Part shown: piece by piece, positions 1 to 37,778 of the stretch
Position numbering within the stretch: the first letter of the stretch is position 1
How the letters are laid out: the number at the start of each line of letters is the position of its first letter
From: a bacterium
Lineage (GTDB): Bacteria; Cyanobacteriota; Vampirovibrionia; Gastranaerophilales; Gastranaerophilaceae
Assembly (NCBI GenBank): GCA_017403285.1
Contig: JAFQOI010000015.1
Span: 1 to 37,778 of the forward strand
Length of the DNA: 37,778 bases
Direction of reading: 5' to 3'
Notes under the pieces: generated by a model
What the model saw: only the letters and a program-made list of their open reading frames with translations
The model's database searches: none
Told to the model about the DNA's origin: nothing
Made by a program: the position numbers and the translations under genes

Positions 1-16
1 AATTATTTAATTATTT

Positions 17-40
17 AATTATCTAATTTTCTAGATAATT
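17..40 (-). terminator. AT-rich hairpin after the symporter gene
   Basis: A perfect 9-bp inverted repeat (AATTATCTA / TAGATAATT) with a 6-base loop straddles the 3' end of the symporter gene on the minus strand. It is followed in that direction by an AT-rich tract without a clean U-run. It may be a weak terminator, but with so AT-rich a stem chance is not excluded. Confidence 0.35.
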
Positions 41-1374
41 TCTTTATAGTTATCTGTGTTCTTTAATAAGTCATAATTGATTTCGTTTTCATTATCAGCA
101 ATTATTGCCGAAACAACCGCATCACTCGCAACATTAACAGTTGTTCTAAGCATATCAACAACACGTTCAATAGCGAATAAGAAAGCAAAGCCTTCAACTA
201 ATTGTTGTGGGGTCAAACCAATACCACTTAAAACAAGAGCAATTGTAATTAAACCAGCAGAAGGAATACCAGCACTTGTACTTGAAGCAATTATCGCAAG
301 AATCATAACACCAATAATTTGTAGTGGTTCTAGAGTAACGCCATATGCTTGTGTAAGGAAGATAACAGCAACTGTTTGGAATAACGCTGTACCATCCATA
401 TTAAGTGTCGCACCCAAGGGAAGAACAAAACTACAAACCTTGTGAGAAATGCCTCTCTTTTCACAACAAGCAATTGTCAATGGCAATGTTGCACTACTTG
501 AAGCAGTACCAAAAGCGACTAACAACGCTTCGATTATAGCAGTGTAGAATGTACTTACTGGAACTTTACTAAAGACTCTAAGCATTAATGGATAAATAAC
601 AAATAATTGAATTAAAAATCCAGCGAATACAACTAAGAAAAATTTAGATATAGTTGTAAAAATACCCAATCCAAATGATGAAACTGCAACGGTAGTCAAA
701 GCAAAGATACCTGGAGCAGCAAATACCATAATCCAATCTGTAACTTTCATTGTTGCTGCGAATACAGATTCAAAGAAAGAAACTATTGGTCTATTTATAT
801 CACCAACTTTAGCGAGTGCTAGAGAAAAAATTAATACAAAGAATATAATTGGAATCATTTCACCTTTTGCTAAAGACTCTAATGGATTTTGAGGTATCAA
901 ACTCAAGAACATTTCACCAAAATTAGCATTTTGAGAAATTACAGCATCAACATGTTGTTGAATATTAAGAGCAGCAGTTTGGCTAATAAATTCTCTTACG
1001 CCGAGTCCAGGCTGAACAACAACTGCTAAAGTAGCACCGATTACTACTGCAAGAATTGTGATAATACCATAGTAAATAATCATCTTTTTACCAAATTTAC
1101 CAATTTGTTTACTATCACCAATACTTGAAATACCAACTACAATTGCACTACATACTAATGGAATTACAATCATCTGTATTAATCTAATAAAAGCCTGTCC
1201 TATTACATTTAACAATTTAACAAATAAGGCAGGGATACCTGCTGAAAAAATATCTGAATGTGCATGAATATAATTACCAAAAATGACACCTAAGATTATC
1301 GCTAAAAAAATGTGCCAATTTCTTTTTATACCAAGACCGATAGCCACAAAAATTGTTTGTACGTGATTTTTCAT
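31..1374 (-). CDS. Dicarboxylate/amino acid:cation symporter (DAACS, GltP/GltT-type)
   Basis: A 447-residue polytopic membrane protein that should import glutamate, aspartate or a C4-dicarboxylate with Na+ or H+. The family hallmarks are visible: the serine-rich re-entrant loop ASSSATLP (291-298), the NMDGT motif (325-329), and the TM8 binding segment DMLRTTVNVASD (407-418). In that segment D407, R410, N414 and D418 align with the substrate residues D394, R397, N401 and D405 of GltPh. The retained Arg argues for an acidic substrate rather than serine/threonine. Length is typical of the family. The ATG is preceded by AGAGGT at good spacing. The gene is divergent from murC across about 150 bp. 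The exact substrate cannot be told from sequence. Confidence 0.9.
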   Translation of the reverse strand: MKNHVQTIFVAIGLGIKRNWHIFLAIILGVIFGNYIHAHSDIFSAGIPALFVKLLNVIGQAFIRLIQMIVIPLVCSAIVVGISSIGDSKQIGKFGKKMIIYYGIITILAVVIGATLAVVVQPGLGVREFISQTAALNIQQHVDAVISQNANFGEMFLSLIPQNPLESLAKGEMIPIIFFVLIFSLALAKVGDINRPIVSFFESVFAATMKVTDWIMVFAAPGIFALTTVAVSSFGLGIFTTISKFFLVVFAGFLIQLFVIYPLMLRVFSKVPVSTFYTAIIEALLVAFGTASSSATLPLTIACCEKRGISHKVCSFVLPLGATLNMDGTALFQTVAVIFLTQAYGVTLEPLQIIGVMILAIIASSTSAGIPSAGLITIALVLSGIGLTPQQLVEGFAFLFAIERVVDMLRTTVNVASDAVVSAIIADNENEINYDLLKNTDNYKEII

Positions 1375-1399
1375 ATTAACCTCTTAACTAATAATAGAA

Positions 1400-1414
1400 T
1401 GTACTAATTGTACA
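1400..1414. promoter_or_regulatory. TGTAC-N5-GTACA inverted repeat (possible operator)
   Basis: A 15-bp perfect inverted repeat, TGTAC-TAATT-GTACA, lies 26 bp upstream of the symporter start in the gap between it and murC. Its position would suit an operator for the symporter. It resembles the cyanobacterial LexA box (GTAC-N4-GTWC), but the spacing is one base too long. The regulator is unknown. Confidence 0.3.
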
Positions 1415-1488
1415 ATTATTTAAATAATAATTCAATATCGTAAAATTTTTGCCAAAAATTTATATGCAAGAGAGATTATTTTATAGTT

Positions 1489-1494
1489 TATAAT
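1489..1494 (+). promoter_or_regulatory. -10 element of putative murC promoter
   Basis: A consensus TATAAT lies 34 bp upstream of the murC ATG. The best -35 candidate, TGCAAG at 1465-1470 with an 18-bp spacer, is weak. It is a plausible promoter for the murC-murB-ddl-ftsQ operon, because the next gene upstream is divergent. Confidence 0.4.
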
Positions 1495-1527
1495 AAAATA
1501 ATATAAGAGTTGTATTAGGAAAATTGC

Positions 1528-2916
1528 ATGGATTTAATAAATAAAAAATTTCATTTTATAGCAATTGGCGGAGTAGGAATGAGTGCTCTTGCAAAGTATT
1601 TAATAGAAAGAGGAGCGCTAGTATCAGGTTCTGATGTTACAGAGAGCAAATACACACACTTACTAGAAAAAATTGGTGGAAGGGTTACCATCGGGCACAA
1701 TGCTAATCTTATTGAACCAGACATGATTGTTGTTGCGAGTACAGCAATAAAAGAAAATAATCCAGAGATTATAAAAGCAAAAGAATTAGGTTTAAAAATA
1801 TATCATCGTTCAGACATATTAAAAATGATATCTGATGAATTTTCCCAAAAAGAGGACTCTTACTTTTTTGGGTTTTCTGGTACGCATGGAAAAACTACAA
1901 CTAGCGGACTATGTGCATATGTTTTGGAAAAAGCAAATTTAAATCCTTCTTATGTCGTTGGAGGAATTATTCCAGAAGTAAATACAAATGGGAAATATGC
2001 AGAAAACAAATATTTTTCCGCAGAACTTGACGAATCAGACGGAACAATTCAAAAATATGCAACAGACATTGCAATAATTAATAATATGGAAGAAGACCAC
2101 TTAGACTTTTATAAGAATGGTTTTTCAGACATTACAAAAACTTTCAACAAATATCTATCAAACAAACCAAATCAAAAGGTACTAATTAACTACGACAATG
2201 AAGGATGCCGAGAGTTTATAAGTTTATATCCAAATTATAATTACATAACTTTTGGACTAAAAGAAGCAGATTATGTAGCAAAAAATATAAAACAAAACGG
2301 ACTTTCATCTTCTTTTGAGATATTTAAAGGGAATAATTTTATAACAGAATTAAATCTATCAATACCAGGAATACACAATATTTATAATGCATTGGCGGTT
2401 TTTTCAGCATTAAATGAAGCAAAAGTTGATACAAACAAAATAAAACATCATTTTAGTACTTTTTCAGGAATGGGAAGAAGATTTCAAAAAGTTGCCGAAA
2501 TTAATGGAATAGAAATTTATGACGATTATGCACACCATCCAAGTGAAATAACAACAACATTAAAAAGTGTCAAAGATGCCGTAGGATCTTCCAAAAGAAT
2601 AGTAGCAATATTCCAACCACATAGATATACGAGATTACAAGGTTTATGGGCAGATTTTAAAAGTTCATTCAAATCTGCAGATTTACTTTTTATAACTGAT
2701 GTATATTCAGCAGGAGAAGAACCTATCAAGAATATAACTTCAGAGATATTTGCAAACGAATTATCAAGTGACAATGCAAAATATATAGACGGAGATATAA
2801 ATAGTGCTGCAACAAAAATATATCCTCACTTAAAAAAAGATGATATAGTTATAACATTAGGTGCAGGCTCAATTACAAAAATGGGATCTTGTTTGGCTGA
2901 TTACTCAAAAGGATAA
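1528..2916 (+). CDS. murC: UDP-N-acetylmuramate--L-alanine ligase
   Basis: This cytoplasmic Mur ligase adds L-Ala to UDP-MurNAc using ATP, the first step of stem-peptide synthesis. The 462-residue length is normal. An N-terminal UDP-binding Rossmann motif, IAIGGVGMSALAKY, is at about 11-24. The ATP-binding P-loop GTHGKTTT is at 118-125. A SAELDESDGT segment follows, and the MurC-type C-terminal motif YDDYAHHPSEI is near residue 331. The ATG is preceded by AGGAAA. It is the first gene of a tight set with murB (3-bp gap), ddl and ftsQ, so the four are probably co-transcribed. Confidence 0.96.
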   Translation: MDLINKKFHFIAIGGVGMSALAKYLIERGALVSGSDVTESKYTHLLEKIGGRVTIGHNANLIEPDMIVVASTAIKENNPEIIKAKELGLKIYHRSDILKMISDEFSQKEDSYFFGFSGTHGKTTTSGLCAYVLEKANLNPSYVVGGIIPEVNTNGKYAENKYFSAELDESDGTIQKYATDIAIINNMEEDHLDFYKNGFSDITKTFNKYLSNKPNQKVLINYDNEGCREFISLYPNYNYITFGLKEADYVAKNIKQNGLSSSFEIFKGNNFITELNLSIPGIHNIYNALAVFSALNEAKVDTNKIKHHFSTFSGMGRRFQKVAEINGIEIYDDYAHHPSEITTTLKSVKDAVGSSKRIVAIFQPHRYTRLQGLWADFKSSFKSADLLFITDVYSAGEEPIKNITSEIFANELSSDNAKYIDGDINSAATKIYPHLKKDDIVITLGAGSITKMGSCLADYSKG

Positions 2917-2919
2917 AAA

Positions 2920-3840
2920 GTGGTAGAAATATACGAAAATTATGAAGTAAAAAAACACTCTACTTTCAAAATTGGTGGAAAAGTAAAAAAAGTAGCATTT
3001 CCTGAAACAATCGAAGAATTGATTTCGCTCATAAGTACAAACGAATATCACCACGTTATAGGAAACTGCTCAAATATACTTTTTTCTAGTAACGATATAA
3101 ACAAAAAGATAATTTTTACTGAAAAAATAAATGGATACTTCATTAATGGTTGTAGTGTTATTGTTTCATGTGGAACAAAGGGACCAATTGTAGCAAGTGA
3201 ATGTGCCAAAAAGAATCTATCTGGTTTTGAATTTTTAATTGGATTTCCAGGGAGCTTTGGCGGAATGATATACATGAATGCATCCGCGCATAATCAAGCA
3301 ATTGCTGATACATTTGTTTGTGCAAATTTATATAACCAAAACAATAAAACTATTATCCATTTAAATAAAGAGGAAATGCATTTTAAATATAGAAATTCAA
3401 TTGCTCAAGAAAATGGATATATTGTTCTTGATGCCCAATTTGAACTAAAGAAAGGCGAAACAGAACAAATTCAAGAAATAATGAAACGAAATGTTGAATT
3501 TAGAAAAACACGACAACCATCACTAACGTATCCAAATGCTGGAAGTATCTTTAAAAATCCAGAAAATGATTCAGCAGGAAGATTGCTCGATCTTTGTGAA
3601 TTAAAAGGAACAGTTGAAGGTGGCGCTATGGTTTTTCAAAACCACGCAAACTTCATAGTAAATAAGGATAATGCAACTTCTACAGACGTCTTAACACTTA
3701 TGTACAAGATGTATTCAAAGGTTAGAGAAAAATACAGAATCGAATTAATACCAGAAATAAAATACATAGGAAATGAAAGAACAGAAGAGTATAAACTATG
3801 GAAAATAATGACAGAAAATACGCAAAAAGCGAAAAAATAG
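2920..3840 (+). CDS. murB: UDP-N-acetylenolpyruvoylglucosamine reductase
   Basis: MurB is an FAD enzyme that reduces UDP-GlcNAc-enolpyruvate to UDP-MurNAc with NADPH. The 306-residue protein starts at GTG three bases after murC. Visible motifs are HSTFKIGG (13-20), the FAD pyrophosphate-binding GFPGSFGG (108-115), YRNS (157-160) and the catalytic AGSIFKNP (207-214) with Ser209 as proton donor. Glu279 lies in LIPEIKYIG. The short, serine-centred arrangement is that of type II MurB. The first FAD loop reads GNCSNIL (48-54) instead of the more common GGGSN, a mild deviation. Its 3' end overlaps ddl by 43 bp. Confidence 0.95.
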   Translation: MVEIYENYEVKKHSTFKIGGKVKKVAFPETIEELISLISTNEYHHVIGNCSNILFSSNDINKKIIFTEKINGYFINGCSVIVSCGTKGPIVASECAKKNLSGFEFLIGFPGSFGGMIYMNASAHNQAIADTFVCANLYNQNNKTIIHLNKEEMHFKYRNSIAQENGYIVLDAQFELKKGETEQIQEIMKRNVEFRKTRQPSLTYPNAGSIFKNPENDSAGRLLDLCELKGTVEGGAMVFQNHANFIVNKDNATSTDVLTLMYKMYSKVREKYRIELIPEIKYIGNERTEEYKLWKIMTENTQKAKK

Positions 3841-4751
3841 CAGTATTATACGGCGGATTATCAAGCGAAAAAGATGTATCAAAACGCTCTGGAAAGAATG
3901 TTTTTGAAGCATTAAAGAGGCTTGGATATGAAAATGCAGAATTGGTTGAAGTCGATCAAAATATTTCAGAAAAATTAAAAGGAAAAGACTACAGCGTAGC
4001 ATATAATGCTCTACATGGCAAATATGGTGAAGATGGTTGCATACAAGGTATTCTTGAATTATTAAAAATTCCCTATACTGGAAGTGGGGTTATGGCTAGC
4101 GCTATCTGTATGAACAAAGAATATACAAAAAAAGTACTTTCAACAGATAAAGAAATTCCATTAATAAAATCTGTTTTTGTAAAAAAAGGTGATAATGTAT
4201 TAAAAGCGTGCGAAGAACTTAAATACCCAATAATCACAAAACCTGTTTGCGAAGGCTCTAGTTTTGGAATGACAAAAGTTAATTCAAAAGAAGAATTATT
4301 ACCCGCATACGAAGAAGCAATAAAATTCAACAATGACGTTCTTATTGAAGAATTTATTGATGGTTTTTTTGTTACAGTCGGAGTTTTAGAAAAGGAAGGG
4401 AAACCTTTTGCAACAGAAATCCTTGAAATCAGACCAAAAAATGAGTGGTATGATTTTGAGGCAAAATACACAAAAGGAATGTCAGACTTTATTGTTCCAT
4501 CTACTTCTTTATCAAAAGAATCAACTAAAAAAATTAAAGAGTTATCAGTAAAAGCTCACACACTAGCAGGATGTAGTGGGGTATCGAGAATTGATTATAT
4601 GATAATGAATAATGAACCTTATTTCTTAGAGATAAACACAAGTCCAGGGATGACAGACACCAGTGATTTACCAGCACAAGCAAGTGCAATGGGAATTTCA
4701 TATGATGAACTTGTACTTATGATATTGAACAGTGCAGGATTGAACAAATAA
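3798..4751 (+). CDS. ddl: D-alanine--D-alanine ligase
   Basis: This ATP-grasp enzyme joins two D-Ala for the peptidoglycan stem. The 317-residue length is usual. VLYGGLSSEKDVSKRSG (about 16-32) is the N-terminal substrate motif. EWYDFEAKYTKG is the omega-loop, whose Tyr is the form seen in D-Ala rather than D-lactate ligases. EINTSPG (278-284) carries the Mg-binding Glu and Asn. The ATG lies inside the end of murB in another frame, preceded by GAAGAG; no later in-frame Met precedes the conserved domain. The stop codon abuts the ftsQ start (TAAATG), suggesting translational coupling. Confidence 0.95.
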   Translation: MENNDRKYAKSEKIAVLYGGLSSEKDVSKRSGKNVFEALKRLGYENAELVEVDQNISEKLKGKDYSVAYNALHGKYGEDGCIQGILELLKIPYTGSGVMASAICMNKEYTKKVLSTDKEIPLIKSVFVKKGDNVLKACEELKYPIITKPVCEGSSFGMTKVNSKEELLPAYEEAIKFNNDVLIEEFIDGFFVTVGVLEKEGKPFATEILEIRPKNEWYDFEAKYTKGMSDFIVPSTSLSKESTKKIKELSVKAHTLAGCSGVSRIDYMIMNNEPYFLEINTSPGMTDTSDLPAQASAMGISYDELVLMILNSAGLNK

Positions 4752-5594
4752 ATGTCAAATGAATATTTTATAGAAAGGCGAATAAAACAACATAAACTCC
4801 GTAGAAAAGCACGTAGGGGCGAGATTGCTGTACGCCGTTTATATAAATTTATTCGATTTTTATTCGTTATTTTTATTTTTTATGCAATATACAGAATAGG
4901 GAATGCACATTATTGGTATTTACCAAACGATATCTATACAAATCCCAAAAGTACCGCAATAGAAATTTTAGGAAATAACATTGTAAAAAGAGAAAAGATT
5001 ATAAACACTATAAAAACAATACCAATCGAAGAAAAACCACTGTACAAAATAAATCCAGCAGAACTAACACACAAATTAGAAAGTCTTCCGCCAGTAAAAA
5101 GAGCATATATAAGACGCTATTGGTTGCCATCAAGGTTAGTTATTATGCTTGAAGAAGAAGAACCTGCCATTATAATTTCTCCAACAGAAACAACCCAAGA
5201 AATTATTGCATTCTCAAAATCCGGAAAAATAATACCAAAAGAATATTTGCCATTAGATAGTAAATTTAAACCAGTAAGAATTCTTAGTTATGGAACTCAA
5301 GGCGATGACTATGAACAATGGGACAAAGAGAAAATAACAAAATTATATAATCTTGCATACTATGTGAAAACATATGCAAATGAAGATGTTTTATATATTG
5401 ACTTAAGACAACCACACAATATTTTTATTCAATTACAGAACATAAAAATAAGACTTGGCGAATTAGATGACACAGCTTTTGAAAGAATAAAGTCAATTCA
5501 AGACATAATGCCAGAACTAAAAATATTAAAAGAAAACATAAAGTATGTTGACTTGGCCTGGGAAACAAAATATTTAAAACTAGATAAAAGTTAA
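4752..5594 (+). CDS. ftsQ: Cell division protein FtsQ/DivIB (POTRA domain)
   Basis: This 280-residue bitopic membrane protein acts in the FtsQLB divisome subcomplex. It has a very basic cytoplasmic tail (about 1-30), one transmembrane helix (about 33-50) and an extracytoplasmic POTRA domain (about 66-136) containing IEILGNNIVKREKI and the family-typical LPPVKRAYIRRYWLPSRLVI. A beta-rich C-terminal domain follows. It begins directly after the ddl stop, the order seen in dcw clusters. ftsA and ftsZ, which often follow ftsQ, are absent here; the next gene is unrelated. The assignment rests on architecture plus neighbours, since FtsQ is poorly conserved. Confidence 0.88.
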   Translation: MSNEYFIERRIKQHKLRRKARRGEIAVRRLYKFIRFLFVIFIFYAIYRIGNAHYWYLPNDIYTNPKSTAIEILGNNIVKREKIINTIKTIPIEEKPLYKINPAELTHKLESLPPVKRAYIRRYWLPSRLVIMLEEEEPAIIISPTETTQEIIAFSKSGKIIPKEYLPLDSKFKPVRILSYGTQGDDYEQWDKEKITKLYNLAYYVKTYANEDVLYIDLRQPHNIFIQLQNIKIRLGELDDTAFERIKSIQDIMPELKILKENIKYVDLAWETKYLKLDKS

Positions 5595-5677
5595 TAATCT
5601 TAACAAAACACGTTCAAAACAAGCAAATACAATTATTTTCTGGTTTTTATATTTATAGAAAAGAGAAAGGAAACACT

Positions 5678-6760
5678 GTGTCCGACGGGAATGTAAATAA
5701 TATTTTCTCAACAAATTATAACCCGCAACAATATTGGGATAGAACAAAGGACGCCCAAGTAAAAGCAGGACTTGCTGATGCTGCCCTTTCTAAAAAAATA
5801 AACAAAGACACTTTAGAAAAAACTGGCTGTAGTGACGGAATGAATGATGGCAAAATTTCATTCAAAGAGAAGGTTAAAAATTTTGCAAAAGGCATTATTT
5901 CTCCGATAACGACTATATTCAAATCACCTAAAAACTTCGTAATAGGTCTAGGAGCGATAGGTGGAACCGCAGTACTTATAGCGGCGACAGGTGGAGCCAT
6001 CGCCCCATTTTTAGTTGCAGCAGGAGTAATCGGAGGAGGAATTCAAATCGTTAAAAACACAAACAATGCGAGAAAAGCAACTACAGATGTTCAAGCAAAA
6101 CAGGCTTGGCAAGGAATAGGAAGTGGAACAACCGCTGTTGCGTCATCTATTATTGGAGCAAAAGGAGCACTCAAAGCAACCGGTGTAGATACATCAAAAA
6201 TGAATATTATAAAAGCAACAATTGAATGTATAAAACGAGTACCAGCGAGTATTAAAAATTCAGTTAATGCATTTAAAACAGGGGCATTCATATCAAACCT
6301 CAAATCTGTTTTCAAAACAAAAAATGAATCACCAAAAAAAATACAAAAAGAAGCGAAAGCAAGAACAGATGCAGAAATTGCATCTAAAAGAAATGCAGAA
6401 ATTTCTCAAGAAGCATATAAACAAAGACATGAAAAAAATCTATCTAACAAATCTGCTGAAGACTCTGCTCAAACTTTCATAAAAGATGAACAAATTAAAG
6501 CAAATGAACAAAATACGGCACAACCGATACAAACACTAGATGAACTCAGTAATGATCCAACAGTAGCTAGACTTCAAGAACAACTAAAACAAATGAAAAA
6601 AGTTGCAGAAGAAGGTAAAAAGATTTCAGATAAAACACCTGAAACTAGAGATTATGCAGAAAAATTATTAAAAAAATCTCAAGAACAGATTGAAGCAATC
6701 CAACAAGGGAATCCATCTAGCCAAAAAACAAAAGGGTTTTGGAGCAGAATTTTTAAATAA
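5678..6760 (+). CDS. Hypothetical protein with EF-hand-like loop, glycine-rich hydrophobic segment and coiled coil
   Basis: I do not recognise this 360-residue protein. It starts at GTG after GAGAAAGGA. Residues 53-64 (DGMNDGKISFKE) fit an EF-hand loop at positions 1 (D53), 5 (D57), 6 (Gly), 8 (Ile60) and 12 (E64), but position 3 is Met, so calcium binding is uncertain. Residues 88-124 form a glycine/alanine-rich hydrophobic stretch, probably one hairpin or two membrane segments, with a second such patch around 148-168. The last 140 residues are charged, Lys/Gln/Glu-rich and probably coiled coil. No signal peptide is seen. It sits 83 bp after ftsQ and could share its transcript. Confidence 0.75.
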   Translation: MSDGNVNNIFSTNYNPQQYWDRTKDAQVKAGLADAALSKKINKDTLEKTGCSDGMNDGKISFKEKVKNFAKGIISPITTIFKSPKNFVIGLGAIGGTAVLIAATGGAIAPFLVAAGVIGGGIQIVKNTNNARKATTDVQAKQAWQGIGSGTTAVASSIIGAKGALKATGVDTSKMNIIKATIECIKRVPASIKNSVNAFKTGAFISNLKSVFKTKNESPKKIQKEAKARTDAEIASKRNAEISQEAYKQRHEKNLSNKSAEDSAQTFIKDEQIKANEQNTAQPIQTLDELSNDPTVARLQEQLKQMKKVAEEGKKISDKTPETRDYAEKLLKKSQEQIEAIQQGNPSSQKTKGFWSRIFK

Positions 6761-6802
6761 AGAATTTTTAGTAAATAATTTAAATAAATAATACACAAGG
6801 GC

Positions 6803-6830
6803 TTGAAATAAAATCTTTATGTATTATTAT
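6803..6830 (+). promoter_or_regulatory. Promoter of the rpsE operon
   Basis: TTGAAA (6803-6808), a 16-bp spacer and TATTAT (6825-6830) make a good housekeeping-type promoter. Transcription would start near 6837, giving a leader of about 125 nt before rpsE that contains the hairpin at 6861-6915. The stretch 6761-6961 holds no gene. Confidence 0.6.
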
Positions 6831-6860
6831 TTTAATGTCAGAAAATATAAAATCCAACCT

Positions 6861-6926
6861 AACATGAAAAAAGACTGCTTGTACTAAGCGAGCGATATTG
6901 TCTTATTTGCATGTTTTTTTATTTTT
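6861..6926 (+). promoter_or_regulatory. Structured leader/attenuator-like hairpin upstream of rpsE
   Basis: AACATG (6861-6866) pairs with CATGTT (6910-6915). The stem continues through an A-rich/U-rich section to GAC (6873-6875) with GTC (6900-6902). A small internal hairpin GCTTG/CGAGC (6877-6881/6889-6893) caps it. A U-rich tract (6914-6926) follows at once, so the element looks like an intrinsic terminator placed inside the leader of a ribosomal-protein operon. An attenuator or a ribosomal-protein binding site are both possible. Confidence 0.5.
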
Positions 6927-6961
6927 AAGGATAAACAAAAATACAAAGAAAGGTCACAAAC

Positions 6962-7501
6962 GTGGAAGAAACTAAAACAAAAAAATCAAGAAAAAAAGTT
7001 GAAACTATTGCAGAACCTCAACAAACAGAATGGAAAGAACAAGTTATTCAAGTTAGAAGAGTAACAAAGGTTGTAAAAGGTGGTAAGAAATTAAGTTTCA
7101 GAGCAATTGTTGTAGTAGGTAATAAAAACGGTCAAGTTGGTGTTGGTTGTGCAAAAGCAGCAGAAGTTATTATTGCCATTCAAAAAGCAGTTGCAGATGG
7201 AAGAAAAAATTTAATTAATGTTCCAATATTCAAAACAACAATACCTCACCCAATCACTGGTTGTAGTGGCGCAGGTAGCGTAATGTTAAAACCTGCTTCA
7301 CAAGGTACTGGAGTTATCGCAGGTGGCGCTGTTCGTGCAGTATTAGAACTTGCTGGGATTGAAAACATATTGAGTAAATCATTAGGTTCAAAATCACCAC
7401 TTAACGCAGCAAATGCAACATTAAATGCACTTCAATCATTAAAACCATTTGATGTAGTTGCAAAAAGACGTGGTTTATCATTAAAAGATATGCTTAACTA
7501 A
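6962..7501 (+). CDS. rpsE: 30S ribosomal protein S5 (uS5)
   Basis: S5 belongs to the 30S body and takes part in decoding accuracy. The 179-residue protein has a Lys-rich N-terminal extension (about 1-25), then the S5 double-stranded RNA-binding domain ([24 protein letters not shown], in two adjoining motifs) and the C-terminal domain with [29 protein letters not shown]. The start is GTG with AGAAAGG upstream. It leads rpsE-rpmD-rplO-secY. In most bacteria rplR precedes rpsE directly; here its place is taken by a promoter, a leader hairpin and an unrelated gene. Confidence 0.97.
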
Positions 7502-7513
7502 GAGGAATAGACA

Positions 7514-7702
7514 ATGACAACTAAAACAAAGAAAATACAAATTACATTAGTAAAGAGTTTAATTGGCTCAACAGAAAAACAAAGAAGAGTTGCAAAAGCT
7601 CTAGGTTTAACAAAAAAAGACCAAACAGTAGAACACGAAAACTCAGCAGTAATTATGGGTATGGTAAATGCTATCCCACACTTACTCAAAGTATCTGAGT
7701 AA
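7514..7702 (+). CDS. rpmD: 50S ribosomal protein L30 (uL30)
   Basis: A 62-residue small ribosomal protein of typical bacterial length. It contains IQITLVKSLIGSTEKQRRVAKALGL, split over the canonical beta-strand and helix, and the C-terminal VMGMVNAIPHLLKV-like segment (here AVIMGMVNAIPHLLKV). It lies 12 bp after rpsE, in the conserved order rpsE-rpmD-rplO, with AGAGGAA upstream of its ATG. Confidence 0.95.
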   Translation: MTTKTKKIQITLVKSLIGSTEKQRRVAKALGLTKKDQTVEHENSAVIMGMVNAIPHLLKVSE

Positions 7703-7720
7703 AAAGAAAGGTAATAAAAA

Positions 7721-8173
7721 ATGGCAGAAAGAATAAAATTAGAAGACTTAAGACCAGCAGAAGGTTCTACTGGTAAAATAAAAAGAGTTGGCCGTGGAAG
7801 ATCTTCAGGTATGGGTAAAACATCCTGCCGTGGAAACAATGGTGAAGGTCAACGTGCAGGTAGAAGTTCAAAAAGAGGTTTTGAAGGTGGTCAAATGCCT
7901 GGTTACAGACAAATGCCTAAATTAAAAGGATTTAAGAACTTCAACGCAATTGAATATGGTCACATCAATGTTGGCGACTTGGCTAATGTTAAAGCAGAAG
8001 AAATAACATTAGAATCATTAATAGCAGAAGGAAAAGTAGACAAAAAAGCAAAAGCACTTAGAGTTTTAGGCAACGGAGAATTAACTAAAGCAGTTACAGT
8101 AAGTGCTAGATACTTTTCAGAAACAGCAAAGGAAAAAATTGAAAAAGCAGGCGGAAAGGCTCAGTTAGTATAA
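7721..8173 (+). CDS. rplO: 50S ribosomal protein L15 (uL15)
   Basis: A 150-residue 50S protein. The glycine/arginine-rich N-terminal region (VGRGRSSGMGKTSCRGNNGEG) and GFEGGQMPGYRQMPKLKGF, each part matching the L15 signature, are followed by a C-terminal domain with VLGNGELTKAVTVSA. An AGAAAGG ribosome binding site precedes ATG. The stop overlaps the secY start by one base (TAATG), so secY is translationally coupled. Confidence 0.96.
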   Translation: MAERIKLEDLRPAEGSTGKIKRVGRGRSSGMGKTSCRGNNGEGQRAGRSSKRGFEGGQMPGYRQMPKLKGFKNFNAIEYGHINVGDLANVKAEEITLESLIAEGKVDKKAKALRVLGNGELTKAVTVSARYFSETAKEKIEKAGGKAQLV

Positions 8174-9519
8174 TGCAGCAATACACACCACCAAACAATC
8201 AAAATTTGCAAGCAATGCTATCAAATCTAAATATTGCAGGATTAAAAGATAAAATTATTTTTACATTTGCAATGATTTTAGTATTCAGATTATGCGCACA
8301 ACTTCCATTGTTTGGAATAGATGCAACAAATTTTGCTAATTTGGCTGCAACTAACAACTTGATAGGCTTCTTAGATATGTTTTCTGGCGGTGCGCTAGGG
8401 AATGTATCTATCATAGCACTTGGAATTGGACCTTACATTACTGCTTCAATTATTATGCAATTATTAGCAGTAGTAATACCAAAGCTTGAACAATTACAAA
8501 AAGAAGAAGGCGAAGCAGGTAGAAGAAAATTATCACAATACACTCGAGTATTTACAATAGTAATTGCAGCACTACAAGCAATTGTTTTTGTTGCATACCT
8601 ATTAAAAACTGCGAGAGCGGCAATTATGCCAGATGTTTCGATTGTTGCATTCGCTATTGGTTCTGTTGTAATTATGACAGCAGGTTCAGCATTTACAATG
8701 TGGCTTGCAGAATTAATGACAGAAAGAGGAATCGGAAATGGTGCTTCTATGTTGATTTTCTGCGGCATCATTTCAAAAATACCATTTTATGCAGGTCAAA
8801 CAGCAACACTTGTAAGAGGCAATGCTTCTTTACAACCAATGCTTGCTATACTACTACTCATTTTTTTCTTGATTATGGTAGTAATCGTAATCCTACATGA
8901 AGCAGCAAGAAAAGTTATAATTGTAAATCCAAGAAGACAAGTTGGAAACAAAGTTTATGGAGGAACAAACACATATATTCCGTTTAAACTTAATCCAGGT
9001 GGAGTTATGCCTATAATTTTCGCAATTGCAATTTTGTTGTTTCCAACAACAATTATACAGATATTTTCTTCCGGAAGTTTTCAAAATGGACCAATTGGTG
9101 AATTTATGCTTCACCTCGCCCACGCTTTGAATCCTTCTGGATTTATATATAATGCTGTATATTTCATTTTAATCGTAGGATTAACATTCTTCTATGCATC
9201 CATTATTCCAAATATGCAACCAAAGGAAATTGCAAACAATTTGAAGAAATATGGTTCTTCAATTCCTGGAATAAAACCAGGTAAGCCAACAGCAGAAGCA
9301 ATTGATAGAATATTAAGCAAAACAACATTTATCGGTGCTTTTGCATTAGGTATTATTGCATTATGTCCTGCAATTGCTTGTTCTTTAACAGGAATAACAA
9401 CCTTGCATGGAATAGGAGCAACATCTCTCATAATTATGGTTGGAGTAGCACTTGATTTCTTAAATCAAGTAAGAACAAATCTTCTACCTAAAAATTATGA
9501 AAGTTTTCTAAAACAATAA
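8173..9519 (+). CDS. secY: Preprotein translocase subunit SecY
   Basis: SecY is the channel of the Sec translocon in the cytoplasmic membrane. The 448-residue protein has about ten transmembrane helices. Visible family motifs include FRLCAQLPLFGID in TM1, FSGGALGNVSIIALGIGPYI in the plug/TM2 region, and ERGIGNGASMLIFCGI. The long cytoplasmic loop ends with NPGGVMPIIFA, and the last loop has KKYGSSIPGIKPGKPT. It follows rplO as in most spc operons and ends the transcript at a strong terminator. Confidence 0.97.
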   Translation: MQQYTPPNNQNLQAMLSNLNIAGLKDKIIFTFAMILVFRLCAQLPLFGIDATNFANLAATNNLIGFLDMFSGGALGNVSIIALGIGPYITASIIMQLLAVVIPKLEQLQKEEGEAGRRKLSQYTRVFTIVIAALQAIVFVAYLLKTARAAIMPDVSIVAFAIGSVVIMTAGSAFTMWLAELMTERGIGNGASMLIFCGIISKIPFYAGQTATLVRGNASLQPMLAILLLIFFLIMVVIVILHEAARKVIIVNPRRQVGNKVYGGTNTYIPFKLNPGGVMPIIFAIAILLFPTTIIQIFSSGSFQNGPIGEFMLHLAHALNPSGFIYNAVYFILIVGLTFFYASIIPNMQPKEIANNLKKYGSSIPGIKPGKPTAEAIDRILSKTTFIGAFALGIIALCPAIACSLTGITTLHGIGATSLIIMVGVALDFLNQVRTNLLPKNYESFLKQ

Positions 9520-9520
9520 G

Positions 9521-9549
9521 AAAAAAGAGTCCGAAAGGACTCTTTTTTT
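9521..9549 (+). terminator. Intrinsic terminator after secY
   Basis: A 12-bp perfect stem AAAAAAGAGTCC / GGACTCTTTTTT closes a GAAA tetraloop and is followed by U residues. This textbook terminator separates secY from adk, which then has its own promoter. Confidence 0.93.
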
Positions 9550-9550
9550 A

Positions 9551-9559
9551 TGATATAAT
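9551..9559 (+). promoter_or_regulatory. Extended -10 promoter of adk
   Basis: TGATATAAT is a perfect extended -10 element (TG-N-TATAAT) starting two bases past the terminator U-run. No good -35 lies at the right distance, as is usual for extended -10 promoters. It would drive adk-map and the nuclease gene. Confidence 0.6.
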
Positions 9560-9591
9560 TTTTTTGTTAGTAAACCGAGATAGGCAAATAA

Positions 9592-10263
9592 ATGAAACAA
9601 AAATATATTTTTATAGGTCCTCCAGGCAGTGGAAAAGGGACACAAACAAAAATGCTTTCAAAAGATATAAATCTTCCACATATTGACACTGGTTCTCTTC
9701 TAAGGGAATCTATTGCTTCTGGAAGTGAAGAAGGTATTATTGCAAATAGTTTTATGGAAAAAGGGCAACTCGTTCCAATAAGTCTTGTTTCTAAAGTTAT
9801 AAAAAAAAGATTATTAAAAGATGATGCAAAAAATGGATTCATCCTTGATGGATATCCTAGAAGTTTGGAACAAGCATTCGCACTTGATATAATACTTGAA
9901 GAAATTGACAATGATAAAAATACAGAACCTATTGTTTTTTATTTTGATGTTGCACAAGAAAAACTAATTGAAAGACTTGTAAATAGACGTTCTTGTTCTG
10001 AGTGTGGTGCAATATATAATATAAAGTCAATGGACATTAAAGATGAAACAACTTGTCCAAGCTGTGGTGGAAGACTTATTCGAAGAGATGATGATACAGA
10101 AGAAGTTGCGATTAAAAGATTTGAAACATATTTCAAAGAAACTGCACCACTAATTGACTTATATGAAAAAAGAGGTCAACTTGTAAAATTAGATGCAAGT
10201 TTAGATATTGATACTATATACAAAAATCTTACAGGAGCAATAAAAGAAAATGTCAATATATAG
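9592..10263 (+). CDS. adk: Adenylate kinase (zinc-finger LID type)
   Basis: Adk catalyses AMP + ATP = 2 ADP in the cytoplasm. The 223-residue long-form enzyme has the P-loop GPPGSGKGT (9-17), the AMP-binding IDTGSLLR (31-38) and LDGYPRS (85-91). Its LID domain carries four cysteines, C135, C138, C155 and C158, in a CxxC...CxxC zinc site as in Gram-positive enzymes. The ATG follows a modest ATAGG site. It stays next to secY and map as in the spc operon, but is separated from secY by a terminator and promoter. Its 3' end overlaps map by 14 bp. Confidence 0.97.
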   Translation: MKQKYIFIGPPGSGKGTQTKMLSKDINLPHIDTGSLLRESIASGSEEGIIANSFMEKGQLVPISLVSKVIKKRLLKDDAKNGFILDGYPRSLEQAFALDIILEEIDNDKNTEPIVFYFDVAQEKLIERLVNRRSCSECGAIYNIKSMDIKDETTCPSCGGRLIRRDDDTEEVAIKRFETYFKETAPLIDLYEKRGQLVKLDASLDIDTIYKNLTGAIKENVNI

Positions 10264-11002
10264 AAAATCAAAATTTGAAATAAATTTGATGAAACAAGCA
10301 GGAAATGTTGTTGCTCTTGTTCATGCTGCAATGAAAGAAACAATAAAACCAGGCATTACAACAAAAGAACTTGATAATTTAGCACATAGAATAATAAAAG
10401 CAAATAAAGCCGAACCAACTTTTCTTGGCTATCATGGTTTTCCTGCTACTATTTGCGCATCAATAAATGAACAAGTTGTACACGGTATCCCATCAAATGA
10501 TATTATTTTGAAAGAAGGCGACATTATAAGTGTTGATGTTGGTGCCACATTCAAAGGTTTTGTTGGCGATAGTGCATGGACATACGCCGTTGGCAATATC
10601 TCAGAAGAAAACAAAATGCTACTAAAAGCAACTGAAGAATCATTATTTTCTGGATTAGAACACATGAAGAGCAATGACAGATTAGAAAATGTTGCCGGTG
10701 CAATAGAAGATGTTGCAAAAAAATACAAATTGGGAATAGTAAGACAGTACGGCGGACACGGCGTAGGAAGAGAAATGCACGAGGATCCGTTTGTATTCAA
10801 CTACAGAACAAACAATCAACTAATTCTTCAAAAAGGCATGACCATTGCAATAGAACCTATGTTAAATCTTGGTTGCGATGATGTTATTGTCCTTGATGAT
10901 AATTGGACGGTCGTAACAAAGGACAAAAAAGCTTCAGCACACTTTGAACACACAGTTCACGTTACTGATAATGGTCCAGAGATACTAACAAAATTACTAT
11001 AA
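10250..11002 (+). CDS. map: Type I methionine aminopeptidase
   Basis: This enzyme removes the N-terminal Met from nascent proteins. The 250 residues cover the pita-bread fold with all five metal ligands at the expected places: D96 and D107 (VDVGATFKGFVGDSAW), H170 (GGHGVGREMHEDP), E202 (IAIEPMLNLG) and E233 (AHFEHTVHV). The substrate His residues are H79 and H177. There is no N-terminal SH3-binding or zinc-finger extension, so it is the type Ia form. It overlaps adk, giving translational coupling. infA, common after map in this operon, is absent. Confidence 0.97.
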   Translation: MSIYRKSKFEINLMKQAGNVVALVHAAMKETIKPGITTKELDNLAHRIIKANKAEPTFLGYHGFPATICASINEQVVHGIPSNDIILKEGDIISVDVGATFKGFVGDSAWTYAVGNISEENKMLLKATEESLFSGLEHMKSNDRLENVAGAIEDVAKKYKLGIVRQYGGHGVGREMHEDPFVFNYRTNNQLILQKGMTIAIEPMLNLGCDDVIVLDDNWTVVTKDKKASAHFEHTVHVTDNGPEILTKLL

Positions 11003-11012
11003 GGAATAAAAT

Positions 11013-11522
11013 ATGATAGAAATGAAAGTTATGGGGATTGCAATAGATACAGCAACCGGTTCACCGATAATCGTATTAAATGACAAAAACAATAGAAAGG
11101 CACTTCCAATATGGATTGGTAGCGCAGAGGCAAGTGCAATTATAAGAAAAATTGAAAACATAAAAGTTGCAAGACCAATGACACATGACCTTATCGTAGA
11201 TATCGTCGAAAAAACTGGTTACACAATTGACAGAGTTGCAATCAATGATGTTGAAAATGAAACTTATTTTTCTACTATATACTTACTTTCATCAGATGGA
11301 AAAGAAATAGAAATAGACGCAAGACCTTCTGATGCAATTGCTGTTGCAATAAGAGTTGAAGCCCCAATTTTTGTATCTGCTAAAGTTTTAGCAGATGGCA
11401 GTGTTTCTTGTGATAGTACTAAAGATGAAGAAGAATCAGAAGAATTTAGAAATTTTGTACAAAGCATAAAACCATCAGATTTTGAGCGTCTTCTTAAAGA
11501 TGATAAACAATCTGACCAATAG
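11013..11522 (+). CDS. Bifunctional nuclease family protein (BFN, DUF151)
   Basis: This 169-residue protein matches the DUF151/bifunctional nuclease family. Its N-terminus reads MKVMGIAIDTATGSPIIVL, then KALPIWIGSAEASAI, and a downstream IDARPSDAIAVAIR block is typical. Members have been reported to have RNase and DNase activity, but their role in bacteria is mostly unclear. The C-terminus is acidic. It lies 10 bp after map and probably ends the adk operon, although I see no terminator after it. Confidence 0.85.
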   Translation: MIEMKVMGIAIDTATGSPIIVLNDKNNRKALPIWIGSAEASAIIRKIENIKVARPMTHDLIVDIVEKTGYTIDRVAINDVENETYFSTIYLLSSDGKEIEIDARPSDAIAVAIRVEAPIFVSAKVLADGSVSCDSTKDEEESEEFRNFVQSIKPSDFERLLKDDKQSDQ

Positions 11523-11673
11523 AAATACTATCTTTAAAAACAGAAGAAATATAATCACTACTTATGCTTGAATCAACTTGAGATGATATTGTATTTTTTT
11601 CATCATATATACCAAGATGACACAGCCCAACTGTTGTATCTTTACAAAAGATATCAAATATATATTTTAGCAT
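11494..11673 (-). CDS. Possible small protein, reverse strand (59 aa)
   Basis: An open frame from ATG (11673) with a good Shine-Dalgarno sequence (GAAAGG, 5-base spacing) encodes 59 residues. It starts MLKYIFDIFCKD and contains GLCHLGIYDEK and a Ser/Asp-rich second half. It matches no family I know. It converges on the nuclease gene and overlaps its last 29 bp. The ribosome binding site and the otherwise empty 220-bp gap argue for it; short length, no terminator and no known homologue argue against. Confidence 0.35.
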   Translation of the reverse strand: MLKYIFDIFCKDTTVGLCHLGIYDEKNTISSQVDSSISSDYISSVFKDSISIGQIVYHL

Positions 11674-11701
11674 ATACACCTTTCTAATCTTGATGTATAA
11701 T
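11673..11701 (+). promoter_or_regulatory. Promoter of the DUF1858 gene
   Basis: TATACA (11673-11678), a 17-bp spacer and a consensus TATAAT (11696-11701) lie 43 bp ahead of the DUF1858 start. They overlap the 5' end of the possible reverse-strand small ORF. Confidence 0.5.
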
Positions 11702-11743
11702 TTTTAATAATAAATACAGAAAAATCAAGGAAAGGTCATTAAT

Positions 11744-11944
11744 ATGAGTAAAATTACAAAAGATATGGGTTTATTAGATATAGTTCAAAACTATCCTGAA
11801 ACAATTGAAGTTTTTCAAAAATATGGTTTGGGATGTTTAGGCTGTGCAGCAGCAAGATTTGAAAATCTTGAAGCAGGTGCAAAAGTTCATGGTATAGACG
11901 TTGAAAAAATGGTTGAGGATTTAAACGCAGCTATTGTTCGATAA
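11744..11944 (+). CDS. DUF1858 domain-containing small protein
   Basis: A 66-residue protein consisting of one DUF1858 domain. MSKITKDMGLLDIVQNYPET leads to the CLGC pair (C31, C34), followed by ENLEAGAKVHGIDVEKMVEDLN. This domain also occurs near hybrid-cluster proteins and fused to redox proteins. The CxxC suggests a redox or metal-binding role, though its biochemistry is not established. A strong AAGGAAAGG site precedes the ATG. It appears monocistronic, with its own promoter and a hairpin after it. Confidence 0.85.
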   Translation: MSKITKDMGLLDIVQNYPETIEVFQKYGLGCLGCAAARFENLEAGAKVHGIDVEKMVEDLNAAIVR

Positions 11945-11955
11945 ACTAAAATTGT

Positions 11956-12026
11956 AAAAACTTTTGTTATTCTAATACTTATCACTAAAATTTGTTAATA
12001 TTAGCGTGACAAAAGTTTTTGTTTTT
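11956..12026 (+). terminator. Long two-part hairpin between DUF1858 gene and rplI
   Basis: AAAAACTTTTGT (11956-11967) pairs perfectly with ACAAAAGTTTTT (12009-12020). Inside it CTAATA (11972-11977) pairs with TATTAG (11999-12004), with a symmetric 4x4 internal loop between the helices. A U-rich tract (12019-12026) follows. The likely role is termination of the DUF1858 transcript; it may overlap the rplI promoter region. The 4x4 internal loop and 21-base apical loop are unusual for a plain terminator. Confidence 0.6.
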
Positions 12027-12063
12027 ATTATGATTATTCATAAATACAGTAAGGAGACAAGAA

Positions 12064-12564
12064 ATGGAATTAATTCTAAAGAAAGATGTACAAAATATCG
12101 GTGAAGCCGGTGATATAGTTAACGTAAAAGATGGTTATGCAAGAAATTTCTTATTGCCACAAAACTTTGCAGAAATTGCAACAAAAGGCGCTAAAGAAAA
12201 CAGAGAAAAAAATCTTGCTAGAATTAAAGCAAAACAAGAAAAATTACATGCTGAAGCATTAGAAAACGCAAAGAAAATAGAAGGAATTGGTGTTTTAGAA
12301 TTTTCAGCAAAAGCAGGTGAAAGCGGAAAATTATTTGGCGCAATTACTACAAAAAAACTTGCTGAAGAAATCAAAGCAAAATCAGGTGTTGAAGTTGACA
12401 GAAAAAATATTTCTCTAGACGCACCTGTTAATAAACTTGGCAAATTCAATATGCAAATCAAATTAACATCAAAAGTTAAAGTTGCGTTAGAAATCAACGT
12501 AACTGCTTCTGAAGTGTTGAAAGAAGAAATTGCTGAAACAGTTGAAGAAAATACTGAAGAATAG
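12064..12564 (+). CDS. rplI: 50S ribosomal protein L9 (bL9)
   Basis: L9 binds 23S rRNA domain V and extends from the ribosome, affecting frame maintenance. The 166 residues show the signature MELILKKDVQNIGEAGDIVNVKDGYARNFLLP, which is continuous over the N-domain, then the long connecting helix, then the C-domain with GKLFGAITTKKLAEEI. An acidic tail extends it slightly beyond the usual 150 residues. The Shine-Dalgarno AAGGAGA is strong. It is not next to rpsF or rpsR, its common partners. A structured region follows within 30 bp. Confidence 0.97.
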   Translation: MELILKKDVQNIGEAGDIVNVKDGYARNFLLPQNFAEIATKGAKENREKNLARIKAKQEKLHAEALENAKKIEGIGVLEFSAKAGESGKLFGAITTKKLAEEIKAKSGVEVDRKNISLDAPVNKLGKFNMQIKLTSKVKVALEINVTASEVLKEEIAETVEENTEE

Positions 12565-12591
12565 TATTATTAAGTAAAGAGGAAAATAACA

Positions 12592-12645
12592 ATGTCTTAC
12601 ATTCAAAATCGACGTTATAACAATAAAGGAGGCTTTATTATATAA
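12592..12645 (+). CDS. Possible 17-codon leader peptide
   Basis: ATG with an AGAGGA Shine-Dalgarno sequence nine bases upstream opens a 17-residue frame, MSYIQNRRYNNKGGFII. It starts 27 bp after rplI. The ORF lies inside a long inverted repeat, and its Gly-Gly codons contain AGGAGG, which can also pair with the terminator arm at 12691-12696. The Arg-Arg (CGA CGT) and Asn-Asn pairs are the obvious candidate stall sites if it acts as a leader. Translation is not proven. Confidence 0.4.
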   Translation: MSYIQNRRYNNKGGFII

Positions 12646-12662
12646 AGTATCGATTTTGATGT
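12599..12662 (+). promoter_or_regulatory. Long stem-loop with competing inner hairpins
   Basis: ACATTCAAAATCGA (12599-12612) pairs with TCGATTTTGATGT (12650-12662), giving about 13 bp with a single bulged U. Inside, AATAAAG (12622-12628) pairs perfectly with CTTTATT (12633-12639), leaving GAGG as the loop. The same CTTTAT can instead pair with ATAAAG (12642-12647). These mutually exclusive helices around a Shine-Dalgarno-like AGGAGG suggest a conformational switch. Confidence 0.5.
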
Positions 12663-12685
12663 AAAAAATTGTTACAATGATATAA

Positions 12686-12719
12686 AAAAACCTCCTGTTT
12701 TAGTCTTCAGGAGGTTTTT
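12686..12719 (+). terminator. Intrinsic terminator/attenuator with CCTCCT arm
   Basis: AAAACCTCCTG pairs with CAGGAGGTTTT around a 10-base loop and runs into U residues, a strong terminator. Its left arm CCTCCT (12691-12696) can also pair with AGGAGG at 12627-12632 upstream. The hairpin could therefore be part of an attenuator rather than a simple end of the rplI transcript. Confidence 0.85.
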
Positions 12720-12746
12720 AAATATAAAGAATGGAGTATGTAAGAT

Positions 12747-12830
12747 ATGAATAAAATTCGACGTAGATCTGAACAAAAGAAGGCAAATGCCCCATTTGTC
12801 AGATTAATGAATTTAGTTTGGGGCTTGTAA
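12747..12830 (+). CDS. Possible small basic protein (27 aa)
   Basis: ATG with GGAG ten bases upstream opens a 27-residue frame. The first half is very basic (MNKIRRRSEQKKAN) and the second is hydrophobic (APFVRLMNLVWGL). It ends 22 bp before the next gene. Its coding DNA includes a perfect small hairpin, CAAATG-CCC-CATTTG (12784-12798), and an alternative GCCCCA/TGGGGC pairing (12789-12794/12819-12824). It resembles no family I know. It could be a real small peptide, a leader of the following gene, or chance. Confidence 0.35.
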   Translation: MNKIRRRSEQKKANAPFVRLMNLVWGL

Positions 12831-12852
12831 TTAGCAAAAAAGGAAAGTAGAA

Positions 12853-14220
12853 ATGTCAATACAAGCTATAACTACAAAAGTAGTTTCAACTCTAGGGAAT
12901 AAGGATTCACTTATTCCAATAATGATAAAAGATGGTGTAGATTCAACCAGTTTAACCTTAAAGTCATTCAAAGAAGGTGGACCAGTAGAAGGTATAGATA
13001 GAGCAATAGATGAGTTTGGCACACAAGCCATATGGATTGGTGGCATTCCATTTTTTAAAAAACTCATTGATGTAACAGCATATAAAAAAGCAAAAATAAA
13101 CCCACTCGTTGACCCAAGAATCATAGCAAATGAAGAATATGCAAAATGGGCAACAGAAAATGCAAATGGACTTATGAACAACAGCAAAGTCCAAACCGTA
13201 AAATCAGCATTAACTGATGCTCTTAAAGATGGGGGAAACCTTGCGAAAAACTTATACAAAGGTAAAGTAATTGCCGCAACAGCATTGACTCTTGCTGCAT
13301 TTTTTACACTAACAAAAATAAAACAAAAAAGAACAAAAGACACAACAATCAACGAATTAATTGCTTTAAAAAAACATGAATCAACGAAATACAATCAAGA
13401 TATATTTTTAAAAGAATCTACTAGCACAGTTTTTAAGGATATAAATGATAAATTTATCAACAACACGTCAAATCCTTCTTTCAAAGGAACAATGAAAAAT
13501 GTTGTTGATGCGATAATGTTCAATCCTGTACACAATATGAAAGTTATTGATGCTGGTATAACAACAGAAAGACTTGTATGTTCAAGAAATGCAACAGAAT
13601 TTGTTGAACACGGAATTAAAGAAGGTATATTCTTATTCTTCATTTACGGATTTGGAAATCTAATCGAAAAAGGCATAAACAATTTATCAGAAAAAGTTCT
13701 TAAAAAGCCTATTGATTTGAAAATTGATGTATTAATGGATGATGAATTAAAGAAAATTTTATCATCCGGAAAAATCGCAGAACAAGTAGCAAAAATGCCT
13801 GCAGCAGATAAATCTTTAACAGAAAAATTAAGTTTTATCTCACAAAATCCAGACAACATTATTGTAAAAGCAGCAAAAAAATCAGGTATTGTTGGAACAG
13901 TAAAAGATAAAGCTGGCAACATATTTGTTGACACATCAAAATACATTGATACAAAAGAAGTAGAAGCATTAGCAGAAAAACTTTTAAATATAGATAATAA
14001 ATTCAAAGCTTCTGGTGAAACAGTTGAAAAATTCCTTTCAAAAACAAAAGGTTTGAAAGTTCTTTCTACAACAGCAAATATAGCAATTTCTTGTTTTGTT
14101 CTTGGTTTTGTAATACCTAAATTAATATATGCATACAGAGAATGGAAAACAGGTAGTACGAAGTTTCACGTCACAGAAGATATAAAAAACAATCACAATA
14201 AAAAAGAGAAAAAGGCATAA
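12853..14220 (+). CDS. Hypothetical membrane protein (455 aa)
   Basis: I do not recognise this protein. It has likely transmembrane segments at about 138-156, 258-274 and 405-428, and a basic C-terminal tail rich in Asn, Lys and His. No Sec signal peptide is visible, so the N-terminal 135 residues are probably cytoplasmic. A central block includes NPSFKGTMKNVVDAIMFNP (207-225). A good AAAGGAAAG site precedes the ATG. Two small ORFs and a terminator precede it, and its own terminator overlaps the stop codon, so it is probably its own transcription unit. No enzyme motif is seen. Confidence 0.8.
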   Translation: MSIQAITTKVVSTLGNKDSLIPIMIKDGVDSTSLTLKSFKEGGPVEGIDRAIDEFGTQAIWIGGIPFFKKLIDVTAYKKAKINPLVDPRIIANEEYAKWATENANGLMNNSKVQTVKSALTDALKDGGNLAKNLYKGKVIAATALTLAAFFTLTKIKQKRTKDTTINELIALKKHESTKYNQDIFLKESTSTVFKDINDKFINNTSNPSFKGTMKNVVDAIMFNPVHNMKVIDAGITTERLVCSRNATEFVEHGIKEGIFLFFIYGFGNLIEKGINNLSEKVLKKPIDLKIDVLMDDELKKILSSGKIAEQVAKMPAADKSLTEKLSFISQNPDNIIVKAAKKSGIVGTVKDKAGNIFVDTSKYIDTKEVEALAEKLLNIDNKFKASGETVEKFLSKTKGLKVLSTTANIAISCFVLGFVIPKLIYAYREWKTGSTKFHVTEDIKNNHNKKEKKA

Positions 14221-14236
14221 AATAAATGCCTTTTTT
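14209..14236 (+). terminator. Intrinsic terminator overlapping the stop of the 455-aa gene
   Basis: AAAAAGGCAT pairs with ATGCCTTTTT around a 7-base loop, followed by more T residues. The left arm contains the final Lys-Ala codons and part of the stop codon. Confidence 0.85.
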
Positions 14237-14245
14237 CTTTTGATA

Positions 14246-14254
14246 TGTTAAAAT
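14246..14254 (+). promoter_or_regulatory. Extended -10 promoter of the radical SAM operon
   Basis: TGTTAAAAT fits TG-N-TAAAAT. It lies 22 bp upstream of the first radical SAM start and about 10 bp after the preceding terminator, the same arrangement as before adk. Confidence 0.5.
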
Positions 14255-14276
14255 TTGGAAGAAAGGGGATATTCGT

Positions 14277-15245
14277 TTGCGCTATAAAAGCTGTTACTGG
14301 ATAGAATCTGGAATAAATTTTGATATTGATGCATATAAAGTATGTTGTCTTTACAGTGCAAAAGGCGGGGGAAATACCATTATTGAAGACAATTACAAAG
14401 GGAAACCAATCAATTGGGATAAAGTCTTTGCTTTCAAAAAAATGATGAAAGACCTTCATAAAAATGGCAAAACGTATCCAAAATGTGAAGGATGTATTTT
14501 TCTTGAAGAACGAGATTGGGATGATGACCATTCAAAAATAAGTATGATAAATCTTGATTATTGGACAAAATGTAATTCAGAATGTTCTTATTGCCACACA
14601 ATGAAGGATAAAAAGAGATATAACAGTTTCAAAAACTACAATTTCCTTCCAATATTAAAAGATATGATAAAAAGAGACATTTTAAGACCCAATGGGCACG
14701 TCAGTTTTGGCGGAGGAGAAGTTACTCTTTTAAAAGAATTTGATAAACTTTTAAATATTTTTATGGATTTTGGATTCCCACTTACAAGAATACATTCTTC
14801 TGCAATATTATACTCAAAAGCAGTTGAAAAAGGGTTAAAGCAAGGCTGTGTTGACTTAATCGTATCAATAGATGCAGGTTCAAAAGAAATGCATAAAAAA
14901 GTTAAAGGTGTTTCGTCATATGACAAAGTATGGAAAAATCTAAAAAAATACAGTTCAGTACAAAAGGACCCATTCGCAGTAAAAACAAAATATATACTCA
15001 TTCCAGAGGTTAATGATACACATGAAGAAATAGATTTATGGCTAAAAAAAACAAAGGAAGCCGGGATAAATTGCGTTTTACATGAAATAGAATCAAAATG
15101 GTTTTATGCAAGAAGAGATAATGTCCCAGATGACATTATAGAATTCTTTACTTATGCAAAATCAAAAGCAGAAGAACTTGGACTTAAGTATGAATTATAC
15201 GAAAGAGCCGAGCATATGATGAAATTTTACGAGGAAAAAACCTAA
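14277..15245 (+). CDS. Radical SAM protein with N-terminal cysteine-rich (twitch/SPASM-like) domain, copy 1
   Basis: This 322-residue protein carries the radical SAM motif CNSECSYC (C99, C103, C106), which binds a [4Fe-4S] cluster and SAM, and a GGE motif in FGGGEVT (144-150). Before that, C6, the C23-C24 pair and CEGC (C70, C73) resemble a twitch/SPASM auxiliary-cluster domain, here N-terminal rather than C-terminal. The arrangement recalls the N-terminal-twitch radical SAM group (inference). It starts at TTG with AAAGGGG eight bases upstream. It overlaps the next paralogue by one base. The substrate is unknown; peptide, sugar or nucleotide-sugar modification are all possible. Confidence 0.85.
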   Translation: MRYKSCYWIESGINFDIDAYKVCCLYSAKGGGNTIIEDNYKGKPINWDKVFAFKKMMKDLHKNGKTYPKCEGCIFLEERDWDDDHSKISMINLDYWTKCNSECSYCHTMKDKKRYNSFKNYNFLPILKDMIKRDILRPNGHVSFGGGEVTLLKEFDKLLNIFMDFGFPLTRIHSSAILYSKAVEKGLKQGCVDLIVSIDAGSKEMHKKVKGVSSYDKVWKNLKKYSSVQKDPFAVKTKYILIPEVNDTHEEIDLWLKKTKEAGINCVLHEIESKWFYARRDNVPDDIIEFFTYAKSKAEELGLKYELYERAEHMMKFYEEKT

Positions 15246-16228
15246 TGCAAGAATATACAAGTTGTCACTGGCTACAACACGGATTAAGTTTTGAAAACGA
15301 CCATATAGAAATGTGCTGTTTGTGCTGCCATAAAGGAGGCGGAAGACTTAATATAAAAGATTATTATGATGGTAAAAATGTGAGTTGGGATGATATTTTT
15401 GCAAGCAAAGAAAAATTTATTGAAGAAAACAAAAATAATCTCGTTGATAAAAGATGTGAAGGATGTTTCAATCTTGTATATAGAGGCTGGGATGACAGCG
15501 AAAAATATATAAATTATATTCACTTCAACCACTGGACACACTGTAATAGTGATTGTATTTATTGCTACACGTCATGGGACAAAGAAAATTATCAAAAACG
15601 TCCACATTATAATGTATTACCGATGATAAAGGATTTATTCAAGAAAAAACTGTTTCGACCAGGAGGAGAAATAACTTTTGCTGGTGGAGAACCAACGATA
15701 TTGAAGGAATTTGATGAACTTACAACATTCCTAATTAAAAATGGTGCAGATAGAATTACTGTTCATTCATCTGGTATAAAATTTTCAAAGGCAATTGAAA
15801 AGGGTATAAAAGAAGGGGTCCTTCATGTTTGCTTAAGTGCTGACTCAGGAACAAGAGAAACATACAACAAGGTAAAAAGAGTAGATAAATTTGATAAATT
15901 TTGGGAAAACGCAAAAAAATATGCAAAAGCACAAAAAGATTTTTCAAAAGCACTTGTCGAAACAAAATTCGTACTCATTCCTGAAATAAATACGACAAAA
16001 GAAGAAATAGATAAATGGCTTGAATTAAACGTAAAAAATGGTATTAAGTTTGTAGTTGTTGATATTGAAAACGATTATTGTCGTGATTTGAGAGCAAAAA
16101 ACATTGAAAAACCTAAATATTTGATTGACTTATGTGCATATATCATAGAAAGAACAAAAGAATTAGGTTTACAATTAATTGACTATAATAATTTTAGGTA
16201 TTTAACAGAAGAATACAATCTAATATAG
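15245..16228 (+). CDS. Radical SAM protein with N-terminal cysteine-rich domain, copy 2
   Basis: This 327-residue tandem paralogue of the preceding gene has the radical SAM motif CNSDCIYC (C100, C104, C107) and FAGGEPT about 40 residues later. The N-terminal domain has C7, a denser CCLCC cluster (C24-C28, four cysteines) and CEGC (C71, C74). Shared blocks with its neighbours are SWDDIF, RGWDD and the HSSGIKFSKAIEKGIKEG region. Translation is coupled to copy 1 through TAATG. The conserved Cys layout suggests at least one auxiliary cluster. The substrate is unknown. Confidence 0.86.
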   Translation: MQEYTSCHWLQHGLSFENDHIEMCCLCCHKGGGRLNIKDYYDGKNVSWDDIFASKEKFIEENKNNLVDKRCEGCFNLVYRGWDDSEKYINYIHFNHWTHCNSDCIYCYTSWDKENYQKRPHYNVLPMIKDLFKKKLFRPGGEITFAGGEPTILKEFDELTTFLIKNGADRITVHSSGIKFSKAIEKGIKEGVLHVCLSADSGTRETYNKVKRVDKFDKFWENAKKYAKAQKDFSKALVETKFVLIPEINTTKEEIDKWLELNVKNGIKFVVVDIENDYCRDLRAKNIEKPKYLIDLCAYIIERTKELGLQLIDYNNFRYLTEEYNLI

Positions 16229-16237
16229 GGGATAAAA

Positions 16238-17233
16238 TTGAAGAAGTTTGAAAGTTGTGGATATATTGAACACGGAATGGTTTTAGACCATTGCAATATT
16301 ATTCGCCATTGCAATAACTTTAATCCTAGGTATGATGGACGTCCTATTATATATGAAAACTATAAAGGACAAAAAATTGATTGGAAAGAATTTTTTGAGA
16401 TAAAAAGAAATTTAAGAAAATTATTTAGAGAAAATTCATGCCCAAAACAATGCACTGAATGCGTTGGCATTGCTTATAAAGAATGGGATGATGATGATTA
16501 TATTGATTATTTGCTTTTGACACCATGGGTTCCTTGCAATTCAAAGTGCATATATTGCGAAGCCCCAAGAAATGAACACGTTTTAAAAAATACAAAAATT
16601 TATAAAATTCTTCCGCTAATAAAAGATATGATTAGGAATAAAATTTTAATCAAAGAAGCAACTATTGATTTTGCTGGGGGAGAACCTACAATTTATTCAG
16701 AATTTGAATCACTATTGAATGAATTTATTAGAAATGATTATAAGAAAATTATTGTACATACAAATGCAATTAAAAAAAGTAGGTCAGTAATAAAAGGATT
16801 AAAAAAAGGTTGCGTTAGAGTTTTAGTTTCAATTGATGCTGGTTCAAAAGAAATGCACAAAAAAATAAAACAAGTTAATTCTTATGATTCTGTCTGGAAC
16901 AATTTAAAAGAATACGCAAAAAACCAGCCAAAAGATGCTGATTTTGTAAAAGCAAAATATATAATCGTACCAGAAGTAAATGACAGTGAACAAGAAATAA
17001 ATATTTGGCTAAATAGATGCAAAGAAATAAACATAAAAAGTGTTGTGCTTAATCTAGATTTTAATTGGATTATGAAAAATGTTGATGGCAATCTTTTACC
17101 AATTTATAATCTGATGAAATATACACAAAAAAGAGCAAAAGAACTAGGAATAAACTGTGAATTATACGGACAAATTTTCCAAGTAAAATGTGAAATAGAA
17201 CAATCAAGAGAAGAAAATATAGCCGGATTTTAA
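16238..17233 (+). CDS. Radical SAM protein with N-terminal cysteine-rich domain, copy 3 (divergent)
   Basis: This third, 331-residue tandem paralogue starts at TTG after TAGGGG, nine bases after copy 2. The radical SAM motif is CNSKCIYC (C100, C104, C107), followed by FAGGEPT and the SIDAGSKEMHKKIK block shared with copy 1. Its N-terminal domain is altered: C7, C19, C25, C68 and CTEC (C72, C75), with the adjacent CC pair and the GGG of copies 1 and 2 replaced (RHCNNFNPR). This suggests a different or lost auxiliary cluster, or a different substrate. The last codons form part of the terminator palindrome. Confidence 0.85.
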   Translation: MKKFESCGYIEHGMVLDHCNIIRHCNNFNPRYDGRPIIYENYKGQKIDWKEFFEIKRNLRKLFRENSCPKQCTECVGIAYKEWDDDDYIDYLLLTPWVPCNSKCIYCEAPRNEHVLKNTKIYKILPLIKDMIRNKILIKEATIDFAGGEPTIYSEFESLLNEFIRNDYKKIIVHTNAIKKSRSVIKGLKKGCVRVLVSIDAGSKEMHKKIKQVNSYDSVWNNLKEYAKNQPKDADFVKAKYIIVPEVNDSEQEINIWLNRCKEINIKSVVLNLDFNWIMKNVDGNLLPIYNLMKYTQKRAKELGINCELYGQIFQVKCEIEQSREENIAGF

Positions 17234-17250
17234 AATCCGGCTATTTATTT
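17219..17250. terminator. Palindromic bidirectional terminator between convergent genes
   Basis: A perfect 26-bp palindrome, ATAGCCGGATTTT followed by its complement AAAATCCGGCTAT (17219-17244), includes the final codons and stop of radical SAM copy 3. Flanking A/T tracts lie on both sides. It sits between convergent genes and can end transcripts from either strand. Confidence 0.8.
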
Positions 17251-17267
17251 CAAATTTGAATTTATAA

Positions 17268-18023
17268 TTACTTATTTCTTGTTCTTGCCAATAATCTTAA
17301 AATTTCTATGTACAACCAAACAATAGTTGTTAACAAACCAAAAGCACCATACCATTCATACAAAGCAGGCAATGGTTTAGTAACACCTTTTTCAATAAAA
17401 TCGAAATCCAAAATAAGATAAAATGCAGCAATAAGCGCAATAACTGAATTTACACCAATTGCAAAAGGTGAGTAGAAAAATGAATTCGATGGATCAAAAA
17501 ATGCAATTGATTTACCGAAGAAATGCATAACTATTGAAATCAAATAAAAGACAGCAATTGAAATAGCAGCAGCAAATAATGTAGCACGAAGTTTTTCAGT
17601 AGCTCTTATTATTCTTAATTTATACAATACAGCCATAACAAAAACGACTAAAAATGTCATTGAGACTGCTTGAATAACAATGCCATTTTCAACACTTTCA
17701 AAGAAGCAAGAAATAGCAGACAAAGCAAGTCCTTGGCTACATGCAAAAACTGGCGCAAGGTACGGTACTAATGAGTGTTTAAACGCAATTGCAACTGAAG
17801 AAATCAAGCCCACTATTATACCACCCCAAGCAAGCGACATCACAAAATCATATCGTTGAAGAGAAAACTGGTAAAAAGTCACACCAGCACCTAAAAATAA
17901 CAACAAAGTTAATATCAATAATTTTGACATTGTCCCAGAAATAGTCATAGGACGCTCAGTAATAGCATATGAGTTAGAATCATCTAATAAACTTTCCCTT
18001 AATATAGGATTTGTACTTTTCAT
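17268..18023 (-). CDS. Bax inhibitor-1/YccA-like integral membrane protein
   Basis: A 251-residue protein with about seven transmembrane helices. Its N-terminus MKSTNPILRESLL resembles the Bax-inhibitor-1-like group, whose members begin with a similar NPxLR motif. A C-terminal DFDFIEKGVTKPLPALYEW block is also typical. Proposed roles are ion or calcium leak and stress adaptation; the bacterial function is uncertain. I chose the ATG at 18023 because it follows a near-perfect GGGGAGGT. The frame stays open to 18158, but that extension would run into the SRP RNA gene and its promoter. Confidence 0.85.
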   Translation of the reverse strand: MKSTNPILRESLLDDSNSYAITERPMTISGTMSKLLILTLLLFLGAGVTFYQFSLQRYDFVMSLAWGGIIVGLISSVAIAFKHSLVPYLAPVFACSQGLALSAISCFFESVENGIVIQAVSMTFLVVFVMAVLYKLRIIRATEKLRATLFAAAISIAVFYLISIVMHFFGKSIAFFDPSNSFFYSPFAIGVNSVIALIAAFYLILDFDFIEKGVTKPLPALYEWYGAFGLLTTIVWLYIEILRLLARTRNK

Positions 18024-18077
18024 AATAACCTCCCCTTTAAAAAGAATTATATCATATAAACTGCAACAAAACATTAT

Positions 18078-18106
18078 TTGCAAGTTTGTATTTTTTGGAA
18101 TAAAAT
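18078..18106 (+). promoter_or_regulatory. Promoter of the SRP RNA gene
   Basis: TTGCAA (18078-18083), a 17-bp spacer and TAAAAT (18101-18106) place the transcription start near 18113, where the 5' strand of the RNA's closing helix begins. Confidence 0.7.
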
Positions 18107-18112
18107 AATAAT

Positions 18113-18371
18113 TGCCGTGCTCCACGGGGACATTGCGGATCTCTCGACCCGAACGCATAGCGGGGTGCAGAGCCTACTGTGAGGCACTTGTCAATACGGC
18201 AGACTTTATTAGCATTGTTGATAGTAAAGGTATTTATGGCATAGACCATCGAACCGTGTCAGGATGGGAACGTAGCAGCACTAAGGTGTAATCTATGGGT
18301 GTAATTATCTTTAAAGTAGATGTTAGTATAGAAAACCTTATTGGCTTGTATCGATAGGTAGTGGCACGGTA
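18113..18371 (+). ncRNA. ffs: Signal recognition particle RNA, large bacterial type
   Basis: The SRP RNA scaffolds Ffh for co-translational targeting to the membrane. The conserved helix-8 core is at about 18258-18280: CAGG-ATG-GGAA-CGT-AGCAGC, a GGAA tetraloop with the asymmetric-loop AGCAGC, preceded by GAACCGTGT and followed by ACTAAGG. The 5' part (GCCGTGCTCCACGGGG... ACCCGAACGCATAGCGGGGT) matches the Alu domain of long SRP RNAs as in Bacillus. GCCGTGC (18114-18120) pairs with GCACGG (18364-18369), closing a molecule of about 258 nt. A promoter and a terminator flank it exactly. Confidence 0.93.
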
Positions 18372-18404
18372 AAAATGAGAACTTATTTATGAGTTCTCAT
18401 TTTT
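18371..18404. terminator. Terminator of the SRP RNA gene, overlapping the TPR gene end
   Basis: AAAAATGAGAACT pairs with AGTTCTCATTTTT around an 8-base loop, followed by ATTT. The right arm lies within the last codons of the convergent TPR gene, so the hairpin can serve both strands. Confidence 0.88.
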
Positions 18405-19316
18405 ATTTAAAGCCGCTATTTCTTTTTTTAACTCTTCTATATCCCCAGAAAAAGTTGCTTCTTTTGTTAATACATTTTGAAGACAACGAAGATAATTAAT
18501 ATTATTATTTAATTCTTTATATATTTGTCCAAGCATATACACAACATCAGCATTTTCAGGCAAATCATGAACAGCTTTTTTTAATATTTTTTCTGCAAGT
18601 GCATATTTTTTATTTTTCGAATAGATTTTTGTAATTAATTTTATTGCTTCTAAATCAAAAGGATTTGTTCTAATTGTTTTATCAAGATAATCAGCTGCTC
18701 TTGAATCATCACCTTTTTCAGCATATATCAATGCTATATTATAATAAGCCCAACTATAATCGGGATTTTGCAATAAAACCTGTCTATAATTTTCTATTGC
18801 TTTATCGACATTACCAGTCGCTTTATACTCATACGCAAGATAAAATCTTGCAATAATATCGTCAGGATTATTCTCAATTGCTTTAACCAAATACAGCAAT
18901 GCTTTATCATGTTGCTTTTGCTTAGAATATATTTCTCCTAAATGAAAATAAGAATTAGCATCAGAAGGGTCATTTTCTACAACTTTAAGAAAAAGGAGTT
19001 CTGCACTATTAAAATCCTTTTTCGATATATACGCATTTGCAAGATTATACATTATATCTGTATCATCAGGTGATAAATCCATTGCTCTTTTATATGCAGA
19101 AATTGCCTTATCAATATATTTTAATTTTTCAAGAATAATCCCAATATTATATAGAATTTTAGAATTATCTGGAAATTTTGATTGTAAATACAAAAAGTTT
19201 TTAAGAGATTCTTCATTTTCACCAATATCAGAAAGTGCTATTGCATAATCTTCTAAAGTTTGATAGTCATCAGGATTTTGTTTTAATTTTTCTTGAAGAA
19301 TTTTTATATCACTCAT
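18387..19316 (-). CDS. Tetratricopeptide repeat protein
   Basis: The 309 residues are almost entirely TPR repeats, about eight 34-residue helical hairpins, with recognisable cores such as ILYNIGIILEKLKYIDKAIS, MYNLANAYISKKDFNSAELL and YFHLGEIYSKQKQHDKALLY. There is no signal peptide or other domain, so it is probably a cytoplasmic scaffold for protein interactions. The partner is unknown. The ATG lies two bases after the stop of the NAD(P)HX dehydratase gene, with GGAG in between, so the two are coupled. Confidence 0.88.
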   Translation of the reverse strand: MSDIKILQEKLKQNPDDYQTLEDYAIALSDIGENEESLKNFLYLQSKFPDNSKILYNIGIILEKLKYIDKAISAYKRAMDLSPDDTDIMYNLANAYISKKDFNSAELLFLKVVENDPSDANSYFHLGEIYSKQKQHDKALLYLVKAIENNPDDIIARFYLAYEYKATGNVDKAIENYRQVLLQNPDYSWAYYNIALIYAEKGDDSRAADYLDKTIRTNPFDLEAIKLITKIYSKNKKYALAEKILKKAVHDLPENADVVYMLGQIYKELNNNINYLRCLQNVLTKEATFSGDIEELKKEIAALNKNENS

Positions 19317-19318
19317 AA

Positions 19319-20188
19319 TTACTCCGACAATAAAACTTGATTAATCGCAAAAGGCAAATAGTCTATAACATCTGAAGCAAGGACTCCATATTGTGTCAAA
19401 TAAGAAGAAGCAATATCACCTGCCAGTCCATGCAAATAAACACCCAATATGGCAGCTTCAAATGGTTCAGCACCTTGTGCTAACAAACCTGCTATTACAC
19501 CAGTTAACACATCTCCAGTACCTGCTTTAGCAAGAGCAGAATTTCCTGTTTTATTAACATAAGTTTTTTCACCATTAGAAACGATTGTTTTGTGCCCTTT
19601 TAAAACAGTAATACAATCATACGCCTGTGCTGTAATTCTTGCATATTTTTCTCTATTTAAATTTATTTCCTCAACATTAACATTTAAAAGTCTAGACAAC
19701 TCTTTTGGATGAGGTGTAATTATAGTTTTCTTTGATGGTATCGAACACTTTAATGAAGAAATAAGATTAATTCCATCTGCATCAATAACTAATGACTGTT
19801 TTGATGAAACTTTAGAAAGTAAATCATTTAAAAAGGTTTTAACACTATCATCTGTAGAAATGCCACAACCAAGAGAAATAACGTTAAATAAATCAAAATT
19901 TTTAATATTATTATCTGCAGAAATGTTTCCATTTTCATTTTCATTTAGAGTTAAAAATACTATATCTGGTGTCATATAAGAAACAGCATTAATAACATCT
20001 TTAACAGAAGCTAATGTTACATAACCTGCTCCTGAACGCAAAGCAGACAAAGATGACAAAAAAGCGGCACCCCTATAATTAGCAGAACCAGCAATATTTA
20101 ATACTTTTCCAAACATCATCTTATGAGAATTTTGTGGACGTTTAGGAGTCATGCCTGCTATAAGTTTTTTATTGATATATTCAACCAT
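19319..20188 (-). CDS. nnrD: ADP-dependent NAD(P)H-hydrate dehydratase
   Basis: This enzyme repairs damaged (hydrated) NAD(P)H using ADP. It has the YjeF C-terminal/ribokinase-like fold, with FGKVLNIAGSANYRGAAFLSS near the N-terminus, ITPHPKELSRL, and the anion-hole motif KAGTGDVLTGVIAGLLAQG, whose Asp is catalytic. The N-terminal epimerase half found in fused forms is absent here. The ATG at 20188 overlaps the trmL stop (ATGGTTGA), a typical coupled start. Upstream in-frame starts at 20206 (ATG) and 20215 (TTG) are possible but lack a clear ribosome binding site. Confidence 0.9.
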   Translation of the reverse strand: MVEYINKKLIAGMTPKRPQNSHKMMFGKVLNIAGSANYRGAAFLSSLSALRSGAGYVTLASVKDVINAVSYMTPDIVFLTLNENENGNISADNNIKNFDLFNVISLGCGISTDDSVKTFLNDLLSKVSSKQSLVIDADGINLISSLKCSIPSKKTIITPHPKELSRLLNVNVEEINLNREKYARITAQAYDCITVLKGHKTIVSNGEKTYVNKTGNSALAKAGTGDVLTGVIAGLLAQGAEPFEAAILGVYLHGLAGDIASSYLTQYGVLASDVIDYLPFAINQVLLSE

Positions 20189-20642
20189 TTTGTCTAATTG
20201 CCTCATAAATAACAATAGAAACCGAATTAGAAAGATTTAAGCTCCTTTGTCCATCCAACATAGGAATAGTTATAGAAGTAGTTGGATTTTCGTTTAAAAT
20301 CAATTCTGGAATACCTCGTGTTTCTGGACCAAATACAAAAAAATCTCCATTTGAAAAAGAAAAATCTGTATATTTTTGTTTTGATTTAGTTGTTAGATAG
20401 TAAAATTTAGAATCTTTATAATCTTTTTTCAATTCATCCAATGTACTATATTGAACAATTTGAGCACTATCCCAATAATCTAATCCAGCACGTTTTAAAT
20501 ACTTATCAGAAAGCGAAAACCCTAATTTCCCCACTAGAAATAATTTTGCCCCAGTACAAGCACAAAGCCTAACAATGTTGCCAGTATTTTGTGGAATTTC
20601 AGGTTCAAATAATACTATATTAAAACTACTGTTTATCTTCAT
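20181..20642 (-). CDS. trmL: tRNA (cytidine(34)-2'-O)-methyltransferase
   Basis: A SPOUT-family (trefoil knot) enzyme that 2'-O-methylates the wobble base of certain leucine tRNAs using SAM. The 153-residue length matches TrmL. It has FEPEIPQNTGNIVRLCACTG near the N-terminus, LDYWDS, and the knot motifs FVFGPETRGIPE and IPMLDGQRSLNLSNSVSI. It overlaps the phosphatidyltransferase gene by 17 bp upstream and the dehydratase gene downstream, so it is in one operon with both. Confidence 0.95.
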   Translation of the reverse strand: MKINSSFNIVLFEPEIPQNTGNIVRLCACTGAKLFLVGKLGFSLSDKYLKRAGLDYWDSAQIVQYSTLDELKKDYKDSKFYYLTTKSKQKYTDFSFSNGDFFVFGPETRGIPELILNENPTTSITIPMLDGQRSLNLSNSVSIVIYEAIRQNG

Positions 20643-21267
20643 CTAAAAATCTCTTACTTTCGAAAATAACAGGCAAGCCTCTTATAACACACATAGCAAC
20701 AGTGGTATAAACGAGAATATCAGCAATTAATATCAAGTACTGTTGAATCACGCTATAAATACCATATTGTTTTAATGTCATTAAATCGAAATATTCAAGA
20801 TTTGGGATATAAGCAACAATAACAAACAAAAATGCAAGTGCTTTAGCAGTACCATATAACGCTCTTGAAAAACGAGAAGCAGTTAAAAAATGGAATATCT
20901 TATTTTGCATCATTGATTTTTCGCCAAAAGCAGTATAGCCTTTTGAAAAAGCAACACTTCTAAGTCCATCAGTAATTATTCCTCTAGCAACAACGACCAT
21001 AGGAACCCACGCACCGACAAAACCCAAAACAGCAAAAGCTATCCAATAAAAATTTTCAACAACTCTATCACCTAATATATCAAAAAGTGAACCGAAATCA
21101 GATTGTTCATTATATGCTCTTGCTACATATCCATCAAGTCCATCTAAAATAATAACCCAAACAGTTAAAAATGCCGATGCAACAACAAGTTCTGGTCTAC
21201 CAGAAAACAAAAATTCTATTGCTATAATCGCAAGCAACATTCTCAATATAGTTAATAAATTTGCCAT
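20626..21267 (-). CDS. CDP-alcohol phosphatidyltransferase (PgsA-like)
   Basis: A 213-residue integral membrane protein with the complete CDP-alcohol motif DG(x2)AR(x8)G(x3)D(x3)D in DGYVARAYNEQSDFG and SLFDILGD. The family transfers a phosphatidyl group from CDP-diacylglycerol to an alcohol. Phosphatidylglycerophosphate synthase (pgsA) is the most likely role, but phosphatidylinositol- or other alcohol-type specificity is not excluded. About five transmembrane helices are seen. AGAGGT precedes the ATG. It is co-oriented with, and 11 bp after, the oxidoreductase gene. Confidence 0.85.
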   Translation of the reverse strand: MANLLTILRMLLAIIAIEFLFSGRPELVVASAFLTVWVIILDGLDGYVARAYNEQSDFGSLFDILGDRVVENFYWIAFAVLGFVGAWVPMVVVARGIITDGLRSVAFSKGYTAFGEKSMMQNKIFHFLTASRFSRALYGTAKALAFLFVIVAYIPNLEYFDLMTLKQYGIYSVIQQYLILIADILVYTTVAMCVIRGLPVIFESKRFLDEDKQ

Positions 21268-21278
21268 AATAACCTCTA

Positions 21279-22277
21279 TTATTTTTTACTTCTTGATAAT
21301 GCAAAATTCACATTATCTAACGCTTTAACTTTCTCTCCAAGCATTATTTTTTCTGCTTCTTCAAGAACTTTCACAACATTAAAACCATTATGTCCATCAC
21401 TTCTTGCTGGTTTTCCTTGTTCAATACAATGCAAGAAATGTTGGCATTCTAGTTTCAATGGTTCTATTTCAATATAATCAAGAACTTCATTTTTAGAAAC
21501 TTTAGGAGAAGAACTTTCAAATATTTGGAGTTTATTTTCCATAAGTGTATCATCAAATATAGCACTTGCTTTTGTTCCTCTAACCAATAGATTAACTCTT
21601 TTTTGTGGATGTATCCAACTATCAGAAATGTGTACAATAATACCATCTTCATATTCGATAGTAAGGTGTGTAATATCCATAATATCATTACTATCAGATG
21701 AAGCACCTACGGCACTAATAACTCTGACTGGTTCTTTACCTAAAATATAACTAGTCATAGAAACATCATGCGGAGCCAAATCCCACATAACACTTCTGTC
21801 ATTTTTAAAATAATTAATATTCAATCTATCACTTTGAACATATTTAATTTCACCAAGTACACCTTCTGCAATTAACATTTTCAATCTGTTAACAGCAGGA
21901 TGGTACATCAGTAAATGCCCAACTAATAAAACCTTATTGTTCTTTTCAGCAATTTCTGCAAGCGATTTAGCCTCAGATGCAACAGTAGAAATTGGTTTTT
22001 CCACATAAACATGTTTTCCTGCTTCAATAGCCATTTTAACAATTTTGTAATGGGTATGACTTGGTGTTACAACAGCAACAGCATCTATCTCAGGATTAGC
22101 CAAAACCTCGTTATAATCAGAAATTATATTGATATCGGGATATTGCTCCTTGAGATTTTTTCTATTTTCAGCATCTAAATCGCAAACGGTATTCAACGCA
22201 CCTAAATTATAAAAATTTCTAACTACGTTTTTTCCCCAAATACCGCAGCCAATTACTGCTACATTATGTGACTTCAT
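21279..22277 (-). CDS. Gfo/Idh/MocA family oxidoreductase
   Basis: An NAD(P)-dependent dehydrogenase of 332 residues. The N-terminal Rossmann fold has VIGCGIWGKNVV (8-19), followed by TPSHTH (71-76), the family motif VEKPIS (92-97) with the catalytic-site Lys95, and WDLAPHDVSM around 165-172, whose His is in the usual active-site region. The second domain is the usual alpha/beta sheet. WDLAPHD-type members often act on nucleotide sugars (WlbA/WbpB-like), but the substrate cannot be fixed. GGAG precedes the ATG. Confidence 0.88.
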   Translation of the reverse strand: MKSHNVAVIGCGIWGKNVVRNFYNLGALNTVCDLDAENRKNLKEQYPDINIISDYNEVLANPEIDAVAVVTPSHTHYKIVKMAIEAGKHVYVEKPISTVASEAKSLAEIAEKNNKVLLVGHLLMYHPAVNRLKMLIAEGVLGEIKYVQSDRLNINYFKNDRSVMWDLAPHDVSMTSYILGKEPVRVISAVGASSDSNDIMDITHLTIEYEDGIIVHISDSWIHPQKRVNLLVRGTKASAIFDDTLMENKLQIFESSSPKVSKNEVLDYIEIEPLKLECQHFLHCIEQGKPARSDGHNGFNVVKVLEEAEKIMLGEKVKALDNVNFALSRSKK

Positions 22278-22365
22278 TTCTTATACTCCAAATATCCGCT
22301 ATACATGCACAATAGTACAATTTTATTGTAAAAAATAAGAAATAAAAGGTCAAATAAAATATTTA

Positions 22366-23145
22366 TTAAGATGAAATATTTAGTTTTTTATTGAACTCAA
22401 GTAACTCTTTCTTACGTTTTAGGAATTGTTCCTGAAAGTCCTCACCCCAGCCTAATTGTTTAATATTATCACTGGTTAAATTTTTTCGCACACTATTTAA
22501 ACGTCTTGCAATATCATCGAATTTAACTTCATTGCCTCTTATATGTCCCTTTAAAATAGGTGGTTCAGTTGCTTTTGGATTAAAAACATAGTTTAAAGAC
22601 AAGGCAATATCTGTACGATGAAGTCCTTGCGCACACGCCAAATAAAAACGTCCGTCATCAATTAGTTTGAATAGCAGAGGGAGATTTTTTATTACGTCTT
22701 TGTCTTGAACAGAAGATGAATCAATAGGAATATTATAATATTTCAATCCATTTTTTTTACACATTTCAGGGAAAGACTGACTTTTGTATTTATCTCTTAA
22801 ATCAATAATTGTTGTAATTCCGCATTTTTTCATCTGTTTAAGATGTTTACGATTTTTTCGAGAAGATAGAGATTCACCTCTAACGCCATTTTTTGCAGCA
22901 ATGGCAAAGTTTGGAATACTTAGACTTTCTAATTTTTTCACATTTAATGTTCTTTTTGGTCTATCTTCTGGGGAAATAATTCTTATAAAAGAACGATTGT
23001 ATAAACCTTGAATAAAAATACCGACACTAGGATGTTTTTCTGTCCTCAATTTCGGCTCTGAATTCCTACGATAAGCAACGACTCTTGATGGTCGCTTGGC
23101 TTCTACTCTATTTATTACTTTTGTTTGGGCTAATTCAGTTATCAT
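22366..23145 (-). CDS. Protein tyrosine/dual-specificity phosphatase-like protein, copy 1
   Basis: A 259-residue protein with a PTP P-loop, CAQGLHRT (C171 to R177, a CX5R match), preceded by a candidate general acid in NIPIDSSSV (D142) and the TTIIDLRDK strand. The usual His before the catalytic Cys is Ala. The N-terminal 80 residues are basic and unrelated to known domains. It is paralogous to the next gene upstream: NGVRG, ITxIIDLR and SLNYVFNP blocks are shared. No signal peptide is visible. A phosphoprotein, phosphoinositide or inositol-phosphate substrate is possible; activity is inferred only. Confidence 0.75.
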   Translation of the reverse strand: MITELAQTKVINRVEAKRPSRVVAYRRNSEPKLRTEKHPSVGIFIQGLYNRSFIRIISPEDRPKRTLNVKKLESLSIPNFAIAAKNGVRGESLSSRKNRKHLKQMKKCGITTIIDLRDKYKSQSFPEMCKKNGLKYYNIPIDSSSVQDKDVIKNLPLLFKLIDDGRFYLACAQGLHRTDIALSLNYVFNPKATEPPILKGHIRGNEVKFDDIARRLNSVRKNLTSDNIKQLGWGEDFQEQFLKRKKELLEFNKKLNISS

Positions 23146-23189
23146 TTTATTTACCTATCATTTATAAAAATAAACATAATTTTTTTTGT

Positions 23190-24143
23190 CTAAGTTTTTA
23201 TTGAGAAAAGAAGATCAGAATATCTATTATTAACTGATTTTGAGAAATCATCATAATTATCCCAACCCCAATCTTTAATAATTTCCTTATTTTCTGAAAT
23301 TAAAGCAAGAATCATTGATAAATTCTTTTTGACAGAGACTCTTGAACTACTTTGTGTCCCAAAAAATAATTCAGGACGAACTTTTGCTTCAGGATTAAAA
23401 ACATAGTTAATGGAAACTGCTATATCAGTTCGTGCTTCACCATTTGCACAGCCAACATAAAAATCACCAGCATTTATCATTTTAATAAACGCTGTAATGT
23501 CATTTAATGATTCTTTTGTCCATTCTTCGTCCTCAACAGGGAAATTAAGGTATTGTATACCATAATCTTCCATTACTTTTTTCGCACGTGATGAACACTC
23601 ACCTTTAGAACGAAGGTCAATAATTCTTGTAATACCTTCTTCTTTTGCTCTTTTTAATCGCCATTTTAATTTTTGCGCATCACCAGAAAGCGGAGTTTTC
23701 CCTCTTACTCCGTTATTATCAGGTGCTTGCATTAAATTGTCAAAAATAAAAAATCTACTTCCATCTTTTTTATTGATTTTTACAGTTCCAAGCTCGTAAT
23801 ATTTTGATGTATGAGGCAACTGCGCAGAATCCATTTCCGATGGTGGATTTTTGACTTGGTATTCTTCATCATTGAGTGCGAATTTAGACAAAATGCTCGT
23901 TCTCATCTCATCTCTTAAATGTGCAGTTGAAGTATCATATCCAAAAATTCTATCTTCACAAACATCTAAAACAACCGCATCAAAATCTTCAATATCTTGT
24001 TCTTTATTTTTTCCAGAAAAAGAAGGCGTAAAACAATCAGAATTAAGTTGTTTCGTGCTAAAAGACTTGACGTACTGATTCTTATTTTGAGTACAATCGT
24101 ATGAAAAATAATTATTTTTTATTGAAAAAAAGGATATGTTCAT
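23190..24143 (-). CDS. Protein tyrosine/dual-specificity phosphatase-like protein, copy 2
   Basis: A 317-residue paralogue of the neighbouring gene. Its PTP loop is CANGEART (C232 to R238), with the candidate acid D205 in NFPVEDEEW and the strand TRIIDLRSKG. The longer N-terminal region (1-140) differs and includes FTPSFSGKNKEQD near residue 38. The residue before the catalytic Cys is Gly. An AGGTG ribosome binding site precedes ATG. It lies between copy 1 (44 bp) and a 5'-nucleotidase-family gene (27 bp), all in one direction, so the three may form an operon acting on phosphorylated substrates. Confidence 0.75.
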   Translation of the reverse strand: MNISFFSIKNNYFSYDCTQNKNQYVKSFSTKQLNSDCFTPSFSGKNKEQDIEDFDAVVLDVCEDRIFGYDTSTAHLRDEMRTSILSKFALNDEEYQVKNPPSEMDSAQLPHTSKYYELGTVKINKKDGSRFFIFDNLMQAPDNNGVRGKTPLSGDAQKLKWRLKRAKEEGITRIIDLRSKGECSSRAKKVMEDYGIQYLNFPVEDEEWTKESLNDITAFIKMINAGDFYVGCANGEARTDIAVSINYVFNPEAKVRPELFFGTQSSSRVSVKKNLSMILALISENKEIIKDWGWDNYDDFSKSVNNRYSDLLFSIKT

Positions 24144-24170
24144 TACACCTAACTATTTATGAAATAAGTT

Positions 24171-25730
24171 TTATACTATCTGAATTCTACCATCTTTACG
24201 AACAGAAAATGGTTGTTCTAAGGTTTTAATATAATCTATGGTACATTTATCTTTGTCAAACGAATAACGCTCAATTATTTCATCGTCATCACGTTTTAAC
24301 ATATCTAACCCATCACCACCACCAACTAGAAATTCATCATAGACAGTTACGTAATATTTGTCATCATCTGGGTCATTAACATCAATACTATGTGCTTTTC
24401 CTTGTTTATCAACATAAGACATTTCTAGTAAATTGCCAGACTTATCTAGTTTATATGTTATACCTGAGACCTGTAATATACCTGGTTTAGAGTTTTTTGC
24501 AATCAAAGATTTTGCACATTTTTTCACTGCATCAACTAAATCTTCTTCACTTAATCTAACTTTGAATAATTTATTGTTGAAAGGGAATATACTTTGAATA
24601 TCACGCTCTGTTACGACACCACAATCAACACTTCCTCTAAAGTTAGCAGAATTAATTAGAACAATCTCAGAATCTAAATCATTTTTAACAGCGTCTGCGA
24701 CAAAATCCGCCCAAGGATTTTCTTCTAATAAATTATTTTTTGGGATTGGATCAAGGTGCCCAAGATTACCAATTACCGGCGATTTACCTAAAACAGAATC
24801 AACTGTTTTTGTCATTACTAAATCTGGGTTATAAACATTAGTATCAATGACATTATTTTGTACATATGAAATTTGACCTTTATCGTTAAATTCGAGATTT
24901 AACATACCAAATTTATTACCATCTCTACCTGCTTGTGTTATAACAACAGGCTCACCAGTAGGAGAATAGAACAAGTTTTCACCTTGCACAACGCCTTCAA
25001 TTAAGTCGTGAGAATGTCCACCAAAAATAACATCTATACCACTTACTCTTTGTGCAATTTCACGCTCAACTGTATTGCCTTCATGAGACAATAAGAATAT
25101 TTTGTTAACTCCTTGAGATTGAAGTTTTATAACTTCTTGCTGCAATTCATAAATTGTTTGTTCTTTATCATCAATTGTTATACCTTCTAAAATTGTTTTA
25201 TTTTTTAATCTTTCTCCAATATCAGAAGGTTGAACACCAATAATGCCGTATTTCTCTCCACTATCAGCAGTTTGAATGGTCGAACGCATGACCTTTTTTG
25301 AAAGTTCTGAATTATTATCTGGGAAATTTATATTCATACCAAGAATCTTAGTATTTGAATTTTTAAGAAGATTTCCACAAATTGAAGCAGTAATATCAAA
25401 TTCATGATTGCCAGGGGCTTCAGCATCAATTTTTGCAATATTTAGAAATGAAGCCGCGACATAATTTCTTTTTTCATCCTTACCAATAAAAGTATCACCA
25501 GAAGAAACTCTTAATAAATCAACACCATTTTGACGTGCAAGAACACCTGCATGATTACTTGCAGATACTAGTCTTTGCATTTTTGGAATTTGACCATGAA
25601 GGTCATTTATGTAAAAAACAGATGTTTTACTTACTGATGTAGGATTCACCATTTTTGGCGTTACTCGAGTCTGGGGAACGGGGTTACCCTGACTAGTGTA
25701 AGATGAAACAATACTGTTTAAAATATTCAT
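24171..25730 (-). CDS. 5'-nucleotidase/UDP-sugar hydrolase family metallophosphatase
   Basis: A 519-residue two-domain enzyme. The metallophosphatase domain has NDLHGQ (D43, H45), SSGDT (D79), APGNHEFD (N108, H109), LLSHEGN and GGHSHD, together the full two-metal site. The C-terminal 5'-nucleotidase domain includes FNNKLFKVRLSEEDLVDAV and VYDEFLVGGGDGLDML. Relatives (UshA, YfkN) are secreted or periplasmic, but here the first 35 residues are polar and show no Sec signal, so location is unclear. Substrates may be nucleotides, UDP-sugars or cyclic nucleotides. Confidence 0.88.
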   Translation of the reverse strand: MNILNSIVSSYTSQGNPVPQTRVTPKMVNPTSVSKTSVFYINDLHGQIPKMQRLVSASNHAGVLARQNGVDLLRVSSGDTFIGKDEKRNYVAASFLNIAKIDAEAPGNHEFDITASICGNLLKNSNTKILGMNINFPDNNSELSKKVMRSTIQTADSGEKYGIIGVQPSDIGERLKNKTILEGITIDDKEQTIYELQQEVIKLQSQGVNKIFLLSHEGNTVEREIAQRVSGIDVIFGGHSHDLIEGVVQGENLFYSPTGEPVVITQAGRDGNKFGMLNLEFNDKGQISYVQNNVIDTNVYNPDLVMTKTVDSVLGKSPVIGNLGHLDPIPKNNLLEENPWADFVADAVKNDLDSEIVLINSANFRGSVDCGVVTERDIQSIFPFNNKLFKVRLSEEDLVDAVKKCAKSLIAKNSKPGILQVSGITYKLDKSGNLLEMSYVDKQGKAHSIDVNDPDDDKYYVTVYDEFLVGGGDGLDMLKRDDDEIIERYSFDKDKCTIDYIKTLEQPFSVRKDGRIQIV

Positions 25731-25813
25731 ACCTAAACCTAATAAAATGCTTCACTTATACAAAAAACCATAAATATAATTTTTGTCATTATTATATAGT
25801 TTTGTAATATAAC

Positions 25814-26770
25814 TTAATTTATGAAGTGTTTATATGAATTAGAAATAAGAATTTCTTTAGTTACTTTTTCAGTATTGAAATTATCTTTTATGAAAACACA
25901 AGGATGTGTATCTTTATTCATCACTCTACCAATACAAACAAACAGGCTATCATCTAAGCTTTTAAACATATCTTCAGGCACACACGCAACAAGTTGATAA
26001 TCCTCTCCACCCCACAAAACAAATTTTTTATAATCCAGAGAATTATTATTACAAAACTCCAGCAATTCATCTTGCGCTAAAACCTTGTTTACATCTATTT
26101 CAATGGAATGTTTTGAGGCTGTTGCTATTTTATACAACGCATCTATTAACCCATCAGAAGTATCCATAACAGCAATATTAGAAGTTAACAAAGAAGATAG
26201 AAGCCCACTTTCTGTAAGTGCAGGCGCTGGATTCAAATGAGCATTAATTAATTTTTCATCGGCATAAAGAAATTCAGATAATGCATGAAAACCAGCAGAA
26301 CTTGAGCCATGAAAACCAGTTACAACGACATAATATCCTTTTTTTGCATATTTTCTTGAAGTTAAAAATTCAGAATTTTTCTTGCCAATAGCACAAACTG
26401 AAACAGATATTTTATCTGACGCGGTAAGGTCGCCCCCAACAACTTTAACATCATATTCATTACAAATATCATTAATGCCCCTATAAAAATCCTCAATAAA
26501 AGTTTGATTTGTATTTGAAGGCATAGAAAGAGAAACTGTAACATATTTTGGGACACAAAGCGCTGCGGCTAAATCACTTAAGTTAACAGCAATAGATTTT
26601 CTACCTAATAGATAAGGAGAAATCGTATACATAGAAAAATGAACGTCTTGAACAAGAGTATCATGTGTAACAAAAATATCTAAATCTTCTAAATAGGCAC
26701 AATCATCGCCCAAATAGTCTGATTTAGATAGAGTATTAGATATTATTTCTAGAATAGAAAGTTCATTCAT
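25814..26770 (-). CDS. thiL: Thiamine-monophosphate kinase
   Basis: ThiL phosphorylates thiamine monophosphate to the active cofactor thiamine diphosphate, which the transketolase encoded nearby requires. The 318 residues show GDDCAYLED near the N-terminus, HDTLVQDVHF, KSIAVNLSDLAA, VVGGDLTAS, MDTSDGLIDAL and WGGEDYQLVA, all PurM/ThiL-fold nucleotide- and metal-binding motifs. No clear Shine-Dalgarno precedes the ATG. It is divergent from pgi over about 130 bp. Confidence 0.94.
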   Translation of the reverse strand: MNELSILEIISNTLSKSDYLGDDCAYLEDLDIFVTHDTLVQDVHFSMYTISPYLLGRKSIAVNLSDLAAALCVPKYVTVSLSMPSNTNQTFIEDFYRGINDICNEYDVKVVGGDLTASDKISVSVCAIGKKNSEFLTSRKYAKKGYYVVVTGFHGSSSAGFHALSEFLYADEKLINAHLNPAPALTESGLLSSLLTSNIAVMDTSDGLIDALYKIATASKHSIEIDVNKVLAQDELLEFCNNNSLDYKKFVLWGGEDYQLVACVPEDMFKSLDDSLFVCIGRVMNKDTHPCVFIKDNFNTEKVTKEILISNSYKHFIN

Positions 26771-26904
26771 AAAAATATTCTATCATTTTATTATCAAATA
26801 TGTTACATATTAATTCATTTTACTTTTAATTATTTTGTAAGCATGTACAATAGATAAAGAGATATTGGTGTTTTCTAAAAATATACTAGCAGCGAGGAAC
26901 AGAA

Positions 26905-28284
26905 GTGATAGAACTAAACTATCGAAACATTAAAGAAGAAGTTATTGGCATTGAAAATGGACTAAATATTGATGCTGAATTTAATGAATACAAAGATATA
27001 ATTCATAAAATAATTGCCGAATTAAATTCAAACAAGGATAAACCTGGGCAAAATTTGCAATGGATGAATCTTGGCTATAATGAAGAAACAATTTGGTACG
27101 TAAAAGAATATGCCGCACTAGTTGAAAATAGATTTGAAAACATACTAATTTTAGGAATGGGCGGTTCTTCATTAGGTGCGCAAGCAGTTTGCGAAGCACT
27201 TTTACCTTCATACTGGAATTATTTAACAAAAGAACAGAGAGAAAATTTTCCTAGAATATTTTTCCTCGACAATATTGACCCAGACCAAATGACATCAATT
27301 TTGAATATATTAGATTTAAAGAAAACATTGGTTAATGTTGTAACGAAATCGGGCTCAACAGCAGAAGTTATGGCTCAATTCATGGTGCTAAAAGACCTAA
27401 TGGAGAAAGAACTTGGCGTAGATTATAGAAAAAACATAATAGCAACTACAGACAAGAATGTTGGCATACTTAAGCAATTATCTGACCAAGAAGGATATAA
27501 AACATTTTACATTCCAGATGATGTTGGCGGTCGTTTTTCTGTATTTTCTGCCGTAGGGCTATTACCATTTGCACTTTTAGGCATAAATATAGAAGAAATC
27601 ACTCAAGGTATAAAAGATATGGATTTAGCCTTAAAAAATACAGATATACATTTCAATATTGCCGCTCAAAATGCGTTAATTCATTATTTAATGGATATAA
27701 AAAAGGGCAAAAAAATATCTGTTATGATGCCATACTCTTATAAATTGAGACTTGTTGCAGATTGGTATTGTCAACTTTGGGCAGAGTCTTTGGGAAAAGA
27801 AAGAGATAGAAACAACAACATAGTAAATAGCGGACAAACACCTGTTAAAGCACTGGGAGTTACTGATCAACACTCTCAAATTCAACTTTATAATGAAGGT
27901 CCAAATGATAAAATAATAAACTTTTTAAGAGTTGGCGAGTACAATACTACGCTTGAAATTCCAAACATTTTTGAATACACAGGAATTAGTTATTTAGGCG
28001 GAAAAACGATGAACCGCTTATTCAATGCCGAAGCAGATTCAACAATGGCCTCACTGATTGACTATCAAAGACCCAATATAACAATAACAGTTCCAAAAGT
28101 AACTCCATATTATATTGGACAACTTTTATATATGTTAGAAGTTCAAACAGCGATAACTGCTGCTTTATATAATATAAATGCATTTGACCAACCAGGAGTT
28201 GAACAATCAAAAAATTATACTTATGCGTTAATGGGCAGAATAGGATATGAAGATTCTGCAAATGAATTAAAATTAAAGTTATAA
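26905..28284 (+). CDS. pgi: Glucose-6-phosphate isomerase
   Basis: Pgi interconverts glucose-6-phosphate and fructose-6-phosphate. The 459-residue, short bacterial form has LILGMGGSSLGAQAV, VVTKSGSTAEVMAQF for phosphate binding, GGRFSVFSAVGLLP and VTDQHSQIQLYNEGP with the catalytic His. LWAESLGK carries the catalytic Glu. It starts at GTG after GAGGA. It is the first gene of a run of six (pgi, tagA/wecG, tktN, tktC, ftsE, ftsX) with gaps under 12 bp or overlaps. Confidence 0.96.
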   Translation: MIELNYRNIKEEVIGIENGLNIDAEFNEYKDIIHKIIAELNSNKDKPGQNLQWMNLGYNEETIWYVKEYAALVENRFENILILGMGGSSLGAQAVCEALLPSYWNYLTKEQRENFPRIFFLDNIDPDQMTSILNILDLKKTLVNVVTKSGSTAEVMAQFMVLKDLMEKELGVDYRKNIIATTDKNVGILKQLSDQEGYKTFYIPDDVGGRFSVFSAVGLLPFALLGINIEEITQGIKDMDLALKNTDIHFNIAAQNALIHYLMDIKKGKKISVMMPYSYKLRLVADWYCQLWAESLGKERDRNNNIVNSGQTPVKALGVTDQHSQIQLYNEGPNDKIINFLRVGEYNTTLEIPNIFEYTGISYLGGKTMNRLFNAEADSTMASLIDYQRPNITITVPKVTPYYIGQLLYMLEVQTAITAALYNINAFDQPGVEQSKNYTYALMGRIGYEDSANELKLKL

Positions 28285-28286
28285 CT

Positions 28287-29066
28287 ATGACAGAAAAAAA
28301 AGAAATAATTCAAGGATTCAATATTGACTTAATTACTTTTAACGAAGCAATTGATGTACTTGTGTCAAAAGCGAAAGCAAAACAAGGCATTCATGTTGTA
28401 ACTATAAATCCAGAGATTATAGAATCTGCAAAAAAAGACAAAGAATTAAAAGAAATCATCAATAATGCAGGACTTGTTCTTGCAGATGGAACTGGTATAA
28501 AAATTGCATTAAATTTAAAAGGAAAGAAACAAGAACGAATTCCTGGAATTGACTTAGCATATGAACTTCTGCGAAAAGCAAACGAAGAAGGACTTACAGT
28601 TTCTTTAATTGGTGCCAATCAAAATGTACTAGAAAAAGCACAAGAAACGTTAAAAAATAATTTTAAAGATATAAAAATTGTATATAGCCACAATGGCTAT
28701 TTCAGCAATGAAGAAGAATATATCTTATTAAATAAAATAGCATTAGAAAAACCAAACATTGTACTAGTTGCTCTTGGCTCACCAAAGCAAGAATTTTTTA
28801 TAAAAAAATGCTTAGAAGACCATCCAACAGCAATATATATAGGCATTGGAGGAAGCTTTGATGTATGGTCAGGAAATATTGAAAGAGCACCTGAATTTTA
28901 TAGAACAATGGGACTAGAATGGCTATATAGAACATTTAAACAACCCCAAAGATTAAAAAGAATTTGTAAAACTTTGCCTTTGTTTGCTGTTAAAGCTATA
29001 ATGGAAGCAGTAAAATACAAATATTTTTGCGAAGGGGATAATAATGGAAAAACTACTAAGCAATAA
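28287..29066 (+). CDS. WecG/TagA/CpsF family glycosyltransferase
   Basis: A 259-residue GT26-family enzyme that adds an N-acetylmannosamine or similar sugar onto a lipid-linked GlcNAc, in wall teichoic acid, enterobacterial common antigen or capsule assembly. It has VVTINPEI (37-44), LADGTGI (65-71, with the family's active-site Asp67), LVALGSPKQE and GIGGSFDVWSG. The C-terminal basic/hydrophobic region (LEWLYRTFKQPQRLKR) would bind membrane. It lies two bases after pgi and overlaps tktN by 23 bp. Which polymer it builds cannot be told here. Confidence 0.9.
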   Translation: MTEKKEIIQGFNIDLITFNEAIDVLVSKAKAKQGIHVVTINPEIIESAKKDKELKEIINNAGLVLADGTGIKIALNLKGKKQERIPGIDLAYELLRKANEEGLTVSLIGANQNVLEKAQETLKNNFKDIKIVYSHNGYFSNEEEYILLNKIALEKPNIVLVALGSPKQEFFIKKCLEDHPTAIYIGIGGSFDVWSGNIERAPEFYRTMGLEWLYRTFKQPQRLKRICKTLPLFAVKAIMEAVKYKYFCEGDNNGKTTKQ

Positions 29067-29880
29067 TGAGATTGCTGAAATAGAAAAGGTCTCAAAACAT
29101 TTAAGACAAAACATCTTGAAGATGATACATAATTCACAATCAGGACATCCAGGTGGAGCACTTTCATGTATAGATTTACTCAATGTTCTTTTTAATAAAT
29201 GCATGAAGCACTTTCCTGAATGTGATAATAACCCTCAATATGAGAAAAGAGACAGATTTATACTTTCAAAAGGACACGCATCTGCTGCATTATATGCAAT
29301 TATGGCACATTGTGGCTATTTTGAAGAAAAAGAACTTATGACATTTAGACTTTTTGGCTCTAAATTACAAGGTCATCCTTGTTGTAACAAATTAAAAGGA
29401 GTAGAAATATCTACAGGTTCACTTGGACAAGGTTTGTCAATTGGATGCGGTATGGCAATGGGACTAAAACTTGACAAATCAGAGTCAAAAGTATTTGTAT
29501 TAATGGGTGATGGTGAAATTGAGGAAGGAAGTGTTTGGGAAGCAGCAATGAATGCTGCTCATAACAACCTAAACAATATAATTGCATTTGTTGATAGGAA
29601 TCGACTTCAAATTGATGGTTCAACTGAAACAATAAAATCAGTTGGGAATGTTAGTGAAAAGTTTAAAGCATTTGGGTGGAACACATATGAAATTGATGGT
29701 CACAATGTTAGAGAAATATATAATGCAATAGAAAAAGCAAAAAAAGCCGACAAACCATCTGTAATTATAGCGAATACAGTAAAAGGAAAAGGGGTGTCCT
29801 TCATGGAAAACAACGCAGGCTGGCATGGAAAGGCTCCTAATAATGAACAACTTGAAGCAGCATTAAAAGAATTGGGCTAG
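29044..29880 (+). CDS. Transketolase, N-terminal subunit
   Basis: The thiamine-diphosphate-binding half of a split transketolase, 278 residues. It has SGHPGGALS (33-41), RDRFILSKGHASAALY, GSLGQGLS and the ThDP motif MGDGEIEEG (154-162) ending in the Asn of VDRNRLQ. It moves two-carbon units between pentose- and triose-phosphates. AAGGGG lies upstream of ATG, and the start overlaps the glycosyltransferase gene. The partner subunit is the next gene, nine bases on. Confidence 0.95.
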   Translation: MEKLLSNNEIAEIEKVSKHLRQNILKMIHNSQSGHPGGALSCIDLLNVLFNKCMKHFPECDNNPQYEKRDRFILSKGHASAALYAIMAHCGYFEEKELMTFRLFGSKLQGHPCCNKLKGVEISTGSLGQGLSIGCGMAMGLKLDKSESKVFVLMGDGEIEEGSVWEAAMNAAHNNLNNIIAFVDRNRLQIDGSTETIKSVGNVSEKFKAFGWNTYEIDGHNVREIYNAIEKAKKADKPSVIIANTVKGKGVSFMENNAGWHGKAPNNEQLEAALKELG

Positions 29881-29889
29881 GAGGACATT

Positions 29890-30834
29890 ATGACAACTAG
29901 AGAATACAAATCAGTAAGAAGCGTATATGGTAATACTCTTGCAGAACTTGGAAGAAATAATAAAAACATAGTAGTACTAGATGCAGATGTTTCATGCTCA
30001 ACACAAACTCAAATATTTGCAAAAGAATTTCCAGAAAGATTTTTTGATATTGGTATAGCAGAACAAGATATGATGACAACAGCCGCAGGTCTTGCTTGCA
30101 CAGGAAAGACTGTTTTTGTTTCAACATTCGCAATGTTTGCAGCAGGAAGAGCTTGGGAACAAATTAGAAATACTATTTGTTATTCAAATCTAAATGTAAA
30201 AATTGTTGCAACTCATGGTGGAATTACAGTGGGTGAAGACGGGGCAAGCCATCAAGCACTTGAAGACATTGCTCTAATGCGAGCAATTCCAAATATGAGA
30301 GTAATTGTTCCTGCTGATGCAACAGAAACAAAACAAGCATTAGAATATGCTGCTAAAGAATATGGTCCATTTTACATCAGAATAGCAAGAAGCAACTTGC
30401 CTGATATCTTTGATGAAAAAACATACAAATTTGATATTAACAAAGCAACTACCATTCAAGAAGGTAATGATTTAACCATTATTACAAATGGTGAAACACT
30501 GGTAGAAGCCATAGATTGTGGTACAATGTTAAAGGAAAAAGGGATAAGTACTGAAATAATTAGCGTTCCAACAATTAAACCTCTAGATGCTGATACAATA
30601 ATAAAATCAGCAATGAAAACAAGAAAAGTAGTAACAATTGATAATCATTCAATTATAGGGGGACTTGGAAGCGCCGTTTGCGAACTACTAAGTGAAAAAT
30701 ACCCTGTTCCCATTAAAAGAATCGGCACATACGACGTTTTTGGACAAAGCGGTACAGCAAACGAATTAATGGATTATTACGGACTTAATGCAAAAAAACT
30801 TGCACAGACAATTATGGAATATTTAAACAAATGA
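29890..30834 (+). CDS. Transketolase, C-terminal subunit
   Basis: The second half of the split transketolase, 314 residues. It has the pyrimidine-binding domain with DIGIAEQDMMTTAAG, whose Glu activates the ThDP ring, then THGGITVGEDGASHQALEDI, then the C-terminal domain (TIKPLDADTI, VVTIDNHSIIGGLGSAV). AGGAGG precedes its ATG. Its stop overlaps the ftsE start by four bases (ATGA), so a metabolic gene is translationally coupled to a division gene. Confidence 0.95.
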   Translation: MTTREYKSVRSVYGNTLAELGRNNKNIVVLDADVSCSTQTQIFAKEFPERFFDIGIAEQDMMTTAAGLACTGKTVFVSTFAMFAAGRAWEQIRNTICYSNLNVKIVATHGGITVGEDGASHQALEDIALMRAIPNMRVIVPADATETKQALEYAAKEYGPFYIRIARSNLPDIFDEKTYKFDINKATTIQEGNDLTIITNGETLVEAIDCGTMLKEKGISTEIISVPTIKPLDADTIIKSAMKTRKVVTIDNHSIIGGLGSAVCELLSEKYPVPIKRIGTYDVFGQSGTANELMDYYGLNAKKLAQTIMEYLNK

Positions 30835-31505
30835 TACAACTCAGAAACGTATACAAAAAATATAAAGATAATTACGCATTGCAAAATATCAACTTAGATA
30901 TTATGTCGAGCGAATTTGTCTTCCTTACTGGCTCATCTGGTGCTGGAAAATCAACATTAATGAAACTTCTTTATAGAGAAGAAATTCCTACATCAGGAAC
31001 AGTTATGATTGGGAATATTAATATAGCAAAATTACCAAATGATAGAGTTCCAAACATAAGAAGATGTATGGGAATTGTATTCCAAGACTACAAACTTCTT
31101 CAAAATATATCAGTATATGATAATATTGCGTATGTTATAAGAACGCTAGGAATGCGAAACAAAGAAATTCAAGAAAGAGTAATGGGAGCGTTAAAAATCG
31201 TAGGTTTATCTAATAAGATGAATGCAAAACCTTCTGAGTTATCTGGAGGGGAACAACAACGAGTAAGTATTGCAAGGGCGATTGTAAATGGTCCACCACT
31301 ACTTATAGCAGATGAACCAACTGGAAATCTTGATCCAAGAAATTCTCTTGAAATCATGCAAATATTAGAACAAATAAACGACAAAGGAATAACAGTTATT
31401 GTTTCGACTCATGACAAAGATATTGTTGACTACTTCAGAAAAAGAGTAATAACAATGGATCAAGGACAAATAATAAGAGATGTTCAGGCAGGTACATATG
31501 AGTAA
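30831..31505 (+). CDS. ftsE: Cell division ATP-binding protein FtsE
   Basis: The ABC ATPase of the FtsEX complex, which controls peptidoglycan hydrolases at the septum. The 224 residues show Walker A GSSGAGKST (34-42), the signature LSGGEQQR (137-144), Walker B LLIADEPTG (157-165) and the H-loop STHD. YKLLQNISVYDNIAY is characteristic of FtsE. It overlaps transketolase upstream and ftsX downstream by 8 bp. The name is fixed by the pairing with ftsX. Confidence 0.94.
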   Translation: MIQLRNVYKKYKDNYALQNINLDIMSSEFVFLTGSSGAGKSTLMKLLYREEIPTSGTVMIGNINIAKLPNDRVPNIRRCMGIVFQDYKLLQNISVYDNIAYVIRTLGMRNKEIQERVMGALKIVGLSNKMNAKPSELSGGEQQRVSIARAIVNGPPLLIADEPTGNLDPRNSLEIMQILEQINDKGITVIVSTHDKDIVDYFRKRVITMDQGQIIRDVQAGTYE

Positions 31506-32403
31506 AAAGAGTAAAATTAAAGACACCGTAAAGAAACATATCCCTCAAAGACATCTTTCTTCTGTACGTATTATGTACAGAATTGCAATGGAGACAGTAT
31601 ATGGAATAAAAAGAACAGGACTATTAAATATTGCCATTATTGCTGCAATTGCTGCAATTTTAACAATATTTGGTGCACTTTTCAGAACAAGTTTTTCGCT
31701 AAGTTCCTATGTTGCAAATCTTGGTGATACATTTGAAATTTCTGTTTACTTAAAACCAAAAACTGAGCCTGTTTATATGTCATCAAGAATAAAAGAATTG
31801 GAACACGTAAAAAAAGTAACTATAAAAACAAAAGAAGAAGCGTGGGAAGAAATGAATAACAACATGGATGTTTCAGGAATGGAAAATCCACTTCCAGACA
31901 CTTTGCACGTTACTGTTGATGATACAAAAAATATTTTGCTAGTTTGCGAAAACCTAAAAAAATTGCAAGGCATTGAAAGCATGAATTATGCACAAGAATA
32001 TGCAAAAAAATTACAAAAAATAACAACAGTATATAATACAGTAATAGTGCTTGTTTTGATAGCAACAGCACTCCTTACAATCATAATAATAAACTGCACA
32101 ATTCAACTTGTTATTCAATCTAGAAAAGAAGAAATCGAAATTATGAGACTAATGGGTGTTAGCAACTGGTACATTAAAATACCGCTAATTTTACAAGGTG
32201 CATTATATGGTTTTATAGGTGCAATGATTTCTTTATTGCCGCTAAATACTGTACAAAACGGACTAGATAAATTAAATCAAATCTTCAATGTTCCACAGTC
32301 TGATTTCGCTCTTCAGATAGTTGTATTCTGCATTTTCATTATCGCTATATTTTTCAGTGCTGGTGGAAGTATGATATCTATTAAAAAGCATTTACAAGTA
32401 TAA
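31498..32403 (+). CDS. ftsX: Cell division protein FtsX (permease-like)
   Basis: The membrane partner of FtsE, 301 residues from the ATG at 31498. It has a basic cytoplasmic tail, TM1 (about 42-62), an extracytoplasmic domain (about 70-170) with ISVYLKPKTEP and LPDTLHVTV, and three more helices. KEEIEIMRLMGVSNWYIKIPLILQG is the conserved cytoplasmic segment, here in two parts. The ATG overlaps the last 8 bp of ftsE and follows AGGCAGG. An alternative upstream start at 31480 is non-ATG and less likely. Without a signal peptide of its own, it acts through a hydrolase not encoded here. Confidence 0.93.
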   Translation: MSKKSKIKDTVKKHIPQRHLSSVRIMYRIAMETVYGIKRTGLLNIAIIAAIAAILTIFGALFRTSFSLSSYVANLGDTFEISVYLKPKTEPVYMSSRIKELEHVKKVTIKTKEEAWEEMNNNMDVSGMENPLPDTLHVTVDDTKNILLVCENLKKLQGIESMNYAQEYAKKLQKITTVYNTVIVLVLIATALLTIIIINCTIQLVIQSRKEEIEIMRLMGVSNWYIKIPLILQGALYGFIGAMISLLPLNTVQNGLDKLNQIFNVPQSDFALQIVVFCIFIIAIFFSAGGSMISIKKHLQV

Positions 32404-32428
32404 AAACAAATTATCAAAATGAATAACA

Positions 32429-32457
32429 AAAAAAGGAACTATAATAGTTCCTTTTTT
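32429..32457. terminator. Bidirectional terminator between ftsX and rpoD
   Basis: AAAAAAGGAACTA pairs with TAGTTCCTTTTTT around a TAA loop, with A- and T-tracts on both sides. It lies just after ftsX and six bases before the rpoD stop, so it can end both convergent operons. Confidence 0.9.
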
Positions 32458-32462
32458 GTTTG

Positions 32463-33572
32463 TTAAACTTCAATATATTCTTTTAAGCGTTTACTTCTAT
32501 TTGGATGTCTTAATTTTCTTAAGGCTTTTGCTTCAATTTGTCTGATACGTTCTCTTGTAACACCAAACAATTGACCAACTTCTTCAAGAGTTCTTTGTCT
32601 TCCATCATCCATACCAAATCTTAAACGAAGAACATCTCTTTCTCTTGGAGATAAACCAGATAATACTTCTGCTAAATCTTCTCTTAAAAGTTCTTGTGCC
32701 ACAGTTTTAACTGGAGCATCAGCATCTTTATCTTCAATAAAGTCACCTAAACGAGAATCTTCTTCTTTTCCAATAGGAGTTTCTAAAGATAAAGGTTCTT
32801 GAGCAACTTTAATGATTTCTCTTAATTTAGAAACGGAAATTCCCATTTCAACTGAAAGTTCTTCTTCGGTTGGTTTTCTAGATAATTCTTGCGCTAATTT
32901 TCTAGTAACTTTTTTAAGCTTGTTAATAGTTTCAACCATGTGAACAGGAATTCTTATTGTTCTAGCTTGGTCAGCAATAGCACGTGTAATTGCTTGACGA
33001 ATCCACCATGTAGCATAAGTAGAGAATTTGTAACCTCTTTCATGATCAAATTTTTCAGCCGCTCTAATTAAACCAAGGTTACCCTCTTGGATAAGGTCTA
33101 AGAATAACATGCCACGACCAACATATTTTTTTGCGATACTAACAACAAGTCTCAAGTTTGCTTGAACAAGTTTTCTTTTTGCAATAACGCCAGCATTTCC
33201 ACCTTGAATGATTTTCTTAGCCAAATCAATTTCTTGGTCAGCAGTCAAAAGTTTTATACGACCAATTTCTCTTAAATAAGTTCTTACTGGGTCATCAAAA
33301 GAAACACCTTTAGTAAGGAAAACATCACTTAGATTTTCTTCGTCAGTTTCTTCTTCCTCTTCTGTCATATCAGCAGAGAAAAGATCTTCATTTTCCATAG
33401 TATCAATTATTTTGTTTCTTTCAGAATTCATGATGACATCCATACCATCACGACTAATTGAATCTGGTTCTGTCATAAGAATTACACCAGAAGTTTCATT
33501 TTGTTCTGTTTCGATAGTATCTTCATCTAATATCCCAACAACGGACAAATCTGACATTTTCTTTTTGCTCAT
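32463..33572 (-). CDS. rpoD: Primary sigma factor RpoD (sigma-70)
   Basis: The housekeeping sigma subunit of RNA polymerase, 369 residues. Region 1.2 ([17 protein letters not shown]), region 2 ([40 protein letters not shown]), region 3 ([16 protein letters not shown]-like) and region 4.2 ([20 protein letters not shown]) are in order. The acidic N-terminal 85 residues are short, with no long region 1.1 or non-conserved insert. CGGAGAA precedes the ATG. It follows dnaG by five bases, the usual macromolecular-synthesis order. Extended -10 promoters before adk and the radical SAM genes fit sigma-70 use. Confidence 0.96.
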
Positions 33573-33577
33573 TAGCT

Positions 33578-35458
33578 TTATTCTCCGATTCTTTGATTAT
33601 TTTTTAATCTTTCTCTTAATTGCATTTGATATTGCATCGACTCAATATCATCATCATTTAAATGTTTATACTTTGATACAATTTCTTCCTTTTCACGCTT
33701 TAGGTGGTATTTTAAAAGGCAGTTTTCGTTATCTCTCACAGCGGCTCTAAAATCCCTTTCTGTAAGGTTTTTAAAGCTATCGGCTATATATATTAAATCT
33801 GTTATTATATCCTTTAATTCATTATTATCCGCAAATTGTGTGTACAGGGCTTGTATCAGTTTTTCCACATTATTATTTATCTCACAAGACAATTTGTCAA
33901 TTGTATCTCTAATAATAATTAAATTTTTGTCTATAAAATTAACATTATTTATAACTTTTCTGAGGTAACTTACGTCTGCATTACTTCCACCGGTTAAAAA
34001 CAAGCTTAATAAATTTTTTTGTGCTTTTTCGCTAATATTTGAAGATTTTGTTACAATTCGTGATTGTGCGCTTTCTGTAAGGACTTGAGACATCCTAGAC
34101 TTGTTAACCTCCCTAATCAAGGCTTGTTCATCAATGTTAATTCTATCTGAAACAAGTTTTATATATTCATTTTGAACTATATTATTTGGAATTTCCTCGA
34201 TTAAAGGCATGATTTTTTTTACAAGTTGTAATTTATCTGTAGGGGAAAAATCGCTTTTATACTCTTTTAAAGATTGTTCTAGTTCAAAATCTAAAAGCAA
34301 TGGTGCCTTTTTTATGTATTTTTTATACTGTTCAATACCAAATTCTCGAATATATTCATCTGGATCTTTGCTATCGAATGGTGCAATTACACGAATTTCA
34401 CAGGTATATTTTTCATCATTTAAAGATGAATATGTTTGGTCAAACATTTTTATATTACCAAGCCCTTGAAAAGCTTCTTTAATAACATCTGTGCTACGTT
34501 TTGTGGCTTTCAATCCAGCAGCATCTGTATCAAAAGATAGATATATTTTTCTAGATTTAGAATACTTAGCAATAAGCTTAATATGGTCTACGGTTAGCGC
34601 TGTTCCACAAGATGCGACAGTATTTTTAAGCCCCGCCGCTTGTGCAGAAATTACATCAAAATACCCTTCCATAATGACAACATAGTCATCTTCAACCATT
34701 TTGTTTTTTGCGACATCAATACCATACAAAATACGACTTTTGTTATACAAAGGCGTATCTGGCGAATTTAAATATTTAGGATTTTGTTCCTGTTCAATCG
34801 CTCTAGCCCCAAATGCAATTACAGAAGATTTTTCATCACGAATTGGAATCATAATTCTATGTCTAAATCTGTCAACAACATCACCTTTTTCGGTTTTAAT
34901 AATAAGCCCTGCCTTTGTCATGACATCAGGAGTAAATTCAGATTTAAACATTTTTTGAAGTTCGGTATATCCTTTTGAAGAATATCCTAATTTATACTCA
35001 TCTATAATTTCATCAGTAATTCCTCTTTTATAAAGATAATCTAATGCTTTTTTCGCATCAGGATTAGTTTTTAGATTATTATTAAAATAGTCGCATGCTT
35101 TTTGTAGTAATGTTTTTATTTTTTCTTTTTCTTCTGTATATTGCTTGGAATTTCCAGATGAAGTTGGAAGTTCAATGCCAAATTCCTGAGCCAAATCTTT
35201 TATAACATCATTAAAAGATTGATTATTAATTTTCATAAGAAAACTAATAGCATCTCCACCTTCACCACAACCAAAACATTTAAAAATACCTTTATTTACA
35301 TTAACCGAAAAAGATGGTGTTTTTTCGTTATGAAAAGGACAACACCCCCAATAATTTTGTCCTTTTTTCTTTAAAACAACTCTTGACTGAACAACGTCTA
35401 ATATGTCAAGACGATTACGTATTTCATCAATAACTTCATTATATGTCTTATTTTGCAT
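33578..35458 (-). CDS. dnaG: DNA primase
   Basis: DnaG makes RNA primers for chromosome replication. The 626-residue protein has the CHC2 zinc finger (C40, H43, C61 and C64 within [11 protein letters not shown] and [11 protein letters not shown]). The TOPRIM catalytic core follows, with [14 protein letters not shown] and SFDTDAAG. The C-terminal part would be the helicase-binding domain, which is less conserved. It starts three bases after dgt; a weak GGA site suggests translational coupling. Confidence 0.96.
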
Positions 35459-35461
35459 TAT

Positions 35462-36505
35462 TTATTTTAGTCCGTTCATTTCAGCTAGTTTAAATAAAAA
35501 TTCATCACTATTTTCTTTAATAAGAGGCGAAGGAAGAAAGTTTTCCTCAAACTTGTATAATACGTATCGGTCTGTCATACCAGAAACATAATCACAAACA
35601 GTTTGCATTACATCTTCTTTTTTTGAATTTACATATTTTTTAGAAAGTTCAGCAAAATAGAATTGAAAAACTTGTCTAACAACATTTTGCGCTTTATCTT
35701 CTGCTAATTTTGCTGGAGAATTATCATACACATGGGAAAACATCCAATCTCTTAAGTTTACAAATTGCCTAAAACACTCATCAGACATGCTTATTTTATC
35801 TTTGCCATAAGAAGTTTCAACGATATCAGCAACTATTTTAGTTAACCTAATTCTATTTGTAGTTGAAAAATATTCAACGATTTCTTTTGGAATATCTTCA
35901 GTTTTTATAATTCTTGCTCTTAAAGCATCTTGAATATCATGATTAAGATATGCAATTTTATCAGAAAGACGTACAACCTGACCTTCTGGAGTCTTTGGAA
36001 TACATTCATAAGAATGATTTAAAATTCCATCTAAAGTTTCGACAGTAAGATTAAGGTCTTCAATAAATTCAACAACACGGACACTTTGTTCATTATGTCT
36101 ATAACCATTTGGCATTAGTTCATTTAAAACACGTTCGCCACTATGTCCGAAAGGAGTATGCCCCAAATCATGTCCTAAAGCAATTGCTTCAGTTAAATCT
36201 TCGTTCAAATCAAGTGCACGAGAAATCGTTCTGGCGATTTGAGAAACCTCAAGGGTATGAGTCATTCTTGTTCGAAAATGGTCATCAAAGGGAGAAAAAA
36301 ACACTTGTGTTTTGTGTTTTAAACGTCTAAATGCCTTAGAATGAAGGATTCTGTCTCTATCTCGTTGAAACTCCGTTCTTAAGTCACAAGGTTCTTCATA
36401 TCTCTTTCTGCCTTTTGTTTGTGAACTTTTTGTTGCACAATCAGATAAAAACTGAAGTTCCCTTTTTTCTATTTTATTTCTAACGTTTTCAAATATTTTT
36501 TGCAT
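35462..36505 (-). CDS. dgt: dGTP triphosphohydrolase-like protein (HD domain)
   Basis: A 347-residue dNTP triphosphohydrolase of the short Dgt class. It has RDRILHSKAFRRLKHKTQVF, then the HD domain with RTRMTHTLEVSQIAR and ALGHDLGHTPFGHSGERVL. It converts dGTP or another dNTP to the deoxynucleoside and triphosphate. The order dgt-dnaG-rpoD is also seen in many Gram-positive bacteria and fits a replication-linked nucleotide role. The Shine-Dalgarno site is weak (GGG). The specific dNTP is not certain. Confidence 0.92.
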   Translation of the reverse strand: MQKIFENVRNKIEKRELQFLSDCATKSSQTKGRKRYEEPCDLRTEFQRDRDRILHSKAFRRLKHKTQVFFSPFDDHFRTRMTHTLEVSQIARTISRALDLNEDLTEAIALGHDLGHTPFGHSGERVLNELMPNGYRHNEQSVRVVEFIEDLNLTVETLDGILNHSYECIPKTPEGQVVRLSDKIAYLNHDIQDALRARIIKTEDIPKEIVEYFSTTNRIRLTKIVADIVETSYGKDKISMSDECFRQFVNLRDWMFSHVYDNSPAKLAEDKAQNVVRQVFQFYFAELSKKYVNSKKEDVMQTVCDYVSGMTDRYVLYKFEENFLPSPLIKENSDEFLFKLAEMNGLK

Positions 36506-36530
36506 AATAACCCAATAGATATTTTATTGC

Positions 36531-36557
36531 AAAAATAGACTATATTTAACTATTTTT
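36531..36557. promoter_or_regulatory. AAAAATAG/CTATTTTT inverted repeat between dgt and rpmB
   Basis: AAAAATAG (36531-36538) and CTATTTTT (36550-36557) form an 8-bp inverted repeat with an 11-bp spacer. It overlaps a TTGACA (36556-36561) on the plus strand. It could be an operator in the divergent promoter region, but it is AT-rich and could be chance. Confidence 0.25.
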
Positions 36558-36599
36558 GACAATTTGTTTAGATTATTTAATAAAAAATTAAAATAACAC

Positions 36600-36628
36600 T
36601 TGATAAATAGTTTTTTTTTATATATTAT
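36600..36628 (+). promoter_or_regulatory. Promoter of rpmB
   Basis: TTGATA (36600-36605), a 17-bp spacer and TATTAT (36623-36628) lie 34 bp ahead of the rpmB ATG. A second candidate begins with TTGACA at 36556-36561 but has a poorer -10. Confidence 0.6.
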
Positions 36629-36662
36629 CAGGCTATATATAAATTCTTGAAAGGAAAATAAA

Positions 36663-36854
36663 ATGTCAGTCGAATGCGCAATATGCGGTAAAAAAACATT
36701 GAAAGCAGCAAAACTTTCATTCTCTCATAAACATCATGTATACAGACAAAGCCCAAACTTGCAGTCTGTAAAAGTAGTTGAAAATGGTACAGTTAAGAGA
36801 ATTAAAGTTTGTACTTCTTGCTTAAGAGCAGGTAAAGTTCAAAGAGCTGTATAA
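36663..36854 (+). CDS. rpmB: 50S ribosomal protein L28 (bL28)
   Basis: A 63-residue zinc-type (C+) L28. CAIC near the N-terminus (C5, C8) and CTSC near the C-terminus carry the four cysteines. KLSFSHKHHVYRQSPNLQSV and GTVKRIKVCTSCLRAGKV are typical. GAAAGGA precedes the ATG. It is monocistronic with its own promoter and terminator. Confidence 0.95.
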   Translation: MSVECAICGKKTLKAAKLSFSHKHHVYRQSPNLQSVKVVENGTVKRIKVCTSCLRAGKVQRAV

Positions 36855-36867
36855 TAAAAAAGCATAC

Positions 36868-36903
36868 AAAAAAAAGAACCCGAGAATATCGGGTTCTTTT
36901 TTT
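36868..36903. terminator. Bidirectional terminator between rpmB and the HD-domain gene
   Basis: AAAAAGAACCCGA pairs with TCGGGTTCTTTTT around a GAATA loop, with longer A and T runs on each side. The right end touches the stop codon of the convergent HD-domain gene, so it can serve both. Confidence 0.92.
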
Positions 36904-37699
36904 ATACTGCACACAATTCAGCGGGAATTGAAGATTTTAACGCCGCTACTACTTCTGCACTTACTTCGCCATTTTTAGCTTTTTGGTCTAAGATTTCGAC
37001 TGCTTCTCTATTGGTTAGAGGTTTTTTATAGCATCTTACTTCTCTTAGCGCTGAATACATATCAGCAACAGACAGTATTTGTGCCAATAAATCATTTGAT
37101 GATGGGTTATGGTGGTCTTTTATAAGGTTTAAAACTCTTTTGTTTAATCCAGATTGAGATAACAATTCATATCCAAGATCAGTATGTAAATCTACAATTT
37201 TTCTTTCGCTATCATTAAGGATTGCTGGTTTATTGATAATTTCGTCAGGAATTAAAGCTTTTCCAAAATCATGAAATACGCAAGCCTGTTCTAAGATTTG
37301 TTTTTCATATGCACTCAAACCTAAGTTATTGGCCATTTGAAGAGCATAAGCAGTTGTTGTTGTAAGGTGAGTGTTTATAATTTTAGCAACATTTTCAGGA
37401 TGTGCTTCATATTTAATCCCATTTTTATCTAAAATATTTTGTACATTTGGATTTGCAGCCGCCATTTTATCGATTGATGCTTTATTTAAAAAAGTACGAA
37501 GTAATAATTTTGGATTATTAGAAAAATTAATAGAAGGTGAAAAAGGGATAACTTTTCCTGCTGGAGAAGTTACTGTTCCTTTGTTAAAAGAATCTTTAAC
37601 ATTATGAACTTGTGCTGCTTGAGATGCATATAAAACTTTATTTGCACCAATTGCAGAAGCATGAATATTCAATTTTTCTACGTCAGATTCTACCTTCAC
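36902..37699 (-). CDS. HD-domain phosphohydrolase resembling HD-GYP proteins
   Basis: A 265-residue protein with an HD domain (about 100-225). Ligands typical of HD-GYP proteins are visible: H111, H143-D144 (FHDFGKALIPDEI), H172, H196-H197 and D213 (VADMYSALREVRCY). The GYP signature after the double His is replaced by HHNPSSNDLL, so cyclic-di-GMP hydrolysis is not assured. The first 100 residues are unlike any known domain and polar. It starts at GTG, but a later in-frame start is possible. There are no receiver or sensor domains. Confidence 0.8.
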   Translation of the reverse strand: MKVESDVEKLNIHASAIGANKVLYASQAAQVHNVKDSFNKGTVTSPAGKVIPFSPSINFSNNPKLLLRTFLNKASIDKMAAANPNVQNILDKNGIKYEAHPENVAKIINTHLTTTTAYALQMANNLGLSAYEKQILEQACVFHDFGKALIPDEIINKPAILNDSERKIVDLHTDLGYELLSQSGLNKRVLNLIKDHHNPSSNDLLAQILSVADMYSALREVRCYKKPLTNREAVEILDQKAKNGEVSAEVVAALKSSIPAELCAV

Positions 37700-37778
37700 G
37701 AAAAAAGTACCTTACTAATAAAACCACCCTATATTTATATAAAGTATTTTGCCATTTAAAAATTGCCAATTTTTTTCA

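Follow-up and report, generated by a model that had tools for sequence, protein, structure and literature searches.

The nearest described case to the element reported here is the speF leader of Salmonella, in which a short upstream ORF (ORF34/SpeFL) carries two consecutive arginine codons whose decoding speed selects the fold of the mRNA, and in which regulation also worked with CGACGA (PMC6386406). Control there is exerted through Rho, RNase G decay and the ribosome binding site, ahead of ornithine decarboxylase. In the present locus the terminator is intrinsic, the sequences are unrelated, the target is an uncharacterised membrane protein, and a further Arg-Arg ORF follows. The HIRRT-like core of SpeFL/ORF34 (DUF2618) is absent from the ORF1 peptide, and the target gene is unrelated to speF. 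Attenuators of the trp/his/ilv type (e.g., ilvBNC, PMC11857589) likewise have a leader peptide and a choice between terminator and antiterminator set by ribosome position; in contrast to these, the present locus has a pair of control codons and no long run, its target is not a biosynthesis operon, and its leader strand copies the right arm of the terminator. Ribosome-mediated attenuation of a gene outside amino-acid synthesis has been described for bmrCD of Bacillus subtilis (PMC4191407) and for the MsrD leader (PMC10314930). Both are antibiotic-responsive, while here there is no antibiotic gene and the Arg codon pair is constant.

Literature searches joining Gastranaerophilales with leader peptides or riboswitches found nothing, and those on ribosome-mediated attenuation and cyanobacteria returned general papers only, with no such attenuator in the phylum. 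The arrangement seems to be undescribed. If the reading given below is true, this would be a ribosome-mediated attenuator conserved order-wide in uncultured gut bacteria, of a phylum for which none is reported in the literature searched, and control by arginine decoding would be the first functional clue to an otherwise unannotated membrane protein.

Layout of the locus

The window, meaning the whole stretch of DNA analysed (37,778 nucleotides), forms a single contig in the draft genome of a gut Candidatus Gastranaerophilales; the Gastranaerophilales are uncultured gut bacteria that do not photosynthesise and belong to the cyanobacterial phylum. Along the locus, rplI (12064-12564) is followed by a leader ORF (ORF1), hairpins, an intrinsic terminator, a second small ORF (ORF2) and a 455-aa ORF (Table 1). 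A sequence-only reading of this DNA had proposed an attenuator after rplI, built from a 17-codon leader ORF with a ribosome binding site, a 13-bp inverted repeat, and two copies of AGGAGG with one CCTCCT. All of these sequences are present where stated, the ORF at 12592-12645 with AGAGGA upstream, AGGAGG at 12627 and 12709, and CCTCCT at 12691, although the inverted repeat is slightly longer than described and has one bulge. The two inner hairpins, AATAAAG/CTTTATT (12622/12633) and CTTTAT/ATAAAG (12633/12642), are mutually exclusive as had been noted, one strand being common to both; the latter is conserved, whereas the former is lineage-specific. ORF1 is presumably translated, and comparison and modelling suggest that the element is probably a ribosome-mediated transcription attenuator of the 12853-14220 gene, with an arginine-codon control site.

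Table 1. Coordinates of sequence features at the locus (window positions).
Feature	Position	Strand	Basis or remark
Candidate promoter TTGAAG-17-TATTAT, 3' end of rplI	12542-12570	+	9/12 matches, not above shuffles; presumed leader RNA start
ORF1 ribosome binding site AGAGGA	12578-12583	+	sequence
ORF1 leader peptide MSYIQNRRYNNKGGFII and stop, 17 codons	12592-12645	+	sequence; comparison across genus
Stem A (outer leader hairpin), 5' arm, TTACATTCAAAATCGA	12597-12612	+	folding; covariation
Control codons CGA CGT (Arg-Arg) in ORF1	12610-12615	+	codon conservation in genus and order
Alternative hairpin AATAAAG/CTTTATT, lineage-specific	12622-12639	+	folding
Antiterminator 5' strand AGGAGGCUUU, mimics terminator 3' arm; includes AGGAGG 12627-12632	12627-12636	+	comparison and modelling
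Inner hairpin CTTTAT/ATAAAG (UACGAU/AUCGUA in relatives)	12633-12647	+	genus alignment
Stem A (outer leader hairpin), 3' arm, TCGATTTTGATGTAA	12650-12664	+	folding; covariation
Terminator left arm, also antiterminator 3' strand (CCTCCT 12691-12696)	12686-12697	+	folding; covariation
Terminator right arm (AGGAGG 12709-12714) and U-tract	12708-12719	+	folding; covariation
ORF2, second small ORF with CGA CGT, MNKIRRRSEQKKANAPFVRLMNLVWGL and stop	12747-12830	+	comparison across gene family
Hairpin within ORF2, GGCAAA/TTTGTC	12782-12800	+	covariation
Rival pairing in ORF2, GCCCCA (12789-12794)/TGGGGC (12819-12824)	12789-12824	+	pairing analysis
Putative regulated gene, 455-aa membrane protein without known family	12853-14220	+	database and structure searches; comparison

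The segment 12565-12730 folds at -43.9 kcal/mol, compared with -20.8 +/- 3.2 for dinucleotide shuffles (z -7.2). By DNA search the element is single-copy in its own genome, and no Rfam family matched it above the gathering threshold; low-scoring matches were discounted as chance. Terminators resembling AAAGCC...GGCTTT are common within the genus, and of 39 unrelated background terminators, 5 equal the cognate terminator in their pairing with the window leader. For this reason leader/terminator complementarity in a single genome is weak evidence, and it is the comparative data that carry the case. On the minus strand, within the leader hairpin (12665-12637), there is a promoter-like TTTACA-17-TATAAT (11/12 matches) that is absent from one relative checked by eye.

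Conservation and co-adaptation

A covariance model matched 35 of the 41 genomes of the genus, once in each (78-127 bits), and in most same-genus genomes the element lies 3' of rplI. Across 27 aligned copies CAAA-TCGACG and GGAGGCTTTA are common, and the terminator AAAGCCTTCT...AGAAGGCTTT is found in most. At the loci inspected, the element stands directly in front of the 455-aa gene. In G022 and G009, gene and element occur together at another site, away from rplI, and the element is missing from genomes that have no close orthologue of the gene (G010, G026 and G060, among others). Since it is found with the gene away from rplI and is missing where a close copy is missing, the element belongs to the 455-aa gene. 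The attenuator proposed from the sequence is supported, with the refinement that it goes with this gene and not with rplI.

The same layout, made of other sequences, is found upstream of 455-aa homologues across numerous genera, with two or more further families among them. It consists of an Arg-Arg or Lys-Arg leader ORF, a segment complementary to the left arm of the terminator, the terminator, and ORF2; leader and terminator were both present in 76 of the 82 sequences examined. The leader segment and left arm are, for example, GGGACTTG with CAAGACCC (L213), GGAAGG with CCTTCC (L084), and GAGGCTTT with AAAGCCTC (L086), and a leader pairing that many lineages have remade from different sequences would make a good natural series for the study of antiterminator evolution. 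At L193, L209 and L219 the element lies 3' of a tRNA gene, not of rplI. Among the weak covariance-model matches (~30-50 bits), those retrieved from other genera had the gene downstream in several cases and lacked it in others.

Stem A covaries in the genus alignment (column 15-83 is AU 12, UA 7, CG 2), and double-change cells over the whole structure number 44, compared with 17.5 for shuffles. The intrinsic terminator upstream of the gene (11 pairs) also covaries, with 100% of cells paired. No covariation of the antiterminator was found inside the genus, where its strand is nearly invariant (94% paired), so other clades were used; outside the genus it covaries (one pair is CG 9, UA 6, UG 1, with 97% of cells paired) in an alignment drawn mainly from the MRIRKYQKRQFYTN clade. 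When partners were permuted among 22 leader classes, with the terminator arm set by hand at four loci where the automatic finder had picked the wrong hairpin, the energy between cognate leader and terminator arm averaged -15.7 kcal/mol, against -10.4 (sd 0.63) for permuted partners (0 of 20,000 permutations). Judging from these sequence comparisons, leader/terminator pairs have co-evolved. Pairing, co-adaptation and covariation agree that the antiterminator and the terminator are mutually exclusive, and the competition of AGGAGG 12627-12632 with the terminator right arm for CCTCCT, first noted in the window sequence, is supported by the co-adaptation and by the covariation outside the genus. 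Conservation and covariation of the alternative helices had been set beforehand as the check on the sequence-only reading; the layout proved order-wide, with covariation of stem A and, outside the genus, of the antiterminator. The RNA logic of the attenuator is strongly supported.

Other genera (L187, L193, L211) have a conserved ~110-nt spacer between terminator and ORF2, with the sequence TTGTTACAAAA...GTAAAA...AGCACA or GCAATT...TTCAG...ACATTAA, which is missing in the genus of the window; paralogues such as L082 and L083 have a similar TTGTAACAAAA..TAACAA upstream of ORF2. In some genera (L201, L204, L212), ORF1 starts only ~6-8 nt past a TATAAT box, and the mRNA may be leaderless.

Control codons and ribosome position

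The second control codon is CGN in 76 of 76 loci of the order, and the first is Lys in one clade; the pairs are CGA-CGT (29), CGA-CGC (17), CGA-CGA (13), AAR-CGN (16) and AGA-CGA (1). Within the genus, the first codon is CGA in 33 of 33 leaders and the second is CGT or CGC in all 33, the only exchange being the silent one between these two, and Arg-Arg stands in frame exactly four codons before GGF in every leader (Q-x-R-R-4 codons-GGF, 33/33). Arginine in the window's long ORFs is encoded by AGA in 283 of 407 cases (CGT 60, CGA 30, AGG 27, CGC 7, CGG 0), and in-frame CGACG never occurs in them. Among the tRNAs found in the genome there is one tRNA-Arg gene each for ACG, TCT, CCT and CCG; by wobble rules, CGA, CGC and CGT would all depend on the single tRNA-Arg(ACG). 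The control run of ORF1 is just two tandem codons, where a run of Arg codons would otherwise be expected for an arginine attenuator, and the 455-aa gene has no known link to arginine, which counts against the arginine reading.

To model the effect of ribosome position, the ribosome footprint was masked and the RNA folded as far as the terminator loop; the footprint was assumed to reach 15 nt to each side of the first base in the P site. For a stall that places the first codon of the Arg pair in the A site, pairing between left arm and leader was predicted at 72 of 72 loci, and for one with the second codon there at 71 of 72; for a ribosome standing on the stop codon, the antiterminator was predicted in 2 of 72. 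Without a ribosome, this pairing varied among loci. The predicted antiterminator values for the window were 0.77 with the ribosome stalled at Arg-Arg, 0.00 at the stop codon and 0.00 without a ribosome, consistent with the earlier proposals that a ribosome at the leader end would allow termination and that an early stall at Arg-Arg would favour the antiterminator. In a codon-by-codon scan, the permissive zone ended +1 to +2 codons (P-site) from the Arg pair, and in the MKGL clade it spanned only about -4 to +1. For the MRIRKYQKRQFYTN clade, the model predicts antitermination without a ribosome too, which counts against the attenuator reading. In the full-length RNA the terminator was favoured on average at every ribosome position, so the switch must be kinetic.

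From comparison and modelling together the attenuator reading is well supported, and it may be envisaged as follows. The polymerase would transcribe ORF1 and a ribosome would translate it. If the Arg pair (CGA-CGN) is read fast, the ribosome would reach the stop codon and cover AGGAGGCUUU, the terminator (12686-12719) would form and transcription would end. If there is little charged tRNA-Arg(ACG), a ribosome slowed or stalled on the Arg codons would block stem A and leave AGGAGGCUUU just clear; the free strand could then pair with the terminator left arm ahead of synthesis of the right arm, so that the polymerase would read on into ORF2 and the gene. If there is no translation, the leader hairpins would hold AGGAGGCUUU and the terminator would form. 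The stalling, the supply of arginine or tRNA-Arg as its signal and the resulting read-through are what we infer from these patterns, as are the function of the target and any physiological role.

It is also conceivable, though unlikely, that the same attenuator responds to arrest of the ribosome by the nascent peptide, with arginine, ornithine, a polyamine or an antibiotic as ligand, and not to a shortage of charged tRNA-Arg. Leader peptides with an Arg-Arg core are known in regulation, as in the speF leader (PMC6386406), and Q or N often stands one or two residues before the Arg pair. Between genera, however, the peptide is not conserved beyond the basic pair (QNRRY, YQKRQFYTN, QLRRLANN, QIRRIVRTMKGL), the residues near the pair are accounted for by RNA stems, and the second position is always CGN and never AGA, which points to codons.

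Two further explanations were weighed. One is a plain rplI terminator with conserved small proteins after it, the alternative pairings being coincidental; such a terminator would end the rplI transcripts in the window and would fit the abundance of GGCTTT-type terminators, including the 5 of 39 that pair equally well. The comparative data already speak against this explanation and we regard it as very improbable, since the element goes with the membrane-protein gene and not with rplI, cognate pairing exceeds permuted pairing in the 22 classes, and there are compensatory changes. Hardly credible at all is a protein- or ligand-binding leader (e.g., L9 autoregulation or a riboswitch) in which leader translation plays no role. 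Such a leader would agree with the stable conserved hairpins and with the adjoining rplI in the genus, yet rplI does not adjoin the element at the loci next to tRNA genes, there is no Rfam match, and the conserved ORF, the in-frame Arg pair and the fixed spacing would be left unexplained. Autoregulation of rplI itself was rejected, as the element moves with the membrane-protein gene.

ORF2 and the membrane-protein family

Almost every locus of the gene family, also among the paralogues, has ahead of it an ORF2 that ends in NLxWGL and a stop codon, or in a close variant; ORF2 contains CGACGA in most loci, and one further match to its C-terminal pattern was found elsewhere in the genome. In the paralogues, which mostly adjoin yidD, ORF2 is kept and neither attenuator nor Arg-Arg was seen. 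The ORF2 hairpin GGCAAA/TTTGTC covaries (pair 6-18 is GC 19, AU 17, UA 2) and excludes the GCCCC/GGGGC pairing. A two-stage arginine-codon sensor peculiar to the Gastranaerophilales is a tentative possibility, on balance somewhat doubtful, in which ORF1 would attenuate transcription and ORF2 (CGACGN, hairpin versus GCCCC/GGGGC) would control translation of the membrane protein, both reading the decoding speed of the single tRNA-Arg(ACG).

Of the 286 genomes of the order, 261 carry a homologue of the 455-aa protein. The predicted model (pLDDT 75) has long helices, including likely membrane spans. The protein had no Pfam, NCBIfam or PDB sequence match above cut-off, and comparing the predicted model with PDB folds gave no hit of E < 0.1; weak matches to proton pyrophosphatase lay far below cut-off. 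Some homologues (G142:C16, G190:C3, G009:C7) have one in-frame stop each, which may mark pseudogenes or errors of assembly. In the window, the 455-aa gene is followed (14277-17233) by three consecutive related radical-SAM-like genes (the Pfam match was tested on the first), and at L012 a radical-SAM-like gene directly follows rplI. A large bacterial SRP RNA (Rfam RF01854, 80.9 bits) lies at 18115-18369 of the window.
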